Below, one piece after another: positions 1 through 64,000 of a stretch of DNA of 64,000 nt; positions within the stretch are counted from its first letter, which is position 1, and each line of letters begins with the position of its first letter. The notes under the pieces were generated by a model that saw only the letters and a program-made list of their open reading frames with translations, was not told where the DNA came from and did not search any database. This DNA comes from Vibrio alfacsensis (lineage in GTDB: Bacteria; Pseudomonadota; Gammaproteobacteria; Enterobacterales; Vibrionaceae): positions 1,116,001-1,180,000 of the forward strand of contig NZ_CP032094.1 of NCBI RefSeq assembly GCF_003544875.1, in the 5' to 3' direction. The translations under genes and the position numbers were made by a program.

Positions 1-253
1 TTTCTAGCTCTTTCAAGTGGCTGATGTAGTTAGGTAGCTCTTCGCTTTTGTGCCAATCCGCCAACAGCAACACACGCTCTTCTAATAGCGACTCTTGCTC
101 ACCATCAAGAGATACATAATTATCCAAATACTCAATCACAACCCAATCAATATTGCTGTAAAGCAGCTTCTTCGCGCAACCGCCAAGAAGTATGAGTATC
201 AGAACCAAGAAACTGAGACGAAATACTCTGTTTGTGCCCATTTTAAACTTCAT
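1..253 (-). CDS. DUF6279-like lipoprotein, N-terminal part only
   Basis: The frame is open from an ATG at 253 to the window edge, so only the first 84 residues are visible. The N-terminus has a charged start, a run of Leu/Ile and an LGGC lipobox, as expected for a lipoprotein cleaved by signal peptidase II. After the Cys comes a segment rich in aromatic and acidic residues (YSNIDWVVIEYLDNYVSLD, then an LLEERV stretch), which resembles the start of DUF6279 lipoproteins of gamma-proteobacteria. Function is unknown. A second in-frame ATG lies at 241. The family assignment is from memory of the motif; the lipobox is seen directly. Confidence 0.7.
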   Translation of the reverse strand, partial: MKFKMGTNRVFRLSFLVLILILLGGCAKKLLYSNIDWVVIEYLDNYVSLDGEQESLLEERVLLLADWHKSEELPNYISHLKELE

Positions 254-659
254 GACTCGTCATACTCCATGTTACAGATTTCACTTTACTCTCATTGCCT
301 GCCCGCAATTTGGCTTATTAACAATTTGGCTAACTGACAATTTGCCTGGCTAACAATTTACTGGGCTAACCATTCGCCTTACTAACAATGACTCACACTT
401 ATTGCTTTGATTGCTTTAGATAGGTTGATTTGCCACTTTACTCAACTCATTACCCAATTATTGCGGCAAACTTACGCCTAGCTGGCAATGTCCGGTTGCC
501 GCCCTTATAGTATATAGAGTCTTAAATTAACTTTTGATCACAACTATTCGCAAAAGTGAGTAACAACGCATTTTTTGACGACAAATCGAACAAAACACCA
601 ATCCATAAATGGTATAAAAATTGCATATTTGACATCAGGATAGTTTATGGAGGCGTAGC
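254..659. other. A+T-rich intergenic region
   Basis: Spacer between the divergent lipoprotein gene and the small gene at 660. Apart from a degenerate tandem repeat listed separately, I see no RNA gene or coding frame with a ribosome binding site. The open frames here on both strands lack initiation signals and overlap the lipoprotein gene or the small gene. The promoters of both flanking genes must lie here but I cannot place them with confidence. Confidence 0.5.
312..390. repeat. Degenerate tandem repeat built on a GGCTAACAATTT core
   Basis: About five imperfect copies of a 15-20 base unit follow each other. Their cores read roughly GGCTTATTAACAATTT, GGCTAACTGACAATTT, GGCTAACAATTT, GGGCTAACCATT and TACTAACAATG. 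The spacing is irregular, so it looks like old slippage or duplication. No coding role is apparent. Confidence 0.55.
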
Positions 660-833
660 ATGGCTGCTGCTGAGCAACTAGATACCAGTGTGGAATACGA
701 GATTCTCTATTTCGAACAGGGAAAAATGCACAGTATGAAAGTCGTCGCGGAAAACAAAAAAGCGGCACATCAATACTTTTTGGCGTGTGGCAAATACAAC
801 AGTGATTTGTATTCAATCCGCCCTGACAATTAA
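660..833 (+). CDS. Small conserved-looking hypothetical protein, 57 residues
   Basis: The frame starts at an ATG eight bases after a GGAGG-like Shine-Dalgarno (TATGGAGGCGTAGC) and ends at TAA 831-833. The protein begins MAAAEQLDTSVEYEIL and ends YSIRPDN. It has no signal peptide or membrane segment and looks like a small soluble alpha/beta protein. A strong terminator follows the stop directly. The good ribosome binding site, the codon use and the terminator argue that it is real, although it is short and overlaps a longer open frame on the other strand that has no such signals. I do not recognise the family. Confidence 0.7.
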   Translation: MAAAEQLDTSVEYEILYFEQGKMHSMKVVAENKKAAHQYFLACGKYNSDLYSIRPDN

Positions 834-853
834 AACCGCCGATTGGCGGTTTT
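832..853. terminator. Bidirectional terminator between the small gene and narP
   Basis: Stem AAAACCGCC / GGCGGTTTT with a GATT loop, giving a U-tract on either strand. It sits between the convergent small gene (stop 833) and narP (stop 863) and can serve both. Confidence 0.85.
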
Positions 854-862
854 ATTCTTAAA

Positions 863-1495
863 CTATTTCAGCTCACCAAATCGCTCTAAATAGAGCACAG
901 TCGCCGCTGTGCGTGACGGTACTTTTAGTTTCTTAAGCAAGCTTTTCATGTGTACTTTCACTGTCGATTCGGAGATAAACAGACGGTCAGCAATCTGTTT
1001 ATTGCGGAAACCACGAGCCACTTCTTGGAGAATTTGTGTCTCACGATCAGTCAACGTATCAAACACATCCTCTTGTCCAGTTCGTTCATCCAAATACTTT
1101 GCCACGGCTTGGCTATACGCTTTATCTCCCTTATGCGCTTGCTTAAGTAGTTCAACGAGTTCATCTGGCTCGGTATCTTTTAACAGATAACCGTCCGCAC
1201 CGCTACGTACAATGGCTTCGATATCTGATGGGCTATCGGATACCGTTAAAATCACAATTCGAGCCTCACAGCCATCTGCGCGCAAAGCTTTAAGCGTGTC
1301 TAAACCAGACATGCCTTTCATATTAAGATCAAGAAGCACCAAATCCAGCTCAAGTTCATGCGCTTTTGCGACCGCATCTGCACCGCTGCTTGCTTCTGCG
1401 ATAACTTCAAATTCTTGCTCAAAACTGAGAAGCTGCTGAATACCACGCCTCATGAGTGGGTGATCATCCACCAGCATAACTTTACACACTGTCAA
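863..1495 (-). CDS. narP: Nitrate/nitrite response regulator NarP
   Basis: A 210-residue NarL/FixJ-type regulator. The receiver domain (about residues 4-120) has the acidic pair in LVDDHP, phospho-acceptor Asp56 in LVLLDLNMKG, and the Lys of LLKDTEPDEL. A LuxR-type helix-turn-helix follows (about 145-205), with TDRETQILQEVARGFRNKQIADRL and SESTVKVHMKSLLKKL, very close to NarP. It should be phosphorylated by NarQ and bind TACYYMT heptamers at nitrate-respiration promoters; one such site lies ahead of napF. The start overlaps the end of narQ by 14 bases, so the pair is one operon. Confidence 0.93.
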   Translation of the reverse strand: MTVCKVMLVDDHPLMRRGIQQLLSFEQEFEVIAEASSGADAVAKAHELELDLVLLDLNMKGMSGLDTLKALRADGCEARIVILTVSDSPSDIEAIVRSGADGYLLKDTEPDELVELLKQAHKGDKAYSQAVAKYLDERTGQEDVFDTLTDRETQILQEVARGFRNKQIADRLFISESTVKVHMKSLLKKLKVPSRTAATVLYLERFGELK

Positions 1496-3170
1496 TGTTT
1501 ACTTCCTTACTATGTTGGAATTCTAGTCTTACCGTACAACCACTATTTGTTGCAGCCTCAATTTTAAGGTCAGCGTGCAACCGTGCTGCTCGCTCTTGCA
1601 TAATGCTCATACCATAATGATTTAGTTTTTCGTCTTGCTGATCAAAGCCTATGCCATCGTCTACTACGGTCACTGTGACTTTCCCATCAAAATCAAGACA
1701 TTGAATTTCAATATTCTTCGCTTTAGCGTGCTTGATCGCATTAATTGTCGCCTCTCTGATCAACTGTAGCAAATGCACCTGTTGATGAGCATCTAACTCT
1801 GTTGAAGAGAGTCTGTTATTCAACGAAATATTCGCTTCTGTTTGGTCATCTAACGTAGAAACCATTTCTTTGAGCGCTTGACCAAAACTGCCCTCTTTTA
1901 TCGTGAGGCGGAAAGTCGTCAACAGCTCACGTAATTGAGTGTACGCAGCCGAAAGGCCCGTATCGAGTTCAGCGATCACTTGATTGGTTTGTTCAATCGC
2001 TTTTTCATCGGGAATATTCCTCACACTACGCTTGAGCAACGACACCTGTATCTTCAGATAAGATAAGGCCTGTGCCAGTGAGTCATGCAACTCGCGGGCA
2101 ATGGTTGCACGCTCTTCCATCAACAATAACTGCTCGGCTTGTCGCTGCGCTCGATTGTAATATACCGCACGAGATAAGATTTGAACAAAATTATCAATAA
2201 GCGATTCATTGGGGCAAGGTAACCCCACTTTCCAATGCAGATAACCAAGATGTTGGCCGTCAAGCGTGAGCACTTTACTGTGGCATTCACTATCGCATTC
2301 GTGACAGCAACTGTCCCCCTCAGTCAAAATCCAGTTCGGTTCGTCGATTTGGTCAATTTCGAGCTTAACTGCACGAATGCCTTCAATACTGGCAATATGT
2401 TGCAATATTGCTTGAAAGTTGTCTTGATTTATTCGTGACGCCGTCAGTTCTTTCGATGAGTCATAAAGCACTTGAAGTGATTGATTCGCATGCTGCAATT
2501 TTCGCGTTTTCTCATCAACCGCTTGCTCTAAACCCCGATACAACTTTCCTAAATCACTGGCCATTCGGTTGAACGTTCGGGTCAATATCCCCATTTCATT
2601 ATCACTCGACACATTCAGCGACACATCAAATGAACGATTCTTTATCTGCTCACTGGCGAAAACTAAAGCACGTAGTGGCCTTACAACTTCTAATCTCACA
2701 AAGTGTACGACAAAGATGCTGGCACACAAAATCCCCCCAAGACCTAGGCCGCCAATCCACGCCAAATTGATCAGCTTTTGCTCAGAATAATTCTGCAGCT
2801 TAAAAACAAACCCATCGATTTGCTTTACAAAGCCAGCAACAAGTACCAAATATTGCTCCCTGTCTTGACTCTTAAGTACCGACTTAAGTTCATGCCAACG
2901 AAGAATCAGTCGGTAATAGTCTTGGGTTATGTCATCAGGTACAGACCAATGTTGAAGTGCACGCATCGAGTGTGAATAGATAGATTCTTCAAATAAGTCA
3001 ATATGTGCAGAATAATCAACAGACTCGCTCTGAATATCATGCGCTAAACGATAACTCTGCATGCGCATCGATCCTGATACATTCACCGCTTCTGCGTCAT
3101 TCAAACTCGAGGCTAGGGTAAAAATTGCAAAGCCAGTTGTCGCCACGGAAAGAAGCAAAATTAATATCAT
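1482..3170 (-). CDS. narQ: Nitrate/nitrite sensor histidine kinase NarQ
   Basis: A 562-residue inner-membrane sensor kinase: N-terminal membrane helix, periplasmic P-box (NVSGSMRMQSYRL, the nitrate-binding signature of NarX/NarQ), second membrane helix near residue 140, HAMP linker, a Cys-rich central module (CCHECDSECHSK), then the HisKA_3 motif ERATIARELHDSLAQ and an HATPase domain (DDGIGFDQ). The cytoplasmic Cys cluster is notable. The N-terminus looks short: the frame continues upstream for 13 codons (…EKSVTRTIASA) with no start codon. One extra A in the run 3199-3202 would join it to a GTG at 3205, giving a normal leader. The true start may therefore be 3205 behind a one-base deletion. 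Confidence 0.93.
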   Translation of the reverse strand: MILILLLSVATTGFAIFTLASSLNDAEAVNVSGSMRMQSYRLAHDIQSESVDYSAHIDLFEESIYSHSMRALQHWSVPDDITQDYYRLILRWHELKSVLKSQDREQYLVLVAGFVKQIDGFVFKLQNYSEQKLINLAWIGGLGLGGILCASIFVVHFVRLEVVRPLRALVFASEQIKNRSFDVSLNVSSDNEMGILTRTFNRMASDLGKLYRGLEQAVDEKTRKLQHANQSLQVLYDSSKELTASRINQDNFQAILQHIASIEGIRAVKLEIDQIDEPNWILTEGDSCCHECDSECHSKVLTLDGQHLGYLHWKVGLPCPNESLIDNFVQILSRAVYYNRAQRQAEQLLLMEERATIARELHDSLAQALSYLKIQVSLLKRSVRNIPDEKAIEQTNQVIAELDTGLSAAYTQLRELLTTFRLTIKEGSFGQALKEMVSTLDDQTEANISLNNRLSSTELDAHQQVHLLQLIREATINAIKHAKAKNIEIQCLDFDGKVTVTVVDDGIGFDQQDEKLNHYGMSIMQERAARLHADLKIEAATNSGCTVRLEFQHSKEVNIDSV

Positions 3171-3314
3171 AGCTGACGCGATCGTACGCGTTACTGACTT
3201 TTCACATTTTTAAACAACTCTGAACTCCGCTCTTTTGATAACCATGTTTGGGGGATATCCCGAACACATTATCTTTCAACTTTATCAATATGTGATCACC
3301 TGCGTCGGAATTTA

Positions 3315-3328
3315 TTGATCCAAAACAA
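3315..3328 (+). promoter_or_regulatory. Probable FNR-binding site of the nap promoter
   Basis: TTGAT-CCAA-AACAA matches nine of the ten fixed bases of the FNR consensus TTGAT-N4-ATCAA. It lies about 140 bases ahead of napF and 29 bases (centre to centre) upstream of the NarP-like palindrome. The E. coli nap promoter has the same order, FNR upstream and NarP downstream, but with closer spacing. Confidence 0.6.
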
Positions 3329-3342
3329 GATAGCATCCTAAT

Positions 3343-3358
3343 TACCTCCTAAGAGGTA
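3343..3358 (+). promoter_or_regulatory. Probable NarP 7-2-7 binding site
   Basis: TACCTCC-TA-AGAGGTA is two inverted heptamers spaced by two bases. One arm matches the TACYYMT heptamer fully and the other in six of seven positions. NarP binds only 7-2-7 arrangements, and narP lies divergently next door, so control of napF by NarP is a direct inference. Confidence 0.7.
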
Positions 3359-3463
3359 TTTATAGATATATGTCAAAACTACAATTTCATGAGCGTAAAT
3401 GACAGATTGTTAATGATATTGTCGTCTATGCTTAGTTTAAGTTTCAACTGTTGAGGTGTGTAA

Positions 3464-3949
3464 GTGGTAGACCTTTCTAGACGAAGACTCTTTGCACGAA
3501 AATTGCGAACCGAGAATCCCGTTCGTCTTCCTTGGTTAGCAAAATCTTCTCAATTCACTGATGACTGTACGCGGTGTGGTAAATGCATTGAGGCTTGTGA
3601 AACTAAGATTATAACCAAAAGCGATGGTGGGTTTCCTGCTGTCGATTTTTCTATTGATGAATGCACCTTTTGTTACCAATGTGCAGAGGCTTGTCCAGAG
3701 CCACTATTCCTTGCAGAGACTGAACAACCTTGGCAGGCAAAAGCGAACATCAACGATAACTGTTTAGCAAAACAAAATGTCGAATGCCGAAGTTGTGGTG
3801 ATATGTGCGACCCGATGGCAATCCAGTTCAAGTTAGAACTTGGCAAAGTTGCACAACCAAATTTAGACCTTGATGAGTGTAACGGCTGCGGCGCCTGCGT
3901 TTCAGTGTGCCCTACTTCATCCATCAGTGTGAGCAATATAACAGCCTAG
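3464..3949 (+). CDS. napF: Ferredoxin-type protein NapF
   Basis: A 161-residue cytoplasmic iron-sulfur protein and first gene of the nap operon. Three Cys clusters, each able to hold a [4Fe-4S] centre, are visible: CTRCGKCIEAC, CTFCYQCAEAC, and CNGCGACVSVC near the C-terminus. An extra CRSCGDMC motif sits between the second and third. The start MVDLSRRRLFARK is typical of NapF. It uses GTG at 3464 with a GAGG sequence upstream. NapF is thought to help cofactor maturation of NapA before export. It is followed by napD after 43 bases. Confidence 0.93.
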   Translation: MVDLSRRRLFARKLRTENPVRLPWLAKSSQFTDDCTRCGKCIEACETKIITKSDGGFPAVDFSIDECTFCYQCAEACPEPLFLAETEQPWQAKANINDNCLAKQNVECRSCGDMCDPMAIQFKLELGKVAQPNLDLDECNGCGACVSVCPTSSISVSNITA

Positions 3950-3992
3950 CCGTCAGTGGTCGGCGCAAAAGGCAATAAAACGAGAGAGATGT

Positions 3993-4301
3993 ATGTCACT
4001 AAACGAAGTGCACATTTCAAGTCTGGTAGTCCATGTTCTGCCTGAACATCTGGCTGAGGTCAAAACCCAGATTGAAGCGTACGAAAACGCAGAAATCTAC
4101 GGTGACAGCCCAGAAGGCAAAATTGTGGTGGTGCTAGAAACCGAGAATCAAGGTTTCATCACCGACACTATCGATGCGATTAATAATTTACCGAATGTCT
4201 TGAGCACAGTACTGGTTTATCACCAAATCGAAACTGGGCTAGAAGAAACGGACGAAAAAGACACTGGAACACAACATTCCCAAATCGAGGGTGAAGTATG
4301 A
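3993..4301 (+). CDS. napD: NapA signal-peptide chaperone NapD
   Basis: A 102-residue protein with the NapD pattern: [19 protein letters not shown] at the start, then EGKIVVVLE and a ferredoxin-like fold. NapD binds the twin-arginine signal of NapA and delays its export until the molybdenum cofactor is in place. It uses the ATG at 3993, chosen over one four bases earlier in another frame. Its stop overlaps the napA start by four bases (ATGA), so translation of the two is coupled. Confidence 0.92.
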
Positions 4302-6787
4302 AAATGACAAGACGTGCGTTTGTGAAAGCAAACGCGGCTGCATCAGCTGCTGCTGTCGCAGGTATTACACTACCAGCTTCTGCAACCAATCTGATTGCAA
4401 GCTCTGATCAAACCAAAATCACGTGGGACAAAGCGCCTTGTCGTTTCTGTGGTACAGGCTGTTCTGTTCTTGTTGGTACACAAAACGGCAAAGTGGTTGC
4501 GACTCAGGGTGACCCTGAAGCACCAGTAAACAAAGGCCTAAACTGTATCAAAGGGTACTTCCTTTCTAAAATCATGTACGGTCAAGACCGTCTGACTCAG
4601 CCTCTTCTGCGTATGAAAGACGGCAAATACAGCAAAGACGGCGACTTCGCTCCTGTATCTTGGGATACCGCTTTCGACATCATGGCTGAAAAATGGAAAG
4701 CCTCTCTAGAGAAGAAAGGTCCAACAAGCATCGGTATGTTCGGTTCTGGTCAATGGACCGTAATGGAGGGTTACGCTGCTGCTAAAATGATGAAAGCGGG
4801 TTTCCGTTCTAACAACATTGACCCGAACGCACGTCACTGTATGGCGTCTGCGGTAGTAGGCTTCATGCGTGCATTTGGTATCGATGAGCCAATGGGCTGT
4901 TACGATGACTTCGAGAACGCAGATGCCTTCGTTCTTTGGGGTTCAAACATGGCAGAAATGCACCCTGTTCTTTGGACTCGTATTACTGACCGTCGTCTAA
5001 GTCACCCTCACGTAAAAGTGAACGTGCTTTCGACTTACTACCACCGTTCATTTGAGTTGGCAGACCACGGCTACATTTTCAATCCTCAGTCTGACCTTGC
5101 GATTGCTAACTTCATCGCAAACTACATCATCGAAAACGATGCCGTGAACTGGGATTTCGTGAACAAGCACACCAACTTCACTCAAGCAGACACTGACATC
5201 GGCTACGGGCTACGTGACGATGACCCGCTACAAAAAGCGGCGAAGAACCCGAACTCTGGCAAGCTGACTTCTATCTCATTCGAAGGATACAAAAAGTCAG
5301 TTGCGCCATACACAGTGGAGAAAGCATCTGAAATCTCCGGTGTTGAAAAAGAGAAGCTAATTGAGCTTGCGAAGCAATATGCCGATCCAAATACGAAAGT
5401 GATGTCTCTATGGACGATGGGTATGAACCAACATACTCGTGGTGTATGGATGAACAACTTGGTTTACAACATCCACCTACTAACCGGTAAGATTGCGACT
5501 CCGGGTAACAGCCCATTCTCACTAACAGGTCAGCCATCAGCGTGTGGTACGGCTCGTGAGGTTGGTACGTTTGCTCACCGTCTACCAGCAGACATGGTAG
5601 TTGCTAATCCTAAACACCGTAAGATCGCAGAAGACATCTGGAAGCTACCGGAGGGGACTATCCCACCAAAACCTGGTTTCCACGCGGTACTGCAAGACAG
5701 TATGCTGCATGACGGCGTGCTGAACTGTTACTGGGTTCAATGTAACAACAACATGCAAGCTGGTCCGAACATCAACGCTGAACGTCTTCCTGGTTACCGT
5801 AACCCAGAAAACTTCATTGTTGTGTCTGACCCATACCCAACCGCAACCGCTCAAGCGGCTGACCTTATCCTCCCTACCGCAATGTGGATTGAGAAAGAAG
5901 GTGCTTACGGTAACGCTGAACGCCGTACTCAAGCTTGGTACCAACAAGTTGGCACTATTGGTGATGCAAAGTCAGATCTATGGCAGGTAATGGAGTTCTC
6001 GAAACGCTTCAAGATGGAAGAAGTGTGGCCAGAAGAACTACTTGCTAAAGCGCCAGAGTACCGTGGTAAGACTATGTACGACATGCTGTTCAAAAACGGT
6101 CAAGTCGACAAGTTCCCTATCGAAGAAGCGCGTGAGATGAACGATGACGCTCACCACTTCGGCTACTACGTACAGAAAGGCCTATTCGAAGAATACGCGA
6201 CGTTTGGTCGTGGTCACGGTCACGATTTGGCACCTTACGATGTTTACCACACTGTACGTGGCCTACGTTGGCCAGTGGTTGATGGTAAAGAAACGCAGTG
6301 GCGATTTAAAGAAGGCTCAGACCCTTACGCGAAAGCGGGTTCAGGCTGGGACTTCTACGGTAATGCCGATGGCAAAGCGAAAATCATTTCTGCCCCATAC
6401 GAAGCACCACCAGAAGTGCCGAACGAAGAATTCGACATGTGGTTATGTACAGGCCGTGTTTTAGAGCACTGGCACACTGGCACGATGACTCGTCGTGTAC
6501 CAGAACTTTACAAAGCCGTACCGGATGCCGTGGTATACATGCACCCTGCTGATGCGAAAAAGCGTAATGTACGTCGTGGTGAAGAAGTTCTACTCGCGAA
6601 TAAACGTGGTGAAGTGCGTGTTCGCGTTGAAACTCGCGGCCGTAACCGTCCACCTGAAGGCTTGGTATTCGTACCATTCTTTGATGCCCGTATTTTGATT
6701 AATAAGTTGATCCTTGATGCGACGGACCCTCTGTCTAAACAGACAGACTTTAAAAAGTGTCCAGTCAAAATCACCAAAGTCGCTTAA
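4298..6787 (+). CDS. napA: Periplasmic nitrate reductase catalytic subunit NapA
   Basis: 829 residues, full length. It begins with a twin-arginine signal ([14 protein letters not shown]) and an ASA cleavage region. The [4Fe-4S] ligands are in [13 protein letters not shown] with a distal Cys in LNCIKGYF. Cys181 in ARHCMAS is the molybdenum ligand of bis-MGD nitrate reductases. The C-terminal molydopterin-dinucleotide domain ([21 protein letters not shown]) is intact. It reduces nitrate to nitrite in the periplasm, taking electrons from NapC through NapB. Codon use is that of a well expressed gene. Confidence 0.96.
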
Positions 6788-6807
6788 CCGTCAAATAACG
6801 AACGCAA

Positions 6808-6828
6808 AGGCCGTCTATTCGGCGGCCT
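6808..6828 (+). other. Hairpin in the napA-napB spacer
   Basis: AGGCCG and CGGCCT can pair around a nine-base loop, with no U-tract after it. It may protect the napA message end or reduce expression of napBC relative to napA; a full terminator is unlikely because napBC follows on the same strand. Confidence 0.5.
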
Positions 6829-6862
6829 AAAAGAATTTAAGCCATAAGGCGGAGATGAAATG

Positions 6863-7316
6863 ATGAAAAATACCTTATCGCACTTTATCTGTAGGTGCTT
6901 TATTGACCGGCGTTGCACAGGCTGAACTGGATAATCCAGGAGGCACTGGTGGTCTGGATTCACTGCGAGGCGCGACGCAACTTGAAGACACGCGTCCTGC
7001 CGATGATTTCAAAGACTTTCCAAAAGACCAAATCGTTGCAGACAGCTTTGTTTATCAACCACCGTTGATCCCACATAGCATCCGTAACTATGAAGTCTCT
7101 TTGAACGCGAACAAATGTTTAGCCTGTCACAGCTGGAAAAATGCGAAAGATGCAGGCGCGACTAAGATCAGTGTTACGCACTACGTAAACCGTGAAGACG
7201 CAGTACTGGCAGACATGTCGCCACGTCGTTACTTCTGTTTACAATGTCACGTTCCACAAACAAGTGCTACCCCACTAGTGGAAAACGAGTTTAAGGCAGT
7301 CGATTCGCTTCAGTAA
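6863..7316 (+). CDS. napB: Diheme cytochrome NapB, frame break in the signal peptide
   Basis: Small periplasmic subunit that passes electrons to NapA. The mature part has two c-type haem motifs, CLACH and CLQCH, the PHSIRNYEVSLNANKCLACHSW pattern of NapB, and its usual length. The clear reading frame begins only at 6903 (LLTGVAQAE), in the middle of a signal peptide. Good starts with a Shine-Dalgarno (GGCGGAG at 6848-6854) are the ATGs at 6860/6863, one frame off. Removing a single base between 6866 and 6888 (for example from the A5 or T3 run) gives a normal signal peptide ending LSVGALLTGVAQA. As written the gene lacks a proper start; I read this as an insertion error or a recent frameshift. 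Confidence 0.88.
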
Positions 7317-7344
7317 TTGAAACGCGAGTACTAAGAGGTTACTT

Positions 7345-7923
7345 ATGAAAATACTTAAAGCGTTTTGGAAGAGACTGTCGAGCCCAAGTAAAGCTGCCGC
7401 TGGTGTGGTTTTATTCTTAGGCTTTGCTGGTGGTCTTCTGTTTTGGGGCGCATTCAACACGGGTATGGAAGCGACCAACACAGAAGAATTCTGTTCTGGC
7501 TGTCACGCTCCAATCGTCGCTGAAATGCAAGAAACGATTCACTACTCGAACCGTTCAGGTGTTCGCGCCATTTGTTCAGATTGTCACGTACCACATGAAT
7601 GGACAGATAAAATCGTTCGAAAAGTTCAGGCATCTAAAGAGTTGTTTGCACACTACGTAACAAAGACCATCGATACGCCAGAGAAATTCCAAGCGCGTCG
7701 TGAACACTTAGCAGAACGTGAATGGGCTCGTATGAAGAAAAACGATTCTCTTGAGTGTCGTAACTGTCACCAGTTTGATTACATGGACTATTCACAACAA
7801 GGTAAACGTGCTGCAGCTCAACACTCAACCGCTCTGGCTTCAGGCGATAAAACGTGTGTAGATTGTCATAAAGGCATCGCACACAAACTGCCAGACATGC
7901 ATGGCGTTGAAGGCTGGCAATAA
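7345..7923 (+). CDS. napC: Tetrahaem quinol dehydrogenase NapC
   Basis: A 192-residue NapC/NirT-family protein. One N-terminal membrane anchor (about residues 17-37, AAAGVVLFLGFAGGLLFWGAF) is followed by a periplasmic domain with four haem motifs: CSGCH, CSDCH, CRNCH and CVDCH. It oxidises membrane quinol and passes electrons to NapB. It starts 28 bases after napB behind AAGAGG. There are no napG/H genes, so NapC is the only quinol link in this operon. Confidence 0.95.
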   Translation: MKILKAFWKRLSSPSKAAAGVVLFLGFAGGLLFWGAFNTGMEATNTEEFCSGCHAPIVAEMQETIHYSNRSGVRAICSDCHVPHEWTDKIVRKVQASKELFAHYVTKTIDTPEKFQARREHLAEREWARMKKNDSLECRNCHQFDYMDYSQQGKRAAAQHSTALASGDKTCVDCHKGIAHKLPDMHGVEGWQ

Positions 7924-7938
7924 GGAGAAATACAGACA

Positions 7939-8073
7939 ATGAGCAATCTTGAATCCTTTATCTGGCATTTCCTTGGATACAGTGCAATGCCTTTCATTAT
8001 TCTTTCCGGCTTTGTGGGGGTAGCAGCAATCTCTCTATGGCTACTCTCTCTAGGTAAGGATAAAGAGGTCTAA
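7939..8073 (+). CDS. Short nap-associated membrane protein, 44 residues
   Basis: Starts at ATG 7939 with TAAGGAG 11 bases upstream (it includes the napC stop) and ends at TAA 8071-8073. The protein runs MSNLESFIWHFLGYSAMP, then one membrane helix (FIILSGFVGVAAISLWLLSL), then GKDKEV. It matches my memory of the short family TIGR02808, found near nap genes in Vibrio and Photobacterium. Position suggests a role with NapC or with the assembled reductase in the inner membrane, but no function is known. Confidence 0.8.
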   Translation: MSNLESFIWHFLGYSAMPFIILSGFVGVAAISLWLLSLGKDKEV

Positions 8074-8117
8074 ACACCTCAACTCAGTCAACACTTTTGC
8101 CTATTTTGTTGACGAAC

Positions 8118-8144
8118 AACGCCGAGCACTCGCTCGGCGTTTTT
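8118..8144 (+). terminator. Terminator of the nap operon
   Basis: AACGCCGAGC / GCTCGGCGTT stem with an ACTC loop and a run of T, 45 bases after the last nap-operon stop. Confidence 0.9.
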
Positions 8145-8235
8145 ATATCTTTATTCTTTATTTCTTTAGCGACAAAGCCTAATCATACCCATTACACAGT
8201 AAGCAAGATAAGAGATAAAAGCTAGCGCAGACAAT

Positions 8236-8260
8236 AAAAAAGCGGCCATTTATAGACCGC
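8236..8260 (-). terminator. Terminator after phaC
   Basis: Read on the minus strand: GCGGTC, loop TATAAAT, GGCCGC (with one G-U pair), then six T. It lies about 40 bases past the phaC stop. Confidence 0.75.
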
Positions 8261-8302
8261 AATAACTACTTAAGGTGTAGGGAACTTTCACTATAAAACA
8301 GG

Positions 8303-10078
8303 TTACGAATCTTCCAGTGGTAACGTCTGTTTGACGTAATGGCCTGGCGCTTGACCAATAACAGGGTTGTTCTCTGATCCCACGGGAAATTGCTCAACCT
8401 GCTCTTTCGGATTAAATTGCTGAAGCCACTCGTTCCAATGTGTCCACCAAGAGCCCTCTTGATATTCAGCATTACCAAACCATTCATCGGCAGAGTCATC
8501 AAGCGTATCATTTAGCCAGTAACCATACTTATTCTTAGCTGGTGGATTAACGATACCTGCGATGTGCCCAGATTGACCAAGCACAAACGTCTTGTTGCCT
8601 CCGGTATTTAATGCACCTCGATATGTTCCTTGCCAAAGGGCAATATGGTCTTCTTTCGTTGAAATAAAGTAGCTTGGGATCTTGATCTTGTTTAGATCAA
8701 TCCACACCCCACCAATTTTCACCCCTTTTTCTTGAACCAGTTTGTTTTCAAGATACAACTCTCTTAGCAAGAAGTTGTGGCTGGCAGCACTCACGTTGGT
8801 GCTATCACTATTCCAGTACAATAAGTCAAAATCGACTGGGCTGCTGCCTTTCAGGTAGTTATCAACGTAATAGTTCCAATACAAGCTGTTTTCTCGCAGC
8901 AAGCTAAAGGTGACACTCAACGAACGTCCATCCATATATCCTTTGGCATTATTTTGCGCTTCAATAGCACTGATAATGGTGTCATTGATATACGCCCCTA
9001 CCTCCCCTGGCTGTGAGAAATCCAGTAGCGTGGTAAAGAACGTTACTGACTTAATCCGCTTCTTCATTCGTTTAGCTGCGTAGTATGCCACTGTGCTCGC
9101 AAGCACTGTACCGCCTATGCAGTATCCCGCAGCATTGATTTGTTCTTGCCCTGTGATGTCTTCAATTGCTGTAACAGCCTTTACAACACCCTCTGTGACA
9201 TAATCACCAAACTCTACGTTTGCCTGCGTTTTACCCGGGTTTCGCCAAGACATCATGAATACACTGTGTCCTTGCTCTAGCAACCAGCGAACCATAGAGT
9301 TCTTAGCCGTTAGATCAAGGATGTAGTATTTGTTGATAAATGGAGGAACGATAAGAAGTGGCGTCGCATTCACTTTTTCGGTGAGAGGACGGTACTGAAT
9401 GAGCTCAAACAAATCATTTTGGAAGACAATGTCGCCCTCAGTTGTCGCAACATCTTCACCAAGTCGAAACGCGTTGTTGTTTGTCATGCGCACTTTCAAA
9501 ATATCTGCGCTTGATTCAATGTCTTCACGCAACTGCTCTAAACCACTCATTAAATTTTCACCATTTTGCTCTAACGTTAACTTAAGCAGCTCAGGGTTAG
9601 TGGCGATAAAATTGGATGGGGAAAGCGCATTAATGGCCTGACGAGAGAAGAATACAATACGTTCTTTGGTTTTTTCATCCAACCCATCTAAAGACTCTAT
9701 CGTTTCTAGATAAGTCTTGCTAAACAAAAGGTAAGATTGCTTGATGAAGCTATACATGATCTCATTTTGCCAAGCTTCATTTGAAAAACGTTTGTCGCCT
9801 CTTTCAGCTTCGATAATTTGTGATTGATTGCCTGCTAAAGCCACGTTTTGCCAGATTTGAAGTTGCTGCTCCCACCATTGTGCTTGTAGCTTTAAGATAG
9901 TAGCTGGCTGATTTGCGATCTGTTCAAACAGTTTAGCAGTGTCCTCGAGATTCACTTCTTGCATTGCCTTGTTCAAAGGAGAATTCACGACTGCCTTGTT
10001 GACTTCGAGATCATGCCACCACTGTTGATTGGTTTCTTGAAGCTTAACAAGATAGTCCGAAAAGAAGTGTTGAAACAT
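8303..10078 (-). CDS. phaC: Class I polyhydroxyalkanoate synthase PhaC
   Basis: A 591-residue alpha/beta-hydrolase-fold polymerase that joins 3-hydroxyacyl-CoA into PHA at the granule surface. The lipase-like box GYCIGG holds catalytic Cys320; GQSGHIAG near the C-terminus supplies the His, and EDHIALWQGTYRG surrounds the catalytic Asp region. The N-terminal third (to about residue 200) is the helical domain that binds phasin. Length fits class I enzymes (about 590), which work without PhaE/PhaR. It is the last gene of phaBAPC; a terminator-like hairpin precedes it, so its level may be kept below that of phasin. Confidence 0.94.
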   Translation of the reverse strand: MFQHFFSDYLVKLQETNQQWWHDLEVNKAVVNSPLNKAMQEVNLEDTAKLFEQIANQPATILKLQAQWWEQQLQIWQNVALAGNQSQIIEAERGDKRFSNEAWQNEIMYSFIKQSYLLFSKTYLETIESLDGLDEKTKERIVFFSRQAINALSPSNFIATNPELLKLTLEQNGENLMSGLEQLREDIESSADILKVRMTNNNAFRLGEDVATTEGDIVFQNDLFELIQYRPLTEKVNATPLLIVPPFINKYYILDLTAKNSMVRWLLEQGHSVFMMSWRNPGKTQANVEFGDYVTEGVVKAVTAIEDITGQEQINAAGYCIGGTVLASTVAYYAAKRMKKRIKSVTFFTTLLDFSQPGEVGAYINDTIISAIEAQNNAKGYMDGRSLSVTFSLLRENSLYWNYYVDNYLKGSSPVDFDLLYWNSDSTNVSAASHNFLLRELYLENKLVQEKGVKIGGVWIDLNKIKIPSYFISTKEDHIALWQGTYRGALNTGGNKTFVLGQSGHIAGIVNPPAKNKYGYWLNDTLDDSADEWFGNAEYQEGSWWTHWNEWLQQFNPKEQVEQFPVGSENNPVIGQAPGHYVKQTLPLEDS

Positions 10079-10106
10079 AGTCTTACTCCTATATTCGGAT
10101 AAAAAA

Positions 10107-10131
10107 ACGCCGCCTCATACTCGGGCGGCGT
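10107..10131 (-). terminator. Internal terminator/attenuator between phaP and phaC
   Basis: Read on the minus strand: ACGCCGCC, eight-plus base loop, GGCGGCGT, then seven T. It is a canonical Rho-independent terminator but sits inside the operon, directly after phasin (stop 10143) and before phaC. Partial readthrough would give abundant phasin and scarce synthase. Confidence 0.85.
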
Positions 10132-10142
10132 AAAATAAACAA

Positions 10143-10490
10143 TTACGCAGGAGTAACCGTCTTTAGATTGTCCGAAGTCATTTTTTCAACATCATCTTTA
10201 AACTCTTTTGCGATCGCTTGCAGCTTGTTGCTATCGTCCATCATTTGTTGAGAGAGCTTTGTTAGCACACCCAACTGCTGGCTATTAAATGCCGTCAATG
10301 AAGTGACATCTTTGATTTCAGATGCCGCTTTCATTTGGTTTAAGCCGACTTCACTGTAGGTACGAATTGCGTTCAATTGAAGCTCTGTCAACACTTCGAC
10401 GTTCTTAGTCACCAACTTATTGAACTTTAGGTATGGTTCTAGATTTTTTTCTGTTTGATCGCTAAATGTCTTGAAGAAATCAGTGTACAT
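10143..10490 (-). CDS. phaP: Phasin family protein
   Basis: A 115-residue helical protein beginning MYTDFFKTFSDQTEKNLEPYLKFNKL, with the phasin_2-like pattern of amphipathic helices and no Cys. Phasins coat PHB granules and set their number and size. The gene lies between the thiolase and synthase genes, which supports the call. It is followed by a strong hairpin that may make its transcript the most abundant in the operon. Confidence 0.88.
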   Translation of the reverse strand: MYTDFFKTFSDQTEKNLEPYLKFNKLVTKNVEVLTELQLNAIRTYSEVGLNQMKAASEIKDVTSLTAFNSQQLGVLTKLSQQMMDDSNKLQAIAKEFKDDVEKMTSDNLKTVTPA

Positions 10491-10530
10491 AGTTTATCTC
10501 CTAATAAAATTTAAATGTCCGTTTAAATAA

Positions 10531-11739
10531 TTACTTAACTGCTCTTACAATCATTGCAGTGCCCATACCGCCACCTACACAAAGTGAGGCAACACCGTAC
10601 TGACCGTTCTGTTTTTGAAGTTCGTGTACTAACGTAACCAAAATGCGATTACCCGATGCACCTAAAGGATGGCCTAAAGCAATCGCGCCACCATTAGGAT
10701 TTGCTTTGTCTTGAATCGAATTCACTGAGACCTGATTCGTTTCTGCAAGTTGATGAATCACGCCTAGCGCCTGAGCTGCGAACGCTTCATTTAATTCGTA
10801 GATATCAATATCTGCAGTCGTGAGTTCTGCTTTGTTGAGTGCCTTATTGACCGATTCGACAGGCCCTAACCCCATCACTTTTGGATCCAAACCTGATTGT
10901 GCATAACTCACAATCTCTGCAATTGGGGTTAAACCTAACGCTTGTACTGCACTTTCAGAGGTAACAACCACCGCACTTGCGCCGTCATTGATGCCAGACG
11001 CATTCCCCGCCGTCACCGTCCCCTCTCTATCGAAAGCGGGGCGAAGCTTACTTAAGCCCTCTAACGTGGCATTTGCTTTAGGGTACTCATCGGTATCAAA
11101 CAATACGGTTTCTCGGCGCTGCTTTACTTCAACGGGAACAATTTCATCTTTAAATTTGCCCGCTTCAATAGCCGCTACCGCTTTTTGTTGACTAAAAAGA
11201 GCAAACTCATCTTGTTGCTGACGCGATAAACCGACCTCTTTCGCTACATTTTCAGCGGTAACCCCCATGTGGTATTGGTTATATACGTCTGTCAATCCGT
11301 CGCTAATAAGAAGATCTTTAAGCTCCATATTACCCATACGGTTACCATCTCGGATATTGCTTGGTACAATGAATGGAATTTGCGACATGACTTCAACGCC
11401 TGCTGCCACGACCACTTGCGCATCGCCACTTCGAATATGAGTCACCGCATCCATAACGGTTTTCATGCCACTTCCGCAAACCATATTGACACCATAAGCA
11501 GGTACAGATTCTGGGACGCCTGCAAGCAATGCCGCTTGACGCCCGATTCCCATTCCTTGTCCTGCGCCAATCACATTACCGACAATAACTTCATCTACGT
11601 GATTCACAGGGACCGCACCTGCCTCTAATGCGCCTTTAATCGCAACCGCAGCAAGTTCACCTGCGGATTTCTTTTTTAAACTGCCACCAAATGCACCAAT
11701 TGGAGTGCGTTTTGCCGAAACGATATACACTTTTTCCAT
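10531..11739 (-). CDS. phaA: Acetyl-CoA C-acetyltransferase (beta-ketothiolase)
   Basis: A 402-residue thiolase of normal length. It contains the nucleophilic Cys in NMVCGSGMKTV, the ELNEAFA loop, GHPLGASG with the catalytic His, and the second Cys in CVGGGMGTAM. It condenses two acetyl-CoA to acetoacetyl-CoA, the first step of PHB synthesis, and can also work in the degradative direction. It lies 11 bases after phaB on the same strand, with AAGGAG before its start. Confidence 0.93.
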   Translation of the reverse strand: MEKVYIVSAKRTPIGAFGGSLKKKSAGELAAVAIKGALEAGAVPVNHVDEVIVGNVIGAGQGMGIGRQAALLAGVPESVPAYGVNMVCGSGMKTVMDAVTHIRSGDAQVVVAAGVEVMSQIPFIVPSNIRDGNRMGNMELKDLLISDGLTDVYNQYHMGVTAENVAKEVGLSRQQQDEFALFSQQKAVAAIEAGKFKDEIVPVEVKQRRETVLFDTDEYPKANATLEGLSKLRPAFDREGTVTAGNASGINDGASAVVVTSESAVQALGLTPIAEIVSYAQSGLDPKVMGLGPVESVNKALNKAELTTADIDIYELNEAFAAQALGVIHQLAETNQVSVNSIQDKANPNGGAIALGHPLGASGNRILVTLVHELQKQNGQYGVASLCVGGGMGTAMIVRAVK

Positions 11740-11750
11740 GTTACTTCTCC

Positions 11751-12488
11751 TTAGTTCATGTGTAGGCCGCCGTTCACTGACAATGTCTCGCCAGTGATGT
11801 ATGCGCCTGCATCACTCACTAAGAAGCTAACCGATGCTGCAATTTCTTCAGGCGAAGCCAGTCGCTTCATAGGAATTTGACTGGTAATCGACTCCAACAC
11901 TTCTGGGTTCATTTTTTCAACCATCGGCGTACCTGTGTAACCCGGTGCAATCACATTTACGGTCACCCCCGAACGCGCTCCCTCATAAGCCAGAGCTTTC
12001 GAGAAGCCGATCATCCCCGCTTTTGCCGCAGAGTAATTGGTTTGACCAAACTGCCCTTTCAATCCATTCACTGACGATATATTAATGATACGACCACCAC
12101 CTTTCTCACACATCGCTGAGAAGACGGGTTGGGTCACATTAAACAAGCTGTTTAGGTTGGTGTTTATGACATCATTCCATGCTTGTGCCGTCATTTTTTT
12201 AAACACACCATCACGGGTGATACCTGCGTTATTTACAACGACATCAATCGTCCCTTCTTGAAGTAATTGAATTAATTTGTCTGCACATTCCTCAGTGTCC
12301 GTCACATCTAACTCAAATAAACGAACCTGCTCTTTATCAAATGCTTTTTCGTGAAACCATTTTTGTGCTGATTCATAATTTCCTGTCGAGTATGTAGCGA
12401 CTACTCGGAAACCATCATCGACTAATTGAGAAGTAATGGCTGAGCCAATTCCACCTTTTGATCCCGTGATCAACGCAACTTTCTTCAT
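11751..12488 (-). CDS. phaB: Acetoacetyl-CoA reductase PhaB
   Basis: A 245-residue short-chain dehydrogenase. Visible are the nucleotide-binding GSKGGIGSA, NNAG, the catalytic Ser in ISSVNG and YSAAK with Tyr and Lys. It reduces acetoacetyl-CoA to (R)-3-hydroxybutyryl-CoA with NADPH. I start it at 12488 (MKKVALITG) because a GGAG lies eight bases upstream; the ATG at 12500 contains that Shine-Dalgarno and would add only MESS. It is the first gene of phaBAPC. Confidence 0.92.
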   Translation of the reverse strand: MKKVALITGSKGGIGSAITSQLVDDGFRVVATYSTGNYESAQKWFHEKAFDKEQVRLFELDVTDTEECADKLIQLLQEGTIDVVVNNAGITRDGVFKKMTAQAWNDVINTNLNSLFNVTQPVFSAMCEKGGGRIINISSVNGLKGQFGQTNYSAAKAGMIGFSKALAYEGARSGVTVNVIAPGYTGTPMVEKMNPEVLESITSQIPMKRLASPEEIAASVSFLVSDAGAYITGETLSVNGGLHMN

Positions 12489-13072
12489 TGAAGACTCCAT
12501 TCTTTACGGCTTTAATGATAGCGAACTAAGACTAAGGCAAATATTTTGCCAACTAACGTGTTATTTATTATTTCAACAACAATTCCATTGCTGCCTTTAT
12601 TTTAAATTAACGAAGAATTATTACATTTCAAATAAAAATCTAATTCATTTGCATAAGATTGATTTAGATCTCACTAACGCTGAAATGTTATGCCTTTGTT
12701 AATTAGACGCAAGGTGCTGTTTTATAAGACAAAACCATAATCCTCGCGTATATGCAAGCTTACAAAAAACCCGATTAATCATGCAGTTACATGGAAAACA
12801 ATCGCTGTTACATTCATTATTGGCTGAGGATCTTTGTCAATAACAATTGGGATGATTACTCTATTCGACTGCACGTTATAACAACTCCAATATCCATATT
12901 TCAGTGCAATGTTTATCATGCTTAGTTTGAAATAAATTACTTATGAAGATTTAATGAATTATATTTAAATTAAATTTATACATCCTTATTTACATCTTCC
13001 ATTTGGACTATACCGCTGAAATTTAGATTTTTACTTTGCTTTGATTTAGTGCAGAAAGCACAATAATGAGGC
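12489..13072. other. A+T-rich spacer upstream of the pha operon
   Basis: About 580 bases with no open frame that has a ribosome binding site. It must hold the pha promoter (minus strand). I see only A/T-rich runs and no clear operator or RNA structure. The length is unusual for this densely coded region, so a small RNA or a complex promoter is possible. Confidence 0.4.
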
Positions 13073-13101
13073 AAAAAAAACGCCACTCAAAATGAGTGGC
13101 G
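13073..13101 (-). terminator. Terminator after secF2
   Basis: Minus-strand stem CGCCACTCA / TGAGTGGCG with a TTT loop followed by eight T, 29 bases past the secF2 stop. Confidence 0.92.
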
Positions 13102-13129
13102 CATGCACTTTTACCTTATACTCTCACCG

Positions 13130-14032
13130 CTATGGTGCGGTATCAATTTCCACCGGCAAGTAATGCTTGGGTTCTAATTTTAGCCATTCTGGTAAAACCG
13201 TACCAATTGATATTGATGACCACGTACCTGAAAGCACGCCAATGAACATCGCGGTAGAGAAGCCCGCTAACGCTGAGCCGCCCATAATCCATAACGCGCC
13301 GACGGTGATTAGCGTTGTACCTGATGTCACCATAGTACGAGAAAACGTTGCTAGTACCGCTTCATCGTTAATTTGCTCGGTTTTCCAGTTCTGTTTAGCG
13401 ACTAACAACTCACGAATTCGGTCTGCAATGATGATTGAGTCATTCAATGAGTAACCAAGGATAGCCAGAATTGCCGCGAATACGGTTAAGTTAAACTCCA
13501 TCTGCGTTAGTGCGAAGAAGCCAAGCACAAGGATCACATCGTGAGCCAATGCAAACAGTGAACCGCTCGCTAAGCGCCATTCAAAACGGAAACACAAATA
13601 ACCCAAAATCGTCAGTACTGAAACAAGCAGTGCTAAACCACCTTGTTCAAACAGATCTTGCCCTACTTGTGCCCCAACAATACTGTTGCTCACCACCTCA
13701 ACTTGATGGGAAATCGGCTTTAGAACATCTGCAACATTGGGTACTGACTGACCATCAGTTGGAGCAGAGTAACGGATCAGCCAACGACCATCTTCTCCTG
13801 AACGCGTCACCGACGTAGACTCACCTAGCTTTGGTTGCAAAGCATTCAATAAATCATGATTAGTCAATTGCTTATCGACTTTTACTTCGGTAACCATACC
13901 ACCAGTAAAGTCTAGACCAAGGTTCAGCCCTTTTACTCCAAGTGCAACCAAAGCAATGATTGTCAGTACTACCGAGACAAAAGTAGTGAAATAACGAATT
14001 TTACGAATATTATGCTTTAACATTTCGACCAT
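13130..14032 (-). CDS. secF: Protein translocase subunit SecF, second copy (SecF2)
   Basis: A 300-residue membrane protein with the SecF layout: first membrane helix after RYFTTF, the LGLDFTGGMVTEVKV periplasmic motif, then five membrane helices with ILGYSLNDSIIIADRIRE and TLITVGALWIMGG. With SecD it uses the proton or sodium gradient to pull exported chains into the periplasm. It follows secD2 after two bases. The linked vemP identifies it as the regulated secDF2 copy known from V. alginolyticus. Confidence 0.92.
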   Translation of the reverse strand: MVEMLKHNIRKIRYFTTFVSVVLTIIALVALGVKGLNLGLDFTGGMVTEVKVDKQLTNHDLLNALQPKLGESTSVTRSGEDGRWLIRYSAPTDGQSVPNVADVLKPISHQVEVVSNSIVGAQVGQDLFEQGGLALLVSVLTILGYLCFRFEWRLASGSLFALAHDVILVLGFFALTQMEFNLTVFAAILAILGYSLNDSIIIADRIRELLVAKQNWKTEQINDEAVLATFSRTMVTSGTTLITVGALWIMGGSALAGFSTAMFIGVLSGTWSSISIGTVLPEWLKLEPKHYLPVEIDTAP

Positions 14033-14034
14033 GA

Positions 14035-15873
14035 TTAAACCCTCACATCACGACGGCCATCGCGGCCCCAAACTAAATTGATCATTGCACGAGAAGCAAA
14101 CACACCAGTGAACATGCTGGTCATCAGACCTAAGCCCAGTGTGAGTGCAAAACCCTGAATTGGGCCGTTACCAATGGCATAAAGAATCACGGCCGTGATC
14201 ATGGTTGTGATGTTGGCATCAAGGATGGTCGCAAATGCACTGTCAAAGCCGAGATCAATCGCCTGTGCGAAGCTACGACCTTCACGCATCTTGTCCTTAA
14301 TACGTTCAAAAATAATGACGTTCGTATCAACCGCCATACCTACGGTCAGTACCAAACCAGCAATACCAGGAAGCGTTAAAACCGCGCCAGGAAGCAAGGC
14401 GATTAGACCAAGTAAGCAAAGCATGTTTGCACATAGTGCTACGTTTGCAACCCAACCTAGGCGTCGGTACCAAACCGCCATAAACAATAAAGTCAGCCCC
14501 ATACCTAGCGCTAGAGCAGCGAAACCATTTTGAATGTTTTCTGCACCTAATGAAGCACCAATTGTTCTTTCTTCAACAATAGTGACTGGCGCAGTTAATG
14601 AGCCTGCTCGAAGCAATAGAGCAAGCTCTTGCGCTTCATCCATGCTACCCGCACCAGTAATGCGGAACTGACTGCCTAATTGAGATTGAATCGTAGCAAC
14701 ACTGATCACTCGTTCGCTGCGTTCCGTCATACCACGTTCATTTGTTTTGTATTCGCGGTAAACCGTCGCCATTGGCTTGCCAATGTGTGTCGCAGAGAAG
14801 TCGCTCATTTTCTTACCACCAGCGTGGTCAAGAGAAATGTTAACTTCAGACATGCCCATCTGATCGATACCAGCACGCGCATTCACAATGTGCTCACCAG
14901 TCAATACAGGTCGTTTCGCTAGAATGACGGTGCGGCCATCATTATCTTGAAGGACAAGATCTTGGCTACTGCGAGCCTGCCCCGCATCTTTTACTTCATA
15001 GAACGCAAGGCTTGCGGTTGCGCCTATCACGTTTTTCGCTTGCGCTGGATCTTGAACACCCGGTAATTCGATACGAATGCTCTCTTTACCTTGGCGCTGA
15101 ACTAATGCTTCTGTAATACCCAACTCTTCGATACGGCCGCGCATGATCTTCAAGTTTTGTTGAAGTGTCGTCGTTTGGAACTCTTGAATATTCTGTTCGC
15201 TAGGTTGAAGTTCAAAACCACGGTCAGAGCTTGTCATTTGCCAACCTGAGTAGTTTTGACGAATGAACTGACTTGCGGCTTTCAAGCCATCTTCATTATC
15301 ACTGTTTACGGCAATGTGATTGTGCGCTTCTGCTCGAACTTGAACACCACGAATACGCTGCTCTCGCAAACTCGCTTTAATTTCATCGACTAAAGCATCG
15401 CGTTGCTCTTCAAAAGCTTTGTTTACATCGACGTTCAGTAAGAATTGCACGCCGCCGCGAAGGTCAAGACCAAGCTTAATTGGGCTAAAACCCATCTCAT
15501 TCAGCCATTCAGGGGCCACAGACACATACGAAAATGTGATGCTATCATCATTGTCCAACTGGTCGTTTAACAATGCACGAGCTTTACTTTGCGCATCTTC
15601 ACCATCAAAAACGATGGTCGTTTTGCCATCTTTCTCAATGATCTTAGAGGCTGGAATGTGGTGCGTCTTTAGTAACTGGTCAAGCTGAACGACAGACATC
15701 GCGCTATTGCTATTATCAGCAAACGATACCTGAATGGAAGGCTGCTCACCAAACCATGTTGGGATAGCACTCAGCGTTAAAACAATGATTGTCGTAATGA
15801 GCACGACATACTTCCATGCTGAATAATGATTCAGCACTTTTCGATTCTTTTGAGGTTTTGGTGTTTTCTTCAT
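14035..15873 (-). CDS. secD: Protein translocase subunit SecD, second copy (SecD2)
   Basis: A 612-residue SecD with one N-terminal membrane helix (YVVLITTIIVLTLSAIPTWFG), the periplasmic P1 head with LGLDLRGGVQFLLNVD, and five C-terminal helices with AGLVLTVGMAVDTNVIIFERIKD carrying the conserved Asp of the ion path. Its Shine-Dalgarno (AGTGAAGGG) is inside a seven-pair stem-loop, and vemP lies 166 bases upstream, so expression should rise when VemP translation stalls. There is no YajC or tRNA-modification gene here, unlike the usual housekeeping secDF locus. Confidence 0.94.
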   Translation of the reverse strand: MKKTPKPQKNRKVLNHYSAWKYVVLITTIIVLTLSAIPTWFGEQPSIQVSFADNSNSAMSVVQLDQLLKTHHIPASKIIEKDGKTTIVFDGEDAQSKARALLNDQLDNDDSITFSYVSVAPEWLNEMGFSPIKLGLDLRGGVQFLLNVDVNKAFEEQRDALVDEIKASLREQRIRGVQVRAEAHNHIAVNSDNEDGLKAASQFIRQNYSGWQMTSSDRGFELQPSEQNIQEFQTTTLQQNLKIMRGRIEELGITEALVQRQGKESIRIELPGVQDPAQAKNVIGATASLAFYEVKDAGQARSSQDLVLQDNDGRTVILAKRPVLTGEHIVNARAGIDQMGMSEVNISLDHAGGKKMSDFSATHIGKPMATVYREYKTNERGMTERSERVISVATIQSQLGSQFRITGAGSMDEAQELALLLRAGSLTAPVTIVEERTIGASLGAENIQNGFAALALGMGLTLLFMAVWYRRLGWVANVALCANMLCLLGLIALLPGAVLTLPGIAGLVLTVGMAVDTNVIIFERIKDKMREGRSFAQAIDLGFDSAFATILDANITTMITAVILYAIGNGPIQGFALTLGLGLMTSMFTGVFASRAMINLVWGRDGRRDVRV

Positions 15874-15886
15874 GTAAACATAATCC

Positions 15887-15904
15887 CTTCACTCATCAGT
15901 GAAG
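15887..15904 (-). promoter_or_regulatory. Stem-loop hiding the secD2 ribosome binding site
   Basis: On the minus strand, CTTCACT pairs perfectly with AGTGAAG around a GATG loop; the right arm holds the Shine-Dalgarno 14-20 bases before the secD2 ATG. This fits the known VemP mechanism, in which a ribosome stalled upstream opens the structure that masks secD2. Confidence 0.8.
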
Positions 15905-15924
15905 TTTCAATTAATTGATTCAAG

Positions 15925-16006
15925 ACACGACAAAGTACCCACCTGCAGAATAAGCAGGCATTGAATGCACAGAGATCTTTATTTGCTCTGTAGAAAATCG
16001 TCGTGT
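15925..16006 (-). promoter_or_regulatory. Long-range structure in the vemP-secD2 leader
   Basis: ACACGAC (15925-15931) can pair with GTCGTGT (16000-16006). Two inner hairpins lie between: CCTGC/GCAGG (15942-15957) and CAGAG/CTCTG (15970-15990). Together they form a branched fold between the vemP stop and the secD2 start. The role is inferred from position. Confidence 0.55.
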
Positions 16007-16039
16007 TAAGAAAGCACTAGACGTGCCGATTGATGGTGT

Positions 16040-16519
16040 TTACGCAGAGTATTGACTGTTGAGCGCAACGTACATGGCATTGGTTTCTTTCCAGCCAGAC
16101 AGTCGGTGCTCACTTGTAAAATGGTTAAAAACGGATTGATTTTGACGCCAACTGATGTCCATTAAGCTATAGGCATAGCCCGCATCAGCATAGAAAGGGG
16201 TGGTTAAGTCGCCAATGAACTCTATATGTTCATCATCGACGTTCTCTCGTAAATGGCTAACCCAACGTTGAGAATTAAAAATAGCGAGTGAATCTTGAAA
16301 CGCGTGACTTTCCGAAACCGGAGCCTGTGTGCTTTCTTCACTAAACTCAGTGAAGTCAACCAACGCGTTCGCTGCAACGTGACTGACAGTAAAAGGCTGC
16401 AGCTTAGAAAAGTGAGGCAAATAGGATTTTTGTTCTGTTTGCGCAGCCGTTGCCTGCATTGGCGACAACGCCATTGCAAGAAGCAGCAAAAACAGTTTTC
16501 TAACATAAATCCAAGGCAT
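16040..16519 (-). CDS. vemP: VemP, secretion-monitoring arrest peptide
   Basis: 159 residues, the length of the V. alginolyticus VemP. It has an N-terminal Sec signal (RKLFLLLLAMALSPMQATA) and a C-terminal arrest region with HRLSGWKETNAMYVALNSQ. Numbering puts Trp143 and Gln156 exactly where the published arrest residues lie, with three codons (YSA) left before the stop. VemP stalls its own ribosome near Gln156 unless its export pulls it free; the stalled ribosome opens the secD2 leader. It should act as a sensor of Sec capacity and of low sodium. The gene has its own upstream spacer of about 260 bases. Confidence 0.95.
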   Translation of the reverse strand: MPWIYVRKLFLLLLAMALSPMQATAAQTEQKSYLPHFSKLQPFTVSHVAANALVDFTEFSEESTQAPVSESHAFQDSLAIFNSQRWVSHLRENVDDEHIEFIGDLTTPFYADAGYAYSLMDISWRQNQSVFNHFTSEHRLSGWKETNAMYVALNSQYSA

Positions 16520-16781
16520 AAAAGCTCACTTAAAACAAAACAAGCCGAATACTTATACTCAGCCCGCTGATAGTATTCCTAATGGTTATTGTTCACAACT
16601 AAAAATTATCAAATAGTATTTCAGTGTCGCAATACCCGATTAATCTCTCGATGCTTGGTTATCAATTGTACTAAGTCTGCTCTTACTTCTAAGTTAAGTG
16701 GCCGATTATCCTAAGTGCATGGGTATCAATATGCGGTTACCAATCTGTCCTAAACACTTCGGAAAAGAACAGCAAAATCGG

Positions 16782-17453
16782 TTAGCGATAGAATATCTCA
16801 CCTTTATCGACATCCAAATAAATTTTGTTCTCTTGCTCAAGACCGCCACAGTAGATGAAATACACGTTACGAGCCTTGTATGTCACCGAACGAACCCACC
16901 CTCCTAACTCATCAAAATCACTCGGTCTGCATGTTTCATCATCTAATAACAGCTGCGTCTTATTTCGGAACATGTCCAAATGTACTTTCAAGTCGTCTGA
17001 TTTTTGTAAGTAGCCGTCTAATGTATCCAGACGTTCTTGCTCTTTGATCACCGGTTGTGCATCAGACAGACCTTTTGAATTGACCCATTCAGCGGTCTCT
17101 TCTCCACCCTCTTCATACACAATGTAATCAGATAGACGAAACCAACCATCGTTTTGTTCTAGTACGGCAACCTTTTCACCTTTGTAAAGGGTATCGACAA
17201 CCAATGCGGTCTCTTTGGGGTGATTGTAAACGTCAATCCGACGCTCTATCACATAGTATTCACTTGGCTCTTGTAACACGGGCTCGGCCAAGGTTGGCAC
17301 CTGCTCACTTTCTTTTAAGTCAAGCACCGGCGTTGATGCTGCTGTCTCACTCGTGTCTTCTGGCTGGTCTTGCTGCATCACAAAGAAATAGTAGCCAGCG
17401 CCGATGCCTCCAAACAGGAGCAATATTCCTAATGCGACGAGTGCTTTCTTCAT
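16782..17453 (-). CDS. Membrane-anchored protein with SH3-like domain
   Basis: 223 residues. An N-terminal membrane anchor (VALGILLLFGGIGAGYYFFV) is followed by an acidic linker, then a bacterial SH3-like stretch at about residues 66-125 (YYVIERRIDVYNHPKETALVVDTLYKGEKVAVLEQNDGWFRL is the visible pattern, in part). The C-terminal region has two Cys (ETCRPSDF and IYCGGL) that could form a disulfide in the periplasm. I do not recognise the whole family; the SH3 match is by pattern. It diverges from the next gene at 17510. Confidence 0.75.
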   Translation of the reverse strand: MKKALVALGILLLFGGIGAGYYFFVMQQDQPEDTSETAASTPVLDLKESEQVPTLAEPVLQEPSEYYVIERRIDVYNHPKETALVVDTLYKGEKVAVLEQNDGWFRLSDYIVYEEGGEETAEWVNSKGLSDAQPVIKEQERLDTLDGYLQKSDDLKVHLDMFRNKTQLLLDDETCRPSDFDELGGWVRSVTYKARNVYFIYCGGLEQENKIYLDVDKGEIFYR

Positions 17454-17509
17454 GTTCTTTTGATCCTTATGTAACTATACTCATGAGAAGTAAGGGAGTT
17501 TTCGAACCT

Positions 17510-18055
17510 ATGATTAAACCCAAATGGATATTGGTAATAACGTTGCTCTCAAGTTCGGTCAACTCTGCGATCGAATGCAACCACATATCGTGGCATCACA
17601 ATCTTAACCAATTCAATCAATTAGAGTCCATCTACAATATACATGTTGACTCGTACAATCTTCTACTCAAGCAGCACCAACAACGTAAACTGATATCTCA
17701 TCACTTCTCATTATCGGAGCTAAACCTATTTTGGCAAACACCGTCAAATCGAGAAATACTACTTGGGCAAATAGACGCCGCGGTTAAGTTTGGTGATGAA
17801 CTCATAGTACGTTCCGATCATTTACAAAGTCTGTCTATTCAATCACAACGTTTAGCAAGGCAATGGCAACACCTTAGTGACACTTGCGAAGCATCTGGCT
17901 CAGCTGCAAATGCGACGAATTCTGGACACTATTATCTCCATTCGAAGCAACTCGGGAATGACTATAGGCAACTTGCCAGTCAAGTGCGCAAGCTAGCCGA
18001 ATTATATCACTCAGAAGCCAGTACTCTCCTAGAAGCAAAAAACGCATCTCACTGA
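17510..18055 (+). CDS. Exported protein of unknown function
   Basis: 181 residues with a cleavable signal (KWILVITLLSSSVNSA) followed by a helical, His- and Gln-rich mature protein. Two Cys (ECNH and DTCEA) are present. Start at 17510 is chosen because TAAGGGAG lies 11 bases upstream; an in-frame ATG at 17483 would place charged residues ahead of the signal. No family recognised. It shares a short divergent spacer with the SH3-like gene, so the two may be co-regulated. Confidence 0.65.
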   Translation: MIKPKWILVITLLSSSVNSAIECNHISWHHNLNQFNQLESIYNIHVDSYNLLLKQHQQRKLISHHFSLSELNLFWQTPSNREILLGQIDAAVKFGDELIVRSDHLQSLSIQSQRLARQWQHLSDTCEASGSAANATNSGHYYLHSKQLGNDYRQLASQVRKLAELYHSEASTLLEAKNASH

Positions 18056-18229
18056 ATCTGTTAACAATTACAACATCTGCGATTCTACCCGATGTCAAAA
18101 TGTTCAAATAAACATCATTTAAGAGATGTGCGTCACAATAATGCTTTACTTTCGACCAGAATTTGGATACTTTACTCATTAACAAAATTTAATAAAAAGT
18201 CATATTTGGCCGGAGATGATGATACTCAT

Positions 18230-18460
18230 ATGGTTATCAATCGATTAAGTAACAGGGAATGTCCTAATGCTACTAAAGCCAAGTTCTTGTCAGTAGTTAG
18301 GCACGTTAAACAGTTCGGTTCCATCAGTGATTTGGAGTTGTGTAAAATCTTTGGAGAAACTATTTGGAATGATGGACGGGAATACCATTCAGCCGCTTTC
18401 TCATTTAAGGTTGATAGAAGCACAGGTAACTGTGAAATTTCAAAATACAAATACCAATAA
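18230..18460 (+). CDS. Small hypothetical protein, about 76 residues
   Basis: Begins MVINRLSNRECPNATKAKF and ends SKYKYQ, followed by a terminator. The frame is open upstream to 18092, but the upstream part has no ribosome site and a low-complexity composition; GGAG lies 14 bases before the ATG at 18230, a rather long spacing. The middle (KFLSVVRHVKQFGSISDLELCKIFGE) looks like a winged-helix or similar small alpha/beta domain. No family recognised. Confidence 0.6.
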   Translation: MVINRLSNRECPNATKAKFLSVVRHVKQFGSISDLELCKIFGETIWNDGREYHSAAFSFKVDRSTGNCEISKYKYQ

Positions 18461-18480
18461 GGCTTAAACAAATTCTTTAA

Positions 18481-18506
18481 ACGGAGGCAGGAAACTGGCT
18501 CCGTTT
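18481..18506 (+). terminator. Terminator after the small hypothetical gene
   Basis: ACGGAG-G-CAG, loop GAAA, CTG-G-CTCCGT with one internal mismatch, then TTTTT. Confidence 0.8.
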
Positions 18507-18597
18507 TTATTGTTTTTCTTCTATATCTCTATAGATTTCGGCATTACCGCACTGAAGCCGTGCTCAGAGTATCCCTCGACCCGATAACTTTCCGGAC

Positions 18598-19089
18598 TCA
18601 ACAAGCGGATGTACTGATTAATAAATAGATAAGCTGATCAGTAAATAGGTAAACTACCATTTCCTTTACTTGCCTTATTGCAAGATGTGAGTGGATGTCT
18701 TTGACATTGTTAAGCCGCTGAATTTTTCGCATAAACGCTTCATAGCCTTGCAGATCGTTCGTCACCACTTCAAGTAAATAGTCGTATGCACCGGATACGA
18801 CATGACACGATATGATCTCTTCAATTTGAGTGATTTCTGACTCAAAATCATCAATGGATGAGGCTTGGTGATTATTCAAACTGACTTCAACAAATACCGT
18901 CATTGAGATGCCAATCTTACTCCGTGAAAGTACAGCTTGGTAGCCAGAGATGACCCCTGTTTTCTCTAAACGTTTGATACGTCTAGCGCAAGGAGAGGCT
19001 GACAGTCCGACCATATCGGCCAACTCTGAAGTCGTTAATGTTGCATTGTTTTGAATTAAATTAAGCAGCATCTTATCTATCTTATCCAT
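18598..19089 (-). CDS. Lrp/AsnC family transcriptional regulator
   Basis: 163 residues. N-terminal helix-turn-helix (MDKIDKMLLNLIQNNATLTTSELADMVGLSASPCARRIKRLE is the seen pattern, in part) and a C-terminal RAM ligand-binding domain (VSGAYDYLLEVVTNDLQGYEAFMR). AGGAGG five to six bases before ATG 19089 fixes the start. It diverges from the EamA exporter gene, which it probably controls. The last 15 or so residues are encoded by a 20-base degenerate duplication (18614-18653) and look like a recent tail. Confidence 0.88.
   Translation of the reverse strand: MDKIDKMLLNLIQNNATLTTSELADMVGLSASPCARRIKRLEKTGVISGYQAVLSRSKIGISMTVFVEVSLNNHQASSIDDFESEITQIEEIISCHVVSGAYDYLLEVVTNDLQGYEAFMRKIQRLNNVKDIHSHLAIRQVKEMVVYLFTDQLIYLLISTSAC
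18614..18653. repeat. 20-base degenerate direct repeat at the end of the Lrp gene
   Basis: CTGATTAATAAATAGATAAG is followed directly by CTGATCAGTAAATAGGTAAA, 16 of 20 identical. It lies in the last coding stretch of the Lrp-type gene and alters its C-terminus. Confidence 0.7.
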
Positions 19090-19226
19090 TCGGCCTCCTG
19101 CCAAATTTCATCAATATTTTACCCCTCACGCTAAAATTCACTAAAAGACCTTGATATTGAGCGCTATTTTGCCACCGATGAGCCGAACATTCACGTCATA
19201 ATTAACAAATCGTTTACACCAAAAGC

Positions 19227-20163
19227 ATGAATAGGAAAATGGCAATGGGATACGCTGCAATTATCACGACCGTACTGCTGTGGTCAGGTTTTTTTCTGTC
19301 GCTCAAAGGTGGGGCAATGTCAGCCTTACAGCCCGCTGATATTGCACTGACACGTTTCTTATTGCCAGCTCTCGTCATGCTGCCTTTCGTCATCAAGCAT
19401 AAGATCAATATCGCGGTCATTCCATCACGTTACTTGTTCGGCATGGTCGTGGGGAGCGGCCTTCCCTACCTCTTAATTGCGAGCACGGCGATGCTATACG
19501 CGCCAGTCTCACACGGTAGTGCGCTGATCCCTGGGACCTTACCGTTGTTTGTCTCATGCATTGCCATTGTTTGCTATCAGCAGCCCTTAAGTACAATGAG
19601 GCAGTTTGGGCTAACTATGTTATTGATTGGCATCATCGTTTTTTTACTATCGAATCTTGGTTCTCAATATCATTGGAAGCAACTCTATGGGCACTCTTTG
19701 CTGTTGTTAGGCAGTTTAATGTGGGCGGTATTTACCATCAGTGCACGGGTGGCGAATCTTAGCGCCCATGTAGCAGCTGGATTCGTCGCACTGATTTCCT
19801 TAGGTTTACTCATCATTAGCATCAGTATTGGCTTGCTAGACAGTCACCTCGCTCAAACCCCTTTGAGTGAATGGCCGTGGAAAACATTATTCGGACATAT
19901 ACTACTCCAAGGGGTTGGAGCGGGATTAATCGCTTCGTATACTTTTCTTTATGCAGTTCGAACAATTGGGGCGGAAGCTAGCGCCGCATTTGGCTCTCAC
20001 GCCAATGGTTGCCACATTACTTGCGACTCCCATTTTTAATGAGGCTCCCGACACTTCAACATGGATAGCCCTCACTTTCATTACTTTTGGAGGCATTACC
20101 GCCAGTAATATCTTTAATAGAGAACCTATTAACCAACAATATTGCCCACCTAAACACAAGTAG
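19227..20163 (+). CDS. EamA/DMT family exporter, frameshifted near the C-terminus
   Basis: A ten-helix drug/metabolite exporter of about 310 residues. The first frame runs MNRKMAMGYAAIITTVLLWSG to GAEASAAFGS at about 19995 and then becomes nonsense (HANGCHITCDSHF). The next frame carries the true family end, ALTPMVATLLATPIFNEAP and FITFGGITASN. Restoring two bases (GGCT to GGCGCT at about 19992-19996) rejoins them as AFGALTPMV. It is probably an amino acid or metabolite exporter controlled by the divergent Lrp-type regulator. As written, the last two helices are lost. Confidence 0.85.
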
Positions 20164-20210
20164 CTAACTGAATACAAACAGGCAAGCATGGTTACGTTGT
20201 TTTCGTGAGA

Positions 20211-24198
<3,988 letters not shown>

Positions 24199-24468
24199 CT
24201 ATCTTGGCTCCCAATGAAACCAGTGCTTCTTTGTTATTTTAGATAGTTGTTTAATGAAATATTCGACTTTCATCGCAGTGCTTTTGCTTTTAAAAGGCGA
24301 GAACCATTCTAATGTCAGAGGCCCTTTACCTTTCAATGCTTTTGCACCTTTGCCACATTGATGCTGTTTGAAGCGACGCTCTACATCATTGGTAACACCG
24401 CAATACAATGCATTGCGGTTATTACGAATCAAATACACACTCCAACGGTGTTCGATGAGTTCGCTCAT
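24199..24468 (-). CDS. GIY-YIG domain protein (UPF0213/YhbQ type)
   Basis: 89 residues, a stand-alone GIY-YIG nuclease fold: [28 protein letters not shown] carries the motif (here VYLI…YCG), with Arg and a later Glu (KVEYFIKQL) in catalytic positions. Its size matches UPF0213 proteins such as E. coli YhbQ, implicated in DNA repair rather than homing. It overlaps the end of yceH by four bases, so both are translated together. Confidence 0.88.
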
Positions 24469-25118
24469 GAAAGTAGCGATTCAACCTGCTCTTTTAGCGC
24501 TTCTAATTCTTCTTTTAATTGTGCCACTTCTTGTTCAAGCTGTGTAATACGCTCAGCGCTTGCAGAAGATGGTGCCGTGACCGCAGCAGCAAGTTCGCTC
24601 ATGTCCACTTCGCCACAAAACAGGTGCATGTAACGAGATTCACGCTTGCCAGCCTCACGTGGCAACTTGACCACTAGTGGACCTCTCTCATCGCTTGCTA
24701 AATGCTCAAGGACATTTTCGACTTCTTTTACGTCACTGAATGTCGCTAGACGATTGGTACGTGTGCGGATTTCACCGGGTGTTTGCGCACCACGAAGTAA
24801 CATACAGCAAACGATGCCTTTCTCTTGTTCTGTCAGTTGTAAGTCACCAAATTCCGTATTGCAGAAACGATGTTGATATTTGCTTACACGGCTATTAAAA
24901 CTGCTTTCATCACTGACAAGTCGACGCTCAATCAAGGCGTCGATAGCATCAAGGACATCCGCTTCAGACAATGACATAACCGGTTCGCGGTTACTTTTTT
25001 GATTACACGCATTCGTCAGTGCGTTAAGGCTTAAAGGGTATTGGTCAGGGGTAGTCACTTCTTTTTCAATTAAGCAACCAATAACGCGCGCTTCAATTGC
25101 CGTTAGCTCAACTTTCAT
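24465..25118 (-). CDS. yceH: YceH family protein (DUF480)
   Basis: 217 residues with two winged-helix-like repeats: [30 protein letters not shown] at the start and [26 protein letters not shown] in the middle. A coiled coil ends the protein ([26 protein letters not shown]). The family is conserved in gamma-proteobacteria and of uncertain function. Usual length is about 215-220, so it is complete. Confidence 0.9.
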
Positions 25119-25211
25119 AATGCATTTCCTTATTATTTTTGCATTTGAATTTGGGTATCAGGCTAAAGCATAGCGCATAGACCTGACACCCTTTGCGAAT
25201 CGGGGTAAGTC

Positions 25212-25427
25212 TTAGTGCTCTGACAGAATGGACACTTTGGTCATCTTTCCGTTCTCATCTATCATCATGATCTTTGAACGGTTCAGTTCAACTTCGATGA
25301 TTTCAAGTTGCGTTCTCGCTGCAACGTATGCTGCCTTGAGTCTATCAGCCAAAGAGTCTCTGCTGTTCTCGTTTTCTTGGCTTTCGATTTGCTCCGCAAT
25401 AATCTCAGCGTTCATTTCGAGCTTCAT
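25212..25427 (-). CDS. Small hypothetical protein, 71 residues
   Basis: Begins MKLEMNAEIIAEQIESQEN and is mostly helical and acidic, with LADRLKAAYVAARTQLEIIEVELNR and a short beta end (IMMIDENGKMTKVSILSEH). A GAAAAA-rich leader gives only a weak ribosome site. No family recognised. The codon use is like that of its neighbours and no better frame overlaps, so I keep it with moderate confidence. Confidence 0.6.
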   Translation of the reverse strand: MKLEMNAEIIAEQIESQENENSRDSLADRLKAAYVAARTQLEIIEVELNRSKIMMIDENGKMTKVSILSEH

Positions 25428-25655
25428 TTTTCTGTATTGAATGAGACCGATAATATAGTGAAGAAACGCCTATGACAATGAGTCACAGTGCTTGAATCTC
25501 AGATTGCACACGCTTTTAAGTAACGAACATTTTCAGCCAAATAGAATTGATGGATAAATGCTCAACTCGACATTTGGTTTGATCTAAAGACTGTTATGCA
25601 AGGAAATGTTGTGCTTTAATCGAGTCAGATATTTCACAAATTAGGAAAGGGAACC

Positions 25656-25970
25656 ATGAGTAGCGTATTTGAAATCGTTAACCAAGCTCGCCGTAAAAAC
25701 AAACTAAAACGTGAGCTACTTGATAACGAGAAAAAAGTTCGTGACAACCGCAAACGTGTAGACCTATTAGAAAACCTACTAGACTACATCAAGCCAGAAA
25801 TGACGCACGATGAAATTCTAGCAATCATCAAGAATATGAAAGCTGACTACGAAGATCGCGTGGATGACCACATCATCAAGAGTGCAGAAATCTCTAAAGC
25901 ACGTCGTGACATCAGCCGCCGTATCCGCGAATTGACTGAAGAAGACAAGCAAACTAGCGGCAAAAAGTAA
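25656..25970 (+). CDS. Basic helical protein of unknown function, 104 residues
   Basis: Starts [21 protein letters not shown] behind AGGAAAGGGAACC. It is almost wholly helical and charged: [23 protein letters not shown], then [22 protein letters not shown] and [16 protein letters not shown]. Coiled coil is likely. Codon use (CGT, CTA, GAA) suggests good expression, and a perfect terminator follows. I do not recognise the family; nucleic-acid or ribosome association would fit the charge but is only a guess. Confidence 0.8.
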
Positions 25971-25991
25971 GCCCGAATAGTTTAAGTATTC

Positions 25992-26027
25992 AACCCCGAG
26001 CAAGGACGACTTGCTCGGGGTTTCTTT
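25992..26027 (+). terminator. Terminator after the helical protein gene
   Basis: AACCCCGAGCAAG / CTTGCTCGGGGTT, 13 pairs around a GACGA loop, then TTCTTTTT. Confidence 0.93.
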
Positions 26028-26093
26028 TTGTTTCTTCGCCATACGGCATGTACAATACGAATACTATCTACTCATACAATACCCTAGGACGCT

Positions 26094-27428
26094 ATGTCTT
26101 CTCTTTCTGAACCTGCACAGCCCTCTCTTGCAAAACAACTGTTTACTATGACATGGCCCATGCTATTTGGGGTGTTGTCTTTGATGAGTTTTCAGCTTGT
26201 CGACAGTGCTTTCATTGGACAACTTGGTATTTTACCACTAGCCGCACAAGGCTTTACCCTCCCTCTTCAGATGGTGATCATTGGCATCCAAGTAGGCTTA
26301 GGCATCGCGACAACGGCAGTTATTTCGAAAGCGCTTGGGGCCAACGATTCTCGCTATGCTAAACAGCTTGGTGGTTTGGTTCTTATGATCGGTTCTATTG
26401 GTGTTGCGATATTTGGAGTAATTATCTGGTTACTTCGCTACCCAATACTCTCGCTACTGAGTGCACCAGAAACCGTGATGCCAATCATCGACACTTATTG
26501 GCCTTGGTGGTTAGTCAGTTCATGGGTAGGTGCCGTACTATACTTCTATTACAGTATTTGCCGCGCGAACGGAAACACGATGTTGCCTGGAACCATGATG
26601 ATGGTAACCAGTGTGGTGAACTTGATCCTCGATCCACTGTTTATTTTTACCTTTGATCTCGGTATCAATGGCGCTGCAATTGCAACCATTCTCGCATTTG
26701 GGTTTGGCATTTTAGTCGTTGCACCTCGTGTACAACGGAATCATTGGGCAACATTCCAATGGCACGATTTAAACATTATGAAGAGCGTCGCTTCAATTGG
26801 AAATATTATGGGGCCAGCAATGATAAGCCAATTATTGCCACCTTTATCGTCGATGCTAGCCACTAAGCTTTTAGCCGGCTTTGGCACCGCAGCTGTTGCA
26901 GCTTGGGCACTCGGTTCACGCTATGAGTTTTTTGCAATTGTTTCCGTGCTGGCACTAACCATGTCTATGCCGCCAATGGTTGGCCGTCTATTAGGCGCAA
27001 AAAACTATACCGACATTCAAGCGCTCGTTACCATTGCAGTAAAATTCATCCTCGGATTCCAGTTTCTTATTGCAGTTGTTACTTTTGTTGCGGCAGATCC
27101 GCTCTCTTTGTTGATGACCAGTGACGATCAAGTCAAACACGTACTCGACATGCACTTAATGATTGTCCCAATCAGTTTAGGTTCTCTCGGCGTGTGCATG
27201 TTGATGGTGTCCATTTGCAATGCTCTGGGCAAATCCTATACAGCTTTGACCATTTCTGCGTTGCGTCTGTTCTTATTCTTCCTACCTTGCTTGTGGATCG
27301 GCGCGCAGCTAGGTGGTATTCAAGGCCTGCTCATGGGAGCCTGTATCGGTAATCTATTCGCTGGGATTGCCGCTTACCTGACGTATCGTAAGACGATTAA
27401 TAAGTTAACCTTGTGCCAATCACAGTAA
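26094..27428 (+). CDS. MATE family efflux transporter
   Basis: 444 residues with twelve predicted membrane helices in two related halves, typical of MATE (NorM/DinF-like). N-terminal pattern: LFTMTWPMLFGVLSLMSFQLVDSAFIGQLGILPLAAQGFTLPLQ; the Asp in QLVDSAFIGQLG sits in the first helix, as in the family. A second-half equivalent is seen at LSSMLATKLLAGFGTAAVAAWALGSR. It exports cations or drugs against Na+ or H+. It is a single gene with its own promoter region. Confidence 0.9.
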   Translation: MSSLSEPAQPSLAKQLFTMTWPMLFGVLSLMSFQLVDSAFIGQLGILPLAAQGFTLPLQMVIIGIQVGLGIATTAVISKALGANDSRYAKQLGGLVLMIGSIGVAIFGVIIWLLRYPILSLLSAPETVMPIIDTYWPWWLVSSWVGAVLYFYYSICRANGNTMLPGTMMMVTSVVNLILDPLFIFTFDLGINGAAIATILAFGFGILVVAPRVQRNHWATFQWHDLNIMKSVASIGNIMGPAMISQLLPPLSSMLATKLLAGFGTAAVAAWALGSRYEFFAIVSVLALTMSMPPMVGRLLGAKNYTDIQALVTIAVKFILGFQFLIAVVTFVAADPLSLLMTSDDQVKHVLDMHLMIVPISLGSLGVCMLMVSICNALGKSYTALTISALRLFLFFLPCLWIGAQLGGIQGLLMGACIGNLFAGIAAYLTYRKTINKLTLCQSQ

Positions 27429-27494
27429 GTCATTTCGTTAACACCTAAATCAGAGTTAACACGTATATAAACATGAAACCATTCAACCCTATCC

Positions 27495-27523
27495 CATTCA
27501 GCCCAACTTCCGAGGGCTGAATG
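27495..27523. other. Perfect 10-pair inverted repeat after the MATE gene
   Basis: CATTCAGCCC and GGGCTGAATG flank a nine-base loop. There is no T-run on either side, so it is not a standard terminator; it may act with Rho or stabilise message ends between the convergent genes. Confidence 0.6.
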
Positions 27524-27610
27524 GCATTCATTAATGACTAAGGTTGATTGCTCCACACGGCATTGTCGCGCAAAGCAAGCACTGTTTTATCTGCTTCCAC
27601 TAGTAGACAT

Positions 27611-28602
27611 CTATCCGCAGGAAAAACCATTATCTGTAGGAAAAATAACGCCGGTTTGCATTCGAATTTCAGACAGTACTTTCGCTACCGTCAAAGATCG
27701 TTGCTTTGTTTGTTCATCAATCGAGCCCAATTTTAGCTGATGCGCAAATGCTTGCGCTTCATAAAACATGTGGTTGTCTGTTTGAGGTAACGTGAGTACT
27801 TCTTTTTCTCTACCTCGCAGAACACGTTCTACGCCACGTCCTGTGGCAATCATATCCACCAACACACTGCCCTGCTCTCCTTGAAACTCACTCGGAATAA
27901 GAGAGTCGCTCACTTTTGAGTGGAGTAAATTCACGTTAAAGCCATCGTATGCCAACGTAACACTGCCACAACCATCTACACCCGATGGTAAAACATGAGC
28001 ACTTGCTTGAACGCTATTTGGTTCCCCAAACAGTTCAATCGCGGCACCCACGCAGTAGTAACCAATATCCATGATTGATCCATTTGAAAACTCAGGGTTA
28101 AACGTGTTTGGGTTCTCACCATTTAGGTATTTTTGATATCGTGACGAATACTGACAATAACTGATGGTCGCATGGCGCAAAGGTGCAATGCTTGGCAAGC
28201 TGTCTCGCAATACTTGGAAATTCAACGTGTAAGGTGACATAAATGCCTCAAAGAGTACGACGTTGTTTTCTTCTGCACACTTAAACATCGCTTTTGCCAA
28301 TGAGTAATTTGACGCCATGGGCTTTTCGCAAATGACATGTTTTCCTGCATTTAGCATCTGGATTGCTTGGGGAGCATGAAATGAGTTAGGACTCGCGATA
28401 TAAACAGCATCAATGTCCGCATCTTTTCCTAGCGCTTCAAGATTATCGTAATAAGATTTTGCTTTATAGGGTTCGCCGAATGTGCGTGCTTTTCTAACCC
28501 TCGGGAATAGACCGCCTGAAGAGTGAATTCTTTGGTTTGAATCGCGGCCTCAACAAATTGTTGGGAAATCCAGTTTGTTCCAATCACAGCAAGTTTGAAC
28601 AT
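27611..28602 (-). CDS. Gfo/Idh/MocA family oxidoreductase, frameshifted
   Basis: About 330 residues when restored. The N-terminal part (MFKLAVIGTNWISQQFVEAAIQ) starts at 28602 with the Rossmann motif and runs to YSRGLE. One A is missing in the run at 28490-28493, after which the true reading (KARTFGEPYKAKSYYDN…) is out of frame. The long remaining frame holds GKHVICEKPMASNYSLAKA, the family's EKP motif, and the C-terminal alpha/beta domain (NGSIMDIGYYCVGAAIELFG). It oxidises or reduces a sugar-like substrate with NAD(P); the substrate is not predictable. A 19-base degenerate repeat lies at its 3' end (27601-27645). Confidence 0.88.
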
Positions 28603-29258
28603 CTTACATCCTTTTTATTCTCACTCTGTAAGCCACAGATAATTTGGTTTGTAGCGAAATTAAAACAAGCTTTGCTTATGAACTCAACCAATCATAGTTC
28701 GAGTTGCTCATAATTCATCTTTTCTCAGTCAAGATGACCAATTGAACACCTACGCGCAGATGCAAAGCAAACCTCAACCATGTTTTAAACTGTGACATGT
28801 TACAAAATTTTGTATTTGAATCATTTTAAATTAGGCCCATTACGCCCTCAATGGGTTTAGACGTAAGATGATTGACATCATAGCGGACAATTCTGCGTCA
28901 ACCTCTCTCATTTTGTGATTAGAATTAAAATATACAAATTCAACATCTCATATTTGCACCTAATTAATTGAACTCAAACATTATCATCAAAAATTAAGTC
29001 ATTAGAATTTTTAAAGTCAATAGGATAAAGGTGTTACGCTAATCACGTAAATCGAACTCAATCACGATAAAAGCATCAGCTAGTGCTGTATTTATTTTCC
29101 TAGCAGAATAAGCGTCACACCCGTACAATCCGCACACATAATTATTACAAACCAATTACAATCCTTATTTCGTACTCTACTGCTGTGGTGAAATTATACG
29201 TTACGGTATCGGTCGAAATTAAGGTCAGCCCCCCAAACGTGAAAGGTCCAATACAACA
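28603..29258. other. Long A+T-rich spacer between the oxidoreductase and GAPDH genes
   Basis: About 650 bases between divergent genes, with no convincing open frame. It must hold both promoters. A TGTGACATGTTACA segment near 28793 is a weak CRP-like half-site only. No RNA gene or hairpin of note was seen, although the size leaves room for one. Confidence 0.4.
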
Positions 29259-30695
29259 ATGAGTCCAGAGAAATATCTCCAAGACTGGCAAACAAGCCAA
29301 ACAATTGCTGAATCTATCTCCCCTCTTATTGGTAAGCTATACCGTCAAAAAGGAATCGAAGTCGTCCTATTTGGTAAAACACTTATTAACGCAACCACCA
29401 TCGACATTCTCAAAACTCACCGTATCGCAAGACGTTACACTGGAAGCCCTCTTTCTCTTGAGCAAACCATGCCGTTTGTCGAAGCGCTTTGCGAAATGAG
29501 TATCTCTTCTTGCCGTGTGGATGTTGGTCAACTTGCGGGTATGTACTGGAAAGATCACGATGATGCTTCTGCGTTAAATGATTTCTTACACACCGCTCTG
29601 CACGGCGCTCGTGATGCTGACTCTTCCATTGCCGCACGTGATGTCGTTCTTTATGGGTTTGGTCGTATTGGTCGCCTACTTACGCGCTTGTTAATTGAAA
29701 AAAGTGGGCCTGGTTATCCACTGCGCCTGCGAGCAATCGTCGTTCGTGGTGGCAAAAAAGGCGATTTGGAAAAACGTGCTAGCTTGCTACGACGCGACTC
29801 CGTTCATGGGCAGTTCAACGGCAGCATCATCATTGATGAAGAGCGTAAAGCACTGATCATTAATGGTAACTACATTCAGATCATCTATGCCAATAGCCCA
29901 AGTGACGTTGATTACACAATGTACGGCATTAATAACGCACTGGTTGTCGATAACACGGGAGTTTGGCGTGATGCCGAGGGCTTAAGTCAACACGTGGCAT
30001 GTAATGGCGCAGAGAAAGTACTTCTGACTGCCCCAGGTAAAGGTGATATCAAGAACGTCGTGTTTGGCGTTAATGAATCCGTCATTCAAGACAGTGACAC
30101 CATCATTTCTGCGGCAAGTTGCACCACAAACGCAATCACGCCAGTGCTAAAAGCATTGAATGACAAATACGGCGTGCTTTCTGGGCATATCGAAACGGTT
30201 CACTCGTACACGAACGATCAAAATCTAATCGATAACTTCCACTCTGGTGATCGTCGTGGTCGAAGCGCATCATTGAACATGGTTCTGACCTCAACGGGCG
30301 CGGCAAAAGCAGTAGCAAAGGCACTACCAGAACTAGCCGGTAAACTGACTGGCAATGCGATACGCGTACCTACACCAAACGTATCAATGGCAGTTGCAAA
30401 CCTAAACCTAGGTGAGGATGTGGATCGTGATTCACTCAACGAATACCTACGTGACATGGCTCTGAATTCAAAATTATCTGCACAAATTGATTACACGGAT
30501 TCCACTGAAATCGTATCAAGTGACTTGGTCGGTTCACGTCATGCAGGTGTCGTTGATGGACAAGCGACTATCGCTCAAGACAAGCGCTGCGTGCTGTACA
30601 TCTGGTATGACAACGAATTCGGTTACAGCTGCCAAGTTGTACACTGTATGGAACAAATGATGGGTGTTCGTTACCAAACTTTCCCAAAACAGTAG
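29259..30695 (+). CDS. Glyceraldehyde-3-phosphate dehydrogenase with N-terminal extension
   Basis: 478 residues, against about 330 for housekeeping GapA. Residues 1-125 are an extra helical domain (MSPEKYLQDWQTSQTIAES…). The NAD-binding motif LYGFGRIGRLLTRLL follows. Catalytic Cys288 is in SAASCTTNAITPVLKAL, and the His in ETVHSYTNDQNLIDN. RRGRSASLNMVLTSTGAAKAV and the DNEFGYSCQVV end are standard. This is the long GAPDH type of Vibrio and some other bacteria, annotated as NAD-dependent; whether it works in glycolysis or gluconeogenesis is unknown. Confidence 0.9.
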   Translation: MSPEKYLQDWQTSQTIAESISPLIGKLYRQKGIEVVLFGKTLINATTIDILKTHRIARRYTGSPLSLEQTMPFVEALCEMSISSCRVDVGQLAGMYWKDHDDASALNDFLHTALHGARDADSSIAARDVVLYGFGRIGRLLTRLLIEKSGPGYPLRLRAIVVRGGKKGDLEKRASLLRRDSVHGQFNGSIIIDEERKALIINGNYIQIIYANSPSDVDYTMYGINNALVVDNTGVWRDAEGLSQHVACNGAEKVLLTAPGKGDIKNVVFGVNESVIQDSDTIISAASCTTNAITPVLKALNDKYGVLSGHIETVHSYTNDQNLIDNFHSGDRRGRSASLNMVLTSTGAAKAVAKALPELAGKLTGNAIRVPTPNVSMAVANLNLGEDVDRDSLNEYLRDMALNSKLSAQIDYTDSTEIVSSDLVGSRHAGVVDGQATIAQDKRCVLYIWYDNEFGYSCQVVHCMEQMMGVRYQTFPKQ

Positions 30696-30799
30696 GTAAC
30701 TTTGCTCCACAACGTTAACCACCACGGGTAACGAGCACAACCGCATCATTTAGATAATAAGCGCTTCGCGCAGTACTAATATAATTTCCCCCGCTTATA

Positions 30800-30824
30800 C
30801 GCCTGATTCACTCAGGCGTTTTTT
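30800..30824 (+). terminator. Terminator of the GAPDH gene
   Basis: CGCCTGA / TCAGGCG stem with a TTCAC loop and six T, about 105 bases past the stop. Confidence 0.9.
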
Positions 30825-30960
30825 CATTTGCTCTTTTCTTTTTAACTGGGGTTTGACATTGCTCAGACATTAACCAACTAAATTGAACGATATATTCATG
30901 TTTCGTTCATGTTCGAGACGCTAATCTAAGCACATAGATTGAAAGAGAGGTCATATAGAT

Positions 30961-31182
30961 ATGAATCGAATTATTGTTACAGCATTAGCATTGGTTACTG
31001 GCTTTTTTACCTTGGTATTTAGCCTAATCATGGCGATTCCATTGACCATCGCTGCACTAATTACTGGCAAACGTATTGAAAAACGCATGAAACAGATGCA
31101 GCAAGAGGCGCATCAAGAATATGAATTCAATACCGGTAAAGCCGATGCGATTGAAGGCGAGTTTGAAGAAGTGCGTCGCTGA
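30961..31182 (+). CDS. Small membrane protein, 73 residues
   Basis: MNRIIVTALALVTGFFTLVFSLIMAIPLTIAALITGKRI is one or two membrane helices, followed by a charged cytoplasmic tail (KRMKQMQQEAHQEYEFNTGKADAIEGEFEEV). GAGAGG lies upstream and a terminator follows. Small proteins of this build occur widely in Vibrio as hypothetical proteins. No function can be given. Confidence 0.8.
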   Translation: MNRIIVTALALVTGFFTLVFSLIMAIPLTIAALITGKRIEKRMKQMQQEAHQEYEFNTGKADAIEGEFEEVRR

Positions 31183-31225
31183 TCGTAAACCACTCCCTAT
31201 GTTCCTGAGCACAAATCCTTGCTAA

Positions 31226-31261
31226 CGCCCTATCTTATGATTCCAGATAGGGTGTTTTTTT
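31226..31261 (+). terminator. Terminator after the small membrane protein
   Basis: CGCCCTATCT / AGATAGGGTG stem (one G-U) around a nine-base loop, then seven T. Confidence 0.9.
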
Positions 31262-31307
31262 ATCAAGCACAGTAAGCTATCCGTCATACAACAAGTTGTC
31301 ACTCATA

Positions 31308-31340
31308 CTCAAAAGGCGACCAATTCGGTCGCCTTTTGAG
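31308..31340. terminator. Long hairpin serving the LysE-type gene
   Basis: CTCAAAAGGCGACC / GGTCGCCTTTTGAG, 14 pairs around AATTC. The TTTT/AAAA parts of the stem give a partial U-tract in both directions. It lies 40 bases past the minus-strand LysE-type gene. Confidence 0.8.
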
Positions 31341-31379
31341 TAATACAGTTATTTGAATTGGTATTCTCTTTGAGAATCA

Positions 31380-31994
31380 CTAAATTGTCACGACAACGCG
31401 AACGGCTAGTAACATAAGCACAATTCCCGAAAGTCGGTCAATCAATACGGCTTTAGAACGAATGCGTTCAACAACTCGTGAATTAGAGAGTATCAACGTT
31501 ATAAATGTATACCATAAGCCATCAACAACAAAAGGCGTGGCGACAATGACCATTTGATTGCTCAGATCATTTCCTAGCGCGACAAATTGGCTAAATAGTG
31601 CAATAAAAAACAATGCGATTTTCGGACTTAGAATGGAAATCAAAAATCCCTCGCGCGCAGATTGGAACACCGTTGTTTCTTCACCCGATGCCAACTTAGC
31701 GGCTACACCACCTTTTGAACGTAAAGCATTGAACCCCAAGTAAGCCAAATAAGCCGCACCTGCTAGGCTAATGCCTTTGAAAAGCAGTGGACTTTGTTGA
31801 AGCACAACCGCCAAGCCAACCAAAGTAATGAACGCATATATACCAATACCAAAAGCGTGCGCCCAAGCCGTGGCTAAACCATTAATACGCCCACCAGCAA
31901 GTGAATGCTTGGCGACAATCGCTAAACTCGGCCCTGGCGACATTGCGCCCAATAGACAAACTGTAAAAAGTGATAACCAAACGGTCAGTGTCAT
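31380..31994 (-). CDS. LysE/RhtB family amino acid exporter
   Basis: 204 residues and six predicted membrane helices. The N-terminal signature of the family, LLGAMSPGPSLAIVAKHSLAGGRINGLATAWAHAFGIG, is clear, as is the later ILSPKIALFFIALFSQF. Such proteins export amino acids such as homoserine, threonine or lysine. It is followed on the same strand by the LysR gene 122 bases upstream, which may control it. Confidence 0.9.
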   Translation of the reverse strand: MTLTVWLSLFTVCLLGAMSPGPSLAIVAKHSLAGGRINGLATAWAHAFGIGIYAFITLVGLAVVLQQSPLLFKGISLAGAAYLAYLGFNALRSKGGVAAKLASGEETTVFQSAREGFLISILSPKIALFFIALFSQFVALGNDLSNQMVIVATPFVVDGLWYTFITLILSNSRVVERIRSKAVLIDRLSGIVLMLLAVRVVVTI

Positions 31995-32116
31995 AATAAT
32001 CTCTCCCTCTTTGCGCTAATCTAGCAACAAAGGCGGTATAAATAGAAATCAAACTTATTCATAATCGCCATGATTTAGAATCATATCCTTAGTGAACATG
32101 CTTTAGCGAACATAGC

Positions 32117-33031
32117 TTAATGAATCGAATATTCAGAAATTTGCATAACGGCACGAATCTCTTCTCGTACCCATTTATGCGCAGGATCGTTATCATATTT
32201 GGGATGCCACATTAACCAATATTGATGTACGGGTGTCTCTATAGGCAATGCTTTATGAACTAAATCCCAATGTTTCGCGAGGTTAACCGCAATATGTTCA
32301 GGCACCACCATCAAATGATCACTCGATACCAAGCGTTGAACCGCGGCCGAAAAAAAAGGCACCTTGAAAGTAATATGACGCGTGTAACCACGTTCTTTTA
32401 ACGCTAAATCCGTACTGGAGTCTTTATCCCCACCACCAGTCACCTTGATGTGTGAGTAAGCCGTAAGTTCCTCAAGGCTTATCGTGCATTTAGCCGCTAA
32501 AGGATGGGAAGCTTTCATAAGACACACTGAAGAATCAGATCCAATATGGACGCTAGATACGCCTTGGGGTTTTTCTGGATACATGGAAGACGCAATATGG
32601 ATGCCCGTCTCATGCAATTTATCTAAAAAATGGGGTTGCCATAGTCGATAAGCCATATCCAATTGAGGGGTAAGATCGCTCAAGTGAAAAGCAATATCGG
32701 GCAATACGTATTGAGCAACATAGTCACTCGACGCAAATACCAACTCTCCTTGCCAATCAGAGGGTTCAAACGGCTTGTCATCCAATAGATGATCGAACTC
32801 AGAAAGCAGAGCATCAAGTTTTTGTTTTAAAAGCAAAGCTCTTGGCGTCGGAATCAATTGGTTTCCGTGACGAACCAATAAAGGATCACCACATAATTCA
32901 CGTAACTGAGCTAACTGACGACTAACCGCGGATTGTGTTATGTGTAATCGCTCGGCCGTTTTACTCACGTGGCACTCCTCAAGCAACACATGCAAGGAGC
33001 GTAATAAATTTAGGTTAATATTATTCAGCAC
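32117..33031 (-). CDS. LysR family transcriptional regulator
   Basis: 304 residues. N-terminal winged helix: LNLLRSLHVLLEECHVSKTAERLHITQSAVSRQLAQLREL, followed by a periplasmic-binding-like effector domain (LVFASSDYVAQYVLPDIAFHL). It overlaps the preceding NTF2-like gene by 11 bases, so it is co-translated with it rather than divergent as is usual for LysR systems. Confidence 0.9.
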   Translation of the reverse strand: MLNNINLNLLRSLHVLLEECHVSKTAERLHITQSAVSRQLAQLRELCGDPLLVRHGNQLIPTPRALLLKQKLDALLSEFDHLLDDKPFEPSDWQGELVFASSDYVAQYVLPDIAFHLSDLTPQLDMAYRLWQPHFLDKLHETGIHIASSMYPEKPQGVSSVHIGSDSSVCLMKASHPLAAKCTISLEELTAYSHIKVTGGGDKDSSTDLALKERGYTRHITFKVPFFSAAVQRLVSSDHLMVVPEHIAVNLAKHWDLVHKALPIETPVHQYWLMWHPKYDNDPAHKWVREEIRAVMQISEYSIH

Positions 33032-33398
33032 GTTCTACCCATTTTGTACGCCAATCTGCCGCTTGATACTCTTCTGGCCAGTACTCAACTTGTTTAAAAA
33101 TCAGTCCATTTCGCACTGTATGGAATGTAATCGCGCGATCTGAACGAACACCATCACTCACAACCACATCGGTGACCACTTGCTCCCCCTCACCGACAAT
33201 ACGCTCTACCTTAAAGCACCACTTCCCATCTGAGGGATAAGCAGAGTTCAATTCAGCAAAGTTCTTTCTGCCGCGTATCACTTCTTTCGTGAGCGGCCAA
33301 ATCACATCACAATCTGGGGTAAGGTACTCCGCTGCTGCATAGAAGTTATTACTTTCCATCGCTTTCCAGAAATTTAAGACAATTTCTTTCTCTGTCAT
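33021..33398 (-). CDS. NTF2-like (SnoaL-type) protein
   Basis: 125 residues with the cone-shaped NTF2/SnoaL pattern: VLNFWKAMESNNFYAAAEYLTPDCDVIWPL near the start, then GRKNFAELN, and VTDVVVSDGVRSDRAITFHTVRNGLIFKQVEYW at the end. Such domains act as small isomerases, hydrolases or ligand-binding modules. Start at 33398 is preferred over the GTG at 33407 because AAGGAGAGG lies ten bases before it. It overlaps the LysR gene that follows. Confidence 0.8.
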   Translation of the reverse strand: MTEKEIVLNFWKAMESNNFYAAAEYLTPDCDVIWPLTKEVIRGRKNFAELNSAYPSDGKWCFKVERIVGEGEQVVTDVVVSDGVRSDRAITFHTVRNGLIFKQVEYWPEEYQAADWRTKWVERAE

Positions 33399-33537
33399 TG
33401 GGATCACCCTCTCCTTGATACTTCAAACGCTGTAAGTGACATCAGCGGCCACTTAGGTATAACTCAGTCTTTTCCCTCTTGCCTATGAAAGGGAGCATAA
33501 CGTAGATTTTCAATCCTAAGAAAATTTGAGTAAAAAT

Positions 33538-33566
33538 AATGCCAGTCAGATCAACGGACTGGCATT
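33538..33566 (-). terminator. Hairpin after the RND pump gene
   Basis: AATGCCAGTC / GACTGGCATT, ten pairs around a nine-base loop. It lies just past the pump operon on the minus strand; a T-run is poor, but A-rich sequence on the other side suggests minus-strand use. Confidence 0.65.
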
Positions 33567-33567
33567 A

Positions 33568-33599
33568 CTTATTGCTTATTGCTTATTGCTTATTGCTTA
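33568..33599. repeat. Simple repeat, CTTATTG x 4.6
   Basis: Four exact seven-base copies and a partial fifth between the pump terminator and the pump stop codon. Non-coding, so slippage would not affect a protein; useful as a strain marker. Confidence 0.9.
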
Positions 33600-33629
33600 C
33601 ACGATTGTTATTTGATTAACCATTCCTGC

Positions 33630-36600
33630 TTAAGCGGTTTGTACTTTTACGCGGAAGAACATGGCGTAAAACAGTGGGATGACCACCAGCGTCAGAATCG
33701 TTGCAAACAATAAACCAAACATGATCGTCACTGCCATACTCTTGAAAAATGGATCAATCAACAATGGAGCGACACCAAGAATCGTGGTAAACGCACCAAG
33801 CAACACTGGACGAGCACGACTCAGCGCTGCATCGATAATCGCCTGATAAGGCATTTTCCCATCACGAATCTCCACATCAGCCTGATCCACCAATACAATC
33901 GCGTTCTTCACCATCATGCCGATTAGGCTCAAAAATCCGAGTATCGCCATAAACTCAAACGGCGTCTGGAAAATCACCAAGCCGACTGTCACACCGACAA
34001 TGGCTAATGGTGCAGTCAACCAAATCACCAACGGCTGACGAATGGCGTTAAACATAAAGATAACCGACAAAATCATCGCTGCGAACCCGTACGGTGCAGA
34101 AATAACAAGACCCTCATTGGCATCTTTGGAGGCTTTATATTCCCCATACCATTTCAGTTCATAGCCAGATGGCAGATCAATCGCTTCAATTTGGCTTCGA
34201 ACTTGATTGAATGCATCTGCTGTCAATACGCCTGGTGCAGGATCCGCTTGCACGAGAATAGTCGGCATTCGGTCAATTCGACGAAGAATAGCATCTTGGT
34301 AGACGACATCAACAGAGCCGACAACTTGGCTAACCGGAATGAAAGCGCCTACCGTTGGGCTGAAAACTTCCGTGTTTTCGATTGCACGTTGATGATTACG
34401 CTCGCTTTCTGGTGCACGAACCACAATAGGAATGAGATCGTCCCCCTCGCGATACACTCCAACATTACGACCTGTCAACGTTTGAGCAATCGCTTGGTTA
34501 ATTTCCATCGTAGTCAAACCATAACGCTGCGCTTCCTCTGCCGAATACTCGGGACGAAGCACCGGAACTTGTTGACGCCAGTCATCCTGAACTGCGATCA
34601 AATTAGGATCTGCGAGCATAATCGCTTTCGCTTGCTCTGCCAATTGACGTAAGACCGCACTGTCCGGGCCTTTGAATCCCGCTTCTATTTTTTTACCGCC
34701 ACCACGACCTAGCATGAATTTCCAAACTTTAATCGATGCATCTAGATATTTCGCTTCAAGCTCGCTTTGTAGCTCACCTAATAAAGGCGCGATTTTTGTG
34801 TAGTCATCAATATCAATGAGCAACTGGCCATAACTAGGGTTACGAGCCTCTGGTGCGTAGGTCAACATAAAACGTAAACCACCACCACCGATGAAGCTGG
34901 TAATATTCGTGATGCCCTCTTTCGCTTTAACGTCTTGCTCTATACTTGCTATCACAGATTCAGTGCGTTTAATGTCTGACCCTTGTGGTAAATACACATC
35001 GACCACAAACTGAGGGCGTTGAGACTCCGGCATAAAACCCGGCGGAACAAACTTGACGCCCCAAATAGCGGCAACCATCATTCCTAACAATAATACACAG
35101 CTAATAATGCGGTATTTTAAAACCCAAGCTAGCAGCATTTTATAGCCGCTCACCATTCGGCTAGGCTTTTTATCCCCGTTTATTGCTTTCACTTTAAGGA
35201 AATCATGGCAAAGCATTGGCGTAATCGTCACGGCAAATACCCAACTCAAGAGCATTGAGTATAAAATTACCCAAAATAACGAACCTGCGTACTCCCCCAT
35301 GTCTGATGGCGATAAACCAATAGCACTAAATGCACAGATACCAACGATGGTCCCGCCCAGCAGCGGCCATTTAGTTGCATCGACGACTTCAGACACCACC
35401 GCTTTACGGTCGGCCTCAGGATCTTGCTGCAAACGAACTAAGATACCGTCAGTTACCACAATCGCGTTATCCACTAGCATACCCAGCGCAATGATCAGGG
35501 CCCCTAATGAAATGCGCTGCATGGCGATGTCTTCAATCAGCATGATGCACAGCGTCCCTGCTACCGTTAGCAGAAGTACAAAACCGATAATGACGCCTGA
35601 TCGAACCCCCATGAACAGTAGTAATACGACAAACACAATCCCAACCGCGGCAATCAAGTTGTCGATAAAGTTCGCCACCGATGCTCGAACAGAATCCGAC
35701 TGCATAGAGATAATGTTCAACTCCATACCTAAAGGACGTTGGTTGTCTAATTCAGCCAAGCGTGCCTTTACTGCATCACCCATATCAACCACGTTGCCAC
35801 CAGAAACGTTGGAAATACCAAAGCCCACCGCTCGTTCACCGTTGTAGCGTATCAGCATGGTTGAGGGTGTTTTATAGCCGCGAGTAATTTCAGCAATGTC
35901 CCCTAAACGTAGTACAGTGTTGTTATTCCCTAAACCAATTTGTAGATTTTTAAGATCCGCAACAGAATCAATATTCGAACTTGGGATCACTGGAATACGC
36001 ATTTCATTGGTTTCAATACTTCCAGCGACTGTCACTACGTTTTGCTTTTGCAATACCTGAAACACTTTTTCCGCCGATACACCGAACTCAGCTAAACGCT
36101 CACTCGATATTTCAACAAAAATCGTTTCTTGCTGCTCTGCCAGCGTTGCGGTTTTTGCAACACCTGGCACCAAAACTATCTCTCGACGTAGTGTATCGAC
36201 ATAATCTTGCAGTTGCTTATCGCTAAATCCCTCCCCCGTGACAGCAAAAAACAGTGCGTATACATCAGCAAAGTCATCATTCACGATAGACGGCCCAGAA
36301 CCCGGCGGAAGCATGCGCTGCGCATCGGCGACTTTTCGGCGAAGTTTGTCCCAAACCTGTTGAAGTTCAGCAGCACTGCCAGCAAACTCAAGTTTGATCT
36401 CTACGGTTACCTCAGACATTCCCTGCATCGAGACCGATTTCACTTCTTTGACTTCTTGCAAAGCCTGAACCGCACCCTCAATAACATCCGTCACCTCATC
36501 GGACACTTCCTGTGCGGTCGCACCAGAGTACGGTGTCGCAATAACGGCCTGACGAATCACAAACTCAGGGTCTTCAAAGCGACCAAGTTTCAGGTAGCTG

Positions 36601-36683
36601 ATATAGCCACCTAACAAGGTAAGCGCGATCAGCACCCAAACACTGGTGCGCTTAGCAATGGTATAACGTGCAATATCCATCAT
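33630..36683 (-). CDS. RND family efflux pump, inner-membrane subunit
   Basis: 1017 residues, the length of an AcrB/MexF-like pump, with twelve membrane helices and two large periplasmic loops. Typical stretches: YTIAKRTSVWVLIALTLLGGYISYLKLGRFEDPEFVIRQAVIATPYSGATAQEV at the start, LGMLVDNAIVVTDGILVRL with the proton-relay Asp, and GMMVKNAIVLVDQADVEI in the second half. It forms a tripartite pump with the adaptor encoded just upstream and an outer membrane TolC-type channel from elsewhere. The start overlaps the adaptor stop by one base (TAATG). Confidence 0.93.
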   Translation of the reverse strand: MMDIARYTIAKRTSVWVLIALTLLGGYISYLKLGRFEDPEFVIRQAVIATPYSGATAQEVSDEVTDVIEGAVQALQEVKEVKSVSMQGMSEVTVEIKLEFAGSAAELQQVWDKLRRKVADAQRMLPPGSGPSIVNDDFADVYALFFAVTGEGFSDKQLQDYVDTLRREIVLVPGVAKTATLAEQQETIFVEISSERLAEFGVSAEKVFQVLQKQNVVTVAGSIETNEMRIPVIPSSNIDSVADLKNLQIGLGNNNTVLRLGDIAEITRGYKTPSTMLIRYNGERAVGFGISNVSGGNVVDMGDAVKARLAELDNQRPLGMELNIISMQSDSVRASVANFIDNLIAAVGIVFVVLLLFMGVRSGVIIGFVLLLTVAGTLCIMLIEDIAMQRISLGALIIALGMLVDNAIVVTDGILVRLQQDPEADRKAVVSEVVDATKWPLLGGTIVGICAFSAIGLSPSDMGEYAGSLFWVILYSMLLSWVFAVTITPMLCHDFLKVKAINGDKKPSRMVSGYKMLLAWVLKYRIISCVLLLGMMVAAIWGVKFVPPGFMPESQRPQFVVDVYLPQGSDIKRTESVIASIEQDVKAKEGITNITSFIGGGGLRFMLTYAPEARNPSYGQLLIDIDDYTKIAPLLGELQSELEAKYLDASIKVWKFMLGRGGGKKIEAGFKGPDSAVLRQLAEQAKAIMLADPNLIAVQDDWRQQVPVLRPEYSAEEAQRYGLTTMEINQAIAQTLTGRNVGVYREGDDLIPIVVRAPESERNHQRAIENTEVFSPTVGAFIPVSQVVGSVDVVYQDAILRRIDRMPTILVQADPAPGVLTADAFNQVRSQIEAIDLPSGYELKWYGEYKASKDANEGLVISAPYGFAAMILSVIFMFNAIRQPLVIWLTAPLAIVGVTVGLVIFQTPFEFMAILGFLSLIGMMVKNAIVLVDQADVEIRDGKMPYQAIIDAALSRARPVLLGAFTTILGVAPLLIDPFFKSMAVTIMFGLLFATILTLVVIPLFYAMFFRVKVQTA

Positions 36684-37777
36684 TACGCTCCAGTGCGGTC
36701 ATCGGTGTAAGGGCGAACTTCCATGCCCTCTTTCACACTGGATACACCAGCAATGATCACCTTTTCTCCGGCCAATAGATGATCGGTCACAATGATGCGG
36801 TCTTTGTTCAATGCACCAATCTCGACGTAACGTTTTTGTGCTTTGTTGTCACTGCCCACCACCCAAACAAATTGCTTGCCTTGGTTGTCCGGCACAATCG
36901 AAGTCAACGGCAGCGTAATTTGCTGATCTTGTTCGGTGTTAGCACTGGTAACGGGTAATACTTTTACCGCCATTCCCGGCAATACATGGAAGCCATTTAG
37001 ATTCTCAAAGCCAAGTACGACTGGATACGCTTGAGAAATAGGATCCGCGACAGTTGCAAAGGTACGCAAACTCAAAGGAAAAGATTGCCCCGGAATGGAC
37101 GATATCTCAGCAATAGCACGAGTCTCATCTTTACCCGAAAGCATGACTTTGTGAGGGATATGAATAACGACCTCTAGATCATTGAGATCGTGTACGGTCA
37201 ATATCGGTGCATTCGCCTGCACTTGCACATAATTATCAACAAGTTTGCGTCCCACAATGCCGTCAAAAGGTGCAAAAATCTGGGTATATTCTAAACGGCG
37301 AGTTGCATCTTCAACACGAGTACGTGCAAGGTTGTAACGTGTTGTAATTGCATCAAGATCCGCTTTAGAGATGGCTTGGCTTTTCTTATACACCGCTTGT
37401 GCGCGTTCGTACTCAAGCGAAACATTCTCAAACTCTAGCTGCGCAGAGATAAGCGCATTTTTCGCATCACGAGCATCTAAAGAAGCCAAAAGCTGGCCTT
37501 TGGTTACCTCATCCCCTTCCTTGACTGGAATATTGGTCAATTTTCCTGACACCTGAAAAGCCAGATCGGCACGTTCCGCAGCACGCACAATACCATTGAA
37601 GCTCAAATCTGCTGTTCGTTGCGTTGTAACAACTTCGACAAGAGCCGGTTTAACCGCTGGTAGAATGGGAGCTTGTTGTGCCTCATTACCACAGCCGCTA
37701 AGGCTAAGAGAGGATATTAAAAGTGCGGATATCGCACTCAATTTAAGAGCTTTTTGGCCAACTTCAACTACGACCAT
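36683..37777 (-). CDS. RND efflux periplasmic adaptor, lipoprotein
   Basis: 364 residues. A signal with lipobox (ISSLSLSGCG) anchors it to the inner membrane. The biotinyl-lipoyl region (KLTNIPVKEGDEVTKGQLLASLDARDAKNALISAQ), a helical hairpin and the beta-barrel (IFAPFDGIVGRKLVDNYVQVQANAPILTVHDLNDL) are all present. Start at 37777 (MVVVEVGQ) has TTGGAGTG nine bases upstream; the longer frame to 37822 would add a Trp/Lys-rich segment without a ribosome site. First gene of the pump operon, divergent from the TetR gene. Confidence 0.9.
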   Translation of the reverse strand: MVVVEVGQKALKLSAISALLISSLSLSGCGNEAQQAPILPAVKPALVEVVTTQRTADLSFNGIVRAAERADLAFQVSGKLTNIPVKEGDEVTKGQLLASLDARDAKNALISAQLEFENVSLEYERAQAVYKKSQAISKADLDAITTRYNLARTRVEDATRRLEYTQIFAPFDGIVGRKLVDNYVQVQANAPILTVHDLNDLEVVIHIPHKVMLSGKDETRAIAEISSIPGQSFPLSLRTFATVADPISQAYPVVLGFENLNGFHVLPGMAVKVLPVTSANTEQDQQITLPLTSIVPDNQGKQFVWVVGSDNKAQKRYVEIGALNKDRIIVTDHLLAGEKVIIAGVSSVKEGMEVRPYTDDRTGA

Positions 37778-37846
37778 AGGATTTTCACTCCAAATACATG
37801 ACCACTTGTTTTTGTGGCGCACAGATAATTAACAATGATGCTTGAG

Positions 37847-37866
37847 GGTAAACTGATGAGTTTATT
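37847..37866. promoter_or_regulatory. Second, imperfect TetR-type operator
   Basis: GGTAAACTGATGAGTTTATT resembles the perfect palindrome 40 bases downstream (same left arm, GGTAAACT, and AGTTTA in the right arm). It is nearer the pump gene and may be a second operator for the same repressor. Confidence 0.6.
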
Positions 37867-37886
37867 TTAGGTTCTCTTTATTGGCG

Positions 37887-37906
37887 GGTAAACTTATAAG
37901 TTTACC
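37887..37906. promoter_or_regulatory. TetR-type operator, perfect 20-base palindrome
   Basis: GGTAAACTTA and its exact complement TAAGTTTACC form a 20-base dyad in the spacer between the pump operon and the divergent TetR gene. Its size and symmetry fit a TetR-family site that would repress both directions. Confidence 0.8.
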
Positions 37907-37975
37907 AATTTGTGTCAATTTGTTAGATTGCGCATAGAATAGCGAGATTTCATATAGATACGCAGGAGGGAACCC

Positions 37976-38602
37976 GTGGCATTAATAGAAGAAAAGCGCC
38001 TAGCGATCATCGCAGCGGCAAAAGAAGAGTTTATTCAGCACGGTTTTACTGGGGCAAACATGGATCGAGTTTGTACATCAGCCGAAGTTTCAAAACGCAC
38101 TTTATACCGCCATTTCAAAAGTAAAGACGTGTTATTTGAGTCCATACTTGGCATCATAAAATCATCGATTAATGAAAGACAGAGCTACCCATTTGATAGC
38201 CAGAGAAGTCTTCGCGATCAACTCATTAGCATCACACGGAATGAAGTTGAAATTCTTTACCACACATATGGTATTCCTTTTACACGTGTGATCATGTTTG
38301 AATTTTTACGCCAACCAGAGTTGGCGCAACAAATAATCGCTAAGCTTTACCGTTCTAAAGCGTTGACGGTATGGTTTGAACAGGCTCAACAATCAGGGGC
38401 AATTAAACATATCAATATCAGTTTGCTTTCTGACACCTATTCAAGCATTTTCAATGGATTGTTCTTATGGCCATCAGTCTTCAATATGCAAGAGCTGCCA
38501 ACCGAAACTGAGATTGAACAAAAAGTGGAACATTTGGTGTTCGTTATTACCAGCACTTGCGAAGCGGCCAACACTAACCCAAATCTGACGTACAATGAAT
38601 AA
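37976..38602 (+). CDS. TetR/AcrR family transcriptional regulator
   Basis: 208 residues. The N-terminal DNA-binding domain has the usual pattern (AIIAAAKEEFIQHGFTGANMDRVCTSAEVSKRTLYRHFKSKDVLFESIL) and the ligand domain is all helical. It starts with GTG behind AGGAGG at a seven-base spacing. Its divergence from the RND pump and the palindromes between them argue that it represses the pump and itself. Confidence 0.92.
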   Translation: MALIEEKRLAIIAAAKEEFIQHGFTGANMDRVCTSAEVSKRTLYRHFKSKDVLFESILGIIKSSINERQSYPFDSQRSLRDQLISITRNEVEILYHTYGIPFTRVIMFEFLRQPELAQQIIAKLYRSKALTVWFEQAQQSGAIKHINISLLSDTYSSIFNGLFLWPSVFNMQELPTETEIEQKVEHLVFVITSTCEAANTNPNLTYNE

Positions 38603-38698
38603 GAACTTGCAGCCACGGTGCTGCTTCGCATACCACTAACGGAAGCCTCGGTTAAAATTACGCGACCATCAATCCGCCTTGCCTCTGATGAAAGTGCG

Positions 38699-39700
38699 TT
38701 AATTTTCTGCTCTTAATGCATACTGCTTAGGGGTAATTCCACGGTGCTTCTTGAACATCCTATTAAAGCTCGCGACATTGGTGTATCCCAAGCGAATAGC
38801 GATGTCATTAATGCTAACGTGCTTGCCCAACAGTTGCACTGCAATATTGCTCAGCACGTAGCCTGATACCGTAGAAAAATTAAGTCCTAGCTTTTGCAAT
38901 CGACGCTGAAATTGCTGATCAGACAAACCTAACAAATGCGAAACTCTATCTAATGTTGGCAACCCATAGTGACTGCTATAACTGACCACTTCATAAATCA
39001 CTTTTAGCTCATCTTCTGGATCTGGCATATTGAGTAAATCATCCAGATCAGAGAAATTCATTGCCAGTCGACTCTCTTCTCGATGGGTCAATTGACGTGA
39101 AGCAAGACGATCATCAATGTGGAGCCACACTTCTGTCCTTGGTTGGCTCCAATCAACCTCACAACCAAAGTACGCCTTGTATAGCTCATGATTTTTCCTT
39201 GAACCCGAGATGCTCACGCGAAGTGGTCGATAATCTTGCCCTAAAAATTCACGTAATATTTTTACCATGAAAACGGCGCTACGAATGCTGTCATGCACTT
39301 TGATAGACGTATCGATAAATGGATTGTGGTAAGTCCATTTAAGTATATTGCCTGACTGAGCACCGGCAAAAAATGCCCCCGACTGTAAATTACTCACACC
39401 ATAATTGACCCTTCGGATCGTGCTTGAAAGATCATTACCAGAAAACAGCCAACGTCCAACTGGGCCGAGCTTGTTTAGATCCACCCCTCGGCTAAGATTG
39501 AGAATCACATCAGGATCTTGACTCAGTTGCTCAATGCGTCGATACCATTCGCTAACCGCAGTTAAAGGGATAAGCGTCATCGGATTGTGGAATACGGAAT
39601 CAGGAATCCCTAGGTCTTCGGACTGCAAATTATACTTTGATAACGCGAGGTTATGCATATTTAGGATGCCCATTGCACGTATAAATCGGACCGTTTTCAT
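38699..39700 (-). CDS. AraC family transcriptional regulator
   Basis: 333 residues, OruR/ToxT-like long type: an N-terminal Arabinose_bd-like domain (from AMGILNMHNLALSKYNLQSEDLGIP) and a C-terminal pair of helix-turn-helix motifs (LPTLDRVSHLLGLSDQQFQRRLQKLG and VSINDIAIRLGYTNVASFNRMFKKHRGITPKQY). It is divergent from the DUF3302/HlyD pair, with about 105 bases between, and may activate it. Confidence 0.9.
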   Translation of the reverse strand: MKTVRFIRAMGILNMHNLALSKYNLQSEDLGIPDSVFHNPMTLIPLTAVSEWYRRIEQLSQDPDVILNLSRGVDLNKLGPVGRWLFSGNDLSSTIRRVNYGVSNLQSGAFFAGAQSGNILKWTYHNPFIDTSIKVHDSIRSAVFMVKILREFLGQDYRPLRVSISGSRKNHELYKAYFGCEVDWSQPRTEVWLHIDDRLASRQLTHREESRLAMNFSDLDDLLNMPDPEDELKVIYEVVSYSSHYGLPTLDRVSHLLGLSDQQFQRRLQKLGLNFSTVSGYVLSNIAVQLLGKHVSINDIAIRLGYTNVASFNRMFKKHRGITPKQYALRAEN

Positions 39701-39806
39701 AACTAATTACATCAAATTTATCTTCTTATTGATTTAATCTGTCACAAATCATCATCTATTTCAATTACAAAGAGAATACCCAACAGTTGAAATAGAGGAG
39801 TATTGA

Positions 39807-40133
39807 ATGAGTTTACTCAGTGTCCCATTTGTCGGAACAGGTGCAGATACCGCTTTACATGTGGTAGCGGCTGTCGTTTTAATCGCGAGTGTCGTTGGCG
39901 CTTGTTACGGCTTTTGGAAAATCCATGAATTACCAATTAACAAAGCACACAGCAAAGATCACCACCAAATTGGGCTTATCACTGCCCTCACTTGGATAGG
40001 TTTTGTCTGGCACTGGGTATGGGTGCTAGCCGTGATTTTTGCATTCGTTGATATGGAAAAAGCCATCATCAACCTGCGTGATACATGGAAGAGTAAACCG
40101 CAGACAGATACGCAACCACAAGAGGAGGCGTAA
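39807..40133 (+). CDS. DUF3302 (YiaW-like) membrane protein
   Basis: 108 residues. Two membrane helices (ALHVVAAVVLIASVVGACYGFW and QIGLITALTWIGFVWHWVWVLAVIFAF) and a soluble acidic tail. In E. coli yiaW lies next to yiaV, an HlyD-like gene, and the same pairing is seen here: the stop codon overlaps the start of the HlyD gene by one base. It probably forms an inner-membrane complex with it. GAGGAG lies ahead of the start. Confidence 0.88.
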   Translation: MSLLSVPFVGTGADTALHVVAAVVLIASVVGACYGFWKIHELPINKAHSKDHHQIGLITALTWIGFVWHWVWVLAVIFAFVDMEKAIINLRDTWKSKPQTDTQPQEEA

Positions 40134-41354
40134 TGTTAAAGTTTAGCGGTTTGGGCACTCTTTATTTATCTACTTCGTTTAGTTGGCATGCCGTGGAACA
40201 AAGCCACTAAGGCATTTTCCTATCTTGGTGGTGTCGGTTGGCTAATGTTCGTTTGGGTCGGTTTGATCAACTTTACACCAATGGACTTATCAGGTGGCTC
40301 CGTTGTGCAGTCACCACATATTCAATTACGTCCTGACTCAACCAATGTAAAAGGTAAAGTCGACCATATTCATATTGAACCAAATCAGCAAGTGGCAAAA
40401 GGTCAACTGATATATGAGCTTGATCCGACTCAATATGAAATTGCATTAAACCAAGCAACGGTTTCAGCAGATGCTGCACAAGTGGCTTTAGAAACGGCTC
40501 GTGGCGACATCAACATTGAACAAGCCAATCACGAAGCACTTGTGCAAGATTTAGAAACCTCAAAGAGTCAATTAGAGGCAGCAAAAATTGACTACACATT
40601 GCAGAAAAAGATGTTGGACCGCTACGTTGAGCAAAACCGTGTGGTACAAAATACCATTACAGAAAGTGATATCGACAAACAAACCAGTGCGATGGATATG
40701 GCTCACCATCATGTTCTGACACTTGAATCTCAGATGAAAAAGAAACAAGTGGATATCTCACGAGCGAAACTCGCCATTCGCAAAGCAGAACTCGCGGTAG
40801 AGACAAAACAAGCCGAACTGCATCAGGCGAAAGAGCAGATCGCAAAAGCGCAATGGGATTTGAACAGCACCAAAGTGTACGCACCGAGCGATGGTTTTGT
40901 CACAAACTTTATTCTGCGTGAAGGTCAGCGTGTGTCAGCGATGCCGCGTATTAACATGTACACCAATGAGAAATACGTACTGATGCGGGTCAACCATCAA
41001 GCAATCCGCAACATCAAACCGGGGCAACCTGCCGAGTTCGCATCGTCAGTTTACCCAGGGAAAATATTCTCAGCGACCGTTGAGGGCATTGTTGAAGCAA
41101 CAGGTGAGTCACAAGGAAACCTGCTTGGCTTAGACGATTCAGTACGCATGACAACTGGCAAGAACTTGCAGAACAAACATCACTTTGTTCGTTTAAAAAT
41201 TGATGAGCCAGAAAACTACGACATTCCAGTGGGCTCGGTCGGCCTTGCATGGGTAAGCGGTGAAAAGCCTATTGGTTTCTTATCGTTCTTAGATGCAATC
41301 CGAGGCATCATCATTCGAATGAAGTCTCAACTGTACTTCTTCTACTCAATCTAA
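40133..41354 (+). CDS. HlyD-family membrane fusion protein (YiaV-like), frameshift at the N-terminus
   Basis: About 406 residues when restored. The main frame from 40188 reads MPWNKATKAFSYLGGVGWLMFVWVGLINFTP (membrane anchor), a lipoyl half-motif (VKGKVDHIHIEPNQQVAKGQLIYELDPTQY), a long coiled coil and the second half-motif (VYAPSDGFVTNFILREGQ). The natural start is ATG 40133, right after DUF3302, with GAGGAGG; the extra A in AAA 40138-40140 shifts the first 17 codons, which otherwise read S-L-A-V-W-A-L-F-I-Y-L-L-R-L-V-G. It exports or senses an unknown substrate with the DUF3302 partner. Confidence 0.88.
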
Positions 41355-41362
41355 CCTCACCA

Positions 41363-41392
41363 ACCGCCAGTTTTTGCTGGCGGTTTTCTTTT
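41363..41392 (+). terminator. Terminator after the HlyD-like gene
   Basis: AACCGCCAG / CTGGCGGTT, nine pairs around TTTTTG, then TTCTTTTC. Confidence 0.9.
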
Positions 41393-41497
41393 CATTTGTA
41401 TCCGAGCATGAACTTTTTCCGTATAAATCAATGTAAGTAACGTATAACTTATTTTAAGTAACGTTTAACGTATCGTGAGTAACATTGGAGAATGTTC

Positions 41498-42844
41498 ATG
41501 TCGGCAAAGGAAAGAAGCCTACCTACCCATCGAATTTCAAGATTTGGAAAGTTCGCATCGTTAGCAACGCGTGTGGCCGGCAATGTGATTGCAGAGGGGA
41601 CAAAACAAATCGCCAAAGGGAATCGGCCCAAAACAAAAGATCTGCTGCTGACACCGCAAAATATAGCTCGCTTAACCGAACAGCTCGCCCACTTGCGCGG
41701 CGCCGCTATGAAGCTAGGGCAAATGCTATCCATGGATGCAGGAGACATGCTTGAGCCAGAGCTTGCTGATATCCTTTCTCGCCTTCGCTCTGATGCCGAT
41801 CCTATGCCAGCAAAACAATTAAACACCGTTATGGAAAGCACTTTAGGTACCAATTGGAAAGCCGAGTTTCTCTCATTTAACTTCAAGCCCATTGCGAGCG
41901 CCTCAATCGGACAAGTACACCAAGCGTACAGCGATGCTGGTGACAAACTCGCCGTTAAAGTACAGTATCCAGGCATCCGAAAAAGTATCGACAGCGACGT
42001 CGATAATGTCGGCACCCTGCTTAAAATTGTGGGGTTGGTCCCTGAGTCTGTCGATTACAAAGGTTTGTTAGAAGAAGCAAAACAACAACTTCATGATGAG
42101 GCCGATTACGCACGCGAAGCACAATTTGCCATTCGTTATCATAACGCCCTCAAAAACCATCCTCATTTTGTGGTGCCAAAAATCCATTCTGAAAGCTGCT
42201 CCGATTCGGTGCTTGCCATGGCGTTCATAGACGGCGACCCTATCGAATCCATCGAACAATACGATCAAAGCACACGCGACTTTGTCATGCATAACTTGCT
42301 CGAGTTGCTGTTTAGAGAATTGTTCGAATTTAGGATGGTGCAAACCGACCCGAATTTCGCCAACTATCTGTTTGATGAAAAGAGTCGAAAGATCGGACTA
42401 CTCGATTTTGGAGCTACTCGAGAATACAGTGAGCGGTTTAGCTCTGGCTATCGACAAGTGTTTTCATCGGTCGTAAACCATGACGAGCAAGGCTTGAATG
42501 ATGCGTTGGAACTAATTGGATTCTTCAGTCATACCATCATGCCTGAACAACGAAAGGCGATTCTTGATTTGGTGAATATGGCATGTGAACCAATGCTGGT
42601 TGATGAACCTTATGACTTCAAAGCCAGTGGTCTAGCACAGAAGTTACGTGAAGCTGGCACCATATTGAGCATGGAGCAGGACTACTGGCATACTCCTCCG
42701 GCTGACGCCCTCTTCTTGCACAGGAAAATTGGTGGTATGTACCTACTGGCCGCTCGCATTGGCGCAAGAGTCAACATTCGTCAATTAGTGATGCCTTATC
42801 TTGATTTAGATGCTTCAGAAAATGGGCCTTTAAGCACTCCCTAA
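41498..42844 (+). CDS. ABC1/UbiB (AarF) family kinase-like protein
   Basis: 448 residues. It holds the family KxGQ motif (AAMKLGQMLSMD), the ATP-loop Lys in LAVKVQYPGIRKSIDSDVDN, and the catalytic-loop pattern QTDPNFANYLFD with a DFG-like LLDFGATREY. UbiB proteins support ubiquinone synthesis and lipid transport; this copy is not linked to ubiE/ubiJ, so it is more likely a paralogue. Start at 41498 is chosen because GGAG at 41487-41490 is too close to the ATG at 41492. Confidence 0.88.
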   Translation: MSAKERSLPTHRISRFGKFASLATRVAGNVIAEGTKQIAKGNRPKTKDLLLTPQNIARLTEQLAHLRGAAMKLGQMLSMDAGDMLEPELADILSRLRSDADPMPAKQLNTVMESTLGTNWKAEFLSFNFKPIASASIGQVHQAYSDAGDKLAVKVQYPGIRKSIDSDVDNVGTLLKIVGLVPESVDYKGLLEEAKQQLHDEADYAREAQFAIRYHNALKNHPHFVVPKIHSESCSDSVLAMAFIDGDPIESIEQYDQSTRDFVMHNLLELLFRELFEFRMVQTDPNFANYLFDEKSRKIGLLDFGATREYSERFSSGYRQVFSSVVNHDEQGLNDALELIGFFSHTIMPEQRKAILDLVNMACEPMLVDEPYDFKASGLAQKLREAGTILSMEQDYWHTPPADALFLHRKIGGMYLLAARIGARVNIRQLVMPYLDLDASENGPLSTP

Positions 42845-43030
42845 TTGCAAGAATGTGCACAAGAGCGTCAAAGCTATGCACAAGAATTTACCTGCCAATT
42901 AAAGGTTGGGCATTAAACCATCACTTCCTCCTAAATTCAGTATATTCTGACAGGCAGGCTATTGTTTTTCTGGCGCTTTCAAGTACCTTGGACAACTGTC
43001 AAAGGAATAACCAGATTGTCGGGGTACTCG

Positions 43031-44377
43031 GTGAGTAAGTTTCAAGACCTCTCCACTCTTATTGAACAAATTGTAAAAGCAGAAGAAGCGGATCGAGTCA
43101 CCGCTTTGAACGATTCGATTGAATGCGGCCTAGAGCCAGGTTCGGTCGCATTGATTCTAGAAGCCTTTCCGATCGAAGAGCGTGTGCGCTTATGGCGTGC
43201 CCTACCGCTAGAGCTGCATATTGACGTTTTAACAGAAATGCGTGCCGAAGTACGTCTTTCCATCATTGACGCCCTATCAGAAATTGAGCTTAAGCTGACG
43301 TTAGCCAAACTCGACAACTTATCGTTGATCGAATGGGCGGATTCGCTGCCAGAAGAGTTCATCAATGAAGCCTTAGAGCTTATCGAAAAAGATGAACTAG
43401 AGCTCTACGATCAAGCAAACGAATACGAAGATGAAGAGTTAGGCCGCTGGGCTGAACGTAAAATCATCACACTTCCATTTAACATCACCGTAGATAAAGC
43501 GCGCCGTTTGATGGAACGTTACAGTTACGATACGCCACAACAGGTTTACTTAATCAACCGAAAGAAGCAGTTTCGCGGCGCAGTGAACTATTACGAAATC
43601 TTGCGTAGTGAGTCTGATACTCGTCTAAAAGCTCTCGCCATCGAAAATGTCACCACTCTCGATAGTAAAATGGAGCTACCTGAAGCAGTCGAGGCACTTG
43701 AGCACAGCTCGTTACCCGCCTTACCCGTTACCGATGCCGATCAAACTTTGATCGGAGAAGTAGATTGGCAGTTTGCTTTAAGTACACAACGCGAAATTTA
43801 CGAAGCACGCTTAATGGCGGGTACCGGTATGGATGAAGGCGATGACTTATTCGCTCCCGTACTAAAAAGCTCACAAAAACGTGGGGTATGGCTCGGCATC
43901 AATTTGCTCACCGCAATACTCGCATCCGTTACCATTGGCATGTTTGAGGATGTGATTACGCAAGTCGTTGCGCTTGCCGTATTGATGCCAATTGTTGCCT
44001 CAATGGGGGGCATTGCAGGCAGCCAAACACTGACACTGATGGTCCGAGCAATGGCTCTCAATCAGATCACGCCAGGCAACCGATTCGCATTACTCAAAAA
44101 TGAACTTGGTATTGGTTCACTCAATGGCCTACTTTGGGCATTGATCATTGGTGGTTTGGCCGGACTTTGGTTTCAATCGCCAATATTGGGAGGAACAATA
44201 GCGCTGGCGATCATTGTTAATATTATTACAGCCGCGTTGTTTGGTGTGTTAATTCCTATCGCATTAGACAAACTGGATCTGGATCCTGCACTAGCGGGCT
44301 CGGTTATCTTAACTACGGTCACGGATGTGGTCGGCTTTTTTGCCTTTTTAGGTACCGCCAGCCTCGTCATGCTGTAA
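43031..44377 (+). CDS. mgtE: Magnesium transporter MgtE
   Basis: 448 residues from GTG 43031 (MSKFQDLSTLIEQI, as in other Vibrio MgtE). An N domain of helical repeats (residues 5-120), two CBS domains (about 130-250) and five membrane helices with the selectivity segment MPIVASMGGIAGSQTLTLMVRAMA follow. It is a gated Mg2+ channel that closes when Mg2+ binds the N/CBS parts. The frame is open to 42962, but that part has no ribosome site and a hydrophobic, atypical start. Confidence 0.92.
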   Translation: MSKFQDLSTLIEQIVKAEEADRVTALNDSIECGLEPGSVALILEAFPIEERVRLWRALPLELHIDVLTEMRAEVRLSIIDALSEIELKLTLAKLDNLSLIEWADSLPEEFINEALELIEKDELELYDQANEYEDEELGRWAERKIITLPFNITVDKARRLMERYSYDTPQQVYLINRKKQFRGAVNYYEILRSESDTRLKALAIENVTTLDSKMELPEAVEALEHSSLPALPVTDADQTLIGEVDWQFALSTQREIYEARLMAGTGMDEGDDLFAPVLKSSQKRGVWLGINLLTAILASVTIGMFEDVITQVVALAVLMPIVASMGGIAGSQTLTLMVRAMALNQITPGNRFALLKNELGIGSLNGLLWALIIGGLAGLWFQSPILGGTIALAIIVNIITAALFGVLIPIALDKLDLDPALAGSVILTTVTDVVGFFAFLGTASLVML

Positions 44378-44393
44378 ACATTCGAAAAACACT

Positions 44394-44428
44394 AATGCCA
44401 ATCATCTTCATATGATTGGCATTTTTTT
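44394..44428 (+). terminator. Terminator of mgtE
   Basis: AATGCCAATCAT / ATGATTGGCATT, twelve pairs around a six-base loop, then TTTTTTT. Confidence 0.93.
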
Positions 44429-44988
44429 ACTCTTCCCCTCTCCGCCTTTACGAGCGATTTTCGCTAATTTTGTCGTTAACATATTTTTGAAACCATCAAA
44501 CAACACCACGTATTACCCGACAACCGTTTGCAAACGATTACAAGCCTAATTCTCAGAGGAAAACCACAACAAATAAGGCTTTGGAGAAAAAATCGAGGCA
44601 AGTTACACATAATAACAAGCCAAAAACCGCAACATTGTTCAATATATAATCCAATCTAGATATCGCAAAAGTAACCGTTTGCTTTAGATGTGCTAAATAG
44701 GAATAAGCACACATAGCAATTCAAACCAAAGGATTTAAACAATATCTATAAAATGATACGAACCGGCTTCTGGCTCAAAACTTCTGACATAAGGTGCTTT
44801 CAAAGCAAACTTTTTAAAATTTAAATCAAAATTAAGTAACTGTTTTATTTGAATTTAAATACACAATTAGACAATGCAAACGGTTTAATGACAAAAACTC
44901 ATTGACTATGAGATTTACATCACGATAATACGCGCCGTTTACCCAGATTTCGTGGGCAATAATTGATTTTTATTTTGTGGAGGTAAAA
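44429..44988 (+). promoter_or_regulatory. codBA upstream region with three PurR-like boxes
   Basis: The 550-base spacer has no gene. Three copies of the PurR core GCAAACG occur: 44530-44536 (within the palindrome CGTTTGCAAACG, 44525-44536), 44676-44682 (as CGTTTGC), and 44876-44882 (TGCAAACGGTTTA). PurR consensus is ACGCAAACGTTTGCGT, matched at 10-11 of 16 positions. E. coli codBA is a PurR target, so repression by purines or hypoxanthine is likely here. Confidence 0.6.
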
Positions 44989-46227
44989 ATGGCTGCAGAC
45001 AATAACTACAGTCTTGGACCGGTTCCTAACACCGCTAGAAAGGGTGTTGCTTCATTAACCATGGTTATGTTGGGACTCACGTTTTTCTCCGCAAGTATGT
45101 GGACGGGTGGCTCGCTCGGTACTGGCCTCTCTTTTAATGATTTCTTCCTCGCTGTTCTCATTGGTAACCTCATCCTCGGTATTTACACTTCTTTCCTCGG
45201 TTACATCGGCGCTTCTACTGGTCTTTCTACTCACCTCCTCGCTCGTTTCTCTTTTGGTTCTAAAGGCTCTTGGCTTCCTTCCGCACTTCTTGGTGGAACG
45301 CAAGTTGGTTGGTTTGGTGTCGGCGTCGCCATGTTTGCCATTCCAGTACACAAAGCAACAGGCATTGACACCAATACACTCATCATTATCTCGGGTCTGC
45401 TAATGACCGCGACGGTTTACTTTGGCATCTCTGCGCTTATGGTTTTGTCTGCTATCGCCGTTCCAGCCATTGCATTGCTAGGTGGTTACTCAGTAGTAGA
45501 AGCGATAAACAGCATCGGCGGTGTGACAGAACTGCAAAAAGTACAACCTGCTGAACCACTCGACTTCTCTGTGGCATTAGCGATGGTAGTAGGTTCATTC
45601 GTTAGCGCAGGTACGTTGACCGCCGATTTCGTGCGATTTGGTAAAAAGCCAAAAGGTGCCGTAATCGTGACAATGGTGGCATTCTTTATCGGCAACTCAC
45701 TCATGTTCATCTTTGGCGCGGCAGGCGCTTCAGTGACTGGTCAATCTGATATTTCAGAAGTGATGATCGCACAAGGTCTTCTTATTCCAGCTATCATCGT
45801 TCTTGGCTTGAACATTTGGACAACCAATGACAACGCGCTATACGCATCTGGCCTTGGTTTCTCAAACATTACTGGTCTACCTAGCAAATACATCTCAATG
45901 GTGAATGGCTTAGTCGGTACTTTGTGTGCACTCTGGCTTTATAATAACTTTGTTGGCTGGTTAACATTCCTATCGGTTGCTATTCCACCAATCGGCGGGG
46001 TTATCATTGCGGATTTCTTCATGAACCGTAAACAGTACAAAAATTTCGAAGCTGCACAGTTCCAAACAGTGAACTGGGCTGGCATTATCGCAGTAGCAAT
46101 TGGTGTCGCAGCGGGTCACTTCCTACCTGGAGTGGTTCCGGTTAATGCAGTACTAGGCGGCGCAATCAGCTACCTGATTCTCAATCCTATTCTAAATAAA
46201 AAAACACTGGCACAGCAGCCAGCGTAA
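44989..46227 (+). CDS. codB: Cytosine permease CodB
   Basis: 412 residues from ATG 44989, which has GGAGG seven bases upstream; the GTG at 44977 is not needed. Twelve membrane helices of the NCS1 family, with SLTMVMLGLTFFSASMWTGGSLGTGLSF at the start and TSFLGYIGASTGLSTHLLARFSFGSKGSWL following. It imports cytosine with protons or sodium. Bases 45107-45300 use pyrimidine-rich codons (TTC, CTC, TCT) unusually often. codA follows after nine bases. Confidence 0.93.
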   Translation: MAADNNYSLGPVPNTARKGVASLTMVMLGLTFFSASMWTGGSLGTGLSFNDFFLAVLIGNLILGIYTSFLGYIGASTGLSTHLLARFSFGSKGSWLPSALLGGTQVGWFGVGVAMFAIPVHKATGIDTNTLIIISGLLMTATVYFGISALMVLSAIAVPAIALLGGYSVVEAINSIGGVTELQKVQPAEPLDFSVALAMVVGSFVSAGTLTADFVRFGKKPKGAVIVTMVAFFIGNSLMFIFGAAGASVTGQSDISEVMIAQGLLIPAIIVLGLNIWTTNDNALYASGLGFSNITGLPSKYISMVNGLVGTLCALWLYNNFVGWLTFLSVAIPPIGGVIIADFFMNRKQYKNFEAAQFQTVNWAGIIAVAIGVAAGHFLPGVVPVNAVLGGAISYLILNPILNKKTLAQQPA

Positions 46228-46236
46228 GGAACCATC

Positions 46237-47514
46237 ATGACAACACTATTGATCAAGAACGCAACGCTAAAGGGACAGGAAGGTCTCCAGCAAATTCTGA
46301 TTGAGGATGGTCAATTCAAGCGTATTGAAGACAATAATGTAGAGCTTAATTACACAGGTAATGTGCTGGATGCAGAGGGTGGCATGGCTGTCGCGCCTTT
46401 CTGTGAGCCGCATATTCACCTAGACACAACGCAAACTGCAGGTGAGCCAAGTTGGAACATCTCGGGAACCCTATTTGAGGGCATCGAGCGTTGGGCTGAG
46501 CGCAAGGAAATGCTGTCGATTGAAGACGTAAAAACACGCGCAAAGCAAACCCTAAAATGGCAAATTGCTAACGGTGTGCAACACGTTCGTACTCACGTTG
46601 ACGTTTCTGACCCGACTCTTATCGCGCTAAAAGCGATGGTTGAAGTGCGTGAAGAGATGAAAGAGTGGGTAGACATTCAAATCGTTGCTTTCCCGCAAGA
46701 GGGCATTCTCTCTTATCCGAACGGTAAAGAGCTACTAGAAGAAGCCGTTCAGCTTGGCGCAGATGTTATCGGTGCAATTCCTCACTTCGAATTCACTCGC
46801 GAGTACGGTATCGAATCTCTGCATTATGTGTTCGAATTGGCACAGAAATACGATCGTCTGATTGATGTTCACTGTGATGAAATTGATGACGAACAATCGC
46901 GCTTTGTTGAAACACTGGCTGCGCTAGCGCACAAGTTCAACATGGGTCACAAGGTAACGGCTAGTCATACAACGGCAATGGGCTCATACAACGGTGCATA
47001 CGCATCTCGCCTATTCCGCTTGCTTCGCATGTCAGGGATCAACTTCGTTGCAAACCCGCTAGTGAACATTCACCTACAAGGGCGCTTCGATGATTACCCG
47101 AAACGTCGTGGTGTGACTCGTGTGAAAGAAATGCTGAATGCAAACATCAACGTGTGTTTCGGTCACGATGATGTATTTGACCCTTGGTACCCACTCGGCA
47201 CAGCAAACATGCTTCAAGTGTTGCATATGGGCCTACATGTGTGCCAAGTAATGGGTTACGACCAAATCAACAATTCGCTTGATCTGATCAGTACAAACTC
47301 AGCGCGCACACTGAATATTCAAGACAAACACGGTATTGAAGCGGGGAAACCTGGTAGCATGCTAATTCTCCCTGCAGAGAATGGCTTTGATGCAGTGCGT
47401 CGTCAAGTACCCGTACGTTACTCTGTACGTCACGGTAAAGTTATCGCCGAAACACAACCAGCGACCACTCACATTCACCTTGGTGAACAAGAGCAAGTGA
47501 CTTACAAACGTTAA
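46237..47514 (+). CDS. codA: Cytosine deaminase CodA
   Basis: 425 residues, amidohydrolase fold. Metal ligands are seen in PHIHLD (first His pair), VHCDEIDDE and SHTTAM, and the last Asp in [13 protein letters not shown], all characteristic of CodA. It deaminates cytosine to uracil for pyrimidine salvage. It is co-transcribed with codB and followed by a terminator. PurR-like control applies to the whole operon. Confidence 0.94.
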
Positions 47515-47550
47515 TTCCACGAACGCTTCAACGGCTAACGCTTAAAACGA

Positions 47551-47585
47551 AAAAAGGGTCCGACTAATCAGACCCTTTTTTTATT
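47551..47585 (+). terminator. Terminator of codBA
   Basis: AAAAAGGGTC / GACCCTTTTT around a ten-base loop, then further T. It overlaps the end of the small minus-strand frame 47564-47755. Confidence 0.9.
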
Positions 47586-47755
47586 TTTTGCGTAAGTTGT
47601 CCAAGACAACTCAATACGTTTCTCAACATAGACGTTGTATTCCCGAGGTAAACAACATTGCCTTGTTGATCAATGATCGCAGGTACAACCTTTAAGCCTT
47701 TCATATCTGCGCCACCCTCTACCAACTTACGCTCTAGTTCATATAAATCCTGCAT
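47564..47755 (-). CDS. Possible small protein, 63 residues
   Basis: MQDLYELERKLVEGGADMKGLKVVPAIIDQQGNVVYLGNTTSMLR… looks protein-like: balanced composition, a predicted beta hairpin and a basic tail. Its 3' end shares the codBA terminator, and no clear Shine-Dalgarno is visible. No family recognised. It may be a real small gene convergent with codA or chance. Confidence 0.45.
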   Translation of the reverse strand: MQDLYELERKLVEGGADMKGLKVVPAIIDQQGNVVYLGNTTSMLRNVLSCLGQLTQKIKKGSD

Positions 47756-48056
47756 AACTTGGACTCATTTTATAATTTTTCTTTACGTGCGCATGCTATC
47801 CCTCTAATGAGGTACAAATCTTGATGAAGATCATGAAATTTTTATCCTTTACTTTTAAATTCATCGATTGTTGACTCGAACGTACCCAAGTTAGTCAGGA
47901 ACTAATCATCGTGTAAATGTAAGTTCTACCAACCATTTTTATCTTCCCACCTCACAAGGACTCAAGCTGATAACTAGCGGTTATCAACGAGATAAGTGGA
48001 TCATAATTAAACACTGTTCAATAATGCCTCCGAACCAAACATCTCGGAGTAAACAC

Positions 48057-48821
48057 ATGAACACTTTCAACAAAACTACTTTAGTTGCTGCGTTATCTCT
48101 TCCCCTCCTTGCAGGATGCGTGACTCCGGGAGAAGACGATCCAAATGCATTAACCAAACAGGGTGCTGCGGGTGGCGCACTATTGGGGTTAACGATGGGT
48201 GCACTAACGGGTGATGCCGATCTCGCTGTAAAAGGTGCAATTGCGGGAGGCGTTACTGGTGGTGTCGCTGGTGCGAGTGCTGATATCCAAAATAATCGCG
48301 ATAACATCCGTCACGACAGTCGTAACGATGCGATCGGCGCAATTGGTGGAACGCAAAACGCCGCGAATTCTCCTCAACAATGGCAAGACATCGACAATTT
48401 TGTCGGCAATTGGAATGTGAATATCCAAAACCATAACCGCGACTTTAAGGGCTTAGATGGTTTGTCCGCGCAAGGCTCCCTTGCCAAGACAACCGAAGCG
48501 AATGTTAAAGTGACTAATACACAAGGTGTCGACTTAAATGCCGCATTCACATTCGATTCTCAGTCAGGCTACCAACTAACACTGACCAATGAAGCAAAAA
48601 ACGTCTCTGTCGCATTCGCAGGAGAGCAACAAGCACAATCCAACCGTTATAACTTCTACCCAATGAACATTAACGATGTCATTTACCAAGGTATCCCAAC
48701 AGGCGATGTCCGTGTTGAGCTTGGATTTGCTGGCCCTAACGTGTGGACTATCGACAGCTATGCTTATTTAGACGGCTCTGAACAAAAAGTACAAACATTC
48801 CGTTTTACCCGCACTCAATAA
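48057..48821 (+). CDS. Glycine-zipper lipoprotein
   Basis: 254 residues. Lipobox LLAGC near residue 20, then a glycine-zipper stretch (GGALLGLTMGALTGDADLAVKGAIAGGVTGGVAGASAD) as in Rcs/SlyB-type outer membrane lipoproteins, and a beta-rich C-terminal half. Start at 48057 is set by GGAG eight bases upstream; the longer frame begins in an unlikely segment. Function unknown. Confidence 0.82.
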   Translation: MNTFNKTTLVAALSLPLLAGCVTPGEDDPNALTKQGAAGGALLGLTMGALTGDADLAVKGAIAGGVTGGVAGASADIQNNRDNIRHDSRNDAIGAIGGTQNAANSPQQWQDIDNFVGNWNVNIQNHNRDFKGLDGLSAQGSLAKTTEANVKVTNTQGVDLNAAFTFDSQSGYQLTLTNEAKNVSVAFAGEQQAQSNRYNFYPMNINDVIYQGIPTGDVRVELGFAGPNVWTIDSYAYLDGSEQKVQTFRFTRTQ

Positions 48822-48945
48822 TTCCATTTTCAAAGCATCATAACATCACAATAACAACGTCTCTTTTGGCAATTTTAGAAAGGCTTAGGCATACTGAGTA
48901 CCCTGTACTCCACATTGTCTAAGCCTTTATTTTTCTGGCCAATTT

Positions 48946-49617
48946 ATGACCCAATCTGCCCCATTAGATCTCAATAAATTTGAACCGCTGTTGTTGCAGT
49001 TCATGAAGCAAGAAATGCAAACCGATGCTGCACATGATCTTAGCCATGTCCTTCGTGTCGTCAAAACAGCAAAGCAACTTACAAGCCAAGAGTCGGCGAA
49101 CCTTGCGATTGTATTACCAGCCGCATATCTACATGATTGCGTCACGTACCCTAAAGATCATCCCAATCGTAAACAAAGCGCTTCTCTCGCGGCCAAAAAA
49201 GCCCTATCGTTTCTAAAAAGCATTGGTTATCCAACCCAATATTACGACGCGATTGCTCATGCGATCGAAGCACACAGTTTTAGCGCCAATATAACACCAA
49301 CCACATTAGAAGCTCAGATAGTGCAAGACGCAGACCGACTTGATGCGCTTGGCGCAATTGGGGTCGCACGCTGCATTCAAGTTAGCACTCTGTTTAATGC
49401 CAAACTTTATTGCGACGAAGACATGTTTGCCAAGCAACGAGCGTTAAACGACAAGCAATTTACTATCGACCATTTTCAAACCAAACTATTTAAAATTGTC
49501 GATACCATGAATACCAGCTCCGCTCATAAAGAAGCACTAAAGCGCAAAGCATTCATGCTTGCCTACCTAGATCAATTAGCGGATGAAATCGAATCGCGCG
49601 ATGACACAGAAAGTTGA
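48946..49617 (+). CDS. HD domain phosphohydrolase (YedJ-like)
   Basis: 223 residues. HD metal site pieces: DAAHDLSHVLRVVKTA (first His-Asp), YLHDCVTYPKDHPNR (second His-Asp) and VQDADRLDALGAIGVARC (last Asp). This layout matches E. coli YedJ-type hydrolases of nucleotides or phosphate esters. It is a single gene; the substrate is unknown. Confidence 0.9.
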   Translation: MTQSAPLDLNKFEPLLLQFMKQEMQTDAAHDLSHVLRVVKTAKQLTSQESANLAIVLPAAYLHDCVTYPKDHPNRKQSASLAAKKALSFLKSIGYPTQYYDAIAHAIEAHSFSANITPTTLEAQIVQDADRLDALGAIGVARCIQVSTLFNAKLYCDEDMFAKQRALNDKQFTIDHFQTKLFKIVDTMNTSSAHKEALKRKAFMLAYLDQLADEIESRDDTES

Positions 49618-49821
49618 ACAGATAAAACACAAAAATATAAATCATCACCGAACCGTCCATGAGTTGAATAGAAATGCCACTTGTTACAAAAAGAATGCTC
49701 GATTTGCGAATTTCCTGACATACGTTAAGTATTTAATTTAGTAGGCTATATCTATATCCAAGCCGTGCTTTCTTGGCTTAGTATCTTGGGTATAAATAAC
49801 GTCATAAATCTAGGAGGTATT

Positions 49822-50439
49822 ATGCGAGTCATTATCTTACATGGTCTTTATATGCATGGGCTGGTCATGCAGCCTCTTAGTCAAAAACTCAAAAAACTGG
49901 GGTATGAAACTCGGGTTATTAGCTACAACACGGTATCGATCCACGAACCATCATTGTTCGACTCGATCGATCAGGCGCTCAACCCTTTGACGGCGAATGT
50001 ATTAGTTGGACACAGCTTAGGGGGCTTAATGATCAAGCGTTACCTTGCAAGTCGACAGCCGACTACCAGCCTAGTGTCCCATGTGATTGCGATAGGTTCA
50101 CCACTAAAAGGGGCATCTATCGTGTCACGCATTCAAGATCTAGGTCTGGGTGCAATTTTGGGAAACTCACCCTACCATGGCCTCAATAAACATGAAGACG
50201 TATGGCGCTTCCCGCAAAAGCTCGGCAGCATCGCAGGGACAATGGCGATTGGAGCAAGGCCGATTCTAATGCATAGAGACCATACTCTTTCTGATGGCAC
50301 AGTCACCGTCGAGGAAACACGTTTGGATGGTATGCAAGATCACATTGAAACCAAACAAACGCATACCAGTTTGATCTACAACACGTTCGTTCCTGCTCAA
50401 ATTGATCATTTCATCCGCACTGATCGTTTCAACCGATAG
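49822..50439 (+). CDS. Alpha/beta hydrolase (PGAP1/lipase-like esterase)
   Basis: 205 residues from ATG 49822, with TAGGAGG at a seven-base spacing; the longer frame from 49765 is not used. It reads MRVIILHGLYMHGLVMQPL, then the nucleophile elbow VGHSLGG (catalytic Ser), and a His near the end in MQDHIETKQTHTSLI. It is probably a cytoplasmic esterase or acyltransferase; the fold is clear, the substrate is not. Confidence 0.82.
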   Translation: MRVIILHGLYMHGLVMQPLSQKLKKLGYETRVISYNTVSIHEPSLFDSIDQALNPLTANVLVGHSLGGLMIKRYLASRQPTTSLVSHVIAIGSPLKGASIVSRIQDLGLGAILGNSPYHGLNKHEDVWRFPQKLGSIAGTMAIGARPILMHRDHTLSDGTVTVEETRLDGMQDHIETKQTHTSLIYNTFVPAQIDHFIRTDRFNR

Positions 50440-50565
50440 CACAAATTTCCACCATTTAATCGTATACGGCTTTTAAATTTCTAATCTAAACAGTAATATC
50501 GTTACTCCGATACCTCATTGGGAAGTGTCGGAGTCATTATGTCTGATCTTAAAGGTCAGGTTTTA

Positions 50566-50700
50566 TGTTCTCAGGGCGGGGCGAAATTCCCCACCGGCGG
50601 TATACTCTTTAGAGTGAGCCCGCGAGCGCTCGATTCGTCGAGGTCAGCAGATCTGGTGAGATGCCAGAGCCGACGGTTATAGTCCGGATGAAAGAGAATA
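50566..50700 (+). ncRNA. FMN riboswitch (RFN element)
   Basis: Conserved blocks in order: TCAGGGCGGGGCGAAATTCC, CACCGGCGGTA, GAGCCCGCGAGCG, CAGATCTGGTGAGATGCCAGAGCCGACGG (split into parts here) and TATAGTCCGGATG. This is the six-helix FMN aptamer. It lies about 215 bases ahead of ribB, and FMN binding should reduce ribB transcription or translation. Confidence 0.96.
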
Positions 50701-50914
50701 AGAAAGCATTCGAGTACTTCTTCGACATCGTATTTACTTAACACCTTGTTAGTTTTATACGCTGTTATGTGGATAAGCTCAGTGCGCTTCTTTTTGGATC
50801 GCGTTTATCTGTCGCGAACAGTTATTCCACCTGTTGGATATCAGCTCGTGGTTACGTGTTTTAAGCAGCGATCCCTCATACCGCCCTGATTCTGGTGATA
50901 TTTAGGAGTTAACC

Positions 50915-51571
50915 ATGAATCAGTCATCACTACTTGCCGAATTCGGTAATCCAATTACTCGCGTTGAAAACGCACTTATTGCACTTAAAGAAGGCCGTGG
51001 CGTGCTGCTGCTTGATGATGAAGATCGCGAGAACGAAGGCGACATCATTTATTCAGTTGAGCATCTTACCAATGAACAAATGGCCCTGATGATCCGTGAA
51101 TGCAGTGGTATTGTTTGCCTTTGTCTAACAGATGCACAAGCAGACAAACTTGAACTACCACCAATGGTCGTCAACAACAACAGTGCAAACCAAACCGCAT
51201 TTACAGTATCTATTGAAGCTAAGCAAGGTGTCACCACAGGTGTCTCTGCTGCAGATCGTGTGACTACAATCAAAACAGCAGCAAACCCAAATGCAAAAGC
51301 AGATGACCTTGCTCGACCTGGTCACGTCTTCCCTCTTCGTGCTCGACCAGGTGGCGTAATGACTCGCCGCGGTCATACTGAGGGAACGATCGACTTAATG
51401 CAAATGGCTGGGCTGCAACCTGCTGGTGTTCTGTGTGAAGTGACCAACCCAGACGGTACCATGGCAAAGGCACCGGAGATCGTGACATTTGGCCGCCTTC
51501 ACAACATGCCAGTGCTGACGATTGAAGATATGGTCGCCTACCGCATGCAGTTTGATTTAAAACTCGCGTAA
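50915..51571 (+). CDS. ribB: 3,4-dihydroxy-2-butanone 4-phosphate synthase RibB
   Basis: 218 residues, single-domain RibB (no GTP cyclohydrolase part). The acidic loop [16 protein letters not shown] and the [17 protein letters not shown] motif are present. It makes the four-carbon unit of riboflavin from ribulose 5-phosphate. AGGAGT precedes the start, and the FMN riboswitch controls it. A perfect terminator follows. Confidence 0.96.
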
Positions 51572-51593
51572 TCAATACGAACATACTTATGAT

Positions 51594-51620
51594 AAAGCCG
51601 CTGATTCAAGCGGCTTTTTT
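51594..51620 (+). terminator. Terminator of ribB
   Basis: AAAGCCGCT / AGCGGCTTT, nine pairs around GATTCA, then more T. Confidence 0.92.
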
Positions 51621-51682
51621 GATCGATTTCGTTCCGAGATGGGTAGTTATACTTGAATTAACTTACCTACAAATTGAATGGA

Positions 51683-52235
51683 ATGATCAAAATGAAACCA
51701 ATTTTAGGCCATGCATTATGCATTACTCTGCTTCTCTTTAGTCCTTGGGCGGTCAGTTCAAACTGTCCGGAGATACTTCAAGGTAAACAACGTCTGCTCA
51801 ACTCAACAGATGAGGTTAACCTATGTGAAGAGTTCAAAGGAAAAACGCTTCTTGTCGTCAACACCGCCAGTCAATGCGGCTTCACTCCACAACTAGAACA
51901 ATTAGAAACCTTGCATCAAACCTACAAAGATAACAACTTTTCAGTGATTGGCTTTCCAAGTAATGACTTTCGCCAAGACAGAGGAAGTGAAGAAAACACC
52001 GCAAAATATGCTACCTAGACTATGGCGTCACTTTTCCAATGATGGCTCGAACATCGGTACTTGGTGATAACGCGAACCCAATTTTCGCCACGATCAGTTC
52101 GCAAGCTGGTATTACACCAAAATGGAATTTCTATAAGTTCTTAATCGATAAAACGGTAAGGTCATTGCTACTTTCCCTAGTTCAACTTCGCCAATGAGTA
52201 CTACGCTTACCTCTATCATTGAACAACAGCTTTAG
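51683..52235 (+). pseudogene. Glutathione peroxidase-like gene with two frame breaks
   Basis: About 184 residues when restored. The signal peptide KPILGHALCITLLLFSPWAVSS is followed by LLVVNTASQCGFTPQ with the catalytic Cys (Cys type, not selenocysteine), IGFPSNDF, and WNFYKFLID. The frame is lost at 52006/52007 (a base missing after GCAAAA; KVCYLDYGVTFP is in the next frame) and again at 52150-52153 (one A missing; NGKVIATFPSS follows). Either recent damage or two sequence errors. It is probably a periplasmic thiol peroxidase of the BtuE type. Confidence 0.85.
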
Positions 52236-52245
52236 GGAAATCAAA

Positions 52246-52692
52246 ATGACAACAACACGATCTACCATGCTGCAATTAGGGTACCTAGGATTACTACCTT
52301 TTTTATTTAGTTTAGTTCTGATCCTCTCCGAAATGACCTTATTTAACTTAACTGGTCAACAGTTCTTTATCGCTTATAGCGCCGTGATTCTGAGCTTTCT
52401 ATCTGGTGTGCTGTGGGGAAATGCCATTGATCACTACTATCACCGCCTTAGCCGAAATGCGCTAGTTCTAAGTAATTTGTTTGTGTTGCTTGCGTGGGGA
52501 GCGTTGCTTCAAGGCAACAAACACTATGCCATAGCCACGCTTCTTCTCGCGGCGGGCTACATCGCGGTGTGGTATGCAGAAAAAATTATCAGGAAAGTAG
52601 AAAGAGAAGCAGAGCCAAAAGGCTATCAGTTAATGCGTGGTAAGCTCACTTCGGGTGTCGTGTTCATGCATGGGCTTGTGCTACTTGCATAA
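52246..52692 (+). CDS. DUF3429 membrane protein
   Basis: 148 residues, five predicted membrane helices: MTTTRSTMLQLGYLGLLPFLFSLVLILSE, then IAYSAVILSFLSGVLWGNA, a family mark of DUF3429. Start at 52246 has AGGGAAATC upstream; 11 bases separate it from the peroxidase stop, so the two may be co-transcribed. Function unknown. Confidence 0.85.
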   Translation: MTTTRSTMLQLGYLGLLPFLFSLVLILSEMTLFNLTGQQFFIAYSAVILSFLSGVLWGNAIDHYYHRLSRNALVLSNLFVLLAWGALLQGNKHYAIATLLLAAGYIAVWYAEKIIRKVEREAEPKGYQLMRGKLTSGVVFMHGLVLLA

Positions 52693-52739
52693 AAGTACTT
52701 GCATAAAGCTATTTGAATAAAATTACTCGCATCAACTAA
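52684..52739. repeat. Four degenerate 14-base tandem units
   Basis: CTTGCATAAAAGTA, CTTGCATAAAGCTA, TTTGAATAAAATTA and CTCGCATCAACTAA follow each other exactly head to tail, starting inside the last codons of the DUF3429 gene. The copies decay in one direction, as if made by stepwise duplication. Confidence 0.75.
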
Positions 52740-52804
52740 CCCTCTTTTCATGCTTCATTGCTTAAAAGTGGCGACATAAACCATCGCCACTTTTACATCA
52801 AAAA

Positions 52805-53404
52805 TTAAAGCGTAAGCAGGTAATTCACAAGATCGTTGTATTCATCGTAGCTACGGATTTCATTTGGTAGGACGATGTACTTATTGTTGACAACCACACC
52901 TGGAACGCCAGTTAAGGTGCTTTGTATAAACTGCTTATCAAAACCCTTTTGCATCGAGTTCACCGCAAAACTGTTGTAAGCCGCATCAAACTTCTTCCCG
53001 TCTACGCCGTTATCGACAAAAATTTGTTTTAATTCAGCTTCATTCTTAGGCGCTTGATGTTTCTGATGAATTTGAGCGAACATTGCAGGCACCATTTTTT
53101 CCTCTACGCCCAAAGACACCATGGTCGCATAAGACTTCGCCATTGGTACCGCCATATCACTCCCCATAAACGCAACATGCACTTTCTCAAAATTTGCATT
53201 TTTCGGTAACGCCGGTTTCAAGTTGTCAATGACGGCTTCAAACTTATAACAATGTGGGCAATAGAAAGAGAAGTATTCAGTCACCGTTGGTTTAGTGGCT
53301 TTCTCTACATCCAGTACTTTGTAATGCTTACCTTGCTCAAATTGTGCCGCATGCGCGGTAAATGCGAATAACAGTGTGCTGCAAAATGCGAATAATTTTT
53401 TCAT
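52805..53404 (-). CDS. dsbA: Periplasmic thiol:disulfide oxidoreductase DsbA
   Basis: 199 residues. Signal peptide KKLFAFCSTLLFAFTAHA, active site YFSFYCPHCYKFEA, a helical insert, and the cis-Pro loop (LTGVPGVVVNNKYIV). It puts disulfides into exported proteins. Start at 53404; the frame extends ten codons further without a ribosome site. Whether this is the main or a second DsbA cannot be told here. Confidence 0.93.
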   Translation of the reverse strand: MKKLFAFCSTLLFAFTAHAAQFEQGKHYKVLDVEKATKPTVTEYFSFYCPHCYKFEAVIDNLKPALPKNANFEKVHVAFMGSDMAVPMAKSYATMVSLGVEEKMVPAMFAQIHQKHQAPKNEAELKQIFVDNGVDGKKFDAAYNSFAVNSMQKGFDKQFIQSTLTGVPGVVVNNKYIVLPNEIRSYDEYNDLVNYLLTL

Positions 53405-53562
53405 GTTTGATCCTTTTAGGCATTTGATAGCCAAAATTCATTCGTTAAGCCTCAACGATGAATCAGAAAATCTACATTGCTCATTTGTGAAAGGCGTAGA
53501 TGATTCCGAGTTGAAGTTTGTTAATACGCTGCCAGACAACTGGCAGATGATGAATATAAAGG

Positions 53563-53940
53563 TCAAACAATTGGAGGACGGTACGGCTGATAAATCACCA
53601 CTACCGCTTTTGGCGTTGGTAGCTTGTCAATCAAGGCAAGCCGATGTGGCAATAACATCAAATCATCTTGTGATAAATTCGTTGGCATTTTGACAATGCA
53701 TGAGGAGCTACAACTGGTATGGGCTTGTTGCCCTTTATCAACTTGATGAGCAACGTGATGGGATTCATCACAGTCTGTATTCTCTACAGACATCTGCTTT
53801 TGAAATGCTAATTGAAGATCGTAATTTAACCCACTTTCAATTGGAACGGCGGCGGCACGCGCACTTGAAGCCATACTCGTCAGCAACATTGCTAACAAGC
53901 AGAGCATCGTCGTCATCCATGCACGGTTAAAACTTAACAT
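53563..53940 (-). CDS. Exported small protein with Cys/His cluster
   Basis: 125 residues. Signal-like start (MTTMLCLLAMLLTSMASSARA) and a mature part with DCDESHHVAHQVDKGQQAHTSCSSSC, a cluster of four Cys and several His that could bind a metal. It lies upstream of dsbA on the same strand. No family recognised, although the pattern resembles small periplasmic copper- or zinc-linked proteins. Confidence 0.6.
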   Translation of the reverse strand: MLSFNRAWMTTMLCLLAMLLTSMASSARAAAVPIESGLNYDLQLAFQKQMSVENTDCDESHHVAHQVDKGQQAHTSCSSSCIVKMPTNLSQDDLMLLPHRLALIDKLPTPKAVVVIYQPYRPPIV

Positions 53941-54131
53941 AAAACATCTTCAAAATATGGTGAACCCTCATCATACATAATCCCGTTTTGCACACAAGCC
54001 AGTCAGCCCCGTTACCCCCACAAAAAAGAAAATTCAATATACGATACCGACTACAATCCCGATAACACTTGAAATTGCTATGAAACCTGAGTAATAGTTA
54101 GATCAGTTTTTGTACAAACAAGGAAACCTTA

Positions 54132-54433
54132 ATGCTTAAAAGAGATTTTTAAAACCAAAGATGAAGTTGAAGTCACGTTCGAGCTAGATAAAAACCAATG
54201 GGAATCGATTCAAATTGCAGGCGATTTTAACAACTGGCAACCAGAACCAATGAAGCTCGTCAAAAAGTGGCCAGTTTAAATTTAAAACGCGCTTGCCAAA
54301 GGAAAAAAATATTCAGTTTCGCTACCTATTCGATGATGTTGAATGGGAAAACGACCCACAAGCAGACGCTTACGTGCCAAATGATTTCGGTAGCGACAAT
54401 AGCGTAGTAAGTACACAAACCCAATCTGCTTAA
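54132..54433 (+). pseudogene. Stand-alone glycogen-binding (CBM48-like) gene with two frame breaks
   Basis: Encodes about 100 residues when restored: KTKDEVEVTFELDKNQWESIQIAGDFNNWQPEPM, then FKFKTRLPKEKNIQFRYLFDDVEWENDPQADAYVPN. The GDFNNWQ motif is the starch/glycogen-binding mark of AMPK-beta/isoamylase N domains. An extra A in AAAA 54138-54141 and another in AAAAA 54262-54266 break the frame. A good terminator follows at 54471. It may bind glycogen or another glucan as a small cytoplasmic protein. Confidence 0.78.
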
Positions 54434-54470
54434 ACATCTCTACTTCTCTTTTAGGGTATCGATTTAACTC

Positions 54471-54494
54471 AAGGCGCACTCATGCGCCTTTTTT
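54471..54494 (+). terminator. Terminator after the CBM48-like gene
   Basis: AAGGCGCA / TGCGCCTT, eight pairs around CTCA, then TTTT. Confidence 0.9.
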
Positions 54495-54718
54495 CATCTA
54501 CGATTATGAACAGTGATCACTCACACATTATTGCCAGGTAGCATGTTATTACCAGATAGGTATCACTACTAGATACGCCATTGTTGTCATGTAACAACAG
54601 TGTTTTACCTAAAGTGATATATATCAACAAAAAGCATTTCCTTAATATATCGCCATCGCAGTGAGACAACTGCTCTCAAACAACGCTATTTTCAAGCAAG
54701 AATAAAAGGAAACAAAAG

Positions 54719-55437
54719 ATGAAAAACTGATCGTAATTACTGGTGCAAGCTCAGGTATTGGTGAAGCCATCGCTCGTCGCTTAAGCGATGAAGGTCACCC
54801 TCTTCTTCTTCTGGCTCGCCGCGTAGAACGTTTGGAAGCATTAAACTTACCAAACACACTATGTGAGAAAGTAGACGTAACAGACAAATCTTCTTTTGAA
54901 GCTGCTATCGCAAAAGCAGAAGATAAATTTGGTCCAGCAGATGCGTTAGTGAACAACGCCGGTGTGATGTTGCTTGGTCAAATTGACGTTCAAGATGCTT
55001 CTGAGTGGAAACGCATGTTTGATGTGAATGTTCTTGGTCTACTATACGGAATGCAATCAGTTCTAGCGCCAATGAAAGCACGTAACAGCGGTACCATCAT
55101 CAACATCAGCTCAATCGCTGGTAAGAAAACGTTCCCTGACCATGCCGCATACTGTGGTACTAAATTCGCCGTACACGCTATCTCAGAAAACGTGCGCGAA
55201 GAAGTTGCCGCATATAATGTACGCGTAACAACCATTGCTCCGGGTGCCGTTGAAACTGAATTGTTGTCTCATACCACTTCTCAAGATATCAAAGATGGTT
55301 ATGACGCTTGGAAAGTGGATATGGGTGGCGTACTTGCGGCAGATGATATCGCTCGCGCTGTCGTATTTGCTTACCAACAGCCTCAAAACGTTTGTATTCG
55401 TGAAATAGCGCTTGCTCCAACAAAACAACAGCCTTAA
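54719..55437 (+). CDS. Short-chain dehydrogenase (NADP-dependent type), frameshift after codon 2
   Basis: About 239 residues when restored. ATG 54719 with AAGGA 13 bases before it, then a missing A in the run 54722-54726; the rest reads L-I-V-I-T-G-A-S-S-G-I-G-E-A-I-A-R-R, DVTDKSSFEAAIAKAE, NNAGVML, ISSIAGKKTFPDHAAYCGTKFAVHA (Ser-Tyr-Lys triad) and TIAPGAVETELLSH. YdfG-like family of broad-specificity 3-hydroxyacyl or carbonyl reductases. A terminator follows. Confidence 0.88.
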
Positions 55438-55455
55438 TTATTCACCAAATAGCAA

Positions 55456-55481
55456 AAAACCGATCCTGTGATCGGTTTTTT
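55456..55481 (+). terminator. Terminator of the dehydrogenase gene
   Basis: AAAACCGATC / GATCGGTTTT, ten pairs around CTGT, then more T. Confidence 0.92.
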
Positions 55482-55541
55482 CTGTCTATTGTCTTTACCG
55501 TCAGTGTTTTAAGCACATTTGTTTTTATCACAACTGGTCTA

Positions 55542-55580
55542 TCGCAATTGTTCTTACCGCAATTATTCTTATCGCAGAAC
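55542..55580. repeat. Degenerate 15-base direct repeat
   Basis: TCGCAATTGTTCTTA, CCGCAATTATTCTTA and a partial TCGCAGAAC follow each other upstream of the response regulator gene. Confidence 0.65.
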
Positions 55581-55676
55581 CTCTCACGCTCAATCTAAGT
55601 GCTTATTTCTGTCGATTGAAATTCCAAACAAAGTTGTATAAGTTCCAGTGACCTTTTCAGCTGTCCTGTCACTATT

Positions 55677-56390
55677 ATGAATACACATCATGCTAAGCCC
55701 TCTCTTTTTATCATTGAGGATGACTTCAAACTTCGCAGCATGCTCTGTGATTACTTTATTACTCAAGGGTTTCAAGTCACATGTATTGATAATGGGACGG
55801 ACGCACCTGACGCAATTCTCATTTCACAACCCGAGCTTGTGTTGCTGGATTTAATGCTGCCGGGCCAAGATGGACTCAGCGTATGTCGACAGATTAGAGA
55901 GGGTTATAAAGGCAAAGTTCTGATGCTTACTGCAAGTGATGATGATTTTGACCACGTTGCTGCGTTAGAAATTGGGGCCGATGATTTTGTCACTAAACCA
56001 ATCAAACCAAGAGTGCTACTGGCGAGAATTCGAATGTTACTGCGTCGCCAGCCAATAGAATCTGAGGTAGAAAACACCCTTAACGTCGGTGAACTGAAAC
56101 TTAATCGCCTACGAAAAGCCTGCACATTGCATGAAAAGTCCGTGTCACTTACCGACGGTGAATTTGATCTTCTTTGGATACTCGCAAGCCATCCTGAACA
56201 ACCCCTTTCTCGCGAGTGGCTCACTAAAACGTTACGTGGTATTGATTACGACGGCACGGACAGAACCATCGACAATCGAATCGTAACGCTACGTAAAAAG
56301 CTTGATGATACCACCACGCCTCCGCAGAAAATCGTCACCATCCGCGGCAAAGGGTACTTATTTATTCCAGATGCATGGGAGCAAAAATGA
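55677..56390 (+). CDS. OmpR-family response regulator (RstA-like)
   Basis: 237 residues. Receiver with acidic FIIEDD and Asp58 in LVLLDLMLPGQDGLSVCRQI; a winged-helix output domain with LTDGEFDLLWILASHPEQPLSREWL and RTIDNRIVTLRKKLDD. The receiver and its kinase resemble E. coli RstA/RstB. The stop overlaps the kinase start by four bases. Confidence 0.9.
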   Translation: MNTHHAKPSLFIIEDDFKLRSMLCDYFITQGFQVTCIDNGTDAPDAILISQPELVLLDLMLPGQDGLSVCRQIREGYKGKVLMLTASDDDFDHVAALEIGADDFVTKPIKPRVLLARIRMLLRRQPIESEVENTLNVGELKLNRLRKACTLHEKSVSLTDGEFDLLWILASHPEQPLSREWLTKTLRGIDYDGTDRTIDNRIVTLRKKLDDTTTPPQKIVTIRGKGYLFIPDAWEQK

Positions 56391-57694
56391 AGCGTATCTA
56401 TCTAGAAAGCTTTTTAGGTCTCATCATCCTATTTGTTGCTAGCTTAATTGGTTATGAAGTGATCGTTTACCAATTAAATACCGATTACGACTATCTTCTG
56501 GAAGAGCATGAAGCTCAAGCATTCCACGAATTTATTTACCCAATCTATCAAGAGAAAGGGGAAGACTATACCATCAAGCAACTTGAAAAATTAGCCACAT
56601 CAAGTCACATGCTGTTAGTCGCCCAAGAGATGACCCACCTCCCTCCTGAGGTACGAGTGGTCTTTGATGAATCTCCTGCCCTAAACACCGCTTTTGACGA
56701 AGACCGAAACTTATGGTTTCGTTTTGAACCAAATTCACCGATTTTTAAACTTAGTGAGAACCCTAACAGCCCTATTATTCAAGCCATTCACTTTGATGAT
56801 AACGTTGTCTGGGTATTTTTTCTTGCTGGCTTTGCGATCTACTGCGTTCTATTGATTTGGTTTTTAAGCCGACGTATTCGCACCCTGGAAAAAGTGACTA
56901 TTGATTTCGCCTCTGGCAACTTCGAAGCACGGGCGGAAACAACAAGTGCCAAAGCGGTCGGTTCATTGAATCGACGTTTTAACGAGATGGCAGAAAAAGT
57001 TTCCCGCTTAATCACCAGTAACAGAATGTTGACCAATGCGGTTGCCCATGAACTTCGTACACCAATATTTCGCCTACAATGGCAAGCTGATTTGTTAGCC
57101 GACACCTCCCTCAGCAAAGAGCAGAACAAGTATGTGACGAGCATTGTTGAAGATATTGATGAAATGGAAAATATGGTGGATGAACTGCTTTATTACGCAA
57201 AAATGGAGCAACCGGATGCTGAAATTCAGTCCTCACAGATCAGTATAAATTCGTTCATCCAGTCTTTACTGCCAAGGTGGCAACGAGAAACCCCTATCAC
57301 CATTTCTTTGCTTGAGTCGGAAATCAGCGACACGACAACTCTCGTCGACCAAAAACTTCTACAGAGAGCGCTAGATAATCTACTACGCAATGCCATGCGT
57401 TATGCTCAACGCGATATCACGTTAAAAATACGGGCGCAATGTGAATGTTTGTGTATCGACGTTCATGATGATGGCTGTGGCATTGATGAAACAGACTGGC
57501 CTCATTTGTTCGATGCTTTCTATAGTGCGCATAAATCTCGCAATAAAAACAGCAGCGGCTTCGGCCTAGGACTCGCTATCGTGAAGCAAATTGTAGAATT
57601 ACAAAACGGTTCAGTATCTGTTGCACATAGTCACTTAGGCGGGGCACGCTTTACGATCTGCCTACCCAAAATAGATTCGTCATTATCCTCATAG
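56387..57694 (+). CDS. Sensor histidine kinase (RstB-like)
   Basis: 435 residues from ATG 56387 in the ATGA overlap with the regulator. Two membrane helices (LGLIILFVASLIGYEVIVYQL and VWVFFLAGFAIYCVLLIWFL) flank an acidic periplasmic loop; HAMP, HisKA with AVAHELRTPIFRL, and HATPase with DDGCGIDETDW and GFGLGLAIVKQI follow. The acidic loop would suit cation or cationic-peptide sensing. Located two genes before eptA. Confidence 0.9.
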   Translation: MKRIYLESFLGLIILFVASLIGYEVIVYQLNTDYDYLLEEHEAQAFHEFIYPIYQEKGEDYTIKQLEKLATSSHMLLVAQEMTHLPPEVRVVFDESPALNTAFDEDRNLWFRFEPNSPIFKLSENPNSPIIQAIHFDDNVVWVFFLAGFAIYCVLLIWFLSRRIRTLEKVTIDFASGNFEARAETTSAKAVGSLNRRFNEMAEKVSRLITSNRMLTNAVAHELRTPIFRLQWQADLLADTSLSKEQNKYVTSIVEDIDEMENMVDELLYYAKMEQPDAEIQSSQISINSFIQSLLPRWQRETPITISLLESEISDTTTLVDQKLLQRALDNLLRNAMRYAQRDITLKIRAQCECLCIDVHDDGCGIDETDWPHLFDAFYSAHKSRNKNSSGFGLGLAIVKQIVELQNGSVSVAHSHLGGARFTICLPKIDSSLSS

Positions 57695-57877
57695 GGTCAG
57701 TTGACCTTTTGAGCTAATTTTTGCAGTGAATCCCTAATAATGCATTAAATGTTAAGTATCTCGATGCTAATCAGGCCATTACATAAACCGACATTTCAAT
57801 ACAATTAAATGACAGAGGTTAATAATAAAACAGCGTACATTTAAGCTACAATTTCACTGCAACAATGGAACGCTCAA

Positions 57878-58270
57878 ATGTACAAACCTCTTATTCTCAT
57901 CGCCCTCTCTTCTACACTTGCAGCTTGTGCCTACAATCAAGAACCCGTTGTGGATATGACCAATGTTGACCAAGCAAAATACGAACAAGACTTTGCCTAC
58001 TGCCAAGGCTACGCAGAAAAAGTCGATAAAGGTGAAGCCGCAAAAGTAGGCGCACAAAACAACGCGGTGAGTGGCGCTCTTATTGGTGCAGTCGCCGGCG
58101 CACTAGAAGATGGGCTTGGTGGAGCGGCTGTCGGTGCTGTTGCCGGAACCGCGGTAGGTGCAGGGGCTGGCGCACTTGGTGGTGCAACCGATTCCACGAA
58201 AACCCAATCTTTAGTGCTGCGTCAATGTCTTGCTAAAAAAGGTTACACCGTTTACGACCTTGAGTCTTAA
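57878..58270 (+). CDS. Glycine-zipper lipoprotein
   Basis: 130 residues. Lipobox LAAC, then DFAYCQGYAEKVDK, a glycine zipper (GALIGAVAGALEDGLGGAAVGAVAGTAVGAGAGALGG) and a Cys-containing end (LRQCLAKKGYTVYDLE). The two Cys outside the lipobox could pair. The glycine zipper suggests insertion in the outer membrane. Single gene between the two-component system and eptA. Confidence 0.85.
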   Translation: MYKPLILIALSSTLAACAYNQEPVVDMTNVDQAKYEQDFAYCQGYAEKVDKGEAAKVGAQNNAVSGALIGAVAGALEDGLGGAAVGAVAGTAVGAGAGALGGATDSTKTQSLVLRQCLAKKGYTVYDLES

Positions 58271-58597
58271 CCATAAACAATTCATGCAGAGCGAGATTTT
58301 TATTTAAGACTAGGGAAATTTCACAATTGTTTCACGCTCTAGTCCTTATTCTGTCTCTGAATTTAATGCCTTTTCTTTTCGGGGAATGTGAAATTTCAAC
58401 TTCCCCATTTCTTTTGGCGATGTAACGCCATATTTGAAAACCAAGATAAACAGGCTTTCGCTTGATTTATAACGTGAGCGTATCACCTCAGGCATGAAGC
58501 TATTCTGGTGTTGCGTTGTTTTCAGATAAGAGCTGGTAGGGATCCTTGTTCTGTCTGTTTGTGCGTTTTGTTTTAGTACTATTTCAGACTGCCACTT
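58271..58597. other. Upstream region of eptA with a palindrome
   Basis: Non-coding. GGGGAA…TTCCCC (58381-58406) encloses the symmetric TGAAATTTCA, so a long dyad of regulator-site size lies about 200 bases before eptA. A second TTCACAATTGTTTCAC segment lies at 58319. I cannot assign a regulator. Confidence 0.5.
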
Positions 58598-60250
58598 ATG
58601 AAAATAATAAACTCTCCATCTAAAGGTATCTCATACGTTACTTTTACTCTTCTTTTAGCGCTTTATTTTGCGATTGTAGTAAACGTTCCTATCTATAAAG
58701 AACTGGTTCACATTCTCTCATCTCTCGAACAAGTAAAAATTGGTTTCATCATTACCATTCCAATCTTCTTTTTTGCTGCGCTCAATTTTCTATTCAACTT
58801 GTTCAGCTGGCCCTTATTCAGTAAGCCTTTCTTTATTCTACTGCTCATCACATCAAGTATGGTTAGCTATGCGAGCTATAACTATGGCACTTTGTTCGAC
58901 AGCAACATGATTGCCAACATCATCGAAACGGACACCAGCGAGGCTAGCTCATACCTCAGCACCTATTCCTTTTTGTGGACGGCGATTATGGGCGTCATTC
59001 CTGCCCTGCTTATGTTTAAAGTGAAATTACAACCACAAAAAGGACACTGGCTCCGCTTCATTTTGACGAAAATAGTCTCAATGTTAATTTCTTTGATTGT
59101 GATTGCTGTTATTGCGGCACTTTACTACCAAGACTACGCGTCGGTTGGACGTAACAACAGCTACCTTAAAAAGATCATCATTCCCACTCAATATGTATAC
59201 AGCTCAGCAAGTTATGTAAAAGAGAACTACCTAACCACACCAGAGCCCTACCGTGAAATTGGTGTCGATGCTAAGCAATCCGAAGATGCACAAGTACAGG
59301 CTGCCGAGAAACCGACACTCTTAGTATTCGTTGTTGGTGAAACCGCACGCAGTCAAAACTATCAGCTAAACGGCTACCACCGAGAAACCAATCCGTACAC
59401 AAGCACATTGGACGTCATTTCATTCCAAGACGTTGCCTCTTGTGGCACTGCTACGGCTGTCTCTGTGCCTTGCATGTTTTCCCAACTGACCCACAGCAAC
59501 TTTGATCGTCAGCAGGCCGATAACCAAGATAACGCGCTTGATATCATGCAACGCGCTGGTGTCGATATTGTTTGGGAAGACAATGACGGCGGCGACAAAC
59601 ATGTCGCGCACAACGTGAAGAAAACCGAGATAGACAGAACGCAGCACAATGCACTTTGCGACGGGCAAACTTGTTACGATATGGCCTTGCTAAAGAACTT
59701 TGACCAGCAAGTTTCAGACATGCAAGGAAATCGAGTGATTGCCATGCACCTTATTGGTAGCCACGGACCGACATATTTCCAGCGTTACCCGAAAGATAAG
59801 GCTTATTTCCAACCCGATTGCCAACAAGCTGACATCGAAAACTGCAGTGTAGAACAAATCGTCAACACTTATGACAATACCATTCGTTACACGGACTTCG
59901 TACTGGCTGAAACTATTGCAAAATTAAAATCACTGGAAGATCGTTACAACACCGCCCTCATTTACATTTCTGACCATGGCGAGTCATTGGGTGAAAACGG
60001 TATGTTTCTACACGGCATGCCTTATAGCCTAGCGCCAGACTACCAAAAACGTGTGCCATTAATACTTTGGATGTCGCCGGGCTTCAAGCAAGCAAAACAC
60101 ATCAATACAGGCTGCTTGAATCAAGAAGCACAAAAGCGTGCGACGCATTCACACGACAATGTGTTCCACTCTCTATTGGGCATTATGGATGTAGAAACCA
60201 GTGCCTACGATGGTGCACTAGACATCTTTAAAACGTGTCGCACATCTTAG
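58598..60250 (+). CDS. eptA: Phosphoethanolamine-lipid A transferase EptA
   Basis: 550 residues, standard size. Five N-terminal membrane helices (from ISYVTFTLLLALYFAIVVNVPIYKELV) and a periplasmic sulfatase-like domain. Thr249 in VVGETARSQNYQLNGYHRETNPYT is the phospho-acceptor; zinc ligands lie in SDHGESLGENGMFLHGMPY. Disulfide Cys pairs (CGTATAVSVPC, CDGQTC) fit the family. It adds phosphoethanolamine to lipid A and lowers sensitivity to cationic peptides. Followed by a terminator. Confidence 0.94.
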   Translation: MKIINSPSKGISYVTFTLLLALYFAIVVNVPIYKELVHILSSLEQVKIGFIITIPIFFFAALNFLFNLFSWPLFSKPFFILLLITSSMVSYASYNYGTLFDSNMIANIIETDTSEASSYLSTYSFLWTAIMGVIPALLMFKVKLQPQKGHWLRFILTKIVSMLISLIVIAVIAALYYQDYASVGRNNSYLKKIIIPTQYVYSSASYVKENYLTTPEPYREIGVDAKQSEDAQVQAAEKPTLLVFVVGETARSQNYQLNGYHRETNPYTSTLDVISFQDVASCGTATAVSVPCMFSQLTHSNFDRQQADNQDNALDIMQRAGVDIVWEDNDGGDKHVAHNVKKTEIDRTQHNALCDGQTCYDMALLKNFDQQVSDMQGNRVIAMHLIGSHGPTYFQRYPKDKAYFQPDCQQADIENCSVEQIVNTYDNTIRYTDFVLAETIAKLKSLEDRYNTALIYISDHGESLGENGMFLHGMPYSLAPDYQKRVPLILWMSPGFKQAKHINTGCLNQEAQKRATHSHDNVFHSLLGIMDVETSAYDGALDIFKTCRTS

Positions 60251-60264
60251 TTTAACTACCCTAA

Positions 60265-60299
60265 AATGCCTGACTTGCCTGTCCAAGTCGGGCATTTTT
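60265..60299 (+). terminator. Terminator of eptA
   Basis: AATGCCTGACTTG / CAAGTCGGGCATT (one G-U) around a six-base loop, then TTTT. Confidence 0.9.
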
Positions 60300-60480
60300 C
60301 TTTATCGAAAGCATGAAATATCACTAGCCACCAGCTTACTGAGGTGCTTTAGCAATACATAGAAAATTTGTACCCAAGATAGTTACCTCTCATCCACTAT
60401 ACTGTTCTCATACGTGGCCTGAACTCATCGATTAGGCCACATTGTGTAACGAACTCAGTTAATTCAATAAGGATAAGAAC

Positions 60481-61200
60481 ATGAAGTGGATGTCGATAGT
60501 CTCACTGCTTTCCCTATCCGCAATAGTCGTTGGTTGTGGTGGAGATTCTTCCGATTCGGGCGTTTCAGTGAGAGCCCTCAATTTTCAAACGGTTAATTTG
60601 GTCGATCAAGGCAGTAGTGGTGTGTCCGATATAAGCGTCAACGCAAAATATAAAGAAAAACAGGAAGTACTGTATTCTAATCTTCCTCTATACGGATCAT
60701 CAGAAAGCGGGGTTATGCTGATTCAAGAAAAAGCCAATAGCTTTGATGTCACTTTTGATCTGATTGAAACCAACTCTCAACAAGTACTTTCAACTAAAAC
60801 CCAAACGATTACTCCGTCGAATCCACAAATCATCTTTGCGTTGGGTGACGCTCGCAGCAACTTTTATGACTTAATATTTCAAGATAAACCCGACACCATA
60901 AACCCAATAAGCCAACAAATTTCTGTGTTCGTCATGGATGCAAGACAGCTAACGGGAGGGAGCAATGTTGATGTTTGGGTCGATGGTTCACAACGTTCAT
61001 TTAATCTGAGTAAACGCACGCTTTCCGATCAAATCATTTTGAATATTAACACCTCAAATATTCCCATAGAACTCATAGAAACAGGGGCCAATACGGTGGT
61101 CGCCTCATGCAATATTTCAACACAAGAGCGCGCGTTCATCGTTGTGTTCGATCCAAGGGATGATTGCCGAATTGTCTCTATTTTAGATCCCGTATTCTAA
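60481..61200 (+). CDS. Secreted lipoprotein of DUF4397-like type
   Basis: 239 residues. Lipobox VVGCG near residue 20, then a linker (GGDSSDSGVS) and beta-rich repeats (VRALNFQTVNLVDQGSSGVSD, VDVWVDGSQRSFNL) that resemble DUF4397 surface proteins. Two late Cys (SCNIST, DDCRIV) may pair. AAGGATAAG precedes the start. Function unknown. Confidence 0.75.
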   Translation: MKWMSIVSLLSLSAIVVGCGGDSSDSGVSVRALNFQTVNLVDQGSSGVSDISVNAKYKEKQEVLYSNLPLYGSSESGVMLIQEKANSFDVTFDLIETNSQQVLSTKTQTITPSNPQIIFALGDARSNFYDLIFQDKPDTINPISQQISVFVMDARQLTGGSNVDVWVDGSQRSFNLSKRTLSDQIILNINTSNIPIELIETGANTVVASCNISTQERAFIVVFDPRDDCRIVSILDPVF

Positions 61201-61333
61201 GCCTCTTGTTCACCTTTTCATCAAACAATAAGGTATGCGTTTTGTGCATGCCTTAATTCACATTTAATCATTTGCGTCATCACTAACTTGTCTCTACACT
61301 CCGCGCTCTTTTTTCTACTCGAGCGCACAATGT

Positions 61334-61522
61334 ATGCTTTTTTCTCAATCCATTTTCGCTCAGGTGCTGAGAATGTCTGTCATGCTAATTTTGTCATTAG
61401 TTATTGTTCACCACTCTCCTAGCTTATTGGAAATGTTGGCAGAGCAAGCTATGAATAGTGGCTGCCATCAAACGACGGGCGACGGCGAACAGCAAGACCA
61501 CTCTCATCACCACCATCATTAA
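61334..61522 (+). CDS. Small membrane protein with natural His-rich tail
   Basis: 62 residues. One membrane segment (RMSVMLILSLVIVHHSPSLLEML), then NSGCHQTTGDGEQQDHSHHHHH. The tail of one Cys and seven or more His would bind transition metals. It ends 12 bases before the MFS gene, so the two are likely co-transcribed. Start at ATG 61334 is uncertain, as an out-of-frame ATG lies four bases earlier and no strong ribosome site is seen. Confidence 0.6.
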   Translation: MLFSQSIFAQVLRMSVMLILSLVIVHHSPSLLEMLAEQAMNSGCHQTTGDGEQQDHSHHHHH

Positions 61523-61534
61523 TAAGAGCAATTT

Positions 61535-62749
61535 ATGAGTATTTTCCGATTTCCTGTTCTCGTTTGGCTAGGAATAGGGATTTTGATTATTTGTCTAGGG
61601 ATAAGACAATCGTTCGGCATTTTTATGATGCCCATTTCAGATTACTTTCATACTGGTCGTGAGTTTTTCAGTTTTGCTATCGCATTACAAAACTTGCTGT
61701 TTGGCGTGTTTCAACCATTTATTGGTATGGCCGCTGATCGCTGGGGTGCAAAGCGTATTATCATTTTAGGTGCCATTTCTTACGCTTTAGGGCTATGCCT
61801 CACCTCAATCGCGGTTGAGCCAAGCATGTTGTACTTATCTCTGGGTGTGCTTGTTGGTCTGGGGCTAAGTGCCACCAGCTACGTCATTGTATTAGGTGCA
61901 GTTGCGAAAGTCGTTCCCGCACAACACGCAGCAAAAGCTTTTGGTTTAACCACAGCAGCGGGTTCATTCGGTATGTTCGCGATGATCCCTGGTGCACAAA
62001 CGTTATTGAACGATTTTGGCTGGCAAGGCGCGATGCAAGCATTCGCTGTATTGTGTAGCTTTATGGTCGTTTTTGCGCTCTTCATGAAGACAGCGAAACC
62101 AAAGTCGAGCGCATCAACAGGTACACAAGAAGACAACCAGACGCTAAAAGAAGCCCTAAAAGAAGCATTTTCACACAAAGGTTATTGGCTCATTCATGCT
62201 GGTTTTTTCGTGTGTGGTTTCCATGTCATGTTCATCGCCACGCATTTACCGAGTTATTTGGCAGATAAGCACTTACCCGCTTCAACTGCGGCGATGGCAC
62301 TGGCATACGTAGGCATTTTCAATATCTTCGGATCGTATTTCTGGGGCGTAATGGGGGATCGCTTTAACAAACGTCATGTCATGTCTGCTCTGTATTTAAT
62401 GCGTACGGTCGTGATCGGTGCTTTTGTGACGTTACCCGTTACAGAGCACACTGCAGCCATCTTCGGCGGTGCAATCGGATTTTGTTGGTTAGGGACCGTC
62501 CCTCTCACATCAGGCTTGGTTCGCCAGATCTTTGGTGCACGTTACTTATCAACACTTTACGGACTGGTGTTCTTTACGCACCAAGTAGGTAGCTTCCTAG
62601 GCGCATGGGTTGGTGGTCGAATCTACGATTACTATGGTTCATATGAGCCAATCTGGTGGTCGACTGTTGCATTAGCGTTCATTGCTGCCCTGATCCACTT
62701 ACCAATCAACGATAAACCCGTGCCTCGCTTAAGCATGGCGACAGCGTAA
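61535..62749 (+). CDS. MFS transporter
   Basis: 404 residues, twelve membrane helices. The MFS loop motif GMAADRWGAKRIIILG is between helices 2 and 3; a long loop (MKTAKPKSSASTGTQEDNQT) divides the halves; GVMGDRFNKRHVM repeats the motif in the second half. It resembles the monocarboxylate/oxalate-type antiporters (RQSFGIFMMPISDYF at the start). Substrate unknown; the His-tailed peptide upstream hints at metal or metal-chelate transport. Confidence 0.88.
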   Translation: MSIFRFPVLVWLGIGILIICLGIRQSFGIFMMPISDYFHTGREFFSFAIALQNLLFGVFQPFIGMAADRWGAKRIIILGAISYALGLCLTSIAVEPSMLYLSLGVLVGLGLSATSYVIVLGAVAKVVPAQHAAKAFGLTTAAGSFGMFAMIPGAQTLLNDFGWQGAMQAFAVLCSFMVVFALFMKTAKPKSSASTGTQEDNQTLKEALKEAFSHKGYWLIHAGFFVCGFHVMFIATHLPSYLADKHLPASTAAMALAYVGIFNIFGSYFWGVMGDRFNKRHVMSALYLMRTVVIGAFVTLPVTEHTAAIFGGAIGFCWLGTVPLTSGLVRQIFGARYLSTLYGLVFFTHQVGSFLGAWVGGRIYDYYGSYEPIWWSTVALAFIAALIHLPINDKPVPRLSMATA

Positions 62750-62934
62750 CTTCCGCGCGCTATTTCAATCTGTATTGGCTCTCAATGTTTTTCATTGGGA
62801 GCCTTTTTGTTTATGAGCCCCTGTCTCTTTTCATGAAACATAATTTCTAATTTAAGATAAACCGCATCCATTCATCCTCTGTTAAGATTGATGTGACATA
62901 CTTAACACAAGCTATAGATCAAAAAGGTTTTTAA

Positions 62935-63366
62935 ATGAGAACACTTGGCAACATCATCTGGTTTGTATTCGGTGGCGTATTCATGGGATTGTTATGGTGG
63001 TTTTTCGGACTGCTGGCGTTCATCAGTATCATCGGTATCCCATGGGGACGTGCTTGTTTCGTTATGGGTAACTTCTCGTTCTTCCCATTTGGTAAAGAAG
63101 CCGTTTCTAGAGATGAATTAACCAATGAGATGGACATAGGCACCAGCCCATTAGGTGTGATTGGTAACATCATTTGGTTTGTGTTTGCAGGTATTTGGTT
63201 AGCAATCGGTCATGTACTTTCTGCCGTGGCATGTTTTGTCACCATCATCGGGATTCCGTTTGCACTTCAACACCTGAAACTGGCGGTTATCTCCCTCGCG
63301 CCAATCGGTAAAACGGTTGTCACCACAGAAGAAGCGACAATGGCTCGCTATAATATCAATCGTTAA
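62935..63366 (+). CDS. YccF domain membrane protein
   Basis: 143 residues with two copies of the YccF unit: GNIIWFVFGGVFMGLLWWFFGLLAFISIIGIPWGRACF and GNIIWFVFAGIWLAIGHVLSAVACFVTIIGIPFALQHLKL, each ending near a Pro. Inner-membrane protein of unknown role. Convergent with the outer membrane protein gene; a hairpin separates them. Confidence 0.92.
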   Translation: MRTLGNIIWFVFGGVFMGLLWWFFGLLAFISIIGIPWGRACFVMGNFSFFPFGKEAVSRDELTNEMDIGTSPLGVIGNIIWFVFAGIWLAIGHVLSAVACFVTIIGIPFALQHLKLAVISLAPIGKTVVTTEEATMARYNINR

Positions 63367-63373
63367 TTCTCTC

Positions 63374-63402
63374 TACCCTCTAAGGAACTACCTTAGAGGG
63401 TA
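63374..63402. terminator. Hairpin between yccF and the small minus-strand frame
   Basis: TACCCTCTAAGG / CCTTAGAGGGTA, twelve pairs around AACTA. No strong T-run; probably a bidirectional end signal for the convergent genes. Confidence 0.75.
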
Positions 63403-63467
63403 ATTCCAGTCATAAGTAAGCCGACAATCGCCATTACATATTCAATCATCGTTGGTTGTGTGTTCAT
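63393..63467 (-). CDS. Possible 24-residue membrane peptide
   Basis: ATG 63467 with AAGGTGAA ten bases upstream (it includes part of the stop region of the gene before it), then MNTQPTMIEYVMAIVGLLMTGITL and a stop at 63393. It is one hydrophobic helix. It lies 9 bases after the outer membrane protein stop, so it would be co-translated with it. It is very short; I keep it because of the spacing and ribosome site. Confidence 0.35.
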   Translation of the reverse strand: MNTQPTMIEYVMAIVGLLMTGITL

Positions 63468-63476
63468 GCTTTCACC

Positions 63477-64000
63477 TTAAAAATTAAAGTTAATGCCTAG
63501 CTCGACGCTGTTTTCTTCACTGACCTTGGTCGAACCCGGCGATACTCTATGTTCACCAAAGGTGTATTTCACATAAGGTTCTACCCACTTAGGTTTGAAT
63601 GTAATGCGCACCTCATGGTTCGTACGATGCCCTCCCTCGGTCAGTTTTTTATCGTAGTTATAAGCATAGCCAAGACTGATAAGATCTATCGGTGTGTACG
63701 TCGTCTCGAGTGTGTTTTTCCACTCTCTTGTAGTATTTTCAAGTGCAGGAAACACTTTACCAACCGCACTCTTTCGCCATTCATGAGAACTGTTGGCGTA
63801 AATCATCCAATCGTCACCTAATGCCGTTCCCGTAAATACACCCGCATCATAAACATCGAATAAGTCAGCACGTCCGTAACTTACAAACGCTTCTGTGTAA
63901 AACTGCCCGAGCATAATGCCGTATCCGGTCCCTAGCTCAAGGTAGCCTGTGGAGTCAATTTCAGCAGAAATGTTCCATTCTTCCGTTGCTTGTAAATAAC
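63477..64000 (-). CDS. Outer membrane beta-barrel protein, C-terminal part
   Basis: Open to the window edge, about 174 residues visible. Alternating aromatic/polar strands (EEWNISAEIDSTGYLELGTGYG, FYTEAFVSYGRADLFDVYDAG, SLGYAYNYDKKLTEGGHRTNHEVRITFKPKWVEPYVKYTFGEHR) end in VELGINFNF, the terminal Phe signature for Bam insertion. Could be a small porin-like or TorF-type protein; the family is not fixed. Confidence 0.7.
   Translation of the reverse strand, partial: YLQATEEWNISAEIDSTGYLELGTGYGIMLGQFYTEAFVSYGRADLFDVYDAGVFTGTALGDDWMIYANSSHEWRKSAVGKVFPALENTTREWKNTLETTYTPIDLISLGYAYNYDKKLTEGGHRTNHEVRITFKPKWVEPYVKYTFGEHRVSPGSTKVSEENSVELGINFNF

Follow-up and report, generated by a model that had tools for sequence, protein, structure and literature searches.

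A VemP-secDF2 locus in Vibrio alfacsensis with a predicted long-range mRNA helix, and VemP-like leaders ahead of rodA2

Our analysis of a window of 64,000 nucleotides from Vibrio alfacsensis (the whole stretch of DNA under study; contig NZ_CP032094.1, positions 1,116,001 to 1,180,000) supports the presence of a VemP-secDF2 switch orthologous to the well-studied system of V. alginolyticus. The switch, already proposed in an original prediction made from the sequence, is supported by homology, gene order, the published cis elements of the arrest peptide, a second SecDF and YfgM-like and PpiD-like genes in the same genome, and covarying RNA. The locus itself is of a known kind; the parts that seem new are a second mRNA helix (P0), a C-terminal tail that can be exchanged, and related leaders ahead of rodA2.

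Gene order and arrest residues

The genes lie on the minus strand in the order vemP (16040..16519, ATG to TAA, 159 residues), secD2 (14035..15873, 612 residues; NF009545, 1093 bits against a cut-off of 728) and secF2 (13130..14032, 300 residues; TIGR00966, 270 bits), with a terminator-like hairpin 3' of secF2 (13080..13102, minus strand). Both the 159-residue frame, read from 16519 to 16040, and its place directly ahead of secD2F2 on the same strand agree with the original prediction, and the three genes form one operon in the overall explanation that we regard as very probable. In the known VemP system, SecDF1 is driven by Na+ and SecDF2 by H+; in the present genome, SecDF1 is encoded on another replicon (G000:C1:2532170-2533615, 504 bits, with an adjoining SecF-like match), and YfgM-like and PpiD-like genes were both found in the genome. 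About 20 nt 5' of the vemP ATG, the leader also contains a terminator-like hairpin with a T-rich tail (16539-16568, minus strand), a possible attenuator according to folding; it folds with differing bases in seven other loci (L009-L012, L014, L018 and L019), is less clear in L013, L016 and L017 and is absent from the folds of L021 and L029.

VemP aligned over residues 25-159 with the VemP chain of PDB 5nwy from V. alginolyticus (E 9.4e-66), and the closest named homologs are the VemPs of V. owensii (86%) and V. harveyi (85%). Its N-terminus, MPWIYVRKLFLLLLAMALSPMQATAA, looks like a typical Sec signal on visual inspection (residues 1-26; 16442..16519, minus strand). The arrest segment, H138-Q156 as named in PMC5449182, reads HRLSGWKETNAMYVALNSQ (16052..16108, minus strand) and ends with codon 156 (CAA, 16052..16054, minus strand), the expected P-site codon at the arrest point given in the same paper. 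Trp143 and Gln156 occupy the published arrest positions, as had been predicted, and the motif HRIxGWKETNAMYVxLNxx is matched save for Leu at 140. The release of V. alginolyticus VemP has been reported to be governed by Q65, P67, L78AIF and R85 (PMC11470409), and the window VemP has the corresponding elements (Q65, P67, L78-A-I-F81 and R85), fitting the scheme of (hydrophilic)xP, a short hydrophobic segment and R85. The two proteins differ in the tail, HRLSGWKETNAMYVALNSQYSA in the window and HRISGWKETNAMYVALNSQFSA in 5nwy, by I140L and F157Y, the second of which was absent from the earlier account.

These two changes raise the question of whether the window VemP is a weakened form in which I140L and F157Y lower the arrest, leaving secD2 little regulated. 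Such an explanation draws on structural work in which the chain is anchored by an alpha-turn that I140 opens, and F157 sits in the A site (PMC5449182), but we consider it very improbable, as the frame and RNA elements of the locus are intact and both substitutions are common in junctions that all lie upstream of secD2. Across 117 class I junctions, residue 140 is L in 55, I in 54 and V in 8, residue 157 is F in 71 and Y in 40, and residue 156 is Q in 92 and H in 20, whereas R139, G142, W143, K144, N147, Y150, V151 and L153 are invariant. The departure from the reference at residue 140 that the original prediction had raised as a possibility is real, but because Leu is as common there as Ile, there is little reason to expect weaker arrest.

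Compared with the VemP-SecDF2 system of V. alginolyticus (PDB 5nwy; PMC5449182, PMC7793623, PMC11470409), the window locus shares the length of the peptide, the arrest segment, the cis elements, the gene order and a ribosome-binding site (RBS)-masking mRNA structure; it differs in I140L, F157Y and a weaker inner half of P0. The SecM-secA system of E. coli is similar in that a secreted arrest peptide stalls a ribosome that disrupts a stem hiding the Shine-Dalgarno (SD) sequence of the next gene, but its arrest sequence (FxxxxWIxxxxGIRAGP) is unrelated and its target is secA (PMC10987492, PMC7897499). Likewise, the uDF_RQH leader of Alteromonas naphthalenivorans is an arrest peptide before secDF2 with a stem-loop partly masking the SD sequence, but it belongs to another family, with an R125GPP arrest end (PMC10987492).

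Two covarying helices at the vemP-secD2 junction

An mRNA structure hiding the secD2 RBS is predicted by folding and backed by covariation. The 200-nt stretch of the junction was more stable than 200 of 200 shuffled sequences (z -3.25), and three elements were found in the fold and, unaided, by RNAalifold on 20 clade junctions. The first is a hairpin, CUUCACU-GAUG-AGUGAAG (15887..15904, minus strand), whose stem pairs CUUCACU (15904-15898) with AGUGAAG (15893-15887) at a mean probability of 0.99 and holds the AAG of the likely SD sequence AAGGGA (15884..15889, minus strand). The second, missed in the original prediction, is the long-range helix P0, which joins the stop region of vemP to the spacer of secD2; its 5' arm (16032..16043, minus strand) consists of GUAAACA (16043-16037), which contains the vemP stop codon, and AUC, and its 3' arm (15874..15885, minus strand) of GAU and UGUUUAC (15880-15874), which abuts the secD2 AUG. 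In the lowest-energy fold of the window, GUAAACA/UGUUUAC pairs with a probability of 0.99 and AUC/GAU with 0.86. The 2x2 mismatch in the window's P0, at a point where a 1x1 mismatch is usual among relatives, counts against the switch proposed below. The third is a central domain (15925..16006, minus strand) in which the closing pairing ACACGACGA/UUGUCGUGU surrounds two hairpins. A scan of 15800-16800 against Rfam returned a sole match, CRISPR-DR4 on the plus strand, which at 23.6 bits is below the gathering score of 35 and was dismissed as chance.

In the RNAalifold alignment of the 20 clade junctions, no P0 pair was changed on both sides; P0 is nearly invariant within the clade, and the covariation that supports it is found in distant junctions. 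From 173 loci, 170 with a SecD2 frame were kept (L149, L152 and L157 had none and turned out to be rodA2 leaders), giving 147 junctions after removal of 23 identical ones; these fell into 70 clusters, 67 of which were usable once seven junctions with a doubtful secD2 start, three of them representatives, had been dropped. The pairing of each junction's own arms was compared by permutation with that of arms swapped between species. The end of vemP paired with its own secD2 start region at -8.46 kcal/mol, compared with -6.73 kcal/mol for that of other species (67 clusters; 0 of 20,000 permutations). Over 78 junction clusters, P0 reached z -11.2 (0 of 20,000 permutations; -1.7 and -1.4 in controls with one strand reversed) and the SD hairpin z -9.3 (0 of 20,000; reversed-strand control -1.2). 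Swapping arms was sharper than shuffling the 5' arm alone, for which the effect was weak (mean z -0.88, with 20% of 147 junctions at p <= 0.05). In 31 of 78 cases, against 7.8 expected, the native arm ranked in the top 10% for its own RBS, so that many junctions are unremarkable when taken one by one. Some junctions lack P0; in L070-L078 and similar loci the leader ends in ALYVALNSQFA and the secD2 start shows little P0 pairing, which may reflect a wrongly assigned start or loss of the lock.

When the 5' window was moved from -198 to +126 relative to codon 156, the signal peaked at 0 (z -7.3) and +6 (z -6.5) and outside the peak stayed between -3.1 (at -6, adjoining it) and +3.0. The 3' side of P0 peaked at ATG-12..+5 (z -7.3 to -8.1), and the SD hairpin formed a separate peak at ATG-36..-25 (z -8.9). 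The 5' arm of P0 is thus placed at the arrest codon and immediately 3' of it, and its pairing is species-specific. These are about the bases that a ribosome holding codon 156 in its P site is expected to cover.

Both helices very probably act together as a VemP switch, a reading that has to be weighed against two others. In one of these, implied by the original prediction, switching is left to the local SD hairpin, with P0 as an incidental pairing. The hairpin is indeed conserved, its covariation is as strong as that of P0, and opening the window's RBS after modelled arrest still costs about 8 kcal/mol; on the other hand, the hairpin begins 150 nt past codon 156, beyond the reach of a stalled ribosome, and a species-specific helix lies exactly where that ribosome would sit, making this reading improbable. 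The seven-pair stem around the secD2 SD sequence, as originally predicted, is thus real and covarying, but its direct link to arrest did not hold: at 150-165 nt from codon 156, it cannot be opened directly by the stalled ribosome. According to the other, even less probable reading, the locus shows plain translational coupling in which the last codons of vemP pair with the start of secD2, an arrangement common to many operons, and any terminating ribosome opens it. The stop codon does lie inside the P0 5' arm and the scan peak spans arrest and termination positions alike, yet vemP ends about 166 nt upstream of secD2, so that a terminating ribosome does not reach it, and the arrest residues are invariant across many species.

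How arrest may open secD2

In the two-helix switch that we favor, VemP would be an export substrate whose C-terminus halts its own ribosome with Gln156 in the P site. When export pulls the chain, arrest would end at once and the ribosome would finish vemP and leave, allowing the vemP stop region to pair with the secD2 spacer in P0 while the local hairpin holds the SD bases and keeps secD2 off. When export is slow, the ribosome would remain at codon 156 and occupy the P0 5' arm, so that the spacer and the start codon of secD2 become free; the initiating 30S subunit would then open the short SD hairpin, and SecDF2 would be made. Arrest, release by export and induction have been reported for V. 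alginolyticus, and by analogy the same steps would take place in V. alfacsensis.

This model was examined by blocking 31 nt, the size of a model ribosome, and comparing the energy needed to open the RBS. With the block centered on codon 156, the opening energy fell by 2.81 kcal/mol on average (67 clusters), as opposed to mean gains of 0.30, 0.16 and 0.49 kcal/mol at -60, -30 and -12; 3' of codon 156, the gain was 2.61 at +12 and 1.01 at +36 (63 clusters). The change was in the right direction in 17 of 20 clade junctions, the exceptions being L014, L039 and L043. In the window, the modelled gain was just 1.4 kcal/mol (9.4 to 8.0), and a block 60 nt upstream gave as much (7.9); L038 and L039, 97-98.5% identical to V. 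alginolyticus VemP, gave +1.1 and -1.1. On average, these calculations support the opening of the RBS by arrest, with a weak predicted unlocking in the window and mixed outcomes in V. alginolyticus-type loci. Single-species opening energies were rejected as a predictor of induction as too noisy, and for this reason our argument relies on covariation.

Covariation of the vemP-secD2 RNA was not found in the titles and abstract openings of the literature surveyed, and P0 may already have been drawn for V. alginolyticus. The published stem-loop gains an evolutionary footing from our data: the RBS and the RNA arm covering it, which lies where arrest occurs, change together in evolution. A co-evolving arm of this kind offers a sequence test for the arrest position of leader peptides not yet characterized.

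A constant anchor with exchangeable tails

The VemP profile matched in 153 of 329 Vibrionaceae genomes, and the secD2-type model scored above its cut-off in 269 of the 329. We examined 48 secD2 loci lacking a VemP match (10 + 38), picked from the listed rows as a subset of the 269; each of the 48 is preceded by a frame that carries R-x3-W-K-x2-N close to its end and in which VALNSQ is replaced by tails such as RFISQADA, SQRLYPHS, TVYHHRL or SHYGHSF. Across L150-L181 and L185-L222, this anchor is kept and several lineage-specific tails stand in for VALNSQ. In 24 VALNSQ-replaced clusters, the RNA signal keeps its distance from the anchor (+6..+23, z -5.5, 0 of 2000). Class II leaders show an extra, weaker and unexplained pairing peak within the arrest codons (-24..-7 from codon 156; z -3.5, 0 of 2000). 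A VemP-like set of 339 proteins has been described with an RxxxWKxxNxxY-like consensus, which already covers much of the breadth of the tails and which the window VemP fits (PMC10987492). Leaders with residues 151-156 replaced, or lying ahead of rodA2, are not discussed in the available parts of that paper. Natural leaders with the anchor but without N154 and its neighbors could be used to test how far arrest depends on these residues.

VemP-like leaders upstream of a cell-wall synthase gene

Away from secD2, the VemP profile gave three matches, each at the end of a frame of 155-174 residues with a hydrophobic N-terminus and all directly upstream of a RodA-like gene (TIGR02210, 386 bits in the two tested). 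The leader frames lie at L223:2319-2843 (minus strand), L224:2288-2755 (plus strand) and L225:2010-2522 (plus strand), in genomes with three SEDS genes each, the same number as in the window's genome. With a profile built from the three leaders, seven further non-secD2 matches were examined, and 7 of 7 preceded the same RodA-like gene. Such leader frames directly precede rodA2, a third SEDS gene, in L223-L225, L229-L235 and L247, from Photobacterium-like genomes and one relative. These leaders carry the tail R-x2-G-W-K-x2-N or D. The leader motif is intact in 11 of the best 30 rodA2 loci, eroded in two (L248 and L249) and missing from 17; the 13 motif-bearing loci are the 13 nearest (83-100% identity). 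A VemP-like leader is absent from 20 further rodA2 loci, including the window genome's own (rodA2 at G000:C2:5162-6220; L268, G000:C2:6021-7620).

Taken with the replaced tails, we lean slightly toward the view that VemP is a modular device that has been relocated: the anchor R-x3-W-K-x2-N and the RNA arm would have been kept, while the peptidyl-transferase-silencing VALNSQ was replaced several times, and in some Photobacterium and one relative the leader would control peptidoglycan synthesis from ahead of rodA2, the third SEDS cell-wall synthase, through an RNA lock of its own, with RodA and RodA2 as a back-up pair paralleling SecDF1 and SecDF2. The N-terminus of the rodA2 leaders suggests that they may sense membrane insertion or export. 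If true, this would be a case outside protein localization, in which cell-wall synthesis is tied to a sensor of export or insertion. An arrest peptide upstream of rodA was not found among the literature matches listed.

The pairing test was applied to 10 of the 12 leaders recovered, with L243 and L246 removed as near-duplicates and the eroded L249 kept; L248 gave none. The stop region of the 10 leaders paired best with its own start region (z -2.8 at 0 and -3.1 at +6; 14 and 7 of 2000); with sequences that are few and related, this is no more than suggestive of an RNA lock at rodA2. An unexplained peak was also seen at -24 (z -2.5, 22 of 2000), and one of the first three rodA2 leaders has exactly the sequence of a Photobacterium marinum hypothetical protein.
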